Source: Methylobacterium gnaphalii (GTDB lineage: Bacteria; Pseudomonadota; Alphaproteobacteria; Rhizobiales; Beijerinckiaceae). Taken from it: 64,000 bases of DNA. The stretch covers positions 151,232 to 215,231 of the forward strand of contig NZ_BJZV01000006.1 of the NCBI RefSeq assembly GCF_007992215.1, in the 5' to 3' direction. The notes beneath the pieces are model-generated. The model saw only the letters and a program-made list of their open reading frames with translations, did not search any database and was not told the origin of the DNA. Position 1 is the stretch's first letter; each line of letters starts with the position of its first letter. Made by a program: the position numbers and the translations under genes. Below, piece by piece: positions 1-64,000 of the stretch.

Positions 1-671
1 GTGCAGTGGAGGCCGAAGGCGTTGCCGCGATGCTGGAGAAAGCCTTCGGTGGCTTACCGGAGGCAGCCCCGCTGACGGCGGTTCCCCCCACGCATATCCA
101 CGATCTCGGCCGCCGCATCGTGGTGGATCTCGACGTGCCCCAGTCAGTGATCCGCTTCGGCCTCGGCGGTGTCGCCTGGCGCGATCCCGACTTCATCCCG
201 GCCTATGTCCTCAACCATATCCTCGGTGGCGGGGCCTTCACCTCGCGCCTGTTCCAAGAGGTGCGCGAGAAGCGCGGCCTCGCCTACTCTGTCGGCACCT
301 CGCTGACCTCGCACCGGGCGGTCGCCATGACCTGGGGCTACACGGCCACCAAGAACGAGCGTGTCGTAGAGGCACTCGACGTGATTGGCGACGAGATCGC
401 CCGGCTGGTCCAAGATGGCCCTTCGGACGAGGAGTTGCAGAAGGCCAAGGATTACCTCACCGGCTCCTACGCATTGAGCTTCGACACCTCGACCAAGATC
501 GCCAATCAACTCGTGCAGATCGCCTTCGAGGGTCTGGGCATGGACTACATTGCTCGCCGCAACGACATGGTCGCCGGTGTTACCCAGGCCGATATTCGCC
601 GCGCCAGCGCCCGCACCTTCGCCGACGGCAAGATGCTGGTGGTAGCCGCAGGGCGGCCTGTCGGGCTTTGA
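1..671 (+). CDS. M16 family metallopeptidase, C-terminal part (5' end outside window)
   Basis: The reading frame is open from the first base, so the gene begins upstream of the window; about 222 residues remain. The segment LGGGAFTSRLFQEVREKRGL followed by AYSVG is the typical C-terminal half of pitrilysin/insulinase (M16) peptidases, including the Arg and Tyr that complete the active site in trans. The zinc-binding HXXEH motif, if present, lies outside the window, so it cannot be told whether this is the active subunit or the inactive partner often encoded in tandem. It ends 90 bp before the 3' end of the convergent LprI-like gene. Confidence 0.85.
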   Translation, partial: AVEAEGVAAMLEKAFGGLPEAAPLTAVPPTHIHDLGRRIVVDLDVPQSVIRFGLGGVAWRDPDFIPAYVLNHILGGGAFTSRLFQEVREKRGLAYSVGTSLTSHRAVAMTWGYTATKNERVVEALDVIGDEIARLVQDGPSDEELQKAKDYLTGSYALSFDTSTKIANQLVQIAFEGLGMDYIARRNDMVAGVTQADIRRASARTFADGKMLVVAAGRPVGL

Positions 672-761
672 GCCGCGCCAGGCTGAATTCCAACGCCGAC
701 GACAGTTCCGGGACCGCACACGGAGTGCGGCCCTGAATGACACTGTCCGGGACCAACCCGC

Positions 762-1106
762 CTATTGCGGACCCTGTTTGGCGAATTCTGAAAAGACGCC
801 GCGTAGGACCTTGAGCCGGGTCTCGTAGGCCTGTCGCAGACATGCGATGTCGGCTGCGCAGGTCCGACGCTCCTTGAGCCAAGTCTCCTGATCGTCCTGC
901 AGCTGGGCGCGATTTCCCATCGCCAGTAGGTCCTTCAGGATCTCGAAGCGCACGGCTAACTCGACGTCGCGGTCGTTGAGCGTGGGTGTCGCGCAGATCG
1001 CCTTCTCGTCCGCAGTCTCCGCCTTTTCGCAGGAGAAGCTCGCCGCATTGGCAACCGCTGGCCCGGCAAGCACGATTGCGGCAGCGAAGCCGAAACGGCG
1101 CATCAT
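762..1106 (-). CDS. LprI-like/DUF1311 secreted protein
   Basis: The protein has 114 residues and an N-terminal signal peptide (MMRRFGFAAAIVLAGPAVANA, cleavage after about residue 21). The mature part has the DUF1311/LprI pattern: an early Cys, then DEKAIC, a short gap, a P-x-L-x-x-x-D stretch and two further Cys near residues 83-89. LprI proteins are periplasmic lysozyme-inhibitor-like proteins; activity here is inferred only from the family. It lies 36 bp downstream of hemJ on the same strand and may be the last gene of the hemE-hemJ unit. Two Met codons in a row (1106, 1103) make the start uncertain by one residue. Confidence 0.7.
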   Translation of the reverse strand: MMRRFGFAAAIVLAGPAVANAASFSCEKAETADEKAICATPTLNDRDVELAVRFEILKDLLAMGNRAQLQDDQETWLKERRTCAADIACLRQAYETRLKVLRGVFSEFAKQGPQ

Positions 1107-1142
1107 CGATGCAGTCCCCTTTTTACACGCGGGATAGCTGCC

Positions 1143-1580
1143 TCAGCCCCCCGGCTTCACGACGGCCAGAATGACGATGAGGATCATCAGGAGCGTTGGT
1201 ACCTCGTTGACGACACGGTAGAACCGGCTGCCATGTCGATTCCGGTCGGCCGCGAAATCCTTGACCATTTTCGAGAGCCAGCCGTGGATTCCGCTCATCA
1301 CCACAACGAGCAAGAATTTCAACTGCAACCAGTATGAGGTGTAGTAGCCGCTCTTCACAGCGAGCGTGACACCGAAGATCCAGGTCAGGATCATGGCGGG
1401 AGTCATGATCGCCTTGAGCAGCCGGCGCTCCATGATCTTGAAGGTCGCCGACTGCACCTCGGACCCTGCAGGCAAGCCGGCGTGATAGACGAAGAGGCGC
1501 GGCAGGTAGAGCATCGCCGCCATCCAGGCGATCAGCGAGACGATGTGACCGGCCTTGATCCAAAGGTAGAGATTGTCCAC
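1143..1580 (-). CDS. hemJ: Protoporphyrinogen IX oxidase HemJ (membrane protein)
   Basis: The protein has 145 residues with four predicted membrane helices (about 8-28, 56-76, 84-104, 125-142), the usual size and layout of HemJ. The family's conserved His and Lys are visible as His12 in IKAGHIV and Lys88 in QLKFLLVVV. HemJ oxidises protoporphyrinogen IX to protoporphyrin IX in the inner membrane, the penultimate haem step, in bacteria without HemG/HemY. It follows hemE by 84 bp on the same strand, and hemE-hemJ at the origin is a common alphaproteobacterial arrangement. HemH, the next enzyme, is encoded at 23.2 kb in this window. Confidence 0.9.
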   Translation of the reverse strand: MDNLYLWIKAGHIVSLIAWMAAMLYLPRLFVYHAGLPAGSEVQSATFKIMERRLLKAIMTPAMILTWIFGVTLAVKSGYYTSYWLQLKFLLVVVMSGIHGWLSKMVKDFAADRNRHGSRFYRVVNEVPTLLMILIVILAVVKPGG

Positions 1581-1664
1581 GGGCTCGGGAGGCTCCGGCT
1601 GAAGGGGCGGCTTAGTCGCTCGCCCTGTCCATAGCCCGCCTTGCCTCGGACCGTCGAGGGCGGC

Positions 1665-2768
1665 TCACGCCTCTCGTCTGAGCCGTGCCAGCATCTGCTC
1701 CACATGCGCGACCGGCGTCTGCGGCGTGATGCCGTGGCCAAGGTTGAAGATATGCGGCAGGCCTCGTGTCGCCTCTAGGATGGCATCGACCTCGGCGTCG
1801 AGCGCAGCGCCACCCGCGATCAACGTCTCCGGATGGAGATTGCCCTGCGTCACGGTCGTCTCCGGCAGCCGCGTACGCAAGGCGGCAAGGTCCACACCCC
1901 AATCGACGCCGACGGCGCTGGCATGGGTTTCCGGGACGACCCGAGCATGTCCATCGATGCCGGAACCACGGCAGAACACGATGATCTTCGCATCTGGAAC
2001 GCGCGTCCTGACGCCCTCAATCATCCGTGCGATCGGCTGCAACGACCAGCGTGCCAAAGCATCACTGCCTTCTGGCAGGACGCCGGCATGGGATTCGAAG
2101 ATCTGAACCGCATCTGCCCCGGCCTCGAACTGGCGGATGAGGTATTCCGTCTGCACGCGCACGAGCCGATCGATCAAAGCCTCCACGAGACTGGGATCGG
2201 CCGTGGCCAGTGCCCGCGCTGGGGCTAGATCGGGCGTGCCACGCCCACCGATCATGTAGCTCGCCACCGTCCACGGAGCTCCGCAGAAGCCGAGGAGCGT
2301 CGTCTCGTGTGGCAGCCCAGCCCGAATACGCGACACAGCCTCGAAGACCGGCGCGAGATGTGTGAAGATCGCAGGATCATCCACCTCCCGCAGGGCCTCG
2401 AATTCCGCTCGACCGGTGAGAGCATCGAGCCGAGGTCCTTCACCCACGACGAACCGCACACCTTGTCCCAGCGCGTGCGGAACAACGAGGATGTCGGAGA
2501 ACAGGATTGAGGCCTCAAACCCAAAGCGGCGAATAGGCTGTAAGGTCACCTCCGTGGCGAAAGCGGGATTGTAGCAGAGGTCGAGGAAAGAACCGGCCTG
2601 GGCGCGGGTCTCGCGATATTCGGGCAGGTAGCGTCCGGCCTGACGCATCATCCAGGCGGGTGGCGGCGAGATCGCCTCGCCCGACAGCACGCGTAGGACC
2701 TTGCGGTCCTCCGTTCTCACCCCAACCATCACCCGTTCCGATCCTGTCCTCTTTGTAGCGCCAAGCAT
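1665..2768 (-). CDS. hemE: Uroporphyrinogen decarboxylase
   Basis: HemE converts uroporphyrinogen III to coproporphyrinogen III in the cytoplasm. The 367-residue product carries the UroD signatures PPAWMMRQAGRYLPEYR (about 36-52) with the substrate-binding Arg residues, FSDIL (Asp92) and GFCGAPWTVASYMIGG. The listed start gives MLGATKRTG; an internal ATG at 2729 (MVGVRTEDRK) would remove 13 residues and fits the usual family length (about 345) as well. The gene points away from the putative replication origin just upstream, and hemE flanks the origin in Caulobacter, Rickettsia and Sinorhizobium. Confidence 0.95.
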   Translation of the reverse strand: MLGATKRTGSERVMVGVRTEDRKVLRVLSGEAISPPPAWMMRQAGRYLPEYRETRAQAGSFLDLCYNPAFATEVTLQPIRRFGFEASILFSDILVVPHALGQGVRFVVGEGPRLDALTGRAEFEALREVDDPAIFTHLAPVFEAVSRIRAGLPHETTLLGFCGAPWTVASYMIGGRGTPDLAPARALATADPSLVEALIDRLVRVQTEYLIRQFEAGADAVQIFESHAGVLPEGSDALARWSLQPIARMIEGVRTRVPDAKIIVFCRGSGIDGHARVVPETHASAVGVDWGVDLAALRTRLPETTVTQGNLHPETLIAGGAALDAEVDAILEATRGLPHIFNLGHGITPQTPVAHVEQMLARLRREA

Positions 2769-2836
2769 ACAGCCAGGCTTTCCCGCGGGAAGCCTGATCG
2801 TTCAGGCTCGAGGCCTGCCATTCCCACACAGGCCCT

Positions 2837-2880
2837 TTTCTAAAGAGAAAAGAGACTCTTAGACTCTGTTTCTTCTCTTG
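2837..2880. other. AT-rich candidate DNA-unwinding element
   Basis: About 14 of 44 bases are G or C, far below the surroundings. The stretch has purine-rich then pyrimidine-rich blocks and two copies of AGACTCT (2853-2859 and 2861-2867), each containing a GACTC methylation site. It lies 57 bp from the CtrA site. It may equally contain the hemE promoter. Confidence 0.45.
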
Positions 2881-2905
2881 GAGGCTGAGTCATGGGTTCG
2901 CAAAT

Positions 2906-2914
2906 CCATCCACA
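2906..2914 (+). promoter_or_regulatory. DnaA-box-like site
   Basis: CCATCCACA matches TTATCCACA at 7 of 9 positions, with the ATCCACA core intact. It lies in the hemE-RP001-type intergenic region. Confidence 0.4.
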
Positions 2915-2936
2915 GGCCGTCCCCATCGCCACGCCG

Positions 2937-2952
2937 TTAAGAGGGTTTTAAC
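2937..2952. promoter_or_regulatory. CtrA binding site (full consensus)
   Basis: TTAAGAGGGTTTTAAC matches the CtrA consensus TTAA-N7-TTAAC perfectly. In Caulobacter CtrA binds such sites in the origin to block initiation in swarmer cells. Its location inside the putative oriC supports the same role, though it could instead control the hemE or PPDK-regulator promoters. Confidence 0.65.
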
Positions 2953-3139
2953 GGATCAGCTCTACTCTGATGCAATCGCAAGCCGTGTCAGCGGTTTGTA
3001 TGGACATCACGGCCGTTCCGTGCCGAACGGTCCCGGATTCTCCCATTTCGGCGTCGCCACGAGTCCGACTCGACGGATTGTTGACACGGGAGTCGACAAG
3101 ACATCCCTTGCGCTGGCTGGACCGCCACAGGAAGCCGGC

Positions 3140-3148
3140 TTATCCCCA
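3140..3148 (+). promoter_or_regulatory. DnaA-box-like site
   Basis: TTATCCCCA matches TTATCCACA at 8 of 9 positions. A weaker inverted copy (TGGGGACAA, 3174-3182, 7 of 9 on the other strand) lies 25 bp further on. Confidence 0.45.
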
Positions 3149-3228
3149 TTCGTCGACTCCCCAGTGCCAAGCCTGGGGACAAACCGTTCGAGCATGTCGA
3201 GCTCGTTTGCGGGAAAAGCGAATTCGCC

Positions 3229-4059
3229 ATGGGCCGCAGCTACTTCCACCTTCATCTCGTGTCGGATTCGACGGGCGAGACGTTGATCAATGTCGGGCGC
3301 GCGGCGGCGGCTCAGTATGAAGGTGTCTCGGCCATCGAGCATGTCTACCCGCTGGTTCGGTCACGGGCGCAGCTCGAGCGCGTGGTCTCTGAGATCCAGG
3401 CGGCGCCCGGTCTCGTCCTCTACACCCTTGTCGACGACGAGTTGACGTCACGCCTCGCAGAGGCCTGCCGCGAGACCGGATCGCCGACGCTCAACGTGCT
3501 GCAACCGGTGCACGCGCTATTGCGCTCCTATCTTGGAGCGAATTCGACCGCTCGCCCGGGCGCGCAGCACATGTTGAACGCGGAGTATTTCAAGCGCATC
3601 GACGCGATGAACTTCACGCTCGCGCATGATGACGGAAACCTGCCGCCGGATATCGACGAGGCCGACGTGGTACTTGTCGGCGTGAGCCGGACCTCGAAAA
3701 CGCCGACATCGATCTATCTGGCAAATCGCGGCCTCAAGACCGCGAATTTCCCGCTCGTCCCTTCGATGCCATTGCCGTCGGCGCTTGCCGAGACACGGAA
3801 ACCCCTGGTGGTGGGACTGATCGCGTCTCCCGAACGCATCGTCCATATCCGCCAGAACCGCCTCTTGAGCCTGAAGGCCGACGACAACTCGATGTATGTC
3901 GATCGCGATGCGGTCGCCGACGAAATCGCAGCGTCCCGGCGGCTCTGTGCCAAGCAGCGCTGGCCGACGATCGACGTGACGCGCCGGTCGATCGAGGAGA
4001 CTGCGGCCGCCATCCTCGATCTCTATCGCGAGCATCGATTGAAGTTCATCGCGACGTGA
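3229..4059 (+). CDS. Pyruvate, phosphate dikinase regulatory protein (kinase/pyrophosphorylase, UPF0085)
   Basis: The 276-residue product is a full-length DUF299/PPSR protein. It has the N-terminal [10 protein letters not shown] (9-18) and a P-loop-like GVSRTSKT (151-158), the nucleotide-binding signature of this bifunctional family. Family members switch pyruvate phosphate dikinase or PEP synthetase off and on by ADP-dependent Thr phosphorylation and Pi-dependent dephosphorylation. The gene is the homologue of Rickettsia RP001, the neighbour of the origin. It is first in a chain of five genes: its TGA overlaps the GTG start of maf. Confidence 0.9.
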
Positions 4060-4694
4060 ACGGATCGATGGCGGAGTATCAGACAGGGCTCTGGCTTGCC
4101 GAAGCACCTCTCATCCTGGCTTCAGGCAGTCGAACGCGGGCCGAACTTCTGGCCAGTGCCGGACTTGCTGCACAAATCGTCAGGCCTTCGGTCGATGAGC
4201 GAGCCATCGAGACCGAAGCGCAGGGTTTGAGTCCGTCTGATCTCGCCCGTCGTCTTGCGCAAGCAAAGGCGAGAGAGGTTGCAGAACGGCATCCGGGTCG
4301 CATGACGATCGGCGCCGACCAGGTCCTGGATCTCGACGGAGAGGTTTTTCACAAGCCGGCCGATTTAGGTGAAGCTCGGACACACCTGAGCCGGTTGCGG
4401 GGGCGAACCCATGCCCTGCATTCCGCGGTTGCCATCGTTGGCGATGGGATCGGCGAAGTCTTTCATGAGACGGCGCATCTCACCATGCGCGCTCTCGGTG
4501 CGGAGGCGATCGAGGCCTATCTGGCCTTGGCGGGAGAGGATCGGGTGACGTCGAGCGTCGGTGGCTACCAGCTCGAAGGGCCCGGGATTCACCTGTTTGA
4601 GCGGGTTGAGGGAGACCATTCGACGGTGCTCGGCCTGCCGTTGATCCCGCTGCTCGCCAGGCTGCGAGCGATGGGTCTCCTGGCGATCGCATGA
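4056..4694 (+). CDS. maf: Maf family nucleotide pyrophosphatase
   Basis: The 212-residue product has the Maf signatures [12 protein letters not shown] (21-32), GADQVL (86-91) and a following KP (100-101). Maf proteins hydrolyse non-canonical or modified NTPs to monophosphates, a house-cleaning role, and some affect septation. The GTG start at 4056 overlaps the upstream stop in the form GTGA, implying translational coupling; an ATG at 4068 is the alternative start and gives the more usual length. Its own stop overlaps the ATG of the zinc exporter (ATGA). Confidence 0.9.
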
Positions 4695-5665
4695 CGGGAT
4701 TCGGAATGCCGGGCCACGCACACGACGAACATGGTCACCATGATGATCACGGACATCATGGCCATGGACCGGCAGGGCATAGCCACGCGCCAAGGGATTT
4801 CGGCAAGGCCTTCGCCATCGGGATCGCGCTGAATCTCGGATTCGTCGTCATCGAAGCCGGCTATGGAATCCTGAGCAACTCGATGGCGCTCGTGGCCGAT
4901 GCTGGCCACAACCTGTCCGACGTGCTCGGCCTCGCTGCGGCCTGGGTCGCCTCGGTCCTGGTGAAACGGCGGCCGAGCGCGCGCTTCACCTACGGCTTGC
5001 GGGGATCCTCCATCCTCGCGGCCCTGTTCAACGCGGTGTTCCTGCTGATCGCCACCGGTGCGATCATCCTGGAGGCGGTGCAGCGGTTCCTTTCACCGGC
5101 ACCGGTTGCCGGGACGACCGTCATGGTCGTTGCGGGGATCGGCATCGCGATCAACGGATTCACGGCCTGGCTGTTCGCCTCCGGGGGCCGGAGCGACATC
5201 AATATCCGCGGGGCCTACCTGCACATGATGGCGGATGCCGTCGTGTCGCTGGGCGTGGTGCTGTCCGGCCTCGTCATCCTCGCCACCGGCCTCGACTGGA
5301 TCGACCCGCTGGTGAGCCTCGTCATCGCCCTGTTGATCATCTGGAGCACCTGGGGGCTCCTGCGCGACAGCCTCGGCATGGCCCTGTCCGCGGTACCGCC
5401 CGGGATCGATCCTGCCGCGGTTCGCGCAGCCCTCGAGAATCGCCCTGGGGTCGATACCCTGCATGACCTCCATATCTGGTCGATGAGCACCACCGAGACC
5501 GCTCTGACGGCCCACCTCGTCACCCGGCACGAAGCCCTGGCGGACGATTTCCTTCGCGAGACGGCGCGGGAGCTACGTGAGAAGTTCGGCATCGCCCATG
5601 CGACGCTGCAGATCGAGCGGCCCGGCATCGCCGATTGTACCCTGCCGGCGGAATGCGAGGCGTGA
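4691..5665 (+). CDS. Cation diffusion facilitator family Zn2+ exporter
   Basis: The 324-residue membrane protein is of the CDF/CzcD-ZitB type. The N-terminal cytosolic segment (residues 9-32) contains 11 His, a metal-sensing loop common in this family. Six transmembrane helices follow, with the HXXXD metal-site motifs at His73-Asp77 (GHNLSD) and His178-Asp182 (HMMAD), then a C-terminal cytoplasmic domain. It should export Zn2+ (possibly Co2+ or Cd2+) by proton antiport. It overlaps maf upstream (ATGA) and aroE downstream (TGATG). A transporter here is unexpected, because the origin-proximal set in relatives usually runs maf-aroE-coaE directly. Confidence 0.9.
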   Translation: MTGFGMPGHAHDEHGHHDDHGHHGHGPAGHSHAPRDFGKAFAIGIALNLGFVVIEAGYGILSNSMALVADAGHNLSDVLGLAAAWVASVLVKRRPSARFTYGLRGSSILAALFNAVFLLIATGAIILEAVQRFLSPAPVAGTTVMVVAGIGIAINGFTAWLFASGGRSDINIRGAYLHMMADAVVSLGVVLSGLVILATGLDWIDPLVSLVIALLIIWSTWGLLRDSLGMALSAVPPGIDPAAVRAALENRPGVDTLHDLHIWSMSTTETALTAHLVTRHEALADDFLRETARELREKFGIAHATLQIERPGIADCTLPAECEA

Positions 5666-6498
5666 TGCGCAAGGCTTTTGTCGTCGGCCACCCCATTGCC
5701 CATTCACGCTCGCCCCTGATCCATGGGCAATGGCTGCGGGATCTCGGGATTGCGGGCTCCTACGAGCGCATCGATGTGCCACCCGAAGACTTCGCGGCCT
5801 TCGTGCGCGGGTTGGCGCAGGCCGGTTTCGCCGGCGGCAACGTGACCATCCCCCATAAGGAAGCAGCTTTTCAGCTGGCGGACAGCCTCACCGCGCGTGC
5901 GAAAAAGATCGGCGCGGTGAACACGCTTGTGGTCCGCGAGGACGGCATCCTCGGCGACAACACCGATGCGCCCGGTTTCATCGCCCATCTCGATCAGTCG
6001 CTCGGCCCCGACTGGCTGCCGCGTTCCGGCGGAACGGCGGTGGTTCTTGGCGCCGGTGGCGCCGCGCGCGCGGTCGTCACCGGGCTGGCCGAGCACGGGA
6101 TCAACCGGATCCTCGTCGCCAACCGAAGCCCGGAGCGTGCCCGCGCCCTCACCGCAATCGAGCCCGAGCGCATCGAACCCATCGATTGGAGCGCCTTGCC
6201 GAAGGAGCTCGCGAGGGCCGGCCTTCTCGTCAACACCACCTCGCTCGGCATGACGGGCCATCCGCCGCTCGACCTCGATCTCGACGCCCTGCCGGCGACG
6301 GCAGCGGTGGCGGATATCGTCTATGCTCCGCTCGAGACACCGCTTCTCTCTGCCGCCCGCGCACGGGGACTCCTAGTCGTCGACGGCCTCGGCATGCTCC
6401 TCCACCAGGCCGTGCCGGGTTTCGAGGCCTGGTTCGGCGTCCGCCCGCAGGTGACGTCGCAGTTGCGCGACCTGATCGTGGCCGATCTCACGCGATGA
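5665..6498 (+). CDS. aroE: Shikimate dehydrogenase (NADP+)
   Basis: AroE reduces 3-dehydroshikimate in aromatic amino acid synthesis. The 277-residue product shows SRSPLIH (14-20), NVTIPHK (59-65) with catalytic Lys65, GDNTDA (97-102) with catalytic Asp101, the dinucleotide-binding GAGGAARA (129-136), VNTTSLGM and the C-terminal DGLGMLLHQA. The start ATG at 5665 shares one base with the stop of the zinc exporter (TGATG) and is preceded by GAGG at 5657-5660; an earlier in-frame start at 5635 would add ten unconserved residues. The stop overlaps the coaE start. Confidence 0.93.
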   Translation: MRKAFVVGHPIAHSRSPLIHGQWLRDLGIAGSYERIDVPPEDFAAFVRGLAQAGFAGGNVTIPHKEAAFQLADSLTARAKKIGAVNTLVVREDGILGDNTDAPGFIAHLDQSLGPDWLPRSGGTAVVLGAGGAARAVVTGLAEHGINRILVANRSPERARALTAIEPERIEPIDWSALPKELARAGLLVNTTSLGMTGHPPLDLDLDALPATAAVADIVYAPLETPLLSAARARGLLVVDGLGMLLHQAVPGFEAWFGVRPQVTSQLRDLIVADLTR

Positions 6499-7112
6499 GC
6501 GAGCCGGACCGCGACCGACCCCGGGTCGTGCTGGGCCTCACCGGCTCGATCGGCATGGGAAAATCCGCGACAGCTGGCCTTTTCGCCAAGCATGGCGTGC
6601 CGGTTCATGACGCGGACGCGGCGGTTCACCGCCTCTACGCCCCCGGCGGAGCGGCAGCCGAGGCGATCGGGCAGGCCTTCCCCGGAAGCCTGGGCCCCGA
6701 CAGTGGCGTCGACCGCGAGCGGCTTCGACAGATCGTGCTCGGCCGGCCGGAGGCGCTCCAGAGGCTGGAGGCCCTGGTGCATCCTCTGGTCAGGGACGAG
6801 AATCGTGCCTTCCTCAAACGGCACGCGGGGGCGCCCCTCGCGGTTCTCGATATCCCGCTCCTGTTCGAGACCGGGGCCGAGACGCGCTGCGATGCGGTCC
6901 TCGTCGTCAGCGCCCCGCCGGAGGTCCAGCGTGCCCGTGTCCTCGCTCGCCCGGGCATGACGGAGGCAGCCTTCGAGGCGATCCTCGCCAAGCAGATGCC
7001 GGATGCCGAGAAGCGTGCCCGGGCCGATGCCGTGATCGACACCAGCCTCGGCTTCGCTCATGCGGAGGCCGAAATCGTCGCCCTCATCGCGCGGCTGACG
7101 GATTCAGGCTAG
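6495..7112 (+). CDS. coaE: Dephospho-CoA kinase
   Basis: CoaE phosphorylates dephospho-CoA at the ribose 3'-OH, the last step of CoA synthesis. The 205-residue product has the P-loop GSIGMGKS (17-24), the DADAAVHRLY substrate motif and DIPLLFETGAE, all typical of CoaE. The ATG at 6495 overlaps the aroE stop (ATGA); the reading frame is open much further upstream but only as a shadow of aroE. PanC of the same pathway is encoded at 9.7 kb. Confidence 0.93.
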   Translation: MSEPDRDRPRVVLGLTGSIGMGKSATAGLFAKHGVPVHDADAAVHRLYAPGGAAAEAIGQAFPGSLGPDSGVDRERLRQIVLGRPEALQRLEALVHPLVRDENRAFLKRHAGAPLAVLDIPLLFETGAETRCDAVLVVSAPPEVQRARVLARPGMTEAAFEAILAKQMPDAEKRARADAVIDTSLGFAHAEAEIVALIARLTDSG

Positions 7113-7149
7113 GGTCGTCCCGTCAGCCTCTCACACGAAAATCCGAAAC

Positions 7150-7884
7150 ATGCTGCGCGAGATCGTCCTCGATACCGAGACCACCGGCACGGATGCGAAG
7201 GGGGGCGACCGGCTGATCGAGATCGGCTGCGTCGAGCTGATCAACCACATTCGCACCGGCAAGACCTTCCACCGCTTCGTGAATCCCCAGCGGCCGGTCT
7301 CGGAGGGCGCGTTTGCGGTGCACGGTCTGTCCGACGCGTTCCTCGCCGACAAGCCGGTCTTCGCCGACATCGTCGACGCCCTGCTCGAATTCTGCGGCGA
7401 TGCGCGCCTGGTGATCCACAACGCGGCCTTCGACGTCGGCTTCCTCAACATGGAATTTGCCCGGCTCAAGCCGTCGGCGCCTCCGCCGATCGTCCTGGAG
7501 GACGTGGTCGATACGCTGGCGCTGGCCCGGCGCCGGCATCCGGGCGCGGCCAACAACCTCGATGCCCTGTGCAGTCGCTACGGGATCGACAACACCAAGC
7601 GCACCAAGCACGGGGCCCTGCTCGACGCCGAGATCTTGGCGGAGGTCTATATCGAGCTCCTCGGCGGCAAGCAGACGAGCCTCGGACTGGCGGCGGTGGC
7701 GGCTGGCGCAGCGGACTCCGATGGCCGGACCGCGGATAGACCGGACGAGCCCATCGTTCTTCCCGTCCGCACGATGCGCAACCGGCTCACCGAGAGCGAG
7801 CGTGAACGCCACGCGGCCTTCATCGGCACGCTCGGGGGAAGCGTGATCTGGCGCGAGTATCTCGGCGAGGACAGTGGAGCCTAG
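7150..7884 (+). CDS. dnaQ: DNA polymerase III subunit epsilon (proofreading exonuclease)
   Basis: The 244-residue product carries the DEDDh exonuclease motifs: DTETTG (Asp8, Glu10), HNAAFD (Asp95) and KHGALLDAE (His154, Asp159). QTSLGL at about 174-179 resembles the beta-clamp-binding motif of E. coli epsilon. It proofreads 3' ends within the replicative polymerase. It follows coaE by 37 bp and completes the coaE-dnaQ pair usually found near the origin; secB, a frequent next neighbour, is absent. Confidence 0.93.
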   Translation: MLREIVLDTETTGTDAKGGDRLIEIGCVELINHIRTGKTFHRFVNPQRPVSEGAFAVHGLSDAFLADKPVFADIVDALLEFCGDARLVIHNAAFDVGFLNMEFARLKPSAPPPIVLEDVVDTLALARRRHPGAANNLDALCSRYGIDNTKRTKHGALLDAEILAEVYIELLGGKQTSLGLAAVAAGAADSDGRTADRPDEPIVLPVRTMRNRLTESERERHAAFIGTLGGSVIWREYLGEDSGA

Positions 7885-7939
7885 ACGGGCTCGCGCCGCC
7901 CCACCGCTCATCTTGCACTGCAGCAAAGACCCTCCATAT

Positions 7940-7957
7940 ACCATCCATATGGATGGT
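7940..7957. promoter_or_regulatory. Perfect 18-bp palindrome, candidate operator
   Basis: ACCATCCATATGGATGGT is its own reverse complement. A further TCCATAT sits directly upstream (7933-7939), so the half-site TCCATAT occurs as a direct repeat with an inverted partner, the layout expected for ribbon-helix-helix dimers. The palindrome ends 14 bp before the ATG of the RHH gene and abuts its ribosome-binding region, pointing to autoregulation. Confidence 0.55.
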
Positions 7958-7971
7958 GAGGGGCTGAGTGG

Positions 7972-8379
7972 ATGCGGCAGGCGTTGTCGAAACCGAGCGA
8001 TACCGAGAAGATCACGATCAATCTCGGCTATGTCGATCTCGGGCATATCGATCTGCTGGTCTCGGAAGGCGTCTATGCCAACCGCAGCGATTTCATTCGC
8101 ACGGCGATCCGCAATCAGGCCGAGCGCCATGCCGACCTGACCCGGCAGTCGATGGCCCGCAAGAGCGTCGAGCTCGGCTTGAGGCACTATCGGCGGTCCG
8201 AGCTCGAAAGCCTGTTCGCCGCAGGCGAGACGATCGACATCCGCGTCCTCGGCCTTGCGGTCATCGAAGCGGACGTACCCGCGGATCTTGCCCGCGCGAC
8301 GATCGGCTCCGTTGAGGTGCTCGGCAGCCTCCAAGCCAGTCCGGCAGTCCGCGAGGCGCTGGCCGACCGCCTGCGCTGA
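7972..8379 (+). CDS. Ribbon-helix-helix (CopG-like) transcriptional regulator
   Basis: The 135-residue product has an N-terminal RHH-like segment (about 14-50). EKITINLGYVDLGHIDLLVS would form the beta strand and first helix, and GVYANRSDFIRTAIRNQ the turn and second helix, close to CopG/ParD/NikR folds. The C-terminal half is of unknown function and lacks an obvious NikR-type His/Cys metal site. The ATG is preceded by GAGGGG (7958-7963). A perfect palindrome lies just upstream and the PHB-depolymerase-family gene starts 80 bp downstream on the same strand, so these are candidate targets. No toxin-like partner is adjacent, which argues against a toxin-antitoxin role. Confidence 0.7.
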   Translation: MRQALSKPSDTEKITINLGYVDLGHIDLLVSEGVYANRSDFIRTAIRNQAERHADLTRQSMARKSVELGLRHYRRSELESLFAAGETIDIRVLGLAVIEADVPADLARATIGSVEVLGSLQASPAVREALADRLR

Positions 8380-8459
8380 CCCCCCTCGATGTCTCCCTTT
8401 TTCCTCCCGACGCGAGGCGCCCTGCGCTGCGGCGGCTGGCTTTTACGGAAAGCGATCCG

Positions 8460-9641
8460 ATGACCGAACGTGGCTTCAAGATGCCGAACCTCGCCAACCT
8501 GGCGGAGGCAAGCCGGCTCATTCGCGATGGACGATTCAACGAAGCGTCGGCGCTGGTCCAGCGCGGCCTGTCCGGTGAGCCGGAACGCGCGGGCGCTACA
8601 CGATCGAGGACGGCGCAGGCCGATCGTCACGCCGCGATCCTGCCCGAGCGCCTCCGCGAGGGTCTCGGGCAATTGCTGCGCGGCCTGCGCGAGTCTCCCC
8701 TTGCCAAGGGACTGAAGGGGTTCGAGTTTCACGGCCTGCAACCGGAACCCGAGGGTCGTCGGGACGAGCGCTTCGTCCCGCGCCATTTCAGCAACGCGGC
8801 CGGCGCCCGTGACTACAAGCTGTTCATCCCCACCGGCCATGCCGGACGGCGCCCCCTGGTGGTGATGCTGCATGGCTGCACGCAGTCGCCTGACGATTTC
8901 GCGGCCGGCACGCGCATGAACGAGCTGGCCCAGCAGGACGGGCTTTACGTCGCCTATCCGGGCCAGACCCGCGGCGCCAACGCGCAGAAATGCTGGAACT
9001 GGTTCGAGACGCGCGACCAGGGCCGCGAGCGCGGCGAGGCCGGGATCATCGCCGGGCTGACGCGGGCGATCATTGCCGAGCATCCGATCGATCCGGCGCG
9101 GGTCTACATTGCCGGCCTGTCGGCGGGCGGGGCCGCGGCGGTCAACATCGCGCGGGCCTATCCGGATGTGTTCGCCGGGGTTGGCGTCCATTCAGGCCTG
9201 GCGGCAGGCTGCGCCCGCGACCTGTCATCGGCGCTGATGGCAATGCGGGCCGGCGCCCCGGGCGCCGAATTGCCCGGCGGCAGCTCGGGTTTCGGCACGG
9301 CGCAGGCCGCTCGTGTCCCCACCATCGTCTTCCACGGTGCCAGCGACACGACGGTGAATCCGCGCAACGGCGAGGAAGTTCTGGCTCAAGCCGGTGTCAG
9401 TGGCCTGTCGCCGAGCCGCGAGAGCGGGACGAAGCCCGGCGGCCATCGCTACACGCGCACGCTCTATCGGGACGCGGGTGGCCTGGTGCAGGCAGAGTCC
9501 TGGCAGGTCGACGGGTCCGGTCATGCCTGGTCCGGCGGCAGCCCCTCCGGCAGCTACACCGATCCCCTCGGACCCGACGCCTCGCGCGCCATGCTCGACT
9601 TTTTCGCGCAGCACAGGCTCGGCGATAGCCGGCAGCCGTGA
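8460..9641 (+). CDS. PHB depolymerase family esterase
   Basis: The 393-residue protein has an alpha/beta-hydrolase core of the esterase-PHB type: oxyanion-hole segment VVMLHGC (134-140), nucleophile elbow GLSAGG with Ser221, acid HGASD with Asp296 and GSGHAW with His355. The family includes intracellular poly(3-hydroxybutyrate) depolymerases and feruloyl/acetyl esterases. No signal peptide is seen, so a cytoplasmic role is likely. The first 110 residues are low in conservation, with a short MPNLANLAEASRL start-like segment at residue 8. The ATG at 8460 has GGAAAG eight to ten bases upstream. Confidence 0.85.
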   Translation: MTERGFKMPNLANLAEASRLIRDGRFNEASALVQRGLSGEPERAGATRSRTAQADRHAAILPERLREGLGQLLRGLRESPLAKGLKGFEFHGLQPEPEGRRDERFVPRHFSNAAGARDYKLFIPTGHAGRRPLVVMLHGCTQSPDDFAAGTRMNELAQQDGLYVAYPGQTRGANAQKCWNWFETRDQGRERGEAGIIAGLTRAIIAEHPIDPARVYIAGLSAGGAAAVNIARAYPDVFAGVGVHSGLAAGCARDLSSALMAMRAGAPGAELPGGSSGFGTAQAARVPTIVFHGASDTTVNPRNGEEVLAQAGVSGLSPSRESGTKPGGHRYTRTLYRDAGGLVQAESWQVDGSGHAWSGGSPSGSYTDPLGPDASRAMLDFFAQHRLGDSRQP

Positions 9642-9661
9642 CCTCGCTCGTCCCGCCCGAA

Positions 9662-9704
9662 CCCTCATCCTGAGGCGCCCACGTCAGCGGGCCCTGAAGG
9701 AGGG
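9662..9704. repeat. Imperfect extragenic palindrome
   Basis: CCCTCATCCTGAGG and CCCTGAAGGAGGG form the arms of an imperfect hairpin between two convergent genes. This resembles a family of repeated extragenic palindromes common in GC-rich alphaproteobacteria (recalled, not searched). It may also act as a terminator for the flanking genes. Confidence 0.4.
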
Positions 9705-9728
9705 CACGGATCGGATCCGCAGGCCCGT

Positions 9729-10607
9729 TCAGGCCCGCGGCAGGACGGCGACGTTGTCGATCAGCCGGGTCGTGCCGAGATAGGCCGCCGTCAGGAGGCG
9801 GGCAGGGCGCTCGACCCCGGCGACAGGGGCAAGGGTCTCGCTGTCGCGCAGTTCGAGATACTGTACCGGCCCGAAACCCGCGGCGTTCAAGGCCGCGATG
9901 CCGTCGGCGAGAAGCGGAGCCGCCGCGCGCCCGTCGGCGAGTTGCTGGGCGGTCTCGGCCAGAACGGCATGGAGGCGCGGGGCGATGCTGCGCTCGGCTT
10001 CGCTGAGATAGCGGTTGCGCGAGGACAGGGCGAGGCCGTCCGGCTCGCGGATCGTCGGCATCCCGGCGATCGCGACGGGCAGGTCGAGGTCGCGCGTTAC
10101 CCGCCGGATCACCTGCAACTGCTGGAAATCCTTCTCGCCGAACAGGGCGATGTCGGCCCGGGACTGGTTGATCAGCTTCGTCACCACCGTGGCGACGCCC
10201 GAGAAATGACCGGGCCTGACTTCTCCGCACAGGCCCTCCGAGGGCCCGCCCGGTTCGATGCGGCTGGAGAAGCCCGGCGGGTACATCGTCTCGGGACTCG
10301 GCAGGTAGGCCGCGTCGGCCCCGGCCTGCGCCAGCGCGGCGAGATCGGCCTCGATGGTGCGCGGATAGCGCGAAAAATCCTCCGTCGGTCCGAACTGGGT
10401 CGGGTTCACGAAGATGCTCGCCACCACGCGCTCGCCCAGCGTGCGGGCATGGGCGACGAGGGCGCAATGGCCCTCGTGCAGCGCCCCCATGGTCGGCACC
10501 AGCACGATCCGCTCGCCCTGGCCGTGCCAGGCGCCGGCCTGGTCGCGCAGGGCGGCGACGGTCTCGAAGACGGGCAAAGGGTGCAAGGCGGCGGGCTCCG
10601 GATTCAC
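9729..10607 (-). CDS. panC: Pantothenate synthetase
   Basis: PanC ligates pantoate and beta-alanine with ATP to make pantothenate. The 292-residue product has PTMGALHEGH (38-47), the HIGH-type nucleotide motif, then FVNPTQF, GEKDFQQ and LALSSRNRYLS with the KMSKS-like SSRN. It is convergent with the esterase gene, and opgG/opgD begins to be read 27 bp away on the same strand. panB is not in the window. Confidence 0.95.
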   Translation of the reverse strand: MNPEPAALHPLPVFETVAALRDQAGAWHGQGERIVLVPTMGALHEGHCALVAHARTLGERVVASIFVNPTQFGPTEDFSRYPRTIEADLAALAQAGADAAYLPSPETMYPPGFSSRIEPGGPSEGLCGEVRPGHFSGVATVVTKLINQSRADIALFGEKDFQQLQVIRRVTRDLDLPVAIAGMPTIREPDGLALSSRNRYLSEAERSIAPRLHAVLAETAQQLADGRAAAPLLADGIAALNAAGFGPVQYLELRDSETLAPVAGVERPARLLTAAYLGTTRLIDNVAVLPRA

Positions 10608-10633
10608 CGGCGCATGTAAGCGCGCCGCCGCCT

Positions 10634-12304
10634 CTACGCCACCGCGTCCCAGGTCTCGGTGATCACCCGGCCGGCATGGGAGAGGCGCGCGCGCAGCACC
10701 ACGTCGCCTGCGGGAAGCGGGTTCGGCGGGCGATACTCGGCATAGAGCCGCCAGCCGCCGGTCTGCGGCACCCGCTCCGTGAAGGGATCGACGAAGGCGC
10801 CCGCGCTTGCCGAGAGGGCGACGTCGACCTGTGCCCGCGGATCGCTCGGCAGGCCGTCGCCCTCGAAATCGATCACGTAGAGCCGGCGCTGCGGGCTCGG
10901 CGGATTGGTCGGGCGAAGGCGCTCGGCCGAGCCGATCCGGGTCGAGACCACGCGGGCCGGCGTACCGCCGAGCAGGGGAGTGGGCTCGGCCCCGACGGTC
11001 GTCAGGCCGTAGGCGAGCTCGATCGCCCGGCCCGGTGCGGGCTTGGCCGAGGGCACGAAGGCGGCCACGATGTTGTCAGTATATTCCTCGCTCGACGGGA
11101 TCTCGAAGAGCTGCACCGCCCCGGACGCGAAGGCGCCATTGCCCGCCTCCGGCCTGACCCAGAGTCCGGGCCGGTCCTCGTGGCGGGCCTGGACATCGAG
11201 ATAGTCGGAAAAGCGCCGGTTGCGCTGGAGCAGGCCGAACCCCTTGAGCGGGCTCGCCTCGAAGGCCGAGATCGCGGTGGACGGTCGCCCGTTGACCAGC
11301 GGCCGCCAGAGCCGGTCGCCCTCGGTCTCAACGGCGAGACCGTCGGAATCGTGCACCTGGGGGCGGAAATCGTCGAAGGGCTCGGCGCCGCGCGCGCCCG
11401 CACCGTTCTGCCCGTGCAGGAACATGCTGGTCAGGGGCGCGAGACCAAGCCGCGCGATCTCGCGGCGCGGATGCAGCGAGGCCGTGACGGCGATATGGGC
11501 GGTCTCGCCCGGCGTCACCACGAAGCGGTAGGCGCCGGCCAGGCTCGGCCCATCGAGCAGGGCCAGGACCGTGATGGTGGCCTCATCGCCGGAGGGTTCG
11601 AGGATGCGGAAGGCCGTGAAATCCGGGAATTCCTCGGAGCCCGGCCCGAAGGTGTTCACCGCCACGCCCCGCGCCGAGAGGCCGTAGGTCTGTCCGCGTC
11701 CGCGCAGCCGGAAATACGAGGCGCCGAGGAAGACCAGGAATTCTTCCTGCACGTCGGGCTTGGCGGCGTCGAAGCCGGTATTCAGGCGAAACCCGGCATA
11801 GCCGAGGGAGCGCGGGTAGCTGCGTCCCTGCAGGGCCGGGCCGAGGTCGAACAGGCTCGAATCGTAGTCGAGCCGCCGCGCCGTCCCGTCCGGCCCCTGC
11901 AGCACGACGTCGACGCGCTTCCTCTGCAGGAAGCCGCGATGGAAGGGCTGCAGCGAGAAACGCCGGCCGAGATGGATCGTCTTCTCGGGCCGGAAGGTGA
12001 TGCGTTGGTAGGCGTCGTAGTCGAGGGCGGCGAGTTCCTGCGGCAGGTCCTCGGGGGCCGGGCGATACGGCTCGGCGGCGAGCGCCCTGGCCCGCTCGAC
12101 GAAACCTTCATAGGTCGTCGGGGCATCGGGTGGGCCGGATGCGCGGGATTGCGCCATCGTTCTGGCACCATTCAGGTCGAACGCACTAGGCAGGAGCGTG
12201 CCCGCGGCCGAGGCGAGCGACGTCCGCAGCAAACCTCGCCGCGAGAAGCGAGCCTCCCGGGTCTCCTCCGCCTGGGTCGAAGCACTCTCGGGGCACTCGT
12301 GCAT
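10634..12304 (-). CDS. opgG: Periplasmic glucan biosynthesis protein, OpgG/OpgD (MdoG) family
   Basis: The 556-residue product has a twin-arginine signal (SRRGLLR, 21-27) followed by a hydrophobic segment, as in Tat-exported OpgD. The mature part begins with YEGFVERARALAAEPY and YDAYQRITFRPEKTIHLG, typical of the MdoG fold. The protein acts in the periplasm on osmoregulated glucan backbones made by OpgH. The ATG at 12304 is chosen because AGGAGG lies four bases upstream; a longer frame to 12343 has no such site. Unlike the usual opgGH operon, it is divergent from opgH with only 57 bp between starts. Confidence 0.88.
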   Translation of the reverse strand: MHECPESASTQAEETREARFSRRGLLRTSLASAAGTLLPSAFDLNGARTMAQSRASGPPDAPTTYEGFVERARALAAEPYRPAPEDLPQELAALDYDAYQRITFRPEKTIHLGRRFSLQPFHRGFLQRKRVDVVLQGPDGTARRLDYDSSLFDLGPALQGRSYPRSLGYAGFRLNTGFDAAKPDVQEEFLVFLGASYFRLRGRGQTYGLSARGVAVNTFGPGSEEFPDFTAFRILEPSGDEATITVLALLDGPSLAGAYRFVVTPGETAHIAVTASLHPRREIARLGLAPLTSMFLHGQNGAGARGAEPFDDFRPQVHDSDGLAVETEGDRLWRPLVNGRPSTAISAFEASPLKGFGLLQRNRRFSDYLDVQARHEDRPGLWVRPEAGNGAFASGAVQLFEIPSSEEYTDNIVAAFVPSAKPAPGRAIELAYGLTTVGAEPTPLLGGTPARVVSTRIGSAERLRPTNPPSPQRRLYVIDFEGDGLPSDPRAQVDVALSASAGAFVDPFTERVPQTGGWRLYAEYRPPNPLPAGDVVLRARLSHAGRVITETWDAVA

Positions 12305-12361
12305 CCATCCTCCTGATCCGGGCGGGTGATCCCGGTTTCCCAACGAGCCCTCGCGACCCGC

Positions 12362-14251
12362 ATGTCCACCTCACCTTTGTCGCACGACGTGTCCGGGGTC
12401 GAGAGACCGGCTCCCAACGGCGCCGCCGGGCCTTCGTTCCTGATCCGCCGGCTGATGCTCGCCGTGCCGACGCTCGCGACGACGGCGCTGATCGCCTGGG
12501 CGGCCTTGCGGGCCTTCGGCACGCCGGCGGGCGCGCTGGCCTGGAGCGTGCTCGTCCTGTTCGTGCTGGCCATGGCCTGGCAGGTCTTCACCGCCTGGCA
12601 GTACCTCTACGGCCTCGGCGCCGCGCTGATGGGCGACCGGGTGAAATCCGCCCTCGAGCGGCGCTCCGAGACAATCGAGCCGCGCGCCAGCGGCCTGTCG
12701 CGCACGGCCGCCGTGGTGGCGATCCATGCCGAGGACCCGATCGCGGTGTTCTCGGCGGTGCGCGTCATGGCCCGCTCGCTGCAGCGCCAGGGCGGCGACG
12801 GCTCCGACATCGACCTGTTCGTGCTGTCCGATACCCGCGAGGGCGCGATCAGCGCCGTCGAGGAGCACGAGTTCCAGCGGGCGCAGGCCTGGGCCCGGGC
12901 CGAGGGCCCAGGCATGCCGACGATCCGCTATCGCCGCCGCGAGAGCAATCTCGGGCGCAAGGCCGGCAACATCGTCGAGTTCTGCCGGACCTACGGCGAC
13001 GAGTACGACTTCATGATCGTGCTCGATGCCGACAGCCTGATGACCGGCGCCACCATGCGCCGCCTCGTCCGTCTGATGGAGGAGAATGCGCGGGCCGGCC
13101 TGATCCAGACCGTGTCCTACGCCGCCGGCCGCGACACGCTCTTCGCCCGCATCCAGCAATTCGCCGTGCGCCTCTACGCGCCGCTCAGCTTGCGCTGCCT
13201 GGAGACCTGGCAGGGTCCGGACGGCTCCTATTGGGGCCACAACGCCATCCTGCGCATCGCCGCCTTCGCGCAGAACGCCGAATTACCGGTGCTGCCGGGC
13301 AAGGCGCCGCTCGGCGGCGAGATCCTCTGCCACGACATCGTCGAGGGCGCCCTGCTGCGCCGGGCCGGCTGGGACGTGCATCTCCTGCCGGAGATGGGCG
13401 GCACCTGGGAGGAGATGCCGACGAACCTCATCGACCTGCTCGGCCGCGACCGCCGCTGGTGCCAGGGCAACCTGCAGCACGGCCGCGTCGTGCCGATGAA
13501 GGGACTCGGTTGGGCCAGCCGCTGGCACATGATCGTCGGCATCCTGATGTATCTCGCCTATCCCGTCTGGGTCGCCTTCCTGGCACTCGGCACGGTGCAG
13601 GCGATGAAGAGCGGCGAGCTCGGCCTCCTCGGCTACGGGCTGACCGGCGGCAACCCGGCCGCCCATGCCCTCGCCGCCCTGGTCTTCACGGTGATGGCGC
13701 TGCCGAAGCTGCTCAGCCTCGGCTACGTGCTTGCCTCGGCGCAGCGTCGCGCCGCCTTCGGGGGCACCGCCTCGCTGCTCAAGAGCGCCGCGCTGGAACA
13801 GGTCACCTGGGTGCTGCTCTGGCCGGTAATGGCGCTCTTCGCCTCGGGGGCCGTGCTCACGACACTGGCCGGTCGCGTGGTGCGCTGGGATTCCCAGGCC
13901 CGCGACGACCGCCATGTGCCCTGGCGCGAGGCCTGCCGGCTGCAGGCTGACGCGATCGTCGTCGGCCTCGCGCTGACGGCCCTGCTGATCTACGCCGCCG
14001 ATCCGTGGCTCGCCCTCTGGATGGCGCCGGTCGCCCTCGCGCTGGTCTCGAGCCCCGCCCAGAGCGTGCTCACCAGCAGCACCGGCCTCGGCCTCTTTTC
14101 CAGGGCGCTCGGCCTGTTCCTCACCGAGGACGATACCGCACAGGCCCGTGAGCTCGCCGAACTTCACCACGGCCGCCTGCCGGCGCCGCCGACCGGGGCA
14201 CCGGCCAACGACGCGGTCTGGCTCCCTGCCGTGGACGCCTCCTCCCGCTGA
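12362..14251 (+). CDS. opgH: Glucans biosynthesis glucosyltransferase H
   Basis: OpgH is the inner-membrane glucosyltransferase that polymerises UDP-glucose into periplasmic glucans. The 629-residue product has two N-terminal membrane helices (about 32-76), a GT2 catalytic domain with LDADS (Asp222, Asp224) and the processive (Q/R)XXRW-type motif RRWCQGN near 365, then several C-terminal helices. It is shorter than the E. coli protein (about 850), as is usual in alphaproteobacteria. ATG 12362 is taken as the start; a GTG at 12326 would add 12 residues. It shares a very short divergent promoter region with opgG. Confidence 0.9.
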   Translation: MSTSPLSHDVSGVERPAPNGAAGPSFLIRRLMLAVPTLATTALIAWAALRAFGTPAGALAWSVLVLFVLAMAWQVFTAWQYLYGLGAALMGDRVKSALERRSETIEPRASGLSRTAAVVAIHAEDPIAVFSAVRVMARSLQRQGGDGSDIDLFVLSDTREGAISAVEEHEFQRAQAWARAEGPGMPTIRYRRRESNLGRKAGNIVEFCRTYGDEYDFMIVLDADSLMTGATMRRLVRLMEENARAGLIQTVSYAAGRDTLFARIQQFAVRLYAPLSLRCLETWQGPDGSYWGHNAILRIAAFAQNAELPVLPGKAPLGGEILCHDIVEGALLRRAGWDVHLLPEMGGTWEEMPTNLIDLLGRDRRWCQGNLQHGRVVPMKGLGWASRWHMIVGILMYLAYPVWVAFLALGTVQAMKSGELGLLGYGLTGGNPAAHALAALVFTVMALPKLLSLGYVLASAQRRAAFGGTASLLKSAALEQVTWVLLWPVMALFASGAVLTTLAGRVVRWDSQARDDRHVPWREACRLQADAIVVGLALTALLIYAADPWLALWMAPVALALVSSPAQSVLTSSTGLGLFSRALGLFLTEDDTAQARELAELHHGRLPAPPTGAPANDAVWLPAVDASSR

Positions 14252-14280
14252 TCCGAACGGCTCCGGCTGGCGCGGCGCCT

Positions 14281-14727
14281 TTAAGGCTTCCGCTCGAGCA
14301 CATCGATCGGATTCGTGCGCTGCCGGGCGGAGGGCTCGGCGGTCAGCGTACTGCTCTCCTTGCGAGCGGGCGCGGCCGGCCTCGGCGATCCGTCGCCGGT
14401 CTGGGCCGGAACCGTGCCGGTGGCGAGTTCGAGACAGGTGACCGTCTCGACATAGGAGGGCGATCCGCCTGCCGTCGCCTGTTTCGAGCATTGTGCCTTG
14501 GCGGCGGTGCTGAACTCGCCCCAGCGGCGCTTCAGCTCGTCATGCGCCGCACGCTCCGAGCGCAGGCAACCGTCCTGACTGTCCTTCTCGCTCGGGCCGA
14601 GCTGCGCGCTGCCCGACGACCGACAGGTCTCGCGCACGTCGAATTCCGGCGGCCCCTCGGCCATCGCGTGGCCGGCGAGCAGGGTCAGGCCGAGAGCGGC
14701 GCAGAGATGGGGGATGGGATGTCGCAT
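14281..14727 (-). CDS. Hypothetical secreted protein
   Basis: The 148-residue product has a signal peptide (MRHPIPHLCAALGLTLLAGH, cleavage after AMA). The mature part has Cys at about 34, 53, 77 and 96, a charged helical stretch (AHDELKRRWGEF) and a Pro/Ala-rich tail. I do not recognise a domain. The ATG at 14727 is preferred over a longer frame to 14793 because it puts the signal peptide at the N-terminus. The 3' end is 29 bp from that of opgH (convergent). Confidence 0.6.
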   Translation of the reverse strand: MRHPIPHLCAALGLTLLAGHAMAEGPPEFDVRETCRSSGSAQLGPSEKDSQDGCLRSERAAHDELKRRWGEFSTAAKAQCSKQATAGGSPSYVETVTCLELATGTVPAQTGDGSPRPAAPARKESSTLTAEPSARQRTNPIDVLERKP

Positions 14728-14789
14728 CGTATCGGCTCCGGTCTGTCCGACCCGACAACGCGCAAGAACGCAAAACGATACGCCCGGCT

Positions 14790-15983
14790 TCACCTGTCTC
14801 CGGCATGGGCGGCCCGCAGGGCCTGATCGAGATCGCCGAACAGGTCGTCGGGATCCTCGATGCCGGTGGAGAGCCGCAGCAGGTCCGGCGGGCAGGGCGT
14901 GTCCGGTCCTTCCACCGAGGCCCGGTGCTCGATGAGGCTCTCGACGCCGCCCAGCGACGTGGCGCGCTTCCAGAGCCTCACGGCTGCCGCGGTGGCGATC
15001 GCGGCGGTTTCCCCACCCGAGACCCGGATCGAGAGCATGAAGCCGAAACCGTTCCGCATCTGGCGCGCCGCCACCTCATGACCCGGATGCGCGGACAGGC
15101 CTGGATAGAGCACCGTGCTCACATGCGGATGCTGGCCCAGGCGCTCCGCCAGGGCAGCGGCTCCGGCGGCCTGAGCTGCCGCGCGCAAGGGAAAAGTGCG
15201 CAGCGAGCGCATCAGCAGATAGGCCTCGAACGGTCCGAGGATCGCACCCCAGCCGGCCCGGATCGCGGTGATCCGCGCCCAGGTGGCGTCGGCGTCCGCG
15301 CAGGCCAGCACGCCCGCGATCACGTCCGAGTGACCGTTGAGGATCTTGGTGGCCGAATGCATCACGATATCGGCCCCGAGCGCCAGGGGCTGAGTGTGGA
15401 ACGGCGAGGCCGCGGTCGAATCGACGGCGAGCCGGGCACCGGCCGCGTGGGCGATGTCGGCGAGCGCCCTGATATCGGCGATCGTCCAGAGGGGATTGCC
15501 GGGCGTCTCGATCCAGACGAGCCGTGTCTCGCCGGGCCGGATCGCTGCCCGAACGTTTTCCGGCGTTTCCGTATCGACGAAATCGACGGAAATCCGCAGC
15601 CGCGGCCCCTCCTGCTGCAGCCAGCGCCGCAGGCCCCAGTACATCACCCGCGGCGCGATGACGTGATCGCCCGGCTCCAACGCGCAGAACACGGCCGCCG
15701 CCGCCGCCATGCCCGATCCGAACAGGAGCGCGCCGGCCGCGTCCTCCAGCATTGCGAGCACGCTCTCGGCCTCGCGCACCGTTGCGTTGTCAGCGCGGCC
15801 GTAGGAGAAGCCCGAACTGTAGGCGTTGTCCGGGTCGCGTAGGAACGTGGTCGAGACGTGCAGCGGCGGCACCACGGCCCGCGTCACCGGATCGATCTGC
15901 CCCATTGCCTGCGCGGCGAGCGTCCGCTTGGCGTAACCCGATGCGCCTGCATCCAGATCGGGACTCGGCGAGTTGGCAGGCAT
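14790..15983 (-). CDS. PLP-dependent trans-sulfuration enzyme (cystathionine beta-lyase/gamma-lyase family)
   Basis: The 397-residue protein of the Cys/Met metabolism PLP family has YGR (61-63) for phosphate binding, the nucleotide-fold stretch LLFGSGMAAAAAV, WIETPGNP (158-165) and the PLP Lys213 in SATKILNGHSD. It is most like bacterial cystathionine beta-lyases (MetC) that make homocysteine in methionine synthesis, but gamma-lyase or synthase activity cannot be excluded from sequence. The start is set at ATG 15983; upstream sequence in frame is not conserved. It is divergent from tspO with 96 bp between starts. Confidence 0.85.
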   Translation of the reverse strand: MPANSPSPDLDAGASGYAKRTLAAQAMGQIDPVTRAVVPPLHVSTTFLRDPDNAYSSGFSYGRADNATVREAESVLAMLEDAAGALLFGSGMAAAAAVFCALEPGDHVIAPRVMYWGLRRWLQQEGPRLRISVDFVDTETPENVRAAIRPGETRLVWIETPGNPLWTIADIRALADIAHAAGARLAVDSTAASPFHTQPLALGADIVMHSATKILNGHSDVIAGVLACADADATWARITAIRAGWGAILGPFEAYLLMRSLRTFPLRAAAQAAGAAALAERLGQHPHVSTVLYPGLSAHPGHEVAARQMRNGFGFMLSIRVSGGETAAIATAAAVRLWKRATSLGGVESLIEHRASVEGPDTPCPPDLLRLSTGIEDPDDLFGDLDQALRAAHAGDR

Positions 15984-16079
15984 GATCTCTCTCCCGCTGC
16001 ATATCCACGACGCCACCGTGCCTTGGGCGAAGCCGCCCGGCCGCGCAACGGTTGCGATCCTCGAAAGCGGATTCCCGGC

Positions 16080-16598
16080 ATGAGCGGGCGCATTGCCGTC
16101 CCCGGGCGCGCCGTACTGCCGCCCATCCCGCGCATCGCCGCCGCGATCCTGCCGGTGGTGCTCGCCGCGGCGACCGGGTCCCTTTCCACCAGCCCGAACA
16201 TCGAGGGCTGGTACGACACCCTCCGGAAGCCCGCCTTCAACCCGCCCAACTGGGTGTTTCCGATCACCTGGACGATCCTCTACACGATGATCGCAGCCTC
16301 CCTCTGGCGCCTGCTCGGTGCACGCCCCGTGGCGGGGCCGACCGGGCGCGCCTGGTGGCTGGCGCTTGCCGCCTTCTTCACCCAGCTCGCGCTCAACGCT
16401 GCCTGGTCCCCGGTCTTCTTCGCCGCCCATGCCCTCGGGGCCGGGCTCGTCGTGGCCCTCGCCATGCTGGTGATGGTGCTCTGGACCATCCGCCTGTCCT
16501 GGCGCTTCGACCGCGCGGCCGCGCTTCTGCTCGTGCCCTATGCCGGTTGGGTCGCCTTCGCGAGCCTGCTCAACGGCGTGATCTGGCAGATGAACTGA
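16080..16598 (+). CDS. tspO: TspO/MBR family tryptophan-rich sensory protein
   Basis: The 172-residue protein has five predicted membrane helices and the TspO hallmark KPAFNPPNWVFPITWTILY starting near residue 50. A second conserved block is ALNAAWSPVFF. TspO binds tetrapyrroles and cholesterol-like ligands in the outer or inner membrane; in Rhodobacter it damps photosynthesis gene expression by influencing porphyrin flux. Its presence with hemE, hemJ and hemH in the window fits a tetrapyrrole role. The reading frame is open upstream, but the ATG at 16080 places the first conserved residues correctly. Confidence 0.9.
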   Translation: MSGRIAVPGRAVLPPIPRIAAAILPVVLAAATGSLSTSPNIEGWYDTLRKPAFNPPNWVFPITWTILYTMIAASLWRLLGARPVAGPTGRAWWLALAAFFTQLALNAAWSPVFFAAHALGAGLVVALAMLVMVLWTIRLSWRFDRAAALLLVPYAGWVAFASLLNGVIWQMN

Positions 16599-16670
16599 GG
16601 GCTCCGGACGTCACACGGACCTGCAGGGCCCGGTGCCCCCTGACATAGGAACCGATGCGGGTTCCGGCGC

Positions 16671-17477
16671 TCACGCGGCCTTCATCAGCCGGTCGACGAC
16701 GCCCAGGATCTGCGCGTCCTTGTCGGTGCGCCGGGCACAGAGCCGGGCCACCATCAAGGGCAGGTGCCAGGCCCTGATCTCGGCACGGCCGAGCCCGCTG
16801 GCGCTGCGGTAGCAGCGTACGTACCAATCCGCTGCAAGACCGCGCAGCCTGTCGGCCTTTCCTCTTCGGCCGGTCGGCAGTCGCCCGTAGCGGATCATCA
16901 GCTCGGTGCGGGCGACGTCGGCGGCGGGACAGCCGGCACCGGCTTTCTGCCAGTCGATCAGGGCGAGGCCATTCGGCGTGCACAGCACGTTGCCGGGATG
17001 AATATCGTTGTGACAGAGCGCGTTGCCCCCCGGTAGCCGGTCGAGTGCGGCGAGCGCCGCCTCGCAGATCGCCTCCGGCACGCGAGCCCCCTGGATATCG
17101 TAACGGACGCGCTCGCGCTGGCTGGGCAGGCCATCCGCATTCTGAGCATGCATTGCGTGCTGGATCAGCGCGAGCCGGCGCAGGGCCACCATCATCCCGA
17201 GGGGATTCTTCGCGTAATGGCGCAGCATGGTCCGGCCCTGCAGGCGCTCGAACAGAATGCCGGTCCGTCCGTTTCGCTTCAGCAGCGCGATCGGCCGCGC
17301 CGCAGGCAAGCCGCGCTCATGGGCGAGGGCGGTTGCCCGGAATTCGTTCTCGATGGCGGCGGGTTCGGACGGCTCGCGGTAGAGTTTGAGCACCCGGTCC
17401 GCGCCGTGCAGGAACACCTCGGAGCTGAGGCCCGAGCCGATGAGCGCCGAGGCGGCAGGGTCTTCGTCAGCAAGCAT
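16671..17477 (-). CDS. Phosphotransferase family protein (APH/choline-kinase fold)
   Basis: The 268-residue protein has the kinase-like fold of aminoglycoside/choline phosphotransferases: Lys31 in VLKLYR for ATP binding, the catalytic HNDIHPGN (His156, Asp158, Asn163) and the metal-binding ALIDWQ (Asp175). The substrate is unknown; aminoglycoside, choline, homoserine or fructosamine are all possible within the family. The ATG at 17477 is chosen because homology-like sequence begins there; the open frame up to 17681 is unconserved and overlaps the alaS start region. It is convergent with tspO and divergent from alaS. Confidence 0.8.
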   Translation of the reverse strand: MLADEDPAASALIGSGLSSEVFLHGADRVLKLYREPSEPAAIENEFRATALAHERGLPAARPIALLKRNGRTGILFERLQGRTMLRHYAKNPLGMMVALRRLALIQHAMHAQNADGLPSQRERVRYDIQGARVPEAICEAALAALDRLPGGNALCHNDIHPGNVLCTPNGLALIDWQKAGAGCPAADVARTELMIRYGRLPTGRRGKADRLRGLAADWYVRCYRSASGLGRAEIRAWHLPLMVARLCARRTDKDAQILGVVDRLMKAA

Positions 17478-17667
17478 TCGGCGCGATTTCGCCCTCTGGT
17501 CCGGTCCGCGGCCTAGACACCGACACCGTTGGCGGCAAGCCGTGCGGACGATACACCACCCGTGACTCGCGCTCACTGCCTCCTTATGAGGGCGCGAGCA
17601 TGGCCGGGGCGTGACGCGCCTTCGGCCGATCCGGCACGCCTGTCCAGACCCCCGAGCGATTCCCACG

Positions 17668-20358
<2,691 letters not shown>

Positions 20359-20372
20359 GGCAGGCTTGCGAA

Positions 20373-20388
20373 AAACCGGGAACGGTTT
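20373..20388 (+). terminator. Weak candidate terminator after alaS
   Basis: AAACCG and CGGTTT form a 6-bp stem with a GGAA tetraloop, followed by CTCGTT. The T run is poor, so this is only a candidate. Confidence 0.3.
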
Positions 20389-20417
20389 CTCGTTCAAGGC
20401 CTGACCTCATTCATGAT

Positions 20418-20621
20418 CTATCCTCGGCGGGCGCCCTCTGATGGCGCCTGACCGGAACGGCCGCCGAAGCTCTCGATGCGGCCGTACATCCGGAAGACGC
20501 GGGCTTGTTCGTGTTGGACCTCGTCCGAGACGAAACCGTCCCGGCGCAGAGGCGGCCGATGGGCGCGCTCCTCCGCTGCCAGGGCGGCTTCGGTCTCACG
20601 TCTCAGTGCGTTTCGATTCAT
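20418..20621 (-). CDS. Possible small hypothetical protein
   Basis: The 67-residue frame has no recognised domain. It is rich in Arg and Glu, with a helical N-terminus (NALRRETEAALAAEERAH). Support is the upstream GAGGT six bases before the ATG and its position in an otherwise empty 480-bp gap. High GC makes chance frames common, so the call is tentative. It is convergent with alaS. Confidence 0.35.
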   Translation of the reverse strand: MNRNALRRETEAALAAEERAHRPPLRRDGFVSDEVQHEQARVFRMYGRIESFGGRSGQAPSEGARRG

Positions 20622-20841
20622 CGCCTACCTCGAATTGGGCAATCCCTTCGAGCTAGCCAACGCGTGAGCGCCCGATTGGATCAATCGTCGCCCTGGGCGA
20701 CTGCGATGGTTCAAGCGTGAGCCGGGGACGTTGCTGATGCGCAGGCTTCGAATCTCGGCCGTGCTGTCATATCCCTTTCACCGCACCGGGCGAGAGGAGG
20801 GCGAACCATCGCCCGCCTGATACGGCCGGCATGAGGGACGG
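20622..20841. other. Intergenic region before the PAP2 phosphatase
   Basis: This is the non-coding rest of the alaS-PAP2 gap. It must contain the phosphatase promoter. I see no clear palindrome, RNA gene or terminator. Confidence 0.4.
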
Positions 20842-22266
20842 GTGACGATCATGCGCCATTGCAGGGCAACGGGCTTCGCAATCCTATGTGTGCTGGCCCC
20901 GCTGCCGGCCCTGGCGCAGACGGCGACGAACATCACGGCGTTGAAGGGTCTCGCGCCGGTGAGCACGCTGCTGAAGACCGGGGAGGGCGAGGCAGCGCTG
21001 AAGGCGAACCAGGACGTCACCACCGGAATCCAGGTCGGCACCCTGAAGCAGCCGATCCTTCTGCCCTTCGCCGAGCAGCAGCAGCTTGCGCTACGCGACG
21101 CCTTCATCACCGACGGCAACGCCACCGAACTCGCCGACGGCCTCGGCAGCAGTCTCGCCGCCGTCTATCAGGCCAGGGCGCGCTACGAGAGCCACAAGGA
21201 TTTCTCGAGCGTCTCCAAGGCCGTCGCCGACCTGATCGGCTACACCAACAACGTGACGAAGTCGGATTCGAATTCCGGCAAGTACTTCTTCGCCAACGCC
21301 ACCAAGAACGGCAAGGATGCCGTCTCGCCGGAAGCCGCTGCGATCTACAGCGCCAATGGCGGCACCGCCGACATCTTCGGCAAGGCCTATGGCCGCCCCG
21401 CGGGTAGCACCGGGGCCGACGCCTTCGGCAATTCGCGTCCGTTCCAGACCGATCCGATGCTCGTCGCCTACCGGGGCAACGACTATTTCGGAAAGGCCTC
21501 GCACACGATCGACTGGCTGCGCGGGCCAAGCCAGAACCTGACCGACAGCCCCTCTTATCCGAGCGGCCACACCACCTACGGCTATACCGAGTCGCTGCTC
21601 CTCGCGATCCTGGTGCCGGAGCGCTACCAGCAGATGGTCACGCGCGCCGCCGAATACGGCAACAACCGCATCGTCATCGGCGCGCACTACGCCATGGACG
21701 TGCTCGGCGGCCGCGCCACCGCGACCCATGCCCTGGCGCATCTGCTCGCCAACGATCCGGCCTATGTCGGCCAGCGCCGCAAGAACCCGGCCGTGATCAA
21801 CGCCATGGGCCAGACCGAGGGCGAGCCGGTCGTCATCACCGACTATCCGGCTGCTCTGAAAGCGGCGAAGGCCGATCTGACCGCCTTCCTCACCGCGGGC
21901 TGCGGTGGCCCCATCACCGATTGCGCCGCCAAGGACGAGGGCCGCTTCAAGGACGCGGCCGCCAACCAGGCCTTCTACGACGCGACCCAGACCTACGGCC
22001 TGCCGGTGGTCCACAAGGATGCGGCTGGGCGCGCGGTGGATGTGGCCAAGGCTGCTCCCGAAGCCGGCTATCTTCTGACTGCCGCCTTCCCGTCCCTCTC
22101 CCTCGACGAGGCCAACGCGATCCTCACCGAGACGCTCGGACCGGGCGGCGGCTTCCTCGACGATGGCTCGGCCTTCGGCCTCTACTCGCGGCTGAACCTC
22201 TACGCAGCCGGCGGCCGGGCCGCGGCCCTGGCCGCTTCGAAAGGGTCGGCGGCCTCGACCCGCTAA
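20842..22266 (+). CDS. PAP2-superfamily acid phosphatase, class A-like, secreted
   Basis: The 474-residue protein has a signal peptide (RHCRATGFAILCVLAPLPALA). It is about twice the length of classical class A acid phosphatases. Motif 2, YPSGHTTYGY, is intact. Motif 3 reads NRIVIGAHYAMD, keeping Arg, His and Asp but with Asn in place of the usual Ser. Motif 1 has FGNSRP but no Lys seven residues before the Arg. It probably hydrolyses phosphomonoesters in the periplasm, with activity uncertain because of motif 1. The start is GTG 20842 (GAGGG just upstream) or ATG 20851. Its stop overlaps the convergent ung stop (CTAA). Confidence 0.8.
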   Translation: MTIMRHCRATGFAILCVLAPLPALAQTATNITALKGLAPVSTLLKTGEGEAALKANQDVTTGIQVGTLKQPILLPFAEQQQLALRDAFITDGNATELADGLGSSLAAVYQARARYESHKDFSSVSKAVADLIGYTNNVTKSDSNSGKYFFANATKNGKDAVSPEAAAIYSANGGTADIFGKAYGRPAGSTGADAFGNSRPFQTDPMLVAYRGNDYFGKASHTIDWLRGPSQNLTDSPSYPSGHTTYGYTESLLLAILVPERYQQMVTRAAEYGNNRIVIGAHYAMDVLGGRATATHALAHLLANDPAYVGQRRKNPAVINAMGQTEGEPVVITDYPAALKAAKADLTAFLTAGCGGPITDCAAKDEGRFKDAAANQAFYDATQTYGLPVVHKDAAGRAVDVAKAAPEAGYLLTAAFPSLSLDEANAILTETLGPGGGFLDDGSAFGLYSRLNLYAAGGRAAALAASKGSAASTR

Positions 22267-22970
22267 TCGAGCCGCCAGGCGATCGGCGCGAGCCCTCGCT
22301 CCGCCAGCCAAGCATTCGCCTTGGTGAAGGGCCGCGAGCCCGGGAAATCCCGGGCGCGGTTGAGCGGGGATGGGTGGCCTGAGGCGAAGACACCGTGCCG
22401 GCGCGTGTCGATCAGCCCTTCACGGGCACGCGCCTGCGCCCCCCAGAGCAGGAAGACCGCCGGATCCTGCCGCGCCGAGACCGCGGCCACGGCTTCGTCG
22501 GCAAGACGCGACCAGCCGAGCCGCAGATGCGCGCCGGCCTTGCCGGCTTCCACCGTGAGCGCCGTGTTGAGCAGCAGCACGCCCTGTTCCGCCCAGGGCG
22601 TCAGATCTCCGGACCGGAAGACCGGCTTCTCGCCCTGCGACGCCTCGACGACCTCGGCAAGGATGATCTTGAGCGAGACCGGCAGACGGCGCGGCCCGAC
22701 ATAGGAGAAGGCCAGCCCATTGGCGTCCCCCGGCGTCGGGTACGGGTCCTGCCCGAGGATCACGGCCTTCACCCGGTCGAGCGGCGTCAGGCTCAAGGCC
22801 CTGAAGATGTTTTCGGGTGCGGGCAGCACCCGCGCGCCGTTCGCTACGCAGGCATCGACCTGTCGCGCCACCGCTTCCGCGCCGCCGTCGGAGAAGAAGG
22901 GCAGCGCGAGCCAGGGCGAGCCGCTCTCGCGAAAGGCCTGGAGCGCGTCGGCAACGGGGGTGTCGGTCAT
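22263..22970 (-). CDS. ung: Uracil-DNA glycosylase
   Basis: Ung removes uracil from DNA. The 235-residue product has the catalytic GQDPYP (73-78, Asp75), LLLNTALTV, LLWGAQA and the DNA-minor-groove loop GHPSPLNR. The family 1 water-activating motif normally reads GQDPYH; Pro at the last position is a recognised variant. The ATG at 22970 starts MTDTPVADAL; the frame is open far upstream but antisense to hemH. The gene is convergent with the phosphatase, sharing stop-codon bases. Confidence 0.93.
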   Translation of the reverse strand: MTDTPVADALQAFRESGSPWLALPFFSDGGAEAVARQVDACVANGARVLPAPENIFRALSLTPLDRVKAVILGQDPYPTPGDANGLAFSYVGPRRLPVSLKIILAEVVEASQGEKPVFRSGDLTPWAEQGVLLLNTALTVEAGKAGAHLRLGWSRLADEAVAAVSARQDPAVFLLWGAQARAREGLIDTRRHGVFASGHPSPLNRARDFPGSRPFTKANAWLAERGLAPIAWRLD

Positions 22971-23159
22971 GCAGCCTTGGGCCTCTTGAGGGAGTGACGG
23001 GGCGGGGCGGCATGCCGCGCTGGTCTCGGCGACGGTTTCGCGCCATGTCTCGTGGGCGGATGCTTGGCTTGGCGCGAGGCCTGGCTGTCTATAACCGGCC
23101 CAGGGTGCCTCGCGTCGACCTTCACCGTCCGGGGGCCGGAAATCGTGACCGGAAGCCTG

Positions 23160-24239
23160 ATGAACGAGCGTGTCGAGCCAACAAGCCTGCAGCCGAGCGG
23201 CCCGGTCACCGTACCGGTCGGGCCGGCCGTCATGCCGCCGGACCATCCGGTGACGAAGACCGGACGCGTCGGCGTGCTGCTGATGAATCTCGGCACGCCC
23301 GAGGCCACGAGCTACTGGCCGATGCGCCGCTACCTCAAGGAGTTCCTGTCCGACCGCCGTGTGATCGAGGTGCCGCGCCTGATCTGGTGGCCGCTCCTGA
23401 ACCTGATCATCCTCTCGAAGCGCCCCGGTCCCAAGGGCCGCGACTACGACAGCATCTGGAACAAGGAGCTGAACGAGGGGCCGCTCAAGACGATCACCCG
23501 CGGCCAGTCCGAGAAGCTGCAGGCAGCCATGGGCGACAGCGTGCTCGTCGACTGGGCGATGCGCTACGGCAAGCCCGAGGTCTCGGTGCGCATCCAGGCC
23601 CTGCTCGATCAGGGCTGCGACCGCATCCTGTTGGTGCCGCTCTATCCGCAATACGCGGCCGCGACGTCGGCGACGGCCTGCGACCAGGCCTTCAAGGCGC
23701 TGATGCAGATGCGCTGGCAGCCGACGGTGCGGGTCTCGCCGCCCTATCACGACGACCCCGTCTATATCGATGCCATCGCCGATTCGATTCGCGAGGGCCT
23801 CGCTGGGCTCGATTTCGAGCCGGAGGTGATCCTCACCTCGTTCCACGGCGTGCCCAAGAGCTATCTGCTCAAGGGCGACCCCTACCATTGCCAATGCCTG
23901 AAGACCGGCCGGCTGATCCGCGAGCGCCTGGGCTACTCGGCCGAGCGGATGCGGGTGACCTTCCAGTCGCGATTCGGCAACGAAGAGTGGCTCAAGCCCT
24001 ATACCGACGAGACGGTGATCGCCCTGGCCAAGTCCGGCGTGAAACGCATGGCGATCATCGCGCCCGGCTTCACGGCCGACTGCCTGGAGACGCTGGAAGA
24101 GCTCGACGGCGAGAACCGCCATTACTTCGAGGAGAATGGCGGCGAGCACTACGCCTTCATCCCATGCCTCAATGATTCCAGCCTCGGCATGCGGGTGATC
24201 GAGCATGTGGTGAGGCGGGAATTGCAGGGCTGGATCTGA
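23160..24239 (+). CDS. hemH: Ferrochelatase
   Basis: HemH inserts Fe2+ into protoporphyrin IX, the last step of haem synthesis. The 359-residue product has VLLMNLGTPE, the metal-binding SFHGVPKSY with His229, KGDPYHCQC and QSRFGNEEWLKPYT. The start is uncertain: ATG 23160 gives a 35-residue leader before the conserved core, and earlier in-frame starts exist up to 23052. It is divergent from ung. Confidence 0.95.
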   Translation: MNERVEPTSLQPSGPVTVPVGPAVMPPDHPVTKTGRVGVLLMNLGTPEATSYWPMRRYLKEFLSDRRVIEVPRLIWWPLLNLIILSKRPGPKGRDYDSIWNKELNEGPLKTITRGQSEKLQAAMGDSVLVDWAMRYGKPEVSVRIQALLDQGCDRILLVPLYPQYAAATSATACDQAFKALMQMRWQPTVRVSPPYHDDPVYIDAIADSIREGLAGLDFEPEVILTSFHGVPKSYLLKGDPYHCQCLKTGRLIRERLGYSAERMRVTFQSRFGNEEWLKPYTDETVIALAKSGVKRMAIIAPGFTADCLETLEELDGENRHYFEENGGEHYAFIPCLNDSSLGMRVIEHVVRRELQGWI

Positions 24240-24591
24240 GCACGTGTCCTTGCGCGGTGAAGCCAAGGCAATCCGGAGCAACGCCCGCCAGCGTTGATGA
24301 GCTGGCCCTGAATTGCTTCGCCGCGCTCGCAAGAATGGCGGACGCGACCGATCCGGAGCCTTGCTAAACCCTTGCCAAGATTCCTTCGCCGGCGTTCGGA
24401 ATCGGCCGAACCGTCGCCTTGCGCAGGCCCGCAGTGCCATGCTACGGCCACCGCGCGCCGAAGGGGGGGTGTCGTCACCCGCCCGGACTGACGGCGCATC
24501 CCCTTTCTTCCACGGTTCGCCGAGCCGCCGCCTTCATGACGGTGAGCGAGGTCGGGAAGAGCCGACGGGCACGAAGCAAAGAGAGCGACGG
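24240..24591. other. Intergenic region upstream of the atp operon
   Basis: This 352-bp region must carry the atpHAGDC promoter. It contains a short hairpin (CAACGC and GCGTTG, 24282-24299) and a stretch near 24310-24345 (ATTGCTTCGCCGCGCTCGCA) that looks like a degenerate copy of the palindromic repeat at 36.56 kb. No gene or convincing promoter was identified by eye. Confidence 0.4.
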
Positions 24592-25161
24592 GTGGCGCAG
24601 AACGGTTCCGAAGGTGCCCTGGTCTCCGGTGTGGCAGGCCGCTACGCCCTCGCGCTGTTCGAGCTGGCGCGCGACGAGCGACAGGTCGACGATGTCTCGC
24701 AGAACCTGGACCGGTTCGAGTCTCTTTTCAACGAAAGCGACGATCTGCGTCGCCTCGTGAAGAGCCCGGCCTACTCCGCCGAGCAGCAGGAGGCCGCGAT
24801 CGACGCGATCCTGTCCAAGGCCGGGATCGCTGGGCTTGCCGCCAACTTCATCAAGCTCGCCGCCTCGAATCGCCGGCTCTTCGCCCTCCCGGACATGATC
24901 CGCGGCTACCGCGAGAAGGTCCGTGAGTCGAAGGGCATCGTGCACGCCGAGGTCCGCGTTGCCGAGAAGCCGTCCGACGCGCTGATCAAGGACATCGAGC
25001 AGACCCTGCGCGAAGTCGCCGGCTCCGAGATCCAGCTCGACCTCAAGGTCGATCCGAGCCTGATCGGTGGCCTCGTGGTCAAGATCGGCTCGCGCATGGT
25101 CGACGCCTCGCTGCGTACCAAGCTCAACGGAATCCGCCTCGCCATGCACGCCGCCCACTAG
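24592..25161 (+). CDS. atpH: ATP synthase F1 subunit delta
   Basis: This subunit links F1 to the peripheral stalk. The 189-residue product shows [14 protein letters not shown] near the N-terminus and the C-terminal [20 protein letters not shown], both OSCP/delta signatures. The GTG at 24592 is preferred over the long upstream frame because it gives the correct family length and follows a purine-rich AAAGAGAG. It is the first gene of atpHAGDC; F0 genes are not present, as usual in alphaproteobacteria where F0 and F1 operons are separate. Confidence 0.93.
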
Positions 25162-25211
25162 GGCGCGGCAAGCGGCTCACTGAATACGCGACAGTCAAAG
25201 AAGGCCCGACG

Positions 25212-26741
<1,530 letters not shown>

Positions 26742-26839
26742 GGCGACTGCAAGGGGTGACCACCTGCATCCGGGACGGCGCGGCCGCTCCCGGATCACTG
26801 GTGGGAAAACGGAAACGGCGAGACCTGGAAGCCTGATCG

Positions 26840-27733
26840 ATGCCGAGTTTGAAGGATCTGCGGAATCGCATCACTTCGGTGAAGTCGACGCAGAAGATCA
26901 CCAAGGCCATGCAGATGGTGGCCGCCGCCAAGCTGCGGCGCGCCCAGAACGCTGCCGAGGCCGGCCGGCCTTATGCCGACAAGATGGCGGCGACGCTCGG
27001 CAACCTCGCCGGCAACCTGGTGGGCGGCGTCGGCGCTCCGAAGCTGCTCTCGGGTAGTGGCGCGGACAAGACGCACCTGCTCGTGGTCTGCACGGCCGAT
27101 CGCGGCCTCTGCGGCGCCTTCAACTCCTCGATTGCACGCCTTGCCGCCAAGCATGCCCGCGAGCTTCAGGGCCAGGGCAAGACGGTAAAGATCTTCACTG
27201 TCGGCAAGAAGGGCTACGACCTGCTCCGCCGGCAGTTCCGCTCTGAGATCATCGAGAACATCGACATCCGCGGCACGCGTCCTGTCGACTACGATTTCGC
27301 CTCCGAGATCGCCGAGAAGATCATCGCCCGCTTCGACGCCGGTGAGTTCGACGTCGCGACGCTGTTCTACTCCGCCTTCCGGTCGGTGATCTCGCAGATC
27401 CCGACGGCGCAGCAGCTGATCCCGGCCGAGCTGCCCTCCGCCGAGGGCGAGAATAGCGCCACCGGCGCCGCGTCCAATGCGGCCATGGAGTTCGAGCCGA
27501 GCGAGGAGGCGATCCTCACCACGCTCCTGCCGAAGAACCTCGCCGTGCAGGTCTACAAGGCGCTCCTCGAGAACGCCGCCTCCGAGCAGGGCGCCCGCAT
27601 GAGCGCCATGGACTCCGCGACCCGCAACGCGGGCGAGATGATCAAGAAGCAGACGCAGATCTACAACCGGACGCGTCAGGCCATGATCACCAAGGAACTC
27701 ATCGAGATCATTTCGGGCGCCGAGGCGCTCTGA
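26840..27733 (+). CDS. atpG: ATP synthase F1 subunit gamma
   Basis: The 297-residue central rotor shaft has N-terminal [31 protein letters not shown] and C-terminal [16 protein letters not shown] with [19 protein letters not shown], the coiled-coil ends of gamma. It lies 98 bp downstream of atpA and 26 bp upstream of atpD. Confidence 0.97.
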
Positions 27734-27747
27734 CACACCCATTCTGA

Positions 27748-29214
<1,467 letters not shown>

Positions 29215-29218
29215 GCAG

Positions 29219-29302
29219 CCTCCCCCCTAGGGAGGGCGAGGACGGGGCGTTGCCGCGTCCGGACTGACAGTATCCTTCCTCCTCCCCGCGTCAGGGGAGG
29301 AG
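29219..29302 (+). promoter_or_regulatory. Two hairpins in the atpD-atpC intergenic region
   Basis: Hairpin 1 (29219-29235) pairs CCTCCC with GGGAGG. Hairpin 2 (29279-29302) is a perfect 9-bp stem, CTCCTCCCC with GGGGAGGAG, loop GCGTCA. The C-rich arm of hairpin 1 could alternatively pair with the G-rich arm of hairpin 2, so mutually exclusive folds are possible. Neither has a T run, so they are not typical terminators. They lie 28 bases or more before the atpC start and could set relative epsilon expression or mRNA stability. Confidence 0.5.
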
Positions 29303-29329
29303 CGTCGTGCATGCGGAACCTGAGATCCG

Positions 29330-29731
29330 ATGGCCACCTTCCACTTCGATTTCGTCGGACCCGAGCGGACCCTCTATTCCGGCGAGGTCCAGGCCGTTCA
29401 GCTCCCCGGCACCGAGGGCGAGATGACCGTGCTGCCGAAGCACGCGCCCGTCCTGACCACGCTGAAGGTCGGCGTGATCACCGTCACCGAGACGTCGGGC
29501 AGCGGCAAGCGCATCTACGTCCAGGGCGGCTTCGCCGATATCGGCCCTGACTCGGTCATTGTCCTCGCCGAGCGCGCTGCGCCGATCGAGGAAGTGAATC
29601 CGGCCATGCTCGACAAGGAGATCGAGCAGACCGAACTCGACCGGGATGCCACCACCGACCTCGCCAAGCGCGAGCAACTGAATGCTCACATCGTGCAGCT
29701 TCAGGAAGCCAAGAAAGTCCTGGACTTCTAA
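29330..29731 (+). CDS. atpC: ATP synthase F1 subunit epsilon
   Basis: The 133-residue product has the N-terminal beta sandwich FDFVGPERTLYSGEVQAVQL and PGTEGEMTVLPKHAPVLTTL and a short C-terminal helical domain (DRDATTDLAKREQLNAHIVQ). It regulates rotation and ATP hydrolysis. It is the last gene of the F1 operon. No clear terminator follows. Confidence 0.95.
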   Translation: MATFHFDFVGPERTLYSGEVQAVQLPGTEGEMTVLPKHAPVLTTLKVGVITVTETSGSGKRIYVQGGFADIGPDSVIVLAERAAPIEEVNPAMLDKEIEQTELDRDATTDLAKREQLNAHIVQLQEAKKVLDF

Positions 29732-29898
29732 GGCCAGTCCGCAGGGCTCAGGCCCGCCTTGATACGCGAGGATGTCCCTCTGGCGATTACGCCGGGGGTT
29801 GTATGCAGAATACCTCGACTTTCCCCGTAGGCCGGGGCTGAGTGGACCATGCCGGCCGCAGAGCCGCGCGACCAAGAATACGATCCTTGGAGGTCCCG

Positions 29899-30294
29899 TT
29901 GCCCCGACGCCCCTTGCTCTTGCCCACCCTCGCTCTCGGTGCCGCTCTCATCGCTGGTGCTGCCTCTGCCCAAGAGGTGAAGCGCACCGATCTCGGCCGC
30001 TCTCCCCTCTCCGGTGACGAGAGCAAGGAAATCGTGGTTCAGCTCGTCGAGATTCCGCCGGGCGCTACGTCCCGCCGCCACTTCCATAACGGGCAGGAAG
30101 CCTTCTACGTGCTCGAGGGTGGCAAGGTACAGGCTCCCGGCAAGGATCCGATCGACCGGGCGGCGGGCGAGCATGGCATCAACCAGCGCGAAGTGCCGCA
30201 TGCCGGCTACACCAATGTCGGCGACAAGCCGCTGAGGATCCTCTCCGTCTACATCGTGGACAAGGACAAGCCGCTGCAGGTGCCGGTTCCCTAG
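29899..30294 (+). CDS. Secreted cupin-domain protein
   Basis: The 131-residue product has a signal peptide (PRRPLLLPTLALGAALIAG, ending ASAQ). A single cupin 2 barrel follows, with motif 1 RRHFHNGQEAFYVLEGG (metal-ligand His pair and Glu) and a weaker motif 2 around HAGYTNVGDKPLRIL. The start is a TTG at 29899, decided by TGGAGGT at 29888-29894 five bases upstream; ATG-based starts would bury the signal peptide. Function unknown; small periplasmic cupins often bind metal. It stands alone between atpC and recA. Confidence 0.75.
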   Translation: MPRRPLLLPTLALGAALIAGAASAQEVKRTDLGRSPLSGDESKEIVVQLVEIPPGATSRRHFHNGQEAFYVLEGGKVQAPGKDPIDRAAGEHGINQREVPHAGYTNVGDKPLRILSVYIVDKDKPLQVPVP

Positions 30295-30309
30295 GCCTTC
30301 TCACGACTG

Positions 30310-30428
30310 ACGCCGTCATTCGGGGGCTCACCACAGGAAAGAGCCAGAAATCCGCGACCGAAAGCGATGCCGGACGAGTATCGCGGAGGATCCCCGTTTC
30401 CGCTTCCACGGTCCTGGAATGACGGCGT
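30310..30428. repeat. Extragenic palindromic element with 12-bp inverted ends
   Basis: ACGCCGTCATTC (30310-30321) and GAATGACGGCGT (30417-30428) are perfect inverted repeats enclosing about 95 bp. A nested 7-bp pair, TCCGCGA (30351-30357) and TCGCGGA (30381-30387), would extend the fold. The GTCATTC ends resemble widespread intergenic palindromic repeats. No coding capacity. Confidence 0.5.
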
Positions 30429-30466
30429 GGCAATGTCTACCGGTCGACATCCCCCTTGCGTGATGA

Positions 30467-30481
30467 GAACAAAAAGAGTAC
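30467..30481. promoter_or_regulatory. LexA-box-like site upstream of recA
   Basis: GAACAAAAAGAGTAC fits the alphaproteobacterial LexA box GTTC-N7-GTTC read on the opposite strand (GAAC-N7-GAAC) with one mismatch. It lies 62 bp before the recA ATG, in the promoter region, as expected for SOS control. Confidence 0.5.
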
Positions 30482-30543
30482 AAAATCTCCAGCCGGCGCT
30501 GCATTGAGAACGCCGCCCTCCCCATGCATAAGGATGCCGACCG

Positions 30544-31632
30544 ATGGCTCAGGCCGCGCTCAAGATGGTGGATTCTTCGACGATGGCGATGGACAAGGAC
30601 AAGTCGAAGGCGATCGACGCCGCCCTGTCCCAAATCGAGCGTGCCTTCGGCAAAGGCTCGATCATGCGGCTTGGCAAGAATGACAAGGTGCAGGAGGTCG
30701 AGACCGTCTCCACCGGGTCGCTCGGCCTCGACATTGCGCTCGGCGTCGGTGGCCTGCCGCGTGGCCGCGTCATCGAGATCTACGGGCCGGAATCCTCGGG
30801 CAAGACCACGCTGGCGCTTCACACCATCGCCGAAGCCCAGAAGAAGGGCGGCGTCTGCGCCTTCGTCGATGCCGAGCACGCCCTCGATCCGGTCTATGCG
30901 CGCAAGCTCGGCGTCAACCTCGACGACCTGCTGATCTCGCAGCCCGATACCGGCGAGCAGGCTCTCGAGATCACCGACACGCTGGTGCGTTCCGGCGCGA
31001 TCGACATCCTCGTGGTAGACTCCGTCGCGGCGCTGACGCCGCGCGCCGAGATCGAAGGTGAGATGGGCGACAGCCAGCCGGGCCTCCAGGCCCGCCTGAT
31101 GAGCCAGGCCCTGCGCAAGCTCACCGGCTCTATCTCGCGCTCGAACTGCATGGTGATCTTCATCAACCAGATCCGCATGAAGATCGGCGTCATGTACGGA
31201 TCGCCTGAGACCACGACCGGCGGCAACGCGCTGAAGTTCTACGCCTCCGTGCGCCTCGACATCCGCCGCATCTCGACCCTGAAGGATCGCGACGAGGCCA
31301 TCGGCAATCAGGTCCGCGTCAAGGTCGTCAAGAACAAGGTCGCGCCGCCCTTCAAGCAGGTCGAGTTCGACATCATGTTCGGCGAGGGTGTGTCGAAGGT
31401 CGGCGAGTTGATCGATCTCGGCGTGAAGGCCGGCATCGTCGAGAAGTCGGGCGCGTGGTTCTCCTACGACAGCCAGCGTCTCGGCCAGGGCCGCGAGAAC
31501 GCCAAGGGCTTCCTGCGCGACAACCCGGAGATCGCCAACAAGATCGAAGCCTCGATCCGCCAGAATTCCGGCCTCGTCGCCGAACGGATCCTGGAAAACG
31601 CCAAGCCGGGCGAGGATGACCTCGACGACTGA
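30544..31632 (+). CDS. recA: Recombinase RecA
   Basis: RecA forms ATP-dependent filaments for homologous recombination and triggers LexA cleavage. The 362-residue product has IMRLG, P-loop GPESSGKT (81-88), DNA-binding loop L1 [19 protein letters not shown]2 [20 protein letters not shown] and the acidic C-terminal tail GEDDLDD. It is followed by a clear terminator. A LexA-like box lies upstream. Its neighbour is addA, so two recombination genes are adjacent. Confidence 0.98.
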
Positions 31633-31655
31633 CGAGGCGATTCACCCGAACGATG

Positions 31656-31689
31656 AAGCCCTGCTCCGCGCCCCGGATCAGGGCTTTTT
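31656..31689 (+). terminator. Rho-independent terminator after recA
   Basis: AAGCCCTG (31656-31663) pairs with CAGGGCTT (31679-31686), followed by TTT; the 15-base loop can pair further (TCCG with CGGA). It starts 24 bp after the recA stop. Confidence 0.8.
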
Positions 31690-31744
31690 CATGCTATCTG
31701 TCGGGACGTGTCATCAGTCGTTGGCAGCGTGACAGGGGAGCCTC

Positions 31745-34700
31745 GTGAGCGGCCGTTTCATTGTCGATCCGCTCACCTTGGAAGCGCAGCGCCGGGCAGC
31801 CGATCCGCGCGCTTCGGCCTGGGTCTCGGCCAATGCCGGCGCCGGCAAGACCAAGGTGCTCACCGACCGGGTCCTGCGCCTGCTGCTCGACGGCTCACCG
31901 CCGGGGCGCGTTCTCTGTCTCACCTTCACCAAGGCAGCGGCCGCCAATATGTCGATCCGCGTGTTCCAGCGGCTCGGCCGCTGGGTGACGCTCGACGACG
32001 AAACCTTGTCAGCCGAGCTGTTCGACCTGTCCGGCCGCAAGGCCTCGCGCCGGGAACTCAGCCGGGCGCGCCGGCTCTTCGCCCGTGCCGTCGAAACGCC
32101 TGGGGGCCTCAAGATCGAGACGCTACACGCGCTCTGTGAGCGCCTGCTACACATGTTCCCCTTCGAGGCGAACGTGCCTGCCCGCTTCCAGGTGCTCGAC
32201 GAGGACCAGACCCGCAACGCCTTCGCCGCACAGACCGACAGCGTGCTGGCCGATGCCATTCTCGGCCACCGGCCCGACCTGCGCATGGCGTTCGACGTCG
32301 TCGGTCCGGAGGCGAGTGGCGACGCCCTGCGCGATGCGCTCCGCCTGGCGATGCGCCGGCGCGCCTTCTTCGCCGATCCCGGGCATGCCCTGAAGAAGGG
32401 CCTCGCCGGTCTCGCCAAGAGCCTCGGCCTCGCGGAGGGCGAGACGGCCGACGCCATCGAGGAGCGGATCCTGACCGGCGGCTTGCTCGGCGACGACACC
32501 ATCGTCGCGGGCCTGCGCACCGGAAAGGTCACCGACGAGCGGCTGGCCGACGGCCTCGTGGCGGCGGCGCGCGCCAGTGTCCGGGCAGAGGCGCTGGACG
32601 CCTACCGCGCGATCTTCTTCACCGACGAGGACAAACCGCGAAAGGGCCTCGGCACCAAAGGCGTGCCGGAGGCCGTGCGCGAGCGCCTCATCGACGAGCA
32701 GGCGCGCCTCGTCCCGCTCTTCGACACGCTGCGAGCCGCGAGGGCCCATGCCCGCACCAGCGCACTCTTCCTGCTCGCGGCCGAGATCCATCGACGGGTC
32801 GAGACCGAGAAAGGTCGGCTCGGCGCCCTCGATTTCGACGACCTGATCCACAAGACCCTCGACCTGCTGCGCCGGGTCGAGGTGTCCTGGGTGCTGTACA
32901 AGCTCGACCGCGGCATCGATCACGTCCTCGTCGACGAGGCGCAGGACACGAACCCCGAGCAATGGGAGATCCTGCGCCGTATCACGGAGGAATTCGCGTC
33001 GGGCGACGGCGCGCGCGAGACCCTGCGCACGCGCTTCGCCGTGGGCGATCCGAAGCAGTCGATCTACAGCTTCCAGGGTGCCGAGCCACGAGAGTTCGAG
33101 GAGACTCGGCGCGACTGGCGCAAGGCCGCCGGCGATGCCGGCCTCGCCTTCGAGGATGTCGAGCTGCGGCTCTCCTTCCGCTCCACCGCCGGCGTGCTGC
33201 GGGCGGTCGACGCGGTCTTTGCCCTGCCGGAGCATTTTCAGGGCCTCTCCTTCGCCGACACGGCGGTCGGCACGGTTCACGGCTCGGCGCGTGGCCCCGC
33301 GCCCGGAGCCGTCGAACTTTGGCCGATCGCCGAGCCGGCCGAGGAGCCCGATGCCGATGCCTGGGCCGCCCCCGTCGACTCGCCTGAGCCCAACGCACCC
33401 CCGATCCTCGTCGCCCGCCGCGTCGCGCGCGCGGTACGCGACTGGACGACCACGGGCGATGCCTGCGGCCGGGTCTGGCGGCCGGGCGATGTGCTGATCC
33501 TGGTGCGCAAGCGCTCGGCGGCTTTCGAGGAAGTCATTCGCGCCCTCAAGGCGCTCAACGTCCCGGTCGCGGGTCAGGACCGCCTGGAGGTCGCCGGCCA
33601 TATCGCCGTGCTCGATCTTGTCGCCGCCGGCCGCGCCGGACTGCTGCCGGCCGACGACTTGACGCTCGCCACCGCTCTCAAGACGCCGCTGGTCGGGCTC
33701 ACGGATGACGACCTCGTGCGCATCGCCAGCCGCCGCTCCGAGGCGGAAACCCTGGAGGACGCACTCACTCGCCACGCGGAGGCCGGAGACCCGGCCGCCC
33801 AACGCGGGCATGCCATGCTCAGGGTCTGGATCGCTCTGGCGGCCGAGCAGGGGCCTTTCGGTTTCTACGCCGCGCTGCTCGGGCCGCTCGGTGGGCGCAA
33901 GGCTCTGGTGGCCCGGCTCGGCGGCGAGGCGGGCGATGCCATCGACGTGTTTCTCGCAGCCGCCCAGGCCTTCGAGGGCGGCGGCGACGCGCCGAGCCTT
34001 GGCACCTTCCTTTCCCGCTACGTGGCGCGGCCCGGCCGCGGCGAATCGAGCCACACCGTCAAGCGCGACATGGAATCGGGGCGCGACGAGATCCGCGTCA
34101 TGACGGTGCACGGCGCCAAGGGCCTGGAGGCGCCGGTGGTGGTGCTGATCGACGGCTGCGAGCCGCTCGGCCGCAACGACCCAGCTCTGCTGCCGCTGGC
34201 CACCGCAGCGGTCCCACCGGTCTGGATCGCCGGCCGCGTCCAGGATTGTGCGGCGACGACCGAGGCACGCGCCACCCTGCATGCCCGTGCACGCGAGGAG
34301 CACAACCGCCTGCTCTACGTGGCCATGACCCGCGCGGCCGATCACCTGGTCATCGCGCCCTATCGCGGCGCAACCCTCGAAACGCCCGCCTCGTGGTGTG
34401 AGATGGTGCGGATCGGCCTGGAGCGCGGCCTCGGGCCGGGCGAGTCTCTGGAGACCGCACACGGCCCCATCACCCTCTGGCGCGATGCCGTCGCCAGTAT
34501 CGCTCTCTCAGAGGAAGCGCCGGCGGCGCCTGGAGCCGCGGCCGCGCTTCCGGACTGGCTGCATCGTCCGGCAGAACCGGAGAGCCAACCCGCGCCGCCG
34601 GTCAGCCCGTCGGGTGCCCTTGCTGCGGCCGATGGCCGACGTGATCCCGGCCGTCGCGAGGCGGCGGCCGAGGCGCGGCGGCGGGGCAAGCTGATCCACT

Positions 34701-35194
34701 CGCTGATGGAGCACCTGCCGCGGCTCGCAGCCGATAAGCGGGAGGAAGCCGCGACCCGCTTCGTCGCGGCACGGGCTCCGGCAATGCCGGCACCGAAGCG
34801 CGAGGCCCTGGTCACGGCCTGCCTGCGCCTGTTCGACGAGCCGGATCTCGCTCCGCTCTTCGCACCCGAGGCGAAGGCGGAGGTGACGCTCTCCGGCAGC
34901 GTCATCCTCCAGGGCCGGGAGCGGCGGGTCTTCGGCCGGGTCGACCGCCTCACCCTGGACGGCGATCGGGTACTGGTCTGCGACTTCAAGACGGGGCGGC
35001 CACCGGCCGAGACCGGACCGCTGCCGGAAGCCGAGACGGCACAGATCGCCCTCTACGCGGTCCTGCTGGAGCAGATCTATCCGGGGCGCCAGATCGTGCC
35101 GATGCTGGTCTGGACTGCGGGACCGGTGCTTCGCCGACTCGACCGGGTGGATATCGACACGGCCCTCGCGACGATCGGCTTCGAGGCGGCCTAA
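31745..35194 (+). CDS. addA: Double-strand break repair helicase-nuclease AddA
   Basis: The 1149-residue UvrD-family helicase has Walker A NAGAGKTK (30-37), helicase motif LCLTFTKAAAANM, Walker B HVLVDEAQDTNPEQW, GDPKQSIYSFQGAEP and VMTVHGAKGLEAPVV. The C-terminal RecB-type nuclease domain has DFKTG near 1080 and a following QIALY. AddAB resects broken ends for RecA loading. The start is GTG 31745 after GGGGAG. AddB normally lies immediately upstream in alphaproteobacteria, but here recA does, so addB must be elsewhere. Confidence 0.92.
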   Translation: MSGRFIVDPLTLEAQRRAADPRASAWVSANAGAGKTKVLTDRVLRLLLDGSPPGRVLCLTFTKAAAANMSIRVFQRLGRWVTLDDETLSAELFDLSGRKASRRELSRARRLFARAVETPGGLKIETLHALCERLLHMFPFEANVPARFQVLDEDQTRNAFAAQTDSVLADAILGHRPDLRMAFDVVGPEASGDALRDALRLAMRRRAFFADPGHALKKGLAGLAKSLGLAEGETADAIEERILTGGLLGDDTIVAGLRTGKVTDERLADGLVAAARASVRAEALDAYRAIFFTDEDKPRKGLGTKGVPEAVRERLIDEQARLVPLFDTLRAARAHARTSALFLLAAEIHRRVETEKGRLGALDFDDLIHKTLDLLRRVEVSWVLYKLDRGIDHVLVDEAQDTNPEQWEILRRITEEFASGDGARETLRTRFAVGDPKQSIYSFQGAEPREFEETRRDWRKAAGDAGLAFEDVELRLSFRSTAGVLRAVDAVFALPEHFQGLSFADTAVGTVHGSARGPAPGAVELWPIAEPAEEPDADAWAAPVDSPEPNAPPILVARRVARAVRDWTTTGDACGRVWRPGDVLILVRKRSAAFEEVIRALKALNVPVAGQDRLEVAGHIAVLDLVAAGRAGLLPADDLTLATALKTPLVGLTDDDLVRIASRRSEAETLEDALTRHAEAGDPAAQRGHAMLRVWIALAAEQGPFGFYAALLGPLGGRKALVARLGGEAGDAIDVFLAAAQAFEGGGDAPSLGTFLSRYVARPGRGESSHTVKRDMESGRDEIRVMTVHGAKGLEAPVVVLIDGCEPLGRNDPALLPLATAAVPPVWIAGRVQDCAATTEARATLHARAREEHNRLLYVAMTRAADHLVIAPYRGATLETPASWCEMVRIGLERGLGPGESLETAHGPITLWRDAVASIALSEEAPAAPGAAAALPDWLHRPAEPESQPAPPVSPSGALAAADGRRDPGRREAAAEARRRGKLIHSLMEHLPRLAADKREEAATRFVAARAPAMPAPKREALVTACLRLFDEPDLAPLFAPEAKAEVTLSGSVILQGRERRVFGRVDRLTLDGDRVLVCDFKTGRPPAETGPLPEAETAQIALYAVLLEQIYPGRQIVPMLVWTAGPVLRRLDRVDIDTALATIGFEAA

Positions 35195-35425
35195 ACGACC
35201 GAGACCGTACAAAAGCTCAAATTTTTTGGTTTCGCCGCTAGCCCGCCAAACCATTGATCGGGGGAGGTTTTGCCTGCGCGGAATGCCGAGCCGGCCAATT
35301 CAGTTTACGGCCAAGCTGTGGCGCTGGAGCCTCGTTCGCGATAAAACTGTCGGGCTTGGCGAGTCGGCGCGCAGACCCTCCAGGCGCCCACTGACGACGT
35401 TCGTTGCAAGCCAAGGGGGTGCCCA

Positions 35426-35653
35426 TTGACCACGCAGAACATCACCGTGACGGCACGTGAGCGCGATACGCTACTGGCGGCTCTGCGCTACTACCAGTTC
35501 TACCGGATGCAGGGCCATCCGTTCGATCCGCAGCAGGACCATCTGATCGACATCATCGCCCAATCCGCGGGTGATCCCCTCGACTTGGCCGAGATCGACG
35601 ACCTCTGTGCCGGCCTCAACGGCAACAAGCACGCGCTCGGCATCGCCGCCTGA
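35426..35653 (+). CDS. Small conserved-looking hypothetical protein
   Basis: The 75-residue protein has no recognised domain. It looks globular and helical (ARERDTLLAALRYYQFYRMQ, then acidic LDLAEIDDLCAGL). The TTG start at 35426 is supported by AAGGGGG six bases upstream. It sits 231 bp after addA; that gap holds no gene or clear element. Confidence 0.6.
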   Translation: MTTQNITVTARERDTLLAALRYYQFYRMQGHPFDPQQDHLIDIIAQSAGDPLDLAEIDDLCAGLNGNKHALGIAA

Positions 35654-35708
35654 AGCTGGCCAATTGTGGGGCGGCACGCGCCGCCCCCGCGACCTTTTCT
35701 TCCAAAGC

Positions 35709-35936
35709 TCAGTAACGCGCAAAGAGCGGCAGCGCAGAGGATGTCGGCATTCCAGCCACCCCTTGGACGGTCACCGCGCTGACGGGACCGTCGCCCCCCG
35801 CCTGGGCGAGACGCTGCACGAACATCTTCTGTGAGCCGGGAAGCGGGCGCTGTACCGCCTTGACGATCGACGGTGCCACCAGCGCATAGGCCGCCATGAG
35901 TGCGCCGGCCGCGCAGATTGTCATGACGTCGCGCAT
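35709..35936 (-). CDS. Small exported or membrane-anchored hypothetical protein
   Basis: The 75-residue protein has an N-terminal hydrophobic segment (VMTICAAGALMAAYALVAP), which is a signal peptide or single anchor, then a basic KAVQRPLPGSQKMFVQRLAQ stretch. ATG 35936 is preferred to a longer frame (35999) because it places the hydrophobic segment first. No family recognised. It is convergent with the preceding small gene. Confidence 0.5.
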   Translation of the reverse strand: MRDVMTICAAGALMAAYALVAPSIVKAVQRPLPGSQKMFVQRLAQAGGDGPVSAVTVQGVAGMPTSSALPLFARY

Positions 35937-36159
35937 GATGCCCCATCCCCTCGGTCTGGTCTCGAGCGAAGCCTTGGTGGCTTCCCTGCGGAGGGTCATA
36001 CGCGCGGCTGCTTTACCCGAATCTTGCGTCGAAGGCCGCAGATCATGGTGACCTGCCGTCAGGGTTAAGAGGCTCTTCTCTCCTCACGGGCCAGGCCTGA
36101 AACGTTCCGGAGAGCTGCAGAGCGTCCGAAAGGGCGCTCCGCATACCGACCGGTCGCCT

Positions 36160-36528
36160 TCAGTGGGCGCCGTCGAGATTCGTCTTCGCGCGGCCGACCG
36201 CGTCCATGCAGCCCTTCTCGTCGCCCTTGCCCTGGGCGGTGCGCGCCTCATCGAGCGCGATCTTGGCGGCCTGCGCCTTGTCGGCGCCCTTGCCGGCATC
36301 GGTGGATTTCTCGGGCGGCACGGCTGACGCTTCGCCCGATGCACCGGTCTTGCCCTGACCACCCCGTGCGGCTGCTTCATGCTGACCGGCCGAGTTGGCA
36401 GAGATCGCCTGCTTGCTCTGCTCTTGCACCTTGCCGGAGAGCGCATCGATCTCGTTCAAGCAGGGTGAGGCCGTGGCCGGTGCTGCGAGAGCGATCAGCA
36501 GGGTGGCAAGGCACACGGTACGCGTCAT
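36160..36528 (-). CDS. Small secreted hypothetical protein
   Basis: The 122-residue protein has a signal peptide (MTRTVCLATLLIALAAPATA). The mature part has one Cys near each end (PCLNEID; KGCMDAVGRAK), a low-complexity Gly/Ala/Lys-rich middle and helical ends. AAGGAACG precedes the ATG at 36528. It lies downstream of the molybdenum hydroxylase operon but is separated from it by a palindromic element, so it is probably independent. Confidence 0.6.
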   Translation of the reverse strand: MTRTVCLATLLIALAAPATASPCLNEIDALSGKVQEQSKQAISANSAGQHEAAARGGQGKTGASGEASAVPPEKSTDAGKGADKAQAAKIALDEARTAQGKGDEKGCMDAVGRAKTNLDGAH

Positions 36529-36562
36529 CAAACGTTCCTTTGCAGCAGATGGTCGACCTCGG

Positions 36563-36589
36563 CCGTCATTGCTTCGCTCGCAATGACGG
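36563..36589. repeat. Extragenic palindrome (REP-like)
   Basis: CCGTCATTGC and GCAATGACGG form a perfect 10-bp stem around TTCGCTC. The sequence CGTCATTGCGAGCGAAGCAA, read on the minus strand, matches a palindromic repeat I recall as common between genes in many alphaproteobacteria. It lies 40 bp after the molybdenum hydroxylase stop and could also protect mRNA 3' ends. Confidence 0.6.
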
Positions 36590-36628
36590 GAGACGGGGAA
36601 CAACCCCGCCTCCGTCTTCTTCAGAAGG

Positions 36629-38974
36629 TCAGCTTGAGAGCTGGTCCTTGATCGGCAACTGCCGGATGCGGCGACCGGTTGCGGCGAAGACCGCGTTGGC
36701 GATGGCCGGCGCCACCGGCGGCACGCCGGGCTCACCGACGCCGCCGAGCGGACCGTTGAAGTCGCCCGAGCCGAGCAGGTGCACCCTGAGCGTCTTCGGG
36801 GCGGCGTCCATGCGCACCACCTCGTAGCCGTCGAAGTTGTTCTGCTCGGCACGGCCGTTCTTGAAGGTGATCTGCGAGGACAGGGCGAGGCCCATGCCCA
36901 TCACCACGGCGCCTTCCATCTGCGAACGTACCCGCTCCGGATTGACCTGGGCGCCCGAGTCGATGGCGATGTCGATCGCGTGCACCTTGACCTCCCCGCG
37001 CTCGTCGACCTCCACCTCGGCCGCCACCGCCGTGTAGGTGACGAAGCTGTAGTGACCGGCGATGCCGAGACCCCGACCCTTCGGCAGCTTGCGGCCCCAG
37101 CCGGCGCCCTTGGCCGCCGCCTGGATCACGCCCTTCAGGCGCGCCGTGTCGATCGGGTAGCGCGCAGGATCCTCGCCGTAATTCCAGACATCGCCGATCG
37201 TGGTCGGGTCGACCTTCCGGTCGGGCCCGATCAGGGCGAGCAGGTATTCCAGCGGCTCCTTGCCCGCCGCATGGGCGAGCTCGGCCACGAAGGACTGGAT
37301 CGCGAAGGCGTGCGGGATGTTGGAGACCGAGCGGAACCAGCCGATGCGCACATGCGCGGCCGCTTCCGGGTTCTCGAGCCGGACGTTGGGCAGGTTTAGC
37401 GGCAGGTTGGTCAGGCCCATGCCGAGCTCAAACGGCAACTCGTGCTTCGGATCGGGCGCGAAGATCGAGCCGATCGTCGGCGCGGTCGAGCGGTGTAGCC
37501 AGGCGACCGGCATGCCCTTGTCGTCGAGGCCAGCCTCCAGGCGTTCCACCGAGATGGTGTGGTAGTAGCCGTGGTGGAGGTCGTCCTCGCGGGTCCAAGT
37601 GAGCTTGACCGGAGCGCCGCCGACGGCCTGCGAGCAGAGTGCCGCCTCGACGACATAGTCCGGCTTCGACTTGCGGCCGAAGCCGCCGCCGAGCAGCGTG
37701 ACGTTCACCTTCACCTTCTCCTTGGGAAGGTTGAGGCGCTTCATCAGCCGGTCATTGGCCGCCTGCGGACCCTGCGTGCAGGCCCAGGCCTCGCAGAAGC
37801 CGTCCTTGACCTGTGCCACGGCTGCCGGCGGCTCCATCGGAGCCTGGGCGAGGTGGGGCACGAAGTACTCGGCCTGCAGCTTGGTCTTCGCCTTGGCCAT
37901 GGCGCCATCGACGTCGCCCTGGTTACGTACGACCTTGCCCGGCTGGCGGGCCGCCGCTTCCAGCTCCTTGCGGAAGGCGGTGGTGTCGTAGTTCGCGTTC
38001 GGGCCGTCATCCCACTCGATCTTGAGGGCCTCTCGGCCCTTCATGGCGGCCCAGGTGTTCTTGGCCACCACCGCGATGCCACCGAGGGGCATGAATTCCG
38101 AGGGGATCTCGCCGCCCTCGATTTTCACGGTCTTCACGACGCCGGGGACCTTCAGGGTCGCGGAATCGTCGAAGCTCTTCACCTTGCCGCCATAGACGGC
38201 CGGGCGCGCCACGACGGCATAGAGCATGCCATCGAGCTTTGTATCGAGGCCGTAGATCGCCTTGCCGGTGGTGATGTCGTGGTTGTCGATGAGGCCGATC
38301 TTGCCCTTTCCGATGTAGCGGAAGGCTTTCGGATCCTTGAGCTTGACGCTCTCGCGGGCGGGTACGGGCAGCTCGGCTGCCGTCGCCGCGAACTCTCCGT
38401 AACCGGCTTTCTTCCCGGACTTCGCATGGCTGATGACGTGGTTCTCGGCCGTGACCTCGCTCTCCGGCACGCCCCATTTCTTGGCGGCAGCCTGGATCAG
38501 CATCAGCCGTGCCGCCGCACCGGCATGGCGGAAATGCTGGAAGAAGTGGCGAAGGCTGCGCGAGCCGTCGGTGTCCTGGTTGCCGAAGCGAGTCTCGTCG
38601 CCCCAGGCCTGGACGACCTTGACCTTCGACCAGTCGGCCTCGAGTTCGTCGGCGACGGTGAAGGCGATCGAGGTGCGCACGCCCGTGCCCATCTCGGAGC
38701 GATGGTTGGTGACGGTGACGGTGCCGTCGGCAGCGATGGCGACGAAGATCTTGGGATCGTCCTGCCAGCCATGCGGCATGCCGTCGGCGCCGTATTTCTT
38801 CTCCTTCTGCTCCTTGGTCTGGCCTTCGTCGGCGCGAGCGTCACGCAGCGAGAGGGCGAGAACCAGGGCGCCGAGGCCGCCGAGCGTGGCGCGCCGGCTG
38901 ACATTGTCGAGAAGGGCAGGGGCCTTCGAGGAGGTGGCCGCGATGTCGGCCATGAGTTTTGCGTCGTGGATCAC
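36629..38974 (-). CDS. Molybdopterin-binding (beta) subunit of a xanthine dehydrogenase-family oxidoreductase, IorB type
   Basis: The 781-residue Moco subunit resembles the isoquinoline 1-oxidoreductase/aldehyde oxidase family. A Tat signal ([17 protein letters not shown]) shows periplasmic export. Motifs include [38 protein letters not shown] and the catalytic-Glu region [15 protein letters not shown] near the C-terminus. With the upstream 2Fe-2S subunit it should hydroxylate an aldehyde or N-heterocycle; the substrate is unknown. The GTG start at 38974 overlaps the alpha-subunit stop (GTGA), implying coupled translation and correcting a longer frame to 39052. No cytochrome c subunit or Moco chaperone is adjacent. 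Confidence 0.88.
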
Positions 38975-39447
38975 AGCTTGCCTCCCTCGTTGGAGGCCGG
39001 CTGGCCAGCGGCCTGATGAATCGCCGCGCGGATGCGCGGGTAGGTGCCACATCGACAGATGTTGCCGCTCATCGCCTCGTCAATCTCGGCGTCGGTGGGC
39101 TTGGGCGTGTCCTTGAGGAGCGAGGCGGCCTGCATGATCTGGCCGCACTGGCAGTAGCCGCACTGCGACACGTTGAGGTCGCGCCAAGCGACCTGAACCG
39201 GATGGTTGCCGTCGGGCGAAAGCCCTTCGATTGTCAGCACCTCCTGGCCCTCGGCCGCCGAGATCGGCGTCGTGCAGGAGCGGGTCGCGGTGCCGCCGAG
39301 ATGAATCGTGCAGGCGCCGCAGGCTGCGATACCGCAGCCGAACTTCACGCCGGTGAAGCCGAGTTCGTCACGCAGGTACCAGAGCAGCGGCATGTCAGGG
39401 TCGCCGTCGAAGCTTCGCTCCGCCCCGTTCACGGTAAGTTTGATCAT
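38971..39447 (-). CDS. 2Fe-2S (alpha) subunit of a xanthine dehydrogenase-family oxidoreductase
   Basis: The 158-residue protein has two [2Fe-2S] clusters: a plant-type site [13 protein letters not shown] with a later Cys, and the helical-domain site CGYCQCGQ plus CRCGTY. It passes electrons from the Mo site. It is first in the two-gene operon. It has no signal peptide, so it is probably exported by hitch-hiking with the Tat-signal beta subunit. Confidence 0.92.
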
Positions 39448-39797
39448 CAGGTCTTCCCGTCGAGAGACTGCCGCGCACCGGGCGACGCGCGGATCGTATC
39501 GGTGTCAGAGGGCGATCTGCTGGGCGCGAAAGGCACGAGCGATCACCGAATGATGCGGACGAATCCGCCCCCGCCGCGCCGCCTGCGCCAACGGGAGCAC
39601 AAAGGCCCCCGCCTTCGCGCCACATCTTGGAATGGGAATAATCTATCCGTGCCCAGGATGTTCAAGCAATGCAGGACAGGGCAGGCATTTCGCCTCGGGG
39701 TTGCGTGCAGGGCTGGCAACGTGAGGTTTCGCACATGGCGACAAGGTCATCCTGGTCATTGCGTCGGATCGCGAAAACACTGCTACGACGCCCGAAA
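39448..39797. other. Intergenic region between the molybdenum hydroxylase and sirtuin genes
   Basis: 350 bp without a supported gene. It contains a candidate promoter for the hydroxylase operon at 39638-39665. I see no palindrome or RNA gene. Confidence 0.45.
39638..39665 (-). promoter_or_regulatory. Candidate promoter for the molybdenum hydroxylase operon
   Basis: Read on the minus strand, TTGAAC (39665-39660), a 16-bp spacer and GATTAT (39643-39638) resemble -35 and -10 elements. It lies about 190 bp before the alpha-subunit start. Eye-matched only. Confidence 0.3.
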
Positions 39798-40529
39798 TCA
39801 CGATGATGAGGCGCCTTGGTTTCGGGAACGCCCTTCCACCCATTGCGGCACCACCACGCTTGCTGGCCCATAGTGCGCCTCGTCAAAATGCGTGGTGTTG
39901 TCCGAGGGTTCGAGGTTGAGCTCGCAGGTTGGGATGCCGAGCGCTCGCGCCAGGGCGACGTACCCAGCGGCCGGATAGACTGCGCCCGATGTGCCGATTG
40001 CCACGAACAGGTCGGCCGCGCGCAGGGCCGCGTCAATGGCATCCAGGTGCTTGGGCATCTCGCCGAACCAGACGATGTCGGGACGCATGCTGCCAGTCTC
40101 GCCGCAAGCGGGGCAGGGCGTGGCGACGAGGAGGTCGTCCTGCCAGGGCATAACGGCGTCGCAGGCCAGACAGCGCGCCTTGAGGATCTCGCCATGCATG
40201 TGCGTGACGGCGCGGCTACCCGCCCGCTCGTGTAGGTCGTCGACATTCTGCGTACAGAGAAAGAGCGTCGCGCCGCGCTCGTGCAGGCCGTTTTCGAGCC
40301 GGGCCAAGGCCGTATGCGCGGCATTGGGCGAGGCCGCGACCACCCCGCTGCGGCGTAGGTTGTAGAACTCATGGACGAGTTCGGGGTCGCGGGCGAAAGC
40401 CTCCGGGGTGGCGAGCTGCATCGGGTCGAAGCGGCTCCAGATCCCGCCGCGATCGCGGAAGGTGCCGAGCCCGCTCTCGGCGGAAATGCCGGCCCCAGTC
40501 AGCACGAACACTCGTTGCAGAGCCGTCAT
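39798..40529 (-). CDS. cobB: NAD-dependent protein deacylase (sirtuin)
   Basis: The 243-residue sirtuin has NAD-binding GAGISAESGLGTFR (12-25), TQNVDDLH (93-100), catalytic His112, four zinc Cys (120, 123, 139, 142) and GTSGAVYPAAG. Tyr56 and Arg59 in FYNLRR match the class III (CobB/SIRT5-like) pair linked to desuccinylation as well as deacetylation. Full length. It stands alone on the minus strand; the next rightward gene starts 164 bp away. Confidence 0.92.
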   Translation of the reverse strand: MTALQRVFVLTGAGISAESGLGTFRDRGGIWSRFDPMQLATPEAFARDPELVHEFYNLRRSGVVAASPNAAHTALARLENGLHERGATLFLCTQNVDDLHERAGSRAVTHMHGEILKARCLACDAVMPWQDDLLVATPCPACGETGSMRPDIVWFGEMPKHLDAIDAALRAADLFVAIGTSGAVYPAAGYVALARALGIPTCELNLEPSDNTTHFDEAHYGPASVVVPQWVEGRSRNQGASSS

Positions 40530-40693
40530 CGCACACGCCTTTCATCAGGACAGGAGCAACGCCGCTGCCGCCCGAAATGAACTCCATGCCCGTCTTCAAC
40601 GACAGTCTTCGCAGAAGTGTGCGGCGTTACTTTCAACGGATGCGCGCGGCACCATAAGGTGAAGCTCGTTCGCGGAACCAGTCGGGGGCCTCC

Positions 40694-41698
40694 ATGACCA
40701 TTTCGATCGGTGTGAGCGCCGTTGCGATCGCCTTCGCGCTGCTCGTCATCGTCACGCTGGCCATCGGCATCCGCACCATCCCGCAGGGCTACGTCCACAC
40801 GGTGGAGCGCTTCGGGCGTTACAACCGGTCCCTGCAATCCGGGCTCGGGCTGATCATTCCCTATATCGAGCGCGTCGGCCGCCGGGTGAATGTCATGGAA
40901 CAGGTCGTCGAGGTGCCGAGCCAGGAGGCCTTTACCCGCGACAATGCCGGTGTGCGGATCGACGCGGTGGTGTTCTACCAGGTGCTCGACGCGGCCCGCG
41001 CCTCCTACGAGATCTCGAACCTCGAAACGGCGCTGCTGACGCTGACCATGACCAACATCCGCACCGTGGTCGGCTCGATGGATCTCGATCAGCTGCTCTC
41101 GCACCGGGACGAGATCAACGACCGCCTGTTGCAGGTGCTCGATGCCGCCGGCGCGCCCTGGGGCGTTAAGATGAACCGCGTCGAGATCAAGGACATCCTC
41201 CCGCCGGCCGACCTCGCCGGCTCGATGGCCCGCCAGATGAAGGCCGAGCGTGAGAAGCGCGCCTCGGTGCTGGAGGCCGAGGGCCAGCGCCAGGCCGAGA
41301 TCCTTCGCGCAGAGGGTCGTAAGCAATCGGCGATCCTGGAGGCCGAGGGCCGCAGGGAGGCTGCCTTCCGCGATGCCGAGGCCCGAGAGCGCTCCGCGGA
41401 GGCCGAGGCGAAGGCGACGGGCATGGTCAGCGAAGCCATTGCCAAGGGCGATCTTGCGGCGGCGAACTTCCTGGTGGCCGAGAAATACGTGGAGGCGGTC
41501 AAGGCGATCGCCACGGCGCCGAACCAGCGGGTTGTCGTCGTGCCGATCGAGGCTGCCGCGCTTGCCGGTACGCTCGGCGGTATCGCGGAGATCACGCGCA
41601 GCGTCTTCGGTGAGGGCGGCGCGGGGCAGGGCGCTCGCAGCACCGGCTTGCCGCCGCGCGTCGGCGCTCCTGCGGCCAAGTCCTCGACGACGCCATGA
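40694..41698 (+). CDS. SPFH/Band 7 (stomatin-like) membrane protein, QmcA type
   Basis: The 334-residue protein has one N-terminal membrane helix (about 5-27), the SPFH domain starting at RTIPQGYVHTVERFGRYN, a long charged coiled coil with the repeated EAEGRRQAE-type pattern (about 180-250) and a small C-terminal hydrophobic stretch. SPFH proteins form large ring assemblies that organise membranes and proteases. It overlaps its NfeD partner (ATGA), the standard slipin/NfeD pairing. Confidence 0.9.
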   Translation: MTISIGVSAVAIAFALLVIVTLAIGIRTIPQGYVHTVERFGRYNRSLQSGLGLIIPYIERVGRRVNVMEQVVEVPSQEAFTRDNAGVRIDAVVFYQVLDAARASYEISNLETALLTLTMTNIRTVVGSMDLDQLLSHRDEINDRLLQVLDAAGAPWGVKMNRVEIKDILPPADLAGSMARQMKAEREKRASVLEAEGQRQAEILRAEGRKQSAILEAEGRREAAFRDAEARERSAEAEAKATGMVSEAIAKGDLAAANFLVAEKYVEAVKAIATAPNQRVVVVPIEAAALAGTLGGIAEITRSVFGEGGAGQGARSTGLPPRVGAPAAKSSTTP

Positions 41699-42123
41699 GC
41701 AGCCTCTCCGCCATCGATCCGGCCTGGGGCTGGATCCTCGCCGGGCTCCTCCTCATGGGTGGCGAACTGCTGCTGCCCGGTATCTTCCTGGTCTGGCTGG
41801 GACTCGCCGCCTTCGTCACCGGCCTCGTCGAGGCGGCGGTGGATCTGCCCTGGCAGGCGCAGTTGCCGCTCTTCGCGGTGCTTTCGGCCATCACCGTGAC
41901 GATGGCAACGCGGCTCACCAGCGCCCATGTCCCGATGCTGAATCTCGGTGCGCATCGCTTGGTCGGCCGTGAGTTGGTGCTTGAGACGCCGATCGTCGCG
42001 GGCAGCGGCCGCGCCCGTGTCGACGACACCCTCTGGCGCGTCGCCGGGCCGGACCTGCCTGCGGGCAGCCGTGTGCGGGTGACGGGCGTCGAGGGAACGG
42101 TGCTGACGGTAATAGCCGTGTGA
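41695..42123 (+). CDS. NfeD family membrane protein
   Basis: The 142-residue short NfeD has two or three membrane helices (about 12-80) and a C-terminal OB-fold (GRELVLETPIVAGSGRARVDD to GTVLTVIAV). It partners the SPFH protein encoded just upstream, with overlapping stop and start. Convergent with the next gene with a 1-bp gap. Confidence 0.9.
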   Translation: MSSLSAIDPAWGWILAGLLLMGGELLLPGIFLVWLGLAAFVTGLVEAAVDLPWQAQLPLFAVLSAITVTMATRLTSAHVPMLNLGAHRLVGRELVLETPIVAGSGRARVDDTLWRVAGPDLPAGSRVRVTGVEGTVLTVIAV

Positions 42124-42124
42124 G

Positions 42125-42724
42125 TCAGCCGGCCCGCTTGTCGGCGAGCTTGGCCCTAACCTTTGCGAGCCCGTGGGTGAGCTCGCCGAGATCCGCCGCG
42201 AGCCAGTCGTAGATCGCAGCGGCTGCATCGGGGAATTCCCTCAGCACGCGGGTCATCAACTGCGTGCTGATCCGCATGACCTCTGCGCTGGATGTGGCGA
42301 CGGCATCCGTTGGTCGTTTGCCCTTCGCGAATAGAGCCGTTCGGCCGATCAGGGCGGATCGACCAGCCAGCACTGGGGCGCCGCCCTGGCCCGTCAGCTC
42401 GATCGTTCCGGACAGGACGACGAACCCGCTATCGGCCTTGTCGCCGCGCGCGAACAGGCGCTCACCGGACTCCAGCACGATGTGCTCGCCGGCAAAGGTC
42501 AGCAGACGCAGCGCGCCGGAATCGAAGAACTCGAATACGGGAGCGGCGGCGAGGATCGCGATGTCGTCGTCGAGCCCCAATGCGCGCCTATCCCCGGCCG
42601 ATTCCTGCTGCCGAACGTCCCTTAGCCGAAGCTGGCGGAGCCGCGAAGCGCTAGCGGGCGACGCTGGGGCACTGGGCATGCCTGGCGATGAATAGCGACG
42701 AGACCTTAATCCGGCGTTGACCAT
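42125..42724 (-). CDS. Cyclic nucleotide-binding domain protein (no DNA-binding domain)
   Basis: The 199-residue product has one CRP-type cNMP-binding fold (about 60-165) with FDSGALRLLTFAGEHIVLES, GERLFARGDKADSGFVVLSG and GRSALIGRTALF, but no helix-turn-helix. It lies 21 bp downstream of the cenR-like gene on the same strand; Brucella OtpR/CenR has a cAMP-kinase-regulatory-like partner in the same position. The first 50 residues are basic and unconserved, so a TTG start near residue 50 (LGLDDDIAIL), preceded by GGGGAT, is a serious alternative. Confidence 0.8.
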   Translation of the reverse strand: MVNAGLRSRRYSSPGMPSAPASPASASRLRQLRLRDVRQQESAGDRRALGLDDDIAILAAAPVFEFFDSGALRLLTFAGEHIVLESGERLFARGDKADSGFVVLSGTIELTGQGGAPVLAGRSALIGRTALFAKGKRPTDAVATSSAEVMRISTQLMTRVLREFPDAAAAIYDWLAADLGELTHGLAKVRAKLADKRAG

Positions 42725-42745
42725 GCCTGCGGGCGATGGGCCCGC

Positions 42746-43432
42746 CTATGGCAGCAGCTTGTAGCCGCCGGCCTCGGTGATCAGAATCGCGGCGGCGGCC
42801 GGGTTCGGCTCGATCTTCTGGCGCAGCCGGTAGATGTGGGTCTCGAGCGTGTGCGTGGTGACGTGGGCGTTGTAGCCCCACACCTCGGCGAGCAGGGTGT
42901 CGCGCCCCACCACCTCGCGGCCGGCGCGGTAGAGGTAGCGCAGGATCGCGGTCTCCTTCTCGGTGAGCTTCAGCTTCGAGCCGCGCTCTCCGACGAGAAG
43001 CTTCGCGCCGGGCCGGAAGGTGTAGGGTCCGATGCGAAAGACCGCATCCTCGCTCGCCTGGTGCTGGCGCAGCTGCGCGCGGATGCGGGCGAGCAGCACG
43101 GCGAACTTGAAGGGCTTGGTGACGTAGTCGTTGGCCCCGGCTTCCAGTCCCTCGACGGTATCGGCCTCGGAATCCTGTGCCGTCAGCATGATGATTGGCC
43201 CGCGGAAACCCTCGCGCCGCATCACGCGCACGGCCTCGCGCCCATCCATGTCGGGCAGCCCGACATCCATGACGACGAGATCGATCCGATCCTGCGCCAC
43301 GAGGTCGAGGGCGGCCTGGGCCGTCGCTGCACCGCTGGCGGCGAACTCCTCGTAGAGGTCGAGTTCTTCTGTGAGCGTCTCCCGCAGAGCATCGTCGTCA
43401 TCGCAGACGAGGAGACGGTGGGTGTTGGTCAT
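42746..43432 (-). CDS. cenR: OmpR-family response regulator, CenR/OtpR type
   Basis: The 228-residue product has a receiver domain with the acidic pocket DDDD (11-14), phospho-acceptor Asp in VVMDVGLPDMDG (near 55) and Lys in TKPFKFAVLLARIRAQLRQH, then a winged-helix domain with LTEKETAILRYLYRAG and TTHTLETHIYRLRQKIE. The LYEEF, VGPYTFRP-like and GYKLLP segments strongly resemble CenR of Caulobacter and rhizobia and OtpR of Brucella, essential regulators of envelope integrity; this is recalled similarity. No kinase is adjacent. Neighbours (cyclic-nucleotide protein, L,D-transpeptidase) fit an envelope role. Confidence 0.85.
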   Translation of the reverse strand: MTNTHRLLVCDDDDALRETLTEELDLYEEFAASGAATAQAALDLVAQDRIDLVVMDVGLPDMDGREAVRVMRREGFRGPIIMLTAQDSEADTVEGLEAGANDYVTKPFKFAVLLARIRAQLRQHQASEDAVFRIGPYTFRPGAKLLVGERGSKLKLTEKETAILRYLYRAGREVVGRDTLLAEVWGYNAHVTTHTLETHIYRLRQKIEPNPAAAAILITEAGGYKLLP

Positions 43433-43470
43433 CGGAGAAGGGACTCCCGCGCGAAACACTGCGCGTCGGC

Positions 43471-43493
43471 TCCCGATCGCTCGGCGATCGGGA
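43471..43493. promoter_or_regulatory. Hairpin in the cenR-like leader
   Basis: TCCCGATCG and CGATCGGGA form a perfect 9-bp stem with a 5-base loop (CTCGG), about 40 bases before the regulator's ATG on the minus strand. It could be an operator palindrome or an mRNA hairpin. Confidence 0.4.
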
Positions 43494-43759
43494 TCGGGTG
43501 CGTCGGACAAGCGGTGCGTGGCGACGAGATTGCCCCATCCGGACGCCGAGAGCACCGTGAGCCGTCCGAGACGGACGAACCCGATGGGTAACCTAATCCG
43601 TTTCGCTTATCATGGAATAACGATCACCCGGGTTTTGCAGCGTTTTCAGGCCATCGTCACCGCATTGCCAAGCTTCTCCGCTCTGACGGCTCCCGGCCAG
43701 GGCCCGGTCGCGGTAGGACGCGGCCGACCGGGTCGCGAGGCGACCCGAACTAAGGGACG
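43494..43759. other. Divergent intergenic region, cenR-like gene / L,D-transpeptidase
   Basis: No gene supported. A locally AT-richer stretch (about 43590-43645) probably holds promoters for both directions. No tRNA-like or repeat element seen. Confidence 0.4.
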
Positions 43760-44305
43760 ATGGGATCGATGAAGCGGACGACGATTCCTGTCCTGCGCGT
43801 GCGTCCGCTCGTCGGCGACCGGACCCGCGGCCATCTCATCGCGGGATCGAGCGTAATCCCCTGCGCGCTCGGACGCTCGGGCATCGTGCAGGTCAAGCGC
43901 GAGGGCGATGGCGGCTCGCCGCGCGGAGCCTTCCGTCTGCGCGGTGGGGTCTATAGACCCGACCATCTCCGGGTGCGCCCGCGAACCGCCTTGCCTCTGC
44001 GTGCGACGCGGCCCGGCGACGGCTGGTGCGACGACCCGCGCGACCGTCGCTACAACCGGCCCGTCCGCCTGCCGCTGCCCGGAATCAGCGCCGAGGAGAT
44101 GTGGCGTCAGGACGGTCTCTACGACCTCGTGATCGACCTCGACTGCAATCGCGGACCGATCCGTCCCGGCCGCGGCTCGGCGATCTTCATGCATGTCGCG
44201 CGGCCTGGCTACCGACCGACTGAGGGCTGCGTCGCACTCGCACAGGCCGATCTCGCTCGGCTGCTGCGCCGGCTCGGGCCTCGCACGATGCTGAAAATCC
44301 AGTAA
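43760..44305 (+). CDS. L,D-transpeptidase (YkuD) family protein
   Basis: The 181-residue product has the YkuD catalytic motif HVARPGYRPTEGCVAL (His, then T-E-G-Cys) near 149-164, as in L,D-transpeptidases that cross-link or anchor peptidoglycan. No signal peptide is visible; the protein starts almost directly with the domain, as in the ErfK/YbiS-like cytoplasm-predicted group common in Rhizobiales, so localisation is uncertain. A second Met at 43769 is the alternative start. It is divergent from the cenR-like gene, with which it may share regulation. Confidence 0.85.
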   Translation: MGSMKRTTIPVLRVRPLVGDRTRGHLIAGSSVIPCALGRSGIVQVKREGDGGSPRGAFRLRGGVYRPDHLRVRPRTALPLRATRPGDGWCDDPRDRRYNRPVRLPLPGISAEEMWRQDGLYDLVIDLDCNRGPIRPGRGSAIFMHVARPGYRPTEGCVALAQADLARLLRRLGPRTMLKIQ

Positions 44306-44352
44306 TCGACAGGCAGCTGGCACTCTCTGGCCCACGGCCCGAGTGGCTTTCC

Positions 44353-45078
44353 TCACGCCTTCTTTGCTCGCGCCCCGAAGATCGCCGTGCCGACGCGGAC
44401 ATGGGTCGCACCCATCTGGATCGCAGCGGGATAATCCGCACTCATCCCCATCGACAGGATCGGCAGGCGGTGCCGGTCGGCGATGCGCGCCAGAAGCGCG
44501 AAATGCGGTGAGGGCGGATCTTCGGCCGGCGGGATGCACATCAACCCGTGGATCGCCAGGCCGTGCGTGTCGCGGCACTCGGCGATCAAGGTGTCGACGG
44601 CATCGGGTGCGACGCCCGCCTTCTGTGCCTCCTCGCCCGTATTGACCTGGATCAGCAGTTTGGGCTGGCGGCCGAACCGCTCGCTCTCCTTGGCGATGGC
44701 TGCCGCGAGCGATAGCCGGTCGAGGGAGTGGATCACGTCGAACAGTTCCACCGCTTCGCGCGCCTTGTTCGATTGGAGCGGGCCGACGAAGTGCAGCTCG
44801 ACATCCGGAAACCGCTCGCGCAAGGCCGGCCATTTGGCCTTGGCCTCCTGCACGTAATTCTCGCCGAACAGGCGCTGCCCGGCTTCGAGCGCCGGCAGGA
44901 TCACCTCTGCCGGCGCGGTCTTCGAGATGGCAATCAGGTGGATATCGGCCGGGTCGCGCTCGTTGTCCTCGGCGGCACGGGCGATCAGCGCGCGCACCTC
45001 CGTGAGCCCCGCCGCGACATCGGCCTCGCCGAGCGGCAGCTTGTCCTCGGGTGCGGTGGGGGCGGGGATCTCGGTCAT
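44353..45078 (-). CDS. YggS family PLP-homeostasis protein
   Basis: The 241-residue product has a TIM-barrel fold III PLP-binding pattern: Lys53 in IAISKTAPAE, LFGENYVQE, HFVGPLQSNK, LIQVNTGEE, LMCIPP and the phosphate-binding LSMGMSADYPAAI. It buffers pyridoxal phosphate rather than catalysing a reaction. The ATG at 45078 is preferred because earlier frame codons are unconserved. It is divergent from leuS, a common alphaproteobacterial arrangement. Confidence 0.93.
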   Translation of the reverse strand: MTEIPAPTAPEDKLPLGEADVAAGLTEVRALIARAAEDNERDPADIHLIAISKTAPAEVILPALEAGQRLFGENYVQEAKAKWPALRERFPDVELHFVGPLQSNKAREAVELFDVIHSLDRLSLAAAIAKESERFGRQPKLLIQVNTGEEAQKAGVAPDAVDTLIAECRDTHGLAIHGLMCIPPAEDPPSPHFALLARIADRHRLPILSMGMSADYPAAIQMGATHVRVGTAIFGARAKKA

Positions 45079-45298
45079 CGATTCTCTCGGCGCGGCGTCG
45101 TGGGGCCTCACGGCGCGAACGCATGCCGTGGCCCGAGGCTCCCGTGAAGTCCGTTGTGTCTCTTCCGGGATTTTCTGCGGGATATGAGGGCAGCACTCGG
45201 CGGGCTGCCCTCACCGCGGACCTCGCCGAGGCCCGTTGACCGGGTGGCTGCGGTCTACCGGCAGACCTGATGGCCTCTCCGTACGAATCCACGATCCG

Positions 45299-45326
45299 TT
45301 GACCCAGCGTGCCGTGGATATGCTAG
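45299..45326 (+). promoter_or_regulatory. Candidate leuS promoter
   Basis: TTGACC (45299-45304), a 16-bp spacer and TGCTAG (45321-45326) lie 44 bp before the leuS ATG. Eye-matched; the -10 element is weak. Confidence 0.3.
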
Positions 45327-45369
45327 TGCCGCCGCTCGCCTTTCACGAGATTTCGCGGCGCGCTAGCCC

Positions 45370-47961
45370 ATGACCAGCACTTCCGCCCCCGATCGCCAGA
45401 TCGAGCGCTACAACGCCAAGGATTCCGAGCCGCGCTGGCAGCAGGCCTGGACGCAAGCGCGTCTCTTCGAGACGAAGAACGACGACGGCCGGCCGAAATA
45501 CTATGTGCTCGAGATGTTCCCCTATCCGTCGGGGCGCATCCATGTGGGGCACGTCCGCAACTATGCGATGGGCGACGTGGTGGCGCGCTACAAGCGCGCA
45601 CGCGGCTTCAACGTGCTGCATCCGATGGGCTGGGACGCCTTCGGCCTGCCGGCCGAGAACGCCGCCATGGAGCGCAAGGTCAACCCGCGGGAGTGGACCT
45701 ACGCCAACATCGCCTCGATGCGCACACAGCTGCAGTCCATGGGCCTGTCGCTGGACTGGAGCCGCGAGATCGCGACCTGCGATTCCGACTATTACAAGCA
45801 CCAGCAGCGGCTCTTCCTGGAATTCCTGGACAAGGGCCTCGTCTCGCGCCGCACCGCGAAGGTGAACTGGGATCCGGTCGATCACACCGTGCTCGCCAAC
45901 GAGCAGGTCATTGATGGGCGCGGCTGGCGCTCGGGCGCGCTGGTCGAGCAGCGCGAACTGACGCAGTGGTTTTTTCGGATTTCCGATTTCGCCGATGAGC
46001 TGCTGACCGGCCTCGACGGCCTGGAGCGCTGGCCCGAAAAAGTCCGGCTGATGCAGCGCAACTGGATCGGCCGCTCGGAAGGCTTGGAGTTGCGCTTCGC
46101 GCTCGCCAATCCGCCGGCAGGCACAGAGGACGGTGTCACCGTCTTCACGACGCGGCCCGACACGTTGTTTGGCGCTCGCTTCCTCGCCATCGCCGCCGAC
46201 CATCCGTTGGCGGCGGCTCTGGCCCCGTCGCGCCCCGAGCTGCAGGCCTTTATCGAGGAATGCCGCCGCATCGGCACGGCTCAGGCAGCCATCGACACGG
46301 CGGAAAAGCTCGGCTTCGATACGGGACTGAAGGTCCGTCACCCCTTCGACCCGTCCTGGGAGCTGCCGGTCTACGTCGCGAACTTCGTGCTGATGGAGTA
46401 CGGCACGGGCGCCGTCTTCGGCTGCCCAGCCCACGACCAGCGCGACCTCGATTTTTCGAACAAGTACGGGCTCGGCAATACTCCGGTGGTCTGCCCGGAA
46501 GACCAGGACCCGGCGACCTTCACGATCACCGACACCGCCTATGACGGCGATGGCCGGATGATCAATTCGTGCTTCCTCGACGGCATGACGACGGACGCGG
46601 CCTTCAAGGCGACCGCCGACCGCCTCGAAGGCGAGGGCGTTGCCAAGCGCAAGATTCAGTTCCGCCTGCGCGACTGGGGTGTCTCGCGCCAGCGCTACTG
46701 GGGCTGCCCGATTCCGATCATCCACTGCGAGTCCTGCGGACCGGTGCCGGTGCCTGTCGCCGACCTGCCGGTGAAGCTGCCGGACGAGGTCTCCTTCGAC
46801 GTGCCCGGCAACCCGCTGGAGCGCGACGCCGCCTGGCGCAACGTGCCCTGCCCGCGCTGCGGAGCGGCGGCGCGGCGTGAGAGCGACACCATGGACACCT
46901 TCGTGGATTCGTCCTGGTACTACGCCCGTTTCACGGCACCCTGGCTGCAGGATGCGCCGACGGATCGCGGCGCGGTCGATCACTGGCTCGCCGTCGACCA
47001 GTATATCGGCGGCATCGAGCACGCGATCCTGCACCTGCTCTACTCGCGCTTCTTCATGCGGGCGATGCGCGAGACCGGCTGGGCCGGCGTCTCCGAGCCC
47101 TTCGCCGGATTGTTCACGCAGGGCATGGTCGTCCACGAGACCTACAAGGATGCCGCCGGCGCCTGGGTACTGCCGGCCGAGGTGCGCCTCGAGAATGAGG
47201 GCGGAAACCGCAGGGCCTTCCACATTGGCACGGGCGCCGAGATCAGCATCGGCTCCATCGAGAAGATGTCGAAGTCGAAGAAGAACGTCGTCGACCCGGA
47301 CGACATCATCGCGAGCTACGGCGCCGACACCGCCCGCTGGTTCGTGCTCTCCGATTCACCACCCGAGCGCGATGTGATCTGGACCGAGGAGGGTGTGCAG
47401 GGTGCGCATCGCTTCGTGCAGCGCGTCTGGCGCCTCGTGAACCTCGCTGCGGTGTCCAACGGTCAGACGCAATCGGCCGACGCGGCCCTGCGCAAGGCGG
47501 CCCACAAGGCGCTGGCCTCGGTGGAGGAGGATATCGAGCGGCTGCGCTTCAACCGTTGCGTCGCCCACATCTACACGCTGGCCAATGCCCTCGACGAAGC
47601 CCTGCGCGCAGGCGCGACGCGAGGAGCCGCCGATGAGGCCGCCGGCATCCTGGTCCAGCTCATCGCGCCGATGATGCCGCATCTTGCCGAAGAGTGCTGG
47701 CAGGCGCTTGGCCGGAAGGGTCTGGTGGCCGAGGCTTCCTGGCCGGACGTCGAGCGGGCGCTGCTCGTCGAGGACGAGATCACCCTGCCGGTCCAGATCA
47801 ACGGCAAGAAGCGCGCGGACGTCACCGTTCCGGCCGGCGCCGACAAGGCTGCGGTCGAAGCCGCGACGCTGGCCGACGAGGTCGTGCAGAAGGCGCTGGA
47901 AGGCCGCACGCCGAAGAAGGTGATCGTCGTACCGGGGCGGATCATCAATCTGGTGGTGTGA
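45370..47961 (+). CDS. leuS: Leucyl-tRNA synthetase
   Basis: LeuS charges tRNA-Leu. The 863-residue class I enzyme has HVGH (58-61) in [14 protein letters not shown], the CP1 editing domain with [10 protein letters not shown], the leucine-specific region, and KMSKS (632-636) followed by a tRNA-binding C-terminus ending in [15 protein letters not shown]. Full length. It is followed after 161 bp by lptE; that gap holds a short sequence (ATGCTTCGGTTTCGCTTCGC) reminiscent of the 36.56-kb palindrome but no gene. Confidence 0.98.
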
Positions 47962-48122
47962 GACCACTGCTCCCCCAATGCTTCGGTTTCGCTTCGCTAT
48001 GACGGCTGCGTTGGGCATGATCTCGCCGCAGACGAAGCGTAAACCACGCTCTGGCAGGCTGATGACCGGCTGCGGCTGATGCCGTACAAGCTTGGGCTTA
48101 AGAGTCGGGGCGACCACGGGCG

Positions 48123-48686
48123 ATGATGCGGATCGGGACAGGAGAGGCGGCTTCCCGTCTTGTGCGGCTCGCCCTTGCGGCCGGGCTCGCGCTGAACGTC
48201 TCGGCCTGTTTCCGTCCACTCTACGGGCCGACCGCCTCCGGCGAGTCGATGCAGGTGGCCCTCGCGGCCGTGCAGGTCGACGACGTCGTGATGGCACAGG
48301 ATCAGGACCGCCTCGGCCACTACCTGCGCAGCGAGCTGATCTTCGCCCTCGACGGCTCGGGCCAGAATGCGACGCCGAAGCGCTACCGGCTCAAGCTGAA
48401 GGGCAGCGAGACGGTCACCACGCCGATCGTCTCCTCAGCCACCGCCCGCGCCGAGGCCGGCACCCTGATCGGCACGATCAACTACTCGCTGGAGAGCCTC
48501 GACGGCCGCAAGGTCATCACCGACGGCGTCGCCACCTCGACCGCGACCTACGATCGTTCGCAGCAGCGCTTCGCCTCGTTGCGCGCCGCCCGCGATGCCG
48601 AGATCCGGCTGGCCAAGGTGCTGTCCGATCAGATCAAGACGCGCATCGCCTCCGTCCTCGCGGTGATCAAGCCCTCGGGCTCCTGA
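48123..48686 (+). CDS. lptE: LPS-assembly lipoprotein LptE
   Basis: The 187-residue outer-membrane lipoprotein has lipobox VSAC with Cys29 after a hydrophobic signal, followed by FRPLYGPTASG, the conserved LptE start (FRPLYG). LptE plugs the LptD barrel for LPS insertion. Downstream of leuS, as in most alphaproteobacteria, but the usual next gene holA is missing. The ATG pair at 48123/48126 gives a one-residue ambiguity. Confidence 0.9.
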   Translation: MMRIGTGEAASRLVRLALAAGLALNVSACFRPLYGPTASGESMQVALAAVQVDDVVMAQDQDRLGHYLRSELIFALDGSGQNATPKRYRLKLKGSETVTTPIVSSATARAEAGTLIGTINYSLESLDGRKVITDGVATSTATYDRSQQRFASLRAARDAEIRLAKVLSDQIKTRIASVLAVIKPSGS

Positions 48687-48704
48687 CGCGCATATGCCGG
48701 CTGC

Positions 48705-49175
48705 ATGACCCTCGCGCCGATTGCGATCTACGTCGACGCGGATGCCTGTCCGGTCAAGGACGAGACCTTTCGCGTGGCGGCCCGCTACGGGCTGCATGTC
48801 TTCGTCGTCTCCAACAGCTTCATGAACCTGCCGCGGGAGCCGTGGATCGAGCGCGTCGTCGTGAGCGATGGGTTCGATGCGGCAGACGATTGGATCGCCG
48901 AGCGTGTCGGTCCTGGTGCGATCGTGATCACCGCCGACGTGCCGCTGGCGAGCCGCTGCGTGAAGGCTGGAGCCTCCGTGCTGGCACCGACCGGAAAGCC
49001 GTTCACGGATTCCTCCGTCGGCATGGCGCTGGCTACGCGTAACCTCATGCAGGACTTGCGCGAATCCGGTCTGATCACCGGTGGGCCCAAGCCGTTCTCG
49101 CGGCAGGACCGTTCGGCCTTCCTCGGTGCACTCGACCGGGCCGTGGTCCGCCTCCGGCGCGAACGGGGACTCTGA
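48705..49175 (+). CDS. YaiI/YqxD (DUF188) family protein
   Basis: The 156-residue UPF0178 protein has [13 protein letters not shown] (about 6-18), [22 protein letters not shown] and [12 protein letters not shown]. The fold is PIN-like with conserved acidic residues, but the function is unknown. It starts 18 bp after lptE on the same strand and may be co-transcribed. Confidence 0.92.
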
Positions 49176-49240
49176 AATCGCCGGAACGCTTCCGCTTCTC
49201 TGTCGTTGCTTGCGCGACCCGACCTTCACCGGAGGAAAGT

Positions 49241-49480
49241 ATGCGCAATCATCTGATCATCGTTGCCTCTGCCCTGACCCTGTTCAGCACTGCGGCCGTG
49301 CAGGCGGAAACCACCGTAATCAAGCGCGATGCGCCAGACACCGTCGTGGTCGACCGGCCTGCGAGCGAGTCGAAGTCGGTCACGGTCAAGGAGCACGGCG
49401 ACGGCTGTGTCTCGAAGACGGTGCGCAAGGAGAACGACGTCGGCGATTCGAAGACGGTGCACAAGGAAAGCTGCGACTGA
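49241..49480 (+). CDS. Small secreted hypothetical protein
   Basis: The 79-residue protein has a signal peptide (MRNHLIIVASALTLFSTAAV, cleavage after QA). The mature peptide of about 57 residues is Lys/Asp/Val-rich, with two Cys (GDGCVS; ESCD) that could form a disulfide. The internal pattern SKTVRKENDVGDSKTVHKES repeats the unit SKTV-K-E. GGAGGAAAGT directly precedes the ATG. A strong terminator follows. No family recognised. Confidence 0.7.
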   Translation: MRNHLIIVASALTLFSTAAVQAETTVIKRDAPDTVVVDRPASESKSVTVKEHGDGCVSKTVRKENDVGDSKTVHKESCD

Positions 49481-49505
49481 GCCTCCTTGGCTTTCCGCAC
49501 AACGG

Positions 49506-49540
49506 AAAAACCCGCCCCGGTTATGCCAGGGCGGGTTTTT
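49506..49540. terminator. Bidirectional rho-independent terminator
   Basis: AAAAACCCGCCC (49506-49517) pairs perfectly with GGGCGGGTTTTT (49529-49540), giving a GC-rich stem with an A run on one side and a T run on the other. It lies between two convergent genes and serves both the small secreted protein gene and hppA. Confidence 0.88.
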
Positions 49541-49557
49541 GTTCGTCTGGCGGCCGA

Positions 49558-51699
49558 TCAGTGATGCGCCAGGATCGCCAGCAGCAGCAGGGCGATGATG
49601 TTGGTGATCTTGATCGCCGGGTTCACGGCGGGGCCGGCGGTGTCCTTGTAGGGGTCGCCGACGGTGTCGCCGGTGACGGAGGCCTTGTGCGCCTCGGAGC
49701 CCTTCTGGTGGGTGACGCCTTGGTCGTCGGTGAAGCCGTCCTCGAAGGACTTCTTAGCGTTGTCCCAGGCGCCGCCACCCGAGGTCATCGAGATCGCGAC
49801 GTAGAGGCCGGTGATGATCACGCCGAGCAGCATCGCGCCGACAGTCGCGAAGGCCTGACTCTTCCCGGCGATCGCCTGGATCAGGAAGAACAGCACGATC
49901 GGCGAGAGCACCGGCAACAGGGACGGGATCACCATCTCCTTGATCGCAGCGCGGGTCAGCATGTCGACGGCGCGGCCGTAATCGGGCCGATCGGTGCCCT
50001 GCATGATGCCGGGCTTCTCCTTGAACTGGCGGCGCACTTCCACGACCACCGAGCCCGCGGCGCGGCCGACCGCGGTCATGGCCATGCCGCCGAACAGGAA
50101 CGGGATCAGACCGCCCAGCAGCAGGCCGACGACGACGTAGGGGTTGGAGAGCGAGAAATCGACGCTGACACCCTTGAAGAAGGTGTACTTGTCGGAATTC
50201 GCGATGAAGTAGTTCAAGTCCGAGGTGTAGGCGGCGAACAGCACCAGCGCGCCGAGGCCGGCTGAGCCGATCGCGTAGCCCTTGGTGACGGCCTTCGTGG
50301 TGTTGCCGACGGCATCGAGCGCGTCGGTGGCCTTGCGGACCTCGCTCGGCAGCCCAGCCATCTCGGCGATGCCGCCGGCATTGTCGGTGACAGGGCCGAA
50401 GGCGTCGAGCGCCACGATGAAGCCGGCCAGTGCCAGCATCGCCGTGACCGCGATGGCAATACCGAACAGTCCGCCGAGCGCGTAGGTGGTAATGATACCT
50501 GCCACGATGACGATCGCCGGCAGCGCCGTCGATTCCAGCGAGATTGCAAGGCCCTGGATCACGTTGGTGCCGTGGCCGGTGACGGAGGCATTGGCGATCG
50601 ACTTCACCGGGCGGAAGTTGGTGCCGGTGTAGTACTCAGTGATCACCACGATCAGCGCCGTGATGGCGAGCCCGATCACCGCGCAGCCGAACAGGCCGCC
50701 GGAGGTGAAGGTCTGGCCGGTGCCGGTCTGGAACGTGGTGCCGAAGCCGCCGAACAAGGCGAAGTTCACGATGGCGATGGCCACGACCGAGAGCACGCCG
50801 GCCGCGATCAGGCCCTTGTACAGCGCGCCCATGATCGACTGGTTGGCGCCAAGCTTCACCGCGTAGGTGCCGGCGACCGAGGTGATGATGCAGGCCGCTC
50901 CAATGGCGAGCGGATACAGCATCATGGCTTCGAGCACGGGCTGGCCGGCGAAGAAGATCGCGGCGAGCACCATGGTGGCGACCACAGTGACCGCATAAGT
51001 CTCGAACAGGTCAGCGGCCATGCCGGCGCAGTCGCCAACGTTGTCACCCACGTTATCGGCGATGGTGGCGGGGTTGCGCGGATCATCCTCCGGAATGCCG
51101 GCCTCGACCTTGCCGACGAGATCGCCGCCAACATCCGCACCCTTGGTGAAGATGCCGCCGCCGAGACGGGCGAAGATCGAGATCAGCGAGGCGCCGAAGC
51201 CGAGCGCCACGAGAGCGTCGATGACCTCGCGGCTGGCGGGCTCAAGGCCGGCGCCGCGGGTAAGGAAGAGGTAGTAGATCGCCACGCCCAGCAGCGCGAG
51301 GCCAGCGACGAGCATGCCGGTGACCGCGCCGGACTTGAAGGCGACGTCGAGGCCGCCGCCGAGCGAGGTGGTCGCGGCCTGAGCGGTGCGGACGTTGGCG
51401 CGCACCGACACGTTCATGCCGATGAAGCCGGCCGCGCCCGAGAGCACGGCGCCGATCAGGAAGCCGACGGCAACCTTGATCCCGAGGAAGTAGGCAAGCC
51501 CGACGAAAAGAACGATGCCGACGATACCGATCGTGGCGTATTGGCGCTTGAGATAGGCCTGGGCGCCCTCGGCGATGGCGCCGGCAATTTCCTGCATGCG
51601 GACTGTGCCGGCGTCGCGTTTCATCACGTCTTGAATCGTGAAGATGCCATAGGCGACGGCGCAGAGCCCGCCCAGGATGATCAGCAGCAATGCGGTCAT
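49558..51699 (-). CDS. hppA: K+-independent, H+-translocating membrane pyrophosphatase
   Basis: The 713-residue integral membrane protein, with about 16 helices, hydrolyses pyrophosphate to pump protons. Signatures are [11 protein letters not shown] (189-199) and [13 protein letters not shown] (215-227). The K+-dependence switch reads [10 protein letters not shown] with Lys469, the form of K+-independent enzymes (Ala in K+-dependent ones). The ATG at 51699 follows AAGGA; the frame to 51810 is unconserved. Its leader contains palindromes near 51.78 and 51.86 kb. Confidence 0.95.
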
Positions 51700-51777
51700 A
51701 CGGTCGTCCTTGCGCTTTTCATTCGTGTTTGCCGAGCCTGGCCAGGACGGCCACGGGACGTTTGCTCGGGTTGGAGC

Positions 51778-51794
51778 GCTCTTTCGGAAAGAGC
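51778..51794. promoter_or_regulatory. Hairpin in the hppA leader
   Basis: GCTCTTT and AAAGAGC form a perfect 7-bp stem with a 3-base loop, about 80 bp before the hppA start. Confidence 0.35.
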
Positions 51795-51858
51795 AGGAAT
51801 TGATTGCCAAACTTCAGCGTGAAGCGCAAACGCTCTGAGCTGTTACGCAACACTTATT

Positions 51859-51873
51859 TTTGCGCTGCGCAAA
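51859..51873. promoter_or_regulatory. Operator-like palindrome upstream of hppA
   Basis: TTTGCGC-T-GCGCAAA is a perfect 15-bp palindrome with a single centre base. One half-site, GCGCAAA, recurs at 51824-51830. The position is 160 bp upstream of the hppA start in the AT-rich region. Confidence 0.35.
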
Positions 51874-51895
51874 TCGCCAAAAACATTGATATAAA

Positions 51896-52138
51896 ATGTA
51901 TTCAATTGTGCATCGCATCATAGACGTTCGCGACTGCGAATGTTGGTGTGGGTCTTGTTATCATTCAAGGATTTCAGGGCTTACAGATAAGCTTACATAT
52001 GCACTGACCTGCTTTGATCGGGTGGTTGATATCGTCGACGAGCAGACTGGTCTTGGCTTAGACAAAAATACCTGGAAGGCAGAAGGACGTACGATCTCGA
52101 CACCCCCTCCCAGCTTCATTGCTGGCTGGCATGCATAA
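51896..52138 (+). CDS. Doubtful small Cys-rich protein
   Basis: The 80-residue frame starts MYSIVHRIIDVRD and carries the cluster CECWCGSCYH (14-23). Base composition is unlike that of its neighbours. There is no good ribosome-binding site before the ATG. It may be a chance frame or a foreign remnant. Confidence 0.2.
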   Translation: MYSIVHRIIDVRDCECWCGSCYHSRISGLTDKLTYALTCFDRVVDIVDEQTGLGLDKNTWKAEGRTISTPPPSFIAGWHA

Positions 52139-52613
52139 TATTTCCTAATGGCCGGCCACAGGCAGGTTGCGACACGAGGCGATCTTCCGCGTGCTCAGCG
52201 ATCTGGCGCGGGTCCATGCGCAAGGTGACCCTGGCGGATCAACCGCGCGCGTTCTTCAATGCGGGTCTCGCGGTGAATGTCGGCGGCGCGCTGATCGCTT
52301 CGCAGGCGTCAGCACCGGGCATGACCGCGTGTGGCTCAAGATCGAGCCTGCTGACCGGCGTAGGCTTCGCCCCGCAGCCGCATCCCACCTACCTCACCTC
52401 AGCATCGGCAAGGCGGTCATTCGCGCGCTGGCACGGAGCATCTGTGAACCCTTCAGGCGCGCGACATTCACGTCGCGACGCTTACGGGTCTTCATCGCGG
52501 CTTCAGAGGATGCCGATGCGGTTGCGGCGCATTTCCGGTGGCGCCACGCCCAACCGGCCGGAGCCTGGAAGGTTGCGGTGCTCTATAGCCCAGGGTCCGA
52601 GGGTGGACCGGCT

Positions 52614-52970
52614 TCAGTGCAACTGCGCGCGCAGGGCGGGCGCCAGGATCTGCTCGTTGACCCGATGGCGCCGGCCGAGCCCTCCCTCGGAGGTGCCGTC
52701 ATTGTAGTAGTCGGTGCCTGTCAGGCCGAAGCCGCCGCCATTCATCACATGCGGCACGGGCACGGCGTTGACGATGCGCTCGCCGGGGGCGGGGACGACC
52801 GCACTGAGGGGGCGCCCGATGAATTGCCCGCGACCGGCGTCCATCTCCAGCACGACCGGGCCAGCCGCAGCAGCACGGTTCGCACGATCGACGAGGCTCT
52901 CTGCCCGGACTGGGCTCGCGAGCGACAGGCCGATCAGGGCAGCGGCGGCGAAGAGGCTGGGATGCGACAC
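52614..52970 (-). CDS. Secreted hypothetical protein
   Basis: The 118-residue protein has a signal peptide (SHPSLFAAAALIGLSLASPV, cleavage after RAES-region) when started at GTG 52970. The mature part contains GQFIGRPLSAVVPAPGERI and HVMNGGGFGLTGTDYYNDG, no Cys, and looks like a small periplasmic or surface protein. A longer frame to 53033 would hide the signal. No family recognised. It is downstream of a small lipoprotein gene on the same strand. Confidence 0.5.
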   Translation of the reverse strand: MSHPSLFAAAALIGLSLASPVRAESLVDRANRAAAAGPVVLEMDAGRGQFIGRPLSAVVPAPGERIVNAVPVPHVMNGGGFGLTGTDYYNDGTSEGGLGRRHRVNEQILAPALRAQLH

Positions 52971-53056
52971 GGGCTCAGGTCTCCGGCAGGCTGCGTTCGA
53001 GTTCGAAGGCAGAAACGCTCGCTGCGTGTACACGCTGCAAGCTCCATCCTACCTAA

Positions 53057-53272
53057 TTAGCCCCGCGAGTGCAGGACCGTCGGCGCCTCGCGGTAGAGGG
53101 GGGCGCAGTTTGACATGGCGGCGTTCAGTGGCAGCCGCGCCGTGCCGCAATCATAGGCCTCGGCAGGCGAGGGCGGCGGCACCGGATCGCGCGCAACGAT
53201 CGGGTGCGGCGCGCAGGCCGTGACGGCGGCGCCCGCGAGTACCAGGGCAACGGTCTGCATCAACCGACGCAT
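53057..53272 (-). CDS. Small lipoprotein, function unknown
   Basis: The 71-residue protein has a lipoprotein signal (MRRLMQTVALVLAGAAVTAC): basic n-region, hydrophobic core and lipobox VTAC. The mature part is Pro-rich at first (PVPPPSPAEAYDCG) with two further Cys. ATG 53272 is chosen because it places the lipobox properly. It sits 162 bp downstream of the tetR gene on the same strand. Confidence 0.6.
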   Translation of the reverse strand: MRRLMQTVALVLAGAAVTACAPHPIVARDPVPPPSPAEAYDCGTARLPLNAAMSNCAPLYREAPTVLHSRG

Positions 53273-53434
53273 AAAGACCTCGGGACAACGGAGTCGGATC
53301 ACCCGGCACGGAGCCGGACACTGACAGAAGCCTGAACCCTGAGGGGCCGGGCAGCAGGTGGCAAGCCACGGCGAAGCTGAAGCTTCGGTTTGCCGGGCGA
53401 TGTCGCCCGACGGCCACATCGCCGTGACACAGCA

Positions 53435-54088
53435 TCACGCGGCGTAGCCTGCCAGGAAAACCCGCACGGCCTCGGCGATTTGGTGTCGCATCTTCTCCTC
53501 CGTCGGAGGCTCGCCGGCGGCGAAAAGCAGCCGTGTGAGCAGGCCGGCCTGACAGAGATGCAGGAAATGCTTCGCGGCGAGTTCAGTGTCGGTTGCCCGT
53601 AACCGCCCAGCTGCGACCTGCGCGTCGAGATAGGCCGTGAGTCGGTCGATTCCGCAGGCCGGACCCGCCTCGTAGAACGATCGGCCGAGATGCGGAAACT
53701 TCTCGGTGGCACCGATGACCATGCGAATGGCCGAGACATGACTCGGCTTCGACATCTCGGTTAGGTAGGTGAGACCGAGCTGGGTCAAAACGCTACCGAC
53801 GTCCTCGGATGTCTCGGAGCCGAGCTTGAACAGGGCCTCGGCCAGCCAGCGCTTCTCCTCGGTGGTGAGCACCTCGAACAGTGCGTCCTTGCTGTCGAAA
53901 TAGACGTAGAGCGTTCCCTTCGAGACGCCGGCCGCCTTCGCAATTTCACCCATGCTCGCACCATCGAAGCCGGCAGCCAGGAAGACCTCGCGCGCACCAT
54001 CGAGAATCTGACGACGCTTGTCTGTATCGGCCGGTGGCGAGCCCGGCTGCGTCTTCGGATTCGCGAGAGTGGTCGCCGAGGTGGTCAT
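53435..54088 (-). CDS. TetR family transcriptional repressor of the emrAB operon
   Basis: The 217-residue product has an N-terminal TetR HTH (DKRRQILDGAREVFLAAGFD, then MGEIAKAAGVSKGTLYVYF, about 23-65) and a helical ligand domain. ATG 54088 is preferred over a TTG at 54097. It is divergent from the emrA-like gene, and two identical palindromes lie between them, one about 20 bp before each start codon. It probably represses both genes and is released by an exported compound. Confidence 0.9.
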   Translation of the reverse strand: MTTSATTLANPKTQPGSPPADTDKRRQILDGAREVFLAAGFDGASMGEIAKAAGVSKGTLYVYFDSKDALFEVLTTEEKRWLAEALFKLGSETSEDVGSVLTQLGLTYLTEMSKPSHVSAIRMVIGATEKFPHLGRSFYEAGPACGIDRLTAYLDAQVAAGRLRATDTELAAKHFLHLCQAGLLTRLLFAAGEPPTEEKMRHQIAEAVRVFLAGYAA

Positions 54089-54108
54089 TTCACCCAACCC
54101 AATACCAT

Positions 54109-54127
54109 TGACCGAACGGTTCGGTCA
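54109..54127. promoter_or_regulatory. TetR operator copy 1 (proximal to tetR)
   Basis: TGACCGAACGGTTCGGTCA: 9-bp perfect arms around a single centre base. It is identical to the copy at 54176-54194. It ends 20 bp before the tetR ATG. Confidence 0.75.
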
Positions 54128-54175
54128 TTATATTTATGAGCGCGGGGCAGTCGCACGTCAACCTGTTCCGCATGT

Positions 54176-54194
54176 TGACCGAACGGTTCGGTCA
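54176..54194. promoter_or_regulatory. TetR operator copy 2 (proximal to emrA)
   Basis: Identical to copy 1; centres are 67 bp apart. It ends 19 bp before the chosen emrA ATG. Its position makes an earlier emrA start (54136) unlikely, since the operator would lie inside the coding sequence. Confidence 0.75.
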
Positions 54195-54213
54195 AGATCA
54201 GTTGGAGCCTGCG

Positions 54214-55443
54214 ATGGCCCTTCGCGAAGACACCGCTCGCCGAGACGAAACCTTGGCCGCCTCCGCAGATGAATTCGCGTCGCCGATGACGGCTGACGCC
54301 AAACAGCCGCCGTCCGTTTCAGCATCGACCCTGCCCGTGACCTCGCCCGCTATCGAGCAACCTCCTGCGAAGCCGCGCAAATCCCGCAAGAAGCTGGTGC
54401 TGCTGGCGATCCTGGCCGCCATGCTCGGTGGAGGTGGCTACGAAGGCTGGCAGTGGTGGACGTTTGGACGTTTCTTCGTCTCGACGGACGATGCCTATGT
54501 GCAGGCCGATATCTCGGTGCTCGCCGCCAAGGTCTCCGGCTATCTCGACGCCGCGCCGATCGTGAACGGCCAGTCCGTCAAGAAGGGGGATGTGATCGCT
54601 CGTCTCGACGACGGCGACTACCGCCTCGCCCTGCAGGCGGCCAAGGACAAACTCGCCACGCAAGAGAGCACGATCGCGCGCATCGGCCGGCAGATCGACG
54701 CCGCACAGGCGCAGGTTGCGCAGAGCGTCGCGCAGGTCGAGGCCTCCAAGGCCGATGCCGTGCGCGCGGCCGCGGATTATCTGCGCTCGACCCAGATGCA
54801 GTCCGACTACGTCGCCAAGTCCAAGCTCGACCAGACCAAGGCCGACCGCGACCGGACCGATGCCGCCGTGAAGGGCGCGCAGGCCGCTGTGATCGCCGCC
54901 AAGGCCAATGTCGACGTGCTGAGCGCCCAGAAGCGTGAGGCCGAAAGCCTCGCCGGCGAGCTGCGCACCGCAGTCGACCGCGCTCAGCGAGATCTCGACT
55001 TCACCGTCATTCGCGCACCTTTCGACGGCGTCGTCGGCAACAAGGCCGTGGAGGCAGGCGCCTATGTCCAGCCAGGCTCGCGCGTCGCGGCGCTCGTGCC
55101 GCTGCAGAGCGTGCGCGTCGATGCGAACTTCAAGGAGACGCAGCTCGCGCATATGAAGCCGGGTCAGCCGGTGACGATCAGCGTCGACGCCTTCCCCGAC
55201 CGCAAGATCACGGGCGAGGTCGAATCATTCTCGCCGGCCTCGGGCACGCTGTTCAGCCTGCTGCCCACCGACAACGCCACCGGCAACTTCACCAAGATCG
55301 TCCAGCGCCTGCCCGTGCGCATCCGCGTGCCGGCCGACGTGGCCCGCGAGGGCCTCCTGCGGCCGGGTCTGTCGGTCGTCGTGAAGGTCGATACCCGCGG
55401 GCCGGATGACACCGCGCCCGTTCGCACTGCTCACGCCGAGTAA
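54214..55443 (+). CDS. emrA: HlyD/EmrA family membrane fusion protein
   Basis: The 409-residue periplasmic adaptor has one membrane helix (KKLVLLAILAAML, about 66-80) after a disordered N-terminus, a barrel-sandwich/lipoyl domain split around a long coiled coil (Ala/Gln/Lys-rich, about 150-265), then a beta-barrel domain with FTVIRAPFDGVVG and RVDANFKETQLAHMKPGQPV. It couples the EmrB pump to an outer-membrane channel. The start at 54214 has GGAG seven to ten bases upstream and leaves the operator outside the gene. emrB follows after 5 bp. Confidence 0.9.
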   Translation: MALREDTARRDETLAASADEFASPMTADAKQPPSVSASTLPVTSPAIEQPPAKPRKSRKKLVLLAILAAMLGGGGYEGWQWWTFGRFFVSTDDAYVQADISVLAAKVSGYLDAAPIVNGQSVKKGDVIARLDDGDYRLALQAAKDKLATQESTIARIGRQIDAAQAQVAQSVAQVEASKADAVRAAADYLRSTQMQSDYVAKSKLDQTKADRDRTDAAVKGAQAAVIAAKANVDVLSAQKREAESLAGELRTAVDRAQRDLDFTVIRAPFDGVVGNKAVEAGAYVQPGSRVAALVPLQSVRVDANFKETQLAHMKPGQPVTISVDAFPDRKITGEVESFSPASGTLFSLLPTDNATGNFTKIVQRLPVRIRVPADVAREGLLRPGLSVVVKVDTRGPDDTAPVRTAHAE

Positions 55444-55448
55444 GCGCC

Positions 55449-57029
55449 ATGGCCGCCTCGGCCGCGCTTGCCCCCTCCGCCGCCGCGCCGGCTGACCCGC
55501 CCATCGACCGCCGCCGCATGGTGGCCTTCCTGTGCATGGTGTTCGGGATGTTCATGGCGATCCTGGACATCCAGATCGTCTCGGCTTCGCTCAATGAGAT
55601 CCAGGCGGGGCTGGCTGCCTCCGGCGATGAGATCCCCTGGGTCCAGACCAGTTATCTGATTGCCGAAGTCATCTCGATCCCGCTCTCGGGCACGCTCTCG
55701 CGCGTGCTCTCGACACGCTGGATGTTCGTCATCTCGGCCGCCGGCTTCACGCTGATGAGCCTGATGTGCTCCACCGCGACTTCGATCAACGAGATGATCG
55801 TCTGGCGCGCGCTGCAGGGCTTCATCGGCGGCGGTATGATCCCGACGGTCTTCGCCTCCGCTTTCACGATCTTCCCACCGTCGAAGCGCGGCATCGTTTC
55901 CCCGATGATCGGCCTCGTCGCGACGCTGGCGCCGACGATCGGCCCGACGGTGGGCGGTTACCTCACCGACCTGTTCTCCTGGCACTGGCTGTTCCTGATC
56001 AACATCGTGCCGGGCATCTTCGTGACGGTGACGACCTGGCTGCTCGTCGATTTCGACGAGCCGAATCTCGGCCTGCTCGACAATTTCGACTGGTCGGGGC
56101 TCGTCCTTATGGCAGGCTTCCTCGGCTGCCTCGAATACGTGCTCGAGGAGGGGCCGAACCACGATTGGCTGCAGGACGAGGCGGTCTTCGCCTGCGCCGT
56201 CGTCTGCGGCGTTTCGGCCGTCGCTTTCTTCGCTCGGGTCTTCACCGCGCGGCAGCCGATCGTCGATCTGCGCGCCTTCTCGGACCGCAACTTCGCGACC
56301 GGTTGCGTCGCGAGCTTCGTTCTCGGCATCGGTCTCTATGGGCTGACCTACCTGTATCCGGTCTATCTCGCGCGCGTGCGCGGCTACTCGGCCCTGCAGA
56401 TCGGCGAGACGATGTTCGTCTCGGGGCTGTGCATGTTCGCCACCGCGCCGATCGCCGGCCGGCTGATGGGCAAGCTCGACCCGCGGGTGATGATGGCGCT
56501 CGGCTTCTCGGGCTTCGCGCTCGGCACCTGGATCGTCACCGGGCTGACCAAGGACTGGGACTTCTGGGAGCTGCTCTGGCCGCAGGTGCTGCGCGGCTGC
56601 TCGCTCATGCTGTGTATGATCCCAATCAACAACGTGGCACTGGGCACGCTGCCGCCCGAGCGCATGAAGAACGCCTCGGGCCTGTTCAATCTCACGCGCA
56701 ATCTCGGCGGTGCGGTCGGCCTCGCCCTGATCAACACGGTGCTCAACGACCGCTGGGACCTTCACCTCGCCCGGCTGCACGAGCGGGTGACCTGGGCCAA
56801 CAACGCTGCCATGGAGCGGATGAACTCGCTCAAGCAGGGCTTCTCGAGTTTTGGCAGCGCCGCGGATGCAATGGCGCTCTCGTCGATGAACGCGCAGGTC
56901 CGCATCCAGGGCATCGTGATGGCCTTCGAGGACGTCTTCCTCGTCCTCACGGTGCTCTTTCTGGCGATGACCTGCGCCACCTTCCTGATCCGCCGGCCGC
57001 GCGCTGGAGCAGGCGCAGGCGGTCACTGA
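55449..57029 (+). CDS. emrB: DHA2 family multidrug efflux MFS permease, EmrB type
   Basis: The 526-residue permease has 14 predicted membrane helices. Drug:H+ antiporter-2 features include MVFGMFMAILDIQIVSASLN (helix 1, motif D1), GTLSRVLSTRWMF (motif A region), WRALQGFIGGGMIPTVFASA and GPTVGGYLTDLFSWHWLFLI (motif C). With EmrA it exports hydrophobic compounds driven by the proton gradient. Co-transcribed with emrA under the TetR gene next door. Confidence 0.93.
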   Translation: MAASAALAPSAAAPADPPIDRRRMVAFLCMVFGMFMAILDIQIVSASLNEIQAGLAASGDEIPWVQTSYLIAEVISIPLSGTLSRVLSTRWMFVISAAGFTLMSLMCSTATSINEMIVWRALQGFIGGGMIPTVFASAFTIFPPSKRGIVSPMIGLVATLAPTIGPTVGGYLTDLFSWHWLFLINIVPGIFVTVTTWLLVDFDEPNLGLLDNFDWSGLVLMAGFLGCLEYVLEEGPNHDWLQDEAVFACAVVCGVSAVAFFARVFTARQPIVDLRAFSDRNFATGCVASFVLGIGLYGLTYLYPVYLARVRGYSALQIGETMFVSGLCMFATAPIAGRLMGKLDPRVMMALGFSGFALGTWIVTGLTKDWDFWELLWPQVLRGCSLMLCMIPINNVALGTLPPERMKNASGLFNLTRNLGGAVGLALINTVLNDRWDLHLARLHERVTWANNAAMERMNSLKQGFSSFGSAADAMALSSMNAQVRIQGIVMAFEDVFLVLTVLFLAMTCATFLIRRPRAGAGAGGH

Positions 57030-57315
57030 CGGACACGCCTATGCGGGCCGCGATGGTAAGCGGCCCCCAGAGGGTGTTGGGCTCCAGAACGAGGGTCTGG
57101 GCGAGCATCGCCAGATCCGCCTTGCCCGTCAGCGCCTTGGCACTGAGTTCCGGCTCCTGCTGCATCGGCTCGAGCATGCTGAGGAGCGCGGCCATTGCTC
57201 CATCGTGTGGAGACATTTCAGCGAGCGCACACCGCGTTCCGACCACTGCCCCGGCTGGAAGACCATGACTGAACCGCATGGCAGGGCAGCGAGGTAGCCT
57301 ATCCGTCGTAACCAT
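56947..57315 (-). CDS. Doubtful small hypothetical protein, antisense end overlapping emrB
   Basis: The 122-residue frame has no recognised domain. The middle (MSPHDGAMAALLSMLEPMQQ) looks protein-like, but the last 28 codons lie antisense to the emrB 3' end. It occupies an otherwise empty gap. Chance high-GC frame is the main alternative. Confidence 0.25.
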   Translation of the reverse strand: MVTTDRLPRCPAMRFSHGLPAGAVVGTRCALAEMSPHDGAMAALLSMLEPMQQEPELSAKALTGKADLAMLAQTLVLEPNTLWGPLTIAARIGVSVSDRLRLLQRAAGGSGRWRRSSPERAP

Positions 57316-57378
57316 TGCACGGACCGGCCGAAGGGTATGGAGTCGACGCGAATGAGGTCGGCGACTCGGAGTTTCCCT
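57030..57378. other. Region between emrB and the alpha/beta hydrolase
   Basis: About 350 bp with only one doubtful minus-strand frame. No terminator for emrB or clear promoter for the hydrolase was recognised. Confidence 0.4.
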
Positions 57379-58146
57379 ATGGATCGTCGCTTGTTTCTCG
57401 GACTGACCGCAGCCGCCGGTGCAGTCGGCTCCCTCGGACTAAGTCCGGCCCGCGCGGCTACGCCAGATGGCGCGCGAAACGTCGTGCTGGTCCACGGGCT
57501 CTTCGCGGACGGATCCTGCTGGACCGACGTCATCGCCCGGCTCCAGGGCAATGGGCTCAACGTCACCGCGGTCCAGAACCCGCTGACGACCCTGGAGGAA
57601 TCCGTCGCCGCGGTGCAGCGCGTCCTCGCCCAGCAGGACGGCCCGACCGTGCTGGTCGGCCATTCCTTCGCGGGCATGATCGTCACGGAAGCCGGCATCG
57701 ACCCAAAGGTCTCGGCCCTGGTCTACGTCGCTGCCCGCGCTCCGGATGCCGGCGAGGATTACCCGGCCCTCGCCAAGACTTACCCGACCCCGCCGGCTTC
57801 CGCGGGCATCGTCTTCGACGGCGAATATGGCCGCCTCACCCAAGACGCCTTCCTGCACGACTTTGCGGGCGACGTTCCCGAGGCTCGGGCAAAGGTCCTC
57901 TACGCGGTGCAGGAGCCGTTTCGAAAGAGCCTGCTAGCCGGCAAGACGACCCATGCGGCCTGGCGCTCGAAGCCGAGCTTCTACGCGGTCTCGACGGACG
58001 ACCGGACCATCAACCCCGATCTGCAGCGCTTCATGGCCAAGCGCATGAATGCGACCACCATCGAGGTGAAGGCGAGCCACGTCTCGCTGATCTCGCAGCC
58101 CGACACGATCGCGAACCTGATCCTGAAGGCGTCCGGCCGCCAGTAA
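57379..58146 (+). CDS. Exported alpha/beta hydrolase
   Basis: The 255-residue protein has a Tat-like signal (MDRRLFLGLTAAAGAVGSLG). The core has VVLVHGLFADGSCW (oxyanion region), nucleophile elbow VGHSFAGM, and a C-terminal KASHVSLISQPD with the catalytic His. It resembles EstC/salicylate-esterase-like hydrolases annotated as alpha/beta hydrolases of unknown substrate. The ATG at 57379 is chosen because it starts at the signal peptide. It is convergent with gor. Confidence 0.85.
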   Translation: MDRRLFLGLTAAAGAVGSLGLSPARAATPDGARNVVLVHGLFADGSCWTDVIARLQGNGLNVTAVQNPLTTLEESVAAVQRVLAQQDGPTVLVGHSFAGMIVTEAGIDPKVSALVYVAARAPDAGEDYPALAKTYPTPPASAGIVFDGEYGRLTQDAFLHDFAGDVPEARAKVLYAVQEPFRKSLLAGKTTHAAWRSKPSFYAVSTDDRTINPDLQRFMAKRMNATTIEVKASHVSLISQPDTIANLILKASGRQ

Positions 58147-58181
58147 GGGTCATACGGAGCGGTCTGCTGCGCCGCTCTTTC

Positions 58182-59567
58182 TTATCCCACGCCTACCGGG
58201 TGCTTCGTCACCGCGGGCGTCCGCATCGTCACCAGCTCCTCGCCAGCGGTGGGATGCACGGCGATGGTGCGGTCGAAATCGGCCTTGGTCGCGCCCATCG
58301 TCACCGCGATGCCGACGGCCTGGATGATCTCGCCGGCATCGTGCCCGAGCACGTGCACGCCGACCACGCGGTCGCTGGCCTTGTCGACGAGCACCTTCAT
58401 CAACATGCGCTCGTCGCGACCCGACAGTGTCGCCTTCATTGGGCGGAAGCTGGAGCGATAGACGTCGATGTCACCGAAGCACTGCCGTGCAACGTCCTCG
58501 TTGTGGCCGACCACGCCGATTTCGGGGGTCGAGAACACCGCCGTCGGGATCAGGCGATGGTCGACGCACCAGGGCTTGCCGCCGAACACCGTGTCAGCGA
58601 AGGCGTGACCCTCGCGGATCGCCACCGGCGTGAGCGAGGCGCGGCCGGTGACGTCGCCGACCGCGTAGATCGAGGGCACCGAGGTCTTCGAGAATGCGTC
58701 GACGGGAATCGCGCCATTCGGCTTCGTCGTGATGCCGACCTTCTCTAGGCCAAGGCCGGCGACGTTCGGGCGCCGCCCGGTGGCGCCGAGCACGCAATCG
58801 ACGCTGAGTGTCTCGCCGTCGCTCAGCGTCGCGCGGATCGCATCGCCGTCACGATCCAGGCGTTCGACGGTACGGTTCAGGCGCAGATCCATCCGCTTGG
58901 CGTAGGCCTCGCCGAGCGCGTCGCGGATCTCGTCGTCGAAGCCGCGCAGCAGCCGGTCGCCGCGGTGGAGCAGGGTGGTGCGGCTGCCGAGCCCGGCGAA
59001 GACGCCGGCGAACTCGACCGCGATATACCCGCCGCCGACCACCAGGATGCGCTCGGGCTGGCTTTCCAGTTCGAACACGCCATTCGAGTCGATGCTGAAC
59101 TCGGAGCCGGGGATCGCCGGCTCGTTCGAGGGTGAAGCGCCCACCGCGATCAGGATCTTCTCCGCGCGGATCAGTCGGCCGGAGCTGCCGAGCCTCACCG
59201 TATGTGGGTCCTCGATGGTGGCGCGCTCGGCCACCACCTCGACACCGCTGCCCGCGAGGTTGCGGGTATAGATGCCTTCCAGCCGAGCTACCTCGGCATC
59301 GCGGCGCTGCTTGAGCCTGGCCCAGTCGAAAGTCGGGTGACCGATCTCCCAGCCGAAGCCGGCGGCGTCCTCGAACTCCTCCGTAAAGCGACTGGCATAG
59401 ACCATCAGCTTCTTGGGCACGCAGCCGCGGATCACGCAGGTGCCGCCGAGGCGATACTCTTCAGCCAGCATCACCCGGGCGCCATGACCGGCCGCGATGC
59501 GCGCCGCGCGCACACCGCCCGAGCCGCCGCCGATGACGAAGAGATCGGTGTCGAAGGTCACGCTCAT
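58182..59567 (-). CDS. gor: Glutathione-disulfide reductase
   Basis: Gor reduces GSSG with NADPH. The 461-residue flavoprotein has an N-terminal FAD motif FVIGGGSGGVRAARIAAGHG, redox-active Cys44 and Cys49 in GGTCVIRGCVPKKLM, a second dinucleotide motif VVGGGYIAVEFAG and C-terminal IAVHPTAGEELVTM with the catalytic His-Glu pair. It is the last gene of an rpiA-DUF2059-gor unit. Confidence 0.94.
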   Translation of the reverse strand: MSVTFDTDLFVIGGGSGGVRAARIAAGHGARVMLAEEYRLGGTCVIRGCVPKKLMVYASRFTEEFEDAAGFGWEIGHPTFDWARLKQRRDAEVARLEGIYTRNLAGSGVEVVAERATIEDPHTVRLGSSGRLIRAEKILIAVGASPSNEPAIPGSEFSIDSNGVFELESQPERILVVGGGYIAVEFAGVFAGLGSRTTLLHRGDRLLRGFDDEIRDALGEAYAKRMDLRLNRTVERLDRDGDAIRATLSDGETLSVDCVLGATGRRPNVAGLGLEKVGITTKPNGAIPVDAFSKTSVPSIYAVGDVTGRASLTPVAIREGHAFADTVFGGKPWCVDHRLIPTAVFSTPEIGVVGHNEDVARQCFGDIDVYRSSFRPMKATLSGRDERMLMKVLVDKASDRVVGVHVLGHDAGEIIQAVGIAVTMGATKADFDRTIAVHPTAGEELVTMRTPAVTKHPVGVG

Positions 59568-59597
59568 GCCGATCCGATTCTGCGAGAAAGCTCGGGG

Positions 59598-60191
59598 TTA
59601 CTGGAGTTGGTGTCCGCGCTTACCCATCTCCGCGCGCACGCGGATCATCATGTATTCCGAGACCTCCTGGGTCCAATCCTGCATCGCGCCGACCAGCTCG
59701 TCGAGCACCTGCGGCTGGGTCTCGACGTAGCGCTTGCCCGACGGCGAGCGGAAGAAGGTCACGATGTCCTGCAACTCCGCCTCGTTGAGGCGCCGCGCAT
59801 AGATCTGTGCCGCGACGTTGATCATGCGCTGCTTCTGCAGCTCCATCTCGGGCTCCAGACCCTTGATCACCTCGTCGAGGTCCTTGCTCAGTTCCGGCCG
59901 GGTTACGGAGTTTTTCTTGATCTGTTCGGCCAGCGCCGGGATGATCGAGTCGAACGAGCGCGCAATACCGGAATTGAACATGACCTCGCGCGCCAGCGCG
60001 ATGTGGTTCTGGCTCATCTGCGACTGGCTCTGAGCGGCCGGCGCCGGGGGCGCTGCCGGCTTTTCGCCCGGCTTTGCGGCCGGTGGCTTCGCGGCAGGTT
60101 GCTGGGCGAGGGCGGCCGGCGCGAGCAGCGTGGCGCCGACGAGGGCCGCTCCGATGAGGCGGGCGGCCAGGGCGTCGAGGCGGCGGGACAT
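59598..60191 (-). CDS. DUF2059 secreted protein
   Basis: The 197-residue protein has a signal peptide (SRRLDALAARLIGAALVGAT, cleavage after ALAQ), a Pro/Ala/Lys-rich linker (about 30-55) and a helical DUF2059 domain with LNEAELQDIVTFFRSPSGKR. The function is unknown. It sits between rpiA and gor, an arrangement I recall as common in alphaproteobacteria. ATG 60191 is chosen to place the signal first. Confidence 0.85.
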   Translation of the reverse strand: MSRRLDALAARLIGAALVGATLLAPAALAQQPAAKPPAAKPGEKPAAPPAPAAQSQSQMSQNHIALAREVMFNSGIARSFDSIIPALAEQIKKNSVTRPELSKDLDEVIKGLEPEMELQKQRMINVAAQIYARRLNEAELQDIVTFFRSPSGKRYVETQPQVLDELVGAMQDWTQEVSEYMMIRVRAEMGKRGHQLQ

Positions 60192-60238
60192 GGACAGCGC
60201 TCCGGGGGCTTGTCGGAAATCGGTTCGTTCTAAAGGGG

Positions 60239-60949
60239 TCACGCGGTACCGAGCACCGTCACCACGGCCTCGTCGCCACGGGCTTCGGCGAGGATGGCGC
60301 CACTGGCGAGACCAAGGAACAGGCCGTGCTCGACGACGCCGGGCACCGCCCAGAGCATCGCGGACAGCCGCTCGGGATCAGCAATCGCCCCGAGCCGCGC
60401 GTCGACGATGGCGTGGCCGCCGTCGGTGACGAAGGGCTGACCGCCCGAGGCCTTTCGCAATGTCAGCTCGCCGGCGCAGCCGGCTGCCTCGATCGCCTTC
60501 TGGACTGCCTTGAAGGTGGCGCCGAAGCCGAACAGGTTCACCTCGATCGGTAGCGGGAAGGCGCCCAGCTTTGCGACGTGCTTGGCGGCATCCGCGATCA
60601 CCACCATGCGCCGGCTGGCATGCGCCACGATCTTCTCGCGCAGCAGCGCGCCGCCGCCGCCCTTGATCAGGCGGAGCTGGTCATCGAGTTCGTCCGCGCC
60701 GTCGATGGTGAGGTCGAGCTCGGGACATTCCTCCAGGCTGGTCAAGGGAATGCCCTCGGCTTCGCAGGCCGCGCGCGTCGCTTCCGAGGTCGGCACGCCA
60801 ATCACGTCTAGCCCCGCGCGGACCCGCTCACCGAGGAGCAGCACGAAGGCGTTGGCGGTGGTGCCGGTGCCAATTCCAAGGCGCATCCCGTCTGCGACGA
60901 GATCGACGGCGCGGGCAGCCGCCGCGCGGCGCAGATCGGGACCACTCAC
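60239..60949 (-). CDS. rpiA: Ribose-5-phosphate isomerase A
   Basis: RpiA interconverts ribose-5-P and ribulose-5-P. The 236-residue product has [35 protein letters not shown] (catalytic Asp/Glu), [14 protein letters not shown] (catalytic Glu and Lys) and [13 protein letters not shown] 60949 gives the family length; a longer frame to 61033 is unconserved. First gene of the rpiA-DUF2059-gor unit. Confidence 0.93.
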
Positions 60950-61104
60950 GCGCAGGTTCCGGAAATCGCTGGGTAGGGAAGTGGGTGCATGATCATGCTC
61001 ACGAACTCGGCGCGAGCCCCTAGCACGCCTCACGATCCCCGCAAACGCGGCCCCGCGAGGATCACGCGTTCGTCAAAGAACGTGCCGCACGATCAAGTAT
61101 GTGG

Positions 61105-61578
61105 TCAGGGACGACCGCCGCCCTGCGGAGGCGTAACGCTCGGTGCCGTGCGGGCGGCGGGCGCTGCATTGGCGGAGCCGGCCGGCGGCGGATTTGTCTG
61201 CGGGGTGCAGACGACCAGCTCTTCGCGCACCTGCACGTAGCAGATGCTCATCTCGCCGGTTCGGAAATTGACCCGGAAGACGCCGGCCTCGCGGGTGTGG
61301 CGAGAGGCGATCAGGCCGTACTCGGCCGGCGCCTGGGCGCTCGCACCTTCGCCGGCGGGGAAACACAGGGTCACGCCGACATTGTCGTCGCGGAGGCCGT
61401 ACTGGCAGGAGGTGACTTCGCCCGTCGAGCGGTCGACCCGGTAGACCCGGTTCAGGTCGATCTGAGGGGCCGGCACGAATTCATAGGGGCCAGCTGCAAG
61501 GGCGGGCAGGCTCGCGGCGCAAACGACGATGGCGGTCAGTGCCGACCGCACGGTGCGGGGCGAGAGGCAGGCGGGCAT
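61105..61578 (-). CDS. Secreted hypothetical protein with hairpin leader
   Basis: The 157-residue protein has a signal peptide (LSPRTVRSALTAIVVCAASL, cleavage after ALAA). The mature part has PYEFVPAPQIDLNRVYRVDR and two similar units, VDRSTGEVTSCQYG and VNFRTGEMSICYVQ, each with a Cys, so it seems to be an internal duplication. A Pro/Ala-rich tail follows. No family recognised. ATG 61578 is chosen; GTG 61596 would put the start inside a perfect hairpin. Confidence 0.65.
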   Translation of the reverse strand: MPACLSPRTVRSALTAIVVCAASLPALAAGPYEFVPAPQIDLNRVYRVDRSTGEVTSCQYGLRDDNVGVTLCFPAGEGASAQAPAEYGLIASRHTREAGVFRVNFRTGEMSICYVQVREELVVCTPQTNPPPAGSANAAPAARTAPSVTPPQGGGRP

Positions 61579-61588
61579 GGCCGGTGAC

Positions 61589-61619
61589 CCTGTCACTGGG
61601 GAAGCATCCCAGTGACAGG
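61589..61619. promoter_or_regulatory. Perfect 12-bp hairpin in the leader of the 61.1-kb gene
   Basis: CCTGTCACTGGG and CCCAGTGACAGG pair perfectly around GAAGCAT. On the minus-strand mRNA the hairpin ends 10 bases before the ATG, touching the ribosome-binding region. Confidence 0.6.
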
Positions 61620-61877
61620 ACCCGATTATGGTTAACGAAATCCTTCGGACATACGGCAGCCGATGATGATTACGGTGTCCCGTGAACCGAAGCGGTTCAT
61701 CGGCCGTCCGTGCCGGCGCTCAAGGGGTCTGAGGGGCAAAATGCCGCCACCGTTACATCCCAATGGTCGGATGGTAGGGCAAGCGTGAGGTCCACCGTCC
61801 GTGCTATGGGCTGCCCGAACTCACGGGGCGAAAACGACGGCCTCGCCAAGGCTTACCCGGATCGATAGTCACCGAAC
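61620..61877. other. Divergent intergenic region
   Basis: About 260 bp upstream of both the secreted protein and the sensor gene. AT-richer around 61620-61680. No gene or palindrome other than the neighbouring hairpin. Confidence 0.4.
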
Positions 61878-64000
61878 ATGCAACCGATGCCCGAGACGGA
61901 CCGTTGGACGATCGCCCGTCTCAAGGCTCTCGCGCGCTACGGCATCCTCGATACCCCAGCGGAAGCCGGCTTCGACGACATCGTCGGGTTAGCAGCAGAG
62001 ATCTGCGAGACGCCGATTGCTCTGGTCAGCCTCGTCGCCGACGACCGGCAATGGTTCAAGGCGCGCATCGGCCTCGACCCATGCGAGACGCCGCTCGAGC
62101 AATCCGTCTGCGCGCATGCGCTGAAGCAGACGGGGCTCCTCGTGATCCCGGACCTCCAGGACGATCCGCGCACGGCCGCGAACACCCTCGTCACCGGCGA
62201 GCCGCATCTGCGCTTCTATGCCGGAGCCCGTTTGGAGACCCCGGATGGCGAGGCGATCGGGACACTCTGCGTCATCGATCATCAGCCTCGCCCGGACGGG
62301 CTCACCCCTCGACAGGCCTCCAGCCTGCAGAGGCTCGCCGGGCAGGTGATGATGCAGATGGAGATGCGCCGTGCCGTCGTCGAGCGCGATGCCGCTGCGC
62401 GACTTGCGCGAGAGGCGGCCATTCGCCATCGCCAAATCCTCGACAGCGCCATCGATTACGCGATCCTGACGACGGATCTCGACGGCAGGGTGACGAGCTG
62501 GAGTGCCGGGGCGGAGCGGGTTCTCGGTTGGTCCGAGGCCGAGATGCTGGGCGGGACGGTCGACGCCTTCTTCTCGCCCGAGGATGTGATGGCCGGCCTC
62601 GCCGAGCGGGAGATCCGCGCCGCGCGTGAGCACGGCCGCAGCCAGGGGGAGCGCTGGCACCTGCGCAAGGACGGCTCGCGCTTCTTCGGACAATGCGAGA
62701 TCATGCCGCTTACGGCCGCCGATGGCGGTCATGTCGGTTACCTCAAGATCCTGCGCGACCGCACCGAGCAGCGCAGCTTCGACGAGCGCTCGCAACTTGC
62801 CGAGGGCGCGCTGGCTGAATCCGAGGAGCGCATGCGGCTCGCGGTCGAGGCCACCGGCATCGGCATCTTCGATTACGCTCCCGAGACTGAGAGCCTGCGC
62901 TGGGATGCTCGCGTGCGCGAGATGTTCGGGATCGGCCCGGACGACCCGGTGACCTACGAGGGCAGCTATCTCGCCGGACTCCATCCCGATGACCGCGAGG
63001 CGGCGGATGCAGCGGTGCGTGCCGCCACCGATCCGGCGGGCCCGGGGATCTTCGACGTCGAGTATCGCGTGCGCGGCATCCGCACGGGCGTTGAGCGCCG
63101 GATTGCAGCGCGCGGAAAATCGACCTTCGTCGACGGCCGCCAGATCCGCTTCGTCGGCACAGTGCGCGACGTGACGGCCCGCAAAGCTGCCGAGTTTGCC
63201 GTGCGTGCCACCGAGGAGCGCTACCGCCTGGTCACGCGGGCGACGAACGACGCGATCTGGGACTGGGATCTCGAGGCCAACCATGTCCTCTGGAATGACG
63301 CCCTGGGCACCACTTACGGCTACGACCTCGCCACAGTGGAGACGACCGGCGAGTGGTGGCTCGACCATGTGCATCCTGAGGATCGTGCTCGGGTCGAAGA
63401 AGACATCCGCTCGGCCATCGCCGCCAACGGCAGCGAGTGGAGCCATGAATACCGCTTCCGCCGTGCCGACGGCAGCTACGCCGACGTGCTGGACCGCGGC
63501 TACATGGTGCGGGGCAAGCGCGGCGAGCCCATCCGCATGATTGGCGCGATGCTCGATCTATCCGAGCGCAAGCGCGACGAGCGACGGCTGCGCGAGATGA
63601 ACGCCCTGTTGGAGGAGCGCGTCGAGGCGCGCACCCGCGAGCGCGACCGCACTTGGAGCGTGTCTCAGGACCTGATGCTCGTCATTGACCATACGGGGAT
63701 CTTCCGCGCCGTGAGCCCGGCCGCAACCCGGATTCTGGGCTGGCAGCCCGAGGAGATGATCGGCTGCTCGGTCTTCGATTTCATCCATCCCGAGGACCAG
63801 GCCCGCACCCTGGAGGCGCTGCACTTCGCTACCGAGCAGAGCCTGCCGGCCTTCGAGAACCGCTATCGGCACAAGGATGGCAGCTACCGCTGGATGTCGT
63901 GGGTCGCGGTGCCGGAAGGAGGGCTGATCTACGCCACCGGCCGCCACATCACGGCGGAGAAGGAACAGGCCGAGGCCCTGGTTAAGGCTGAGGCGGCCTT
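61878..64000 (+). CDS. GAF/multi-PAS sensor protein, probably histidine kinase (3' end outside window)
   Basis: 707 residues are visible. Order: an N-terminal GAF domain (about 10-160; LARYGILDTP and ETPIALVSLVADDRQWFKA are typical), then four PAS/PAC units starting near 180 (ILDSAIDYAILTTDLDG), 315 (RMRLAVEATGIGIFDY), 447 (RYRLVTRATNDAIWDWD) and 595 (SQDLMLVIDHTGIFRAVSPA), with a coiled-coil linker before the last. PAC endings such as GYLKILRDRTEQR and IRMIGAMLDLSERK are visible. The output domain lies beyond the window; histidine kinase is most likely, and a diguanylate cyclase is possible. No ligand can be assigned. Confidence 0.85.
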   Translation, partial: MQPMPETDRWTIARLKALARYGILDTPAEAGFDDIVGLAAEICETPIALVSLVADDRQWFKARIGLDPCETPLEQSVCAHALKQTGLLVIPDLQDDPRTAANTLVTGEPHLRFYAGARLETPDGEAIGTLCVIDHQPRPDGLTPRQASSLQRLAGQVMMQMEMRRAVVERDAAARLAREAAIRHRQILDSAIDYAILTTDLDGRVTSWSAGAERVLGWSEAEMLGGTVDAFFSPEDVMAGLAEREIRAAREHGRSQGERWHLRKDGSRFFGQCEIMPLTAADGGHVGYLKILRDRTEQRSFDERSQLAEGALAESEERMRLAVEATGIGIFDYAPETESLRWDARVREMFGIGPDDPVTYEGSYLAGLHPDDREAADAAVRAATDPAGPGIFDVEYRVRGIRTGVERRIAARGKSTFVDGRQIRFVGTVRDVTARKAAEFAVRATEERYRLVTRATNDAIWDWDLEANHVLWNDALGTTYGYDLATVETTGEWWLDHVHPEDRARVEEDIRSAIAANGSEWSHEYRFRRADGSYADVLDRGYMVRGKRGEPIRMIGAMLDLSERKRDERRLREMNALLEERVEARTRERDRTWSVSQDLMLVIDHTGIFRAVSPAATRILGWQPEEMIGCSVFDFIHPEDQARTLEALHFATEQSLPAFENRYRHKDGSYRWMSWVAVPEGGLIYATGRHITAEKEQAEALVKAEAA

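What the first reader, a model, noticed from the sequence alone, without database searches (positions are those of the whole stretch)
2769..3228. Likely chromosomal replication origin between hemE and the RP001-type gene
Seen: a 460-bp gene-free region with an AT-rich stretch, three DnaA-box-like 9-mers, a CtrA site and a dense cluster of GANTC sites; flanking operons diverge. Known: the origin lies beside hemE and the RP001/UPF0085 gene in Caulobacter and Rickettsia, and beside hemE in Sinorhizobium. Inference: this is oriC of the chromosome.
Basis: partly seen in the sequence, partly recalled or inferred. Interest (0 to 1): 0.8.

Follow-up and report, generated by a model that had tools for sequence, protein, structure and literature searches.

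The report
Methylobacterium origin, apart from polarity switch
The gap beside hemE in this Methylobacterium carries a conserved set of replication-control motifs and is likely where chromosome copying starts, yet the short DNA arrows that run along the chromosome arms switch direction near the segregation genes parA and parB, more than 100,000 bases away, which suggests that these arrows follow segregation rather than replication.

Summary
Window 2769-3228 is a 460-bp gap between hemE (-) and the DUF299/COG1806 gene (+). It is AT-enriched and holds the only perfect TTAA-N7-TTAA site and the densest GANTC cluster of its 215-kb contig. DnaA boxes are weak: one at 1 mismatch, five at 2 or fewer. 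Of 80 related loci, 79 keep this gap: perfect CtrA site in 76 of 79, GANTC 5-11 in each, and where both occur a TTATNCACA-like box 202-205 bp from the CtrA site in 59 of 68. Predicted oriC is the best reading (0.7).

GC skew is flat, but the octamer GGGSAGGG (KOPS-like) is strongly polar. Its switch lies near parAB and their parS, not at the gap, in 5 of 5 genomes read (gap and parAB 90-426 kb apart). Pooled over 36 genomes, polarity within 10 kb of the gap runs through it, its sign set by the side of parB. No origin-like element was found near parB. Weaker parS-like sites do lie nearer the gap. Either the octamers follow segregation (parAB/parS) and not oriC, or initiation has moved near parAB (0.2). 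Marker-frequency mapping would decide.

The parts
1665..2768 (-). hemE, left neighbour of the predicted origin
   Evidence: TIGR01464 350.7 bits, over cut-off
2769..3228 (.). predicted oriC, 460-bp gap
   Evidence: gap kept in 79 of 80 related loci; a search with window 1600-4700 finds one place in the own genome
2836..2878 (.). AT-rich stretch with two GANTC sites; predicted unwinding element
   Evidence: 67% AT; conserved in the alignment of 26 gaps
2906..2914 (+). degenerate DnaA-like box CCATCCACA
   Evidence: 2 mismatches; TCCACA lies 20-40 bp before the CtrA site in 75 of 76 gaps that have one
2937..2951 (.). perfect CtrA-type site TTAA-N7-TTAA
   Evidence: 76 of 79 gaps
3029..3045 (+). 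conserved block GGTCCCGGATTCTCCCA with a GANTC site
   Evidence: alignment of 26 gaps
3140..3148 (+). best DnaA-like box TTATCCCCA; TTATCCACA in many relatives
   Evidence: a box at 1 mismatch or fewer 202-205 bp from the CtrA site in 59 of 68 gaps with both
3174..3182 (-). degenerate reverse DnaA-like box TTGTCCCCA
   Evidence: 2 mismatches; TTATCCACC, TTATCCACA or similar on this strand in several relatives
2854..3159 (.). cluster of 8 GANTC sites (starts 2854, 2862, 2887, 3036, 3061, 3067, 3090, 3155)
3229..4059 (+). DUF299/COG1806 (PPSR, RP001-type) gene, right neighbour
   Evidence: NF003742 342.6 bits, over cut-off

Best explanation
The 460-bp gap between hemE and the DUF299 gene is the likely replication origin (oriC) of this Methylobacterium chromosome; it lies 150 kb from the parAB genes and their parS sites, and the polar octamer GGGSAGGG switches strand near those, not at the gap. 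Inferred mechanism: DnaA would bind the degenerate boxes at 3140-3148, 2906-2914 and 3174-3182 and open the AT-rich stretch 2836-2878; phosphorylated CtrA would bind 2937-2951 and block firing; the GANTC cluster would report through CcrM methylation whether the origin has just fired. Inversions have probably moved parAB away from the origin, to either side, 9 to 426 kb in the genus. The octamers would then keep pointing from the parAB/parS region along both arms, probably because they serve segregation toward dif rather than mark the replication strand. Shown: motifs, their conservation, the distances, the polarity, a CcrM-like gene. Inferred: binding, firing, the inversions as cause, the reason for the polarity.
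For: Location between hemE and COG1806, where Caulobacter's mapped origin lies (PMC1914354, passages read). Gap kept in 79 of 80 loci; CtrA 76 of 79, GANTC 5-11 in all 79, a box at 1 mismatch or fewer in 72 of 79. In M. podarium (L022) hemE and the DUF299 gene are about 9 kb apart and the CtrA site, AT-rich core and GANTC cluster stay beside hemE. In G000, G001, G015, G066 and the sampled G051 the gap is the top GANTC cluster of the 215-440 kb read (level with one other place in G015) and has a perfect CtrA site; other perfect CtrA sites occur, 1 to 2 per genome except G000; no DnaA-box cluster lies near parS. The gap is the only non-coding piece that matches in all six pairs of four genomes; none within 25 kb of parB does. 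Gene orientation between gap and parB, 321 of 620 in the gap-origin direction, fits 0.555 (p 0.06) better than 0.445 (p 0.0003), operon clustering ignored. Further parS-like sites lie on both sides of the gap in G001, G015 and G066. A CcrM-like methylase (N6_N4_Mtase plus RAMA; best NCBIfam match CcrM, 598 bits, under that model's cut-off of 830) is encoded.
Against: The only strong strand-polar signal found switches near parAB: with an assumed 72% polarity the gap is 6.6-19.8 lnL units worse than the best switch point in each of 5 genomes, parS 0-3.8 worse (parS of G051 was not read; its place was assumed from parB); 57 of 174 octamers between them point as a gap origin would predict. Pooled over 36 genomes the polarity passes through the gap. 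leuS also lies within about 10 kb of the best switch in 4 of 5 genomes, so something of the old origin region other than the gap tracks it. DnaA boxes are weak; no IHF site was found; 7 of 79 gaps, six of them Methylorubrum or near it, have no box within 1 mismatch. Preserved gene distance is no help: of ten genome pairs 6 fit the gap better and 4 fit parB better.
Confidence: 0.7

Rival explanations
1. Initiation has moved: the working oriC lies within some tens of kb of parAB/parS, and the hemE gap is a retained CtrA/CcrM-controlled remnant or a regulatory region of hemE and its neighbour.
For: GGGNAGGG octamers are described as running from ori or oriC to dif (PMC13342612, PMC6199493, passages read); here they switch near parAB in 5 of 5 genomes, and their pooled sign at the gap follows the side of parB in 36 genomes. 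leuS lies within about 10 kb of the best switch in 4 of 5 genomes (G000 is the exception). PMC6199493 states that parS is invariably close to the origin.
Against: No DnaA-box cluster and no non-coding element shared by the four genomes compared within 25 kb of parB; the best switch points lie on either side of parB; gene orientation leans the other way; the gap module keeps its spacing although its surroundings are scrambled. The stretch left of mnmG in G000 and the parB stretch of G051 were not read.
Confidence: 0.2
2. The origin lies upstream of dnaA, as stated for M. oryzae.
For: PMC4161386 places the putative origin upstream of dnaA (passage read). 7 GANTC sites lie in the 600 bp upstream of dnaA in G001, as many as in many gaps.
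Against: In G001 dnaA lies at 4.79 Mb inside a one-sided stretch (GGGNAGGG 0 forward, 8 reverse; sampled neighbours 1/5 and 0/4), with no switch; the 600 bp upstream of dnaA in G000 and G001 hold no TTATCCACA-like box at 1 mismatch or fewer and no perfect CtrA site.
Confidence: 0.03
3. The gap is only a divergent promoter region for hemE and the DUF299 gene, regulated by CtrA and CcrM, with no origin activity.
For: The genes diverge; CtrA and GANTC sites also occur in promoters (recalled).
Against: The conserved module spans the gap, with DnaA-like boxes at near-fixed spacing and an AT-rich core; its CtrA site, core and GANTC cluster persist where the DUF299 gene has moved away.
Confidence: 0.07

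Closest known systems
Caulobacter crescentus Cori (hemE/COG1806 origin)
   Same: Same flanking genes, gap of about 400 bp, raised AT content, CtrA TTAA-N7-TTAA site, DnaA-like boxes (criteria from PMC1914354, passages read)
   Different: One perfect CtrA site instead of five sites; weak boxes; no IHF match; dense GANTC; parAB and their parS 150 kb away (recalled: about 8 kb in Caulobacter)
Origins predicted beside hemE in Rickettsia, Wolbachia and relatives (PMC1914354)
   Same: hemE neighbour; CtrA and DnaA sites; GC skew a poor guide
   Different: Those were filed by neighbours and motifs; here an independent polarity signal was tested and points elsewhere
KOPS and GC-skew switch at dif, not at the replication terminus, in P. 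aeruginosa PAO1-UW (PMC6199493, passages read)
   Same: Strand polarity follows a segregation landmark rather than a replication landmark
   Different: There at the terminus end and shown by marker frequency; here the same kind of parting is inferred at the origin end, without marker frequency

Membership tests
Caulobacter-type hemE/COG1806 origin | Gap between hemE and COG1806/DUF299 | tested here: met
   adjacency in 79 of 80 loci
Caulobacter-type hemE/COG1806 origin | CtrA site(s) TTAA-N7-TTAA | tested here: met
   one perfect site; 76 of 79 relatives
Caulobacter-type hemE/COG1806 origin | Several DnaA boxes | tested here: inconclusive
   one at 1 mismatch, five at 2 or fewer; 60 of 2000 shuffles reach five
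Caulobacter-type hemE/COG1806 origin | IHF site (supporting feature; PMC1914354 says that not every genome has every element) | tested here: not met
   no match to two consensus patterns
Caulobacter-type hemE/COG1806 origin | AT content above the genome's | tested here: met
   42.4% in the gap against 32.9% in the window
Caulobacter-type hemE/COG1806 origin | Strand-skew switch at the locus (supporting feature, same remark) | tested here: not met
   GC skew flat; GGGSAGGG switches near parAB
Functional oriC | Replication initiates there (marker frequency, autonomous replication, DnaA footprint) | not testable with these tools
   no reads, no bench; for this reason the gap is called predicted oriC only
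KOPS (FtsK-orienting octamers) | GGGNAGGG-type octamer polar along both arms | tested here: met
   G001 far arms 100 of 114 and 83 of 103; top polar octamers in an 8-mer count on largely the same stretches, so the two are not independent; GGGNAGGG was tried first
KOPS (FtsK-orienting octamers) | Switch at dif and reading by FtsK | not tested
   a cumulative maximum near 3.78-3.86 Mb in G001; dif and FtsK were not searched

The most novel reading that the evidence does not exclude
Methylobacterium is a natural experiment in which inversions have pulled the replication origin and the parAB centromere 9-426 kb apart, and the KOPS-like octamers rebuild their polarity from the parAB/parS site, not from oriC: chromosome arms are written from the segregation origin to dif, independently of where replication starts.
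Probability: 0.5. Interest if true: 0.78.

Novelty: new variant of a known kind. Interest (0 to 1): 0.6.

Why it matters
Strand polarity is routinely used to place origins. Here two standard criteria disagree in a genus, on either side and over many distances, so the question whether polar octamers record replication or segregation becomes testable with one growth-phase sequencing run per species. It also bears on how far the main parS may lie from oriC, and it questions a published origin call upstream of dnaA.

Tried and rejected
GC skew, AT skew and fourfold-site skew: no usable replication signal. Gene-strand bias between gap and parB, 321 of 620: suggestive only. Preserved gene distances over ten genome pairs: 6 favour the gap, 4 parB; that script ended with an error after these rows and one table. 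16S rRNA, rplB and atpA as direction markers: 16S matches in only 8 of 25 genomes (10 candidates scored per genome); of the listed hits over the families' cut-offs none lay between gap and parB on one contig, so none was informative. A conserved origin element near parB: only a short block upstream of lptE and genes that my simple gene caller had missed matched. Family-wide DNA search with the gap: 4 of 60 genomes, the two strong ones being the own genome and G008, so primary sequence does not carry far. The gap flanks pooled over all 80 loci, without regard to parB, gave no clean pattern: hemE side 68+/117-, DUF299 side 118+/143-. One search was a first version of the flank count with an incomplete tie table (33 genomes); one search replaces it and agrees. 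One search took 67 of the 80 loci (13 left out: one Methylobacterium and loci of other genera); 31 of the 67 had parB on another contig.

Literature: the listings of searches (no paper) showed no report of parAB far from oriC in Methylobacterium nor of a KOPS switch at parS; most subscription papers are not held, so this is not proof of absence. That oriC lies beside hemE in Sinorhizobium, Brucella and Agrobacterium is recalled.

Full report
Identity and place. The window is G000:C6:151232-215231 of a 4.78-Mb, 120-contig draft. The closest named relatives of the DUF299 protein are Methylobacterium sp. C25 and M. brachythecii, both 98%. hemE (1665-2768, -) and the DUF299/COG1806 gene (3229-4059, +) flank a 460-bp gap; a maf-like gene, a CDF transporter, aroE, coaE and dnaQ follow on the right, hemJ on the left.

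The observation. The gap is AT-enriched (57.6% GC against 67.1%), has the contig's only perfect TTAA-N7-TTAA site and its densest GANTC cluster. Shuffles reach 8 GANTC in 19 of 5000 and a perfect CtrA site in 0 of 5000. DnaA boxes are weak: one at 1 mismatch and five at 2 or fewer, with 60 of 2000 shuffles reaching five. No IHF site matched the two patterns tried. Five ORFs that overlap the gap have no Pfam match.

Conservation. Of 80 related loci (the best 80 of 206), 79 keep hemE and the DUF299 gene around a gap of 356-787 bp. In these 79 a perfect CtrA site is present in 76, a TTATNCACA-like box at 1 mismatch or fewer in 72, and GANTC numbers 5-11 (median 7). In the 68 with a CtrA site and a forward box, the two start 202-205 bp apart in 59; TCCACA lies 20-40 bp before the CtrA site in 75 of 76. 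An alignment of 26 gaps shows, in order, an AT-rich core, a TCCACA box, the CtrA site, GGTCCCGGATTCTCCCA, and a TTATCC(A/C)CA box followed by TCGACTCC, with single rows departing. The 80th locus, M. podarium L022, has hemE and the DUF299 gene about 9 kb apart; the CtrA site, AT-rich core and GANTC cluster lie beside hemE (draft assembly).

GC skew is flat over G001 (Methylobacterium sp. 10, a 4.97-Mb contig sampled at 60 places), and fourfold sites give no leading-lagging difference of use. An 8-mer count over distant arms picks GGGGAGGG (83 against 12) and GGGCAGGG (101 against 23) as the top polar octamers: the KOPS-type motif. In G001 the cumulative minimum lies at about 1.132 Mb, near parB (1.137 Mb) and a parS (1.136 Mb, 1 mismatch); the hemE gap is at 1.0476 Mb. 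In G000 the most likely switch is at 13-45 kb of contig C6, with parB at 3.9 kb, parS at 2.5 and 2.7 kb, and the gap at 154 kb. That contig begins at mnmG, so the left side of its switch is thin: four reverse sites, two of them overlapping.

More genomes. In 111 genomes of the genus the DUF299 gene was found in all and parB in 110; both lie on one contig in 69. parB lies on the hemE side in 42 of these and on the DUF299 side in 27, at 9 to 426 kb and in either orientation. G051, G015 and G066 were read around both loci (G051 in 20-kb stretches every 32 kb, with parB itself between stretches, so that its parS was not seen and its place was assumed). In all five genomes the most likely switch is far from the gap and nearer parS: lnL relative to the best point, with an assumed polarity of 72%, is 0 to -3.8 at parS and -6.6 to -19.8 at the gap; 57 of 174 octamers between the two agree with an origin at the gap. 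The best points lie on either side of parB, from about 13 kb before it (G015) to perhaps 41 kb after it (G000), so they do not pin parS exactly. leuS lies within about 10 kb of the best point in four genomes, but not in G000, where it is some 150 kb away.

At the gap itself. Within 10 kb of the gap, 36 genomes could be tied to a side of parB. With parB on the hemE side (22 genomes) the octamers are 52+/26- on the DUF299 flank and 16+/11- on the hemE flank (the latter weak); with parB on the DUF299 side (14) they are 15+/33- and 6+/22-. By genome, 15 plus, 5 minus, 2 equal against 0 plus, 12 minus, 2 equal (Fisher 3e-5; related genomes are not independent). Pooled, polarity thus runs through the gap, its sign set by where parB is.

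Is there an origin near parB? Within 25 kb of parB in four genomes no non-coding piece is shared by all, while the gap matches in all six pairs (G000 has only about 4 kb left of parB). TTATCCACA-like sequences at 1 mismatch near parS are single: one 2.4 kb away in G001, one 10 kb away in G000, none within 15 kb in G015 or G066. The one short conserved block lies upstream of lptE. Upstream of dnaA there is no box and, in G001, no polarity switch, against the M. oryzae statement (PMC4161386, passage read).

Further parS-like sites. Besides the sites at parAB, sequences within 2 mismatches of TGTTTCACGTGAAACA lie 36 kb from the gap in G000 (1 mismatch), 14 kb in G001 (2), 80 and 65 kb in G015 (1 and 2), and 20, 45, 53 and 81 kb in G066 (2, 1, 1, 1); one more of 1 mismatch lies 13 kb from parB in G066 and one of 2 mismatches 54 kb from parB in G015. 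None was seen in the sampled stretches of G051 or in 1.08 Mb of distant G001 sequence. If ParB binds them, the gap sits inside a wide parS-bearing zone; this fits an origin there and softens the picture of a centromere far away, but it does not move the octamer switch.

Interpretation. Two criteria conflict. The gap has most of what a Caulobacter-type origin has and keeps it under heavy rearrangement; the octamers mark the parAB neighbourhood. PMC6199493 (passages read) found that the GC-skew switch, mirrored by KOPS, lies at dif and not at the replication terminus in P. aeruginosa, and concluded that segregation and replication are largely uncoupled. The same logic at the other end, octamers pointing away from the main segregation site, explains the results here without moving the origin. 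The rival, initiation near parAB, explains the octamers directly but leaves the conserved gap module and the lack of a found element near parB unexplained. Gene orientation between the two leans to the gap but is weak. I give 0.7 to the gap, 0.2 to parAB.

Control of firing, inferred. G000:C5 encodes a protein with N6_N4_Mtase and RAMA domains whose best NCBIfam match is CcrM (598 bits, under that Caulobacter-based model's cut-off of 830); among 14 control genomes the RAMA search rings only in Caulobacter. CtrA, FtsK and dif were not searched.

Noticed in passing
L022 6113-16687: In M. podarium the hemE and DUF299 genes are about 9 kb apart; the CtrA site, AT-rich core and GANTC cluster stay with hemE.
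   Followed up: partly
window 45370-47961 and 48123-48686: leuS and an lptE-like gene, whose matches lie within about 12 kb of parB in G001 and G066 (leuS also in G015 and G051), are here about 193-195 kb from parB and 42-45 kb from the gap: the old origin region is scattered.
   Followed up: partly
G000:C6:118449; G001:C1:1033761; G015:C1:4448659; G066:C2:4676159-4777326: parS-like sequences with 1-2 mismatches away from parAB, some nearer the hemE gap than the parAB sites; whether ParB binds them is unknown.
   Followed up: partly
G000:C7:89466-91684: A weak DnaA C-terminal match beside a second ParB-family gene; possibly another replicon or an integrated element.
   Followed up: no
G066, G028, G083, G007, G018, G029, G099, G043, G095: Weak atpA-family matches that look like rho (name recalled, not tested) lie about 8-12 kb from the DUF299 gene on the hemE side in these genomes, but within about 3 kb of parB in G052 (= G001) and G010.
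   Followed up: no
window 25218-26738 (G000:C6:176449-177969): atpA lies about 22 kb to the DUF299 side of the gap, pointing away from it, as in G015, G077 and several relatives.
   Followed up: no
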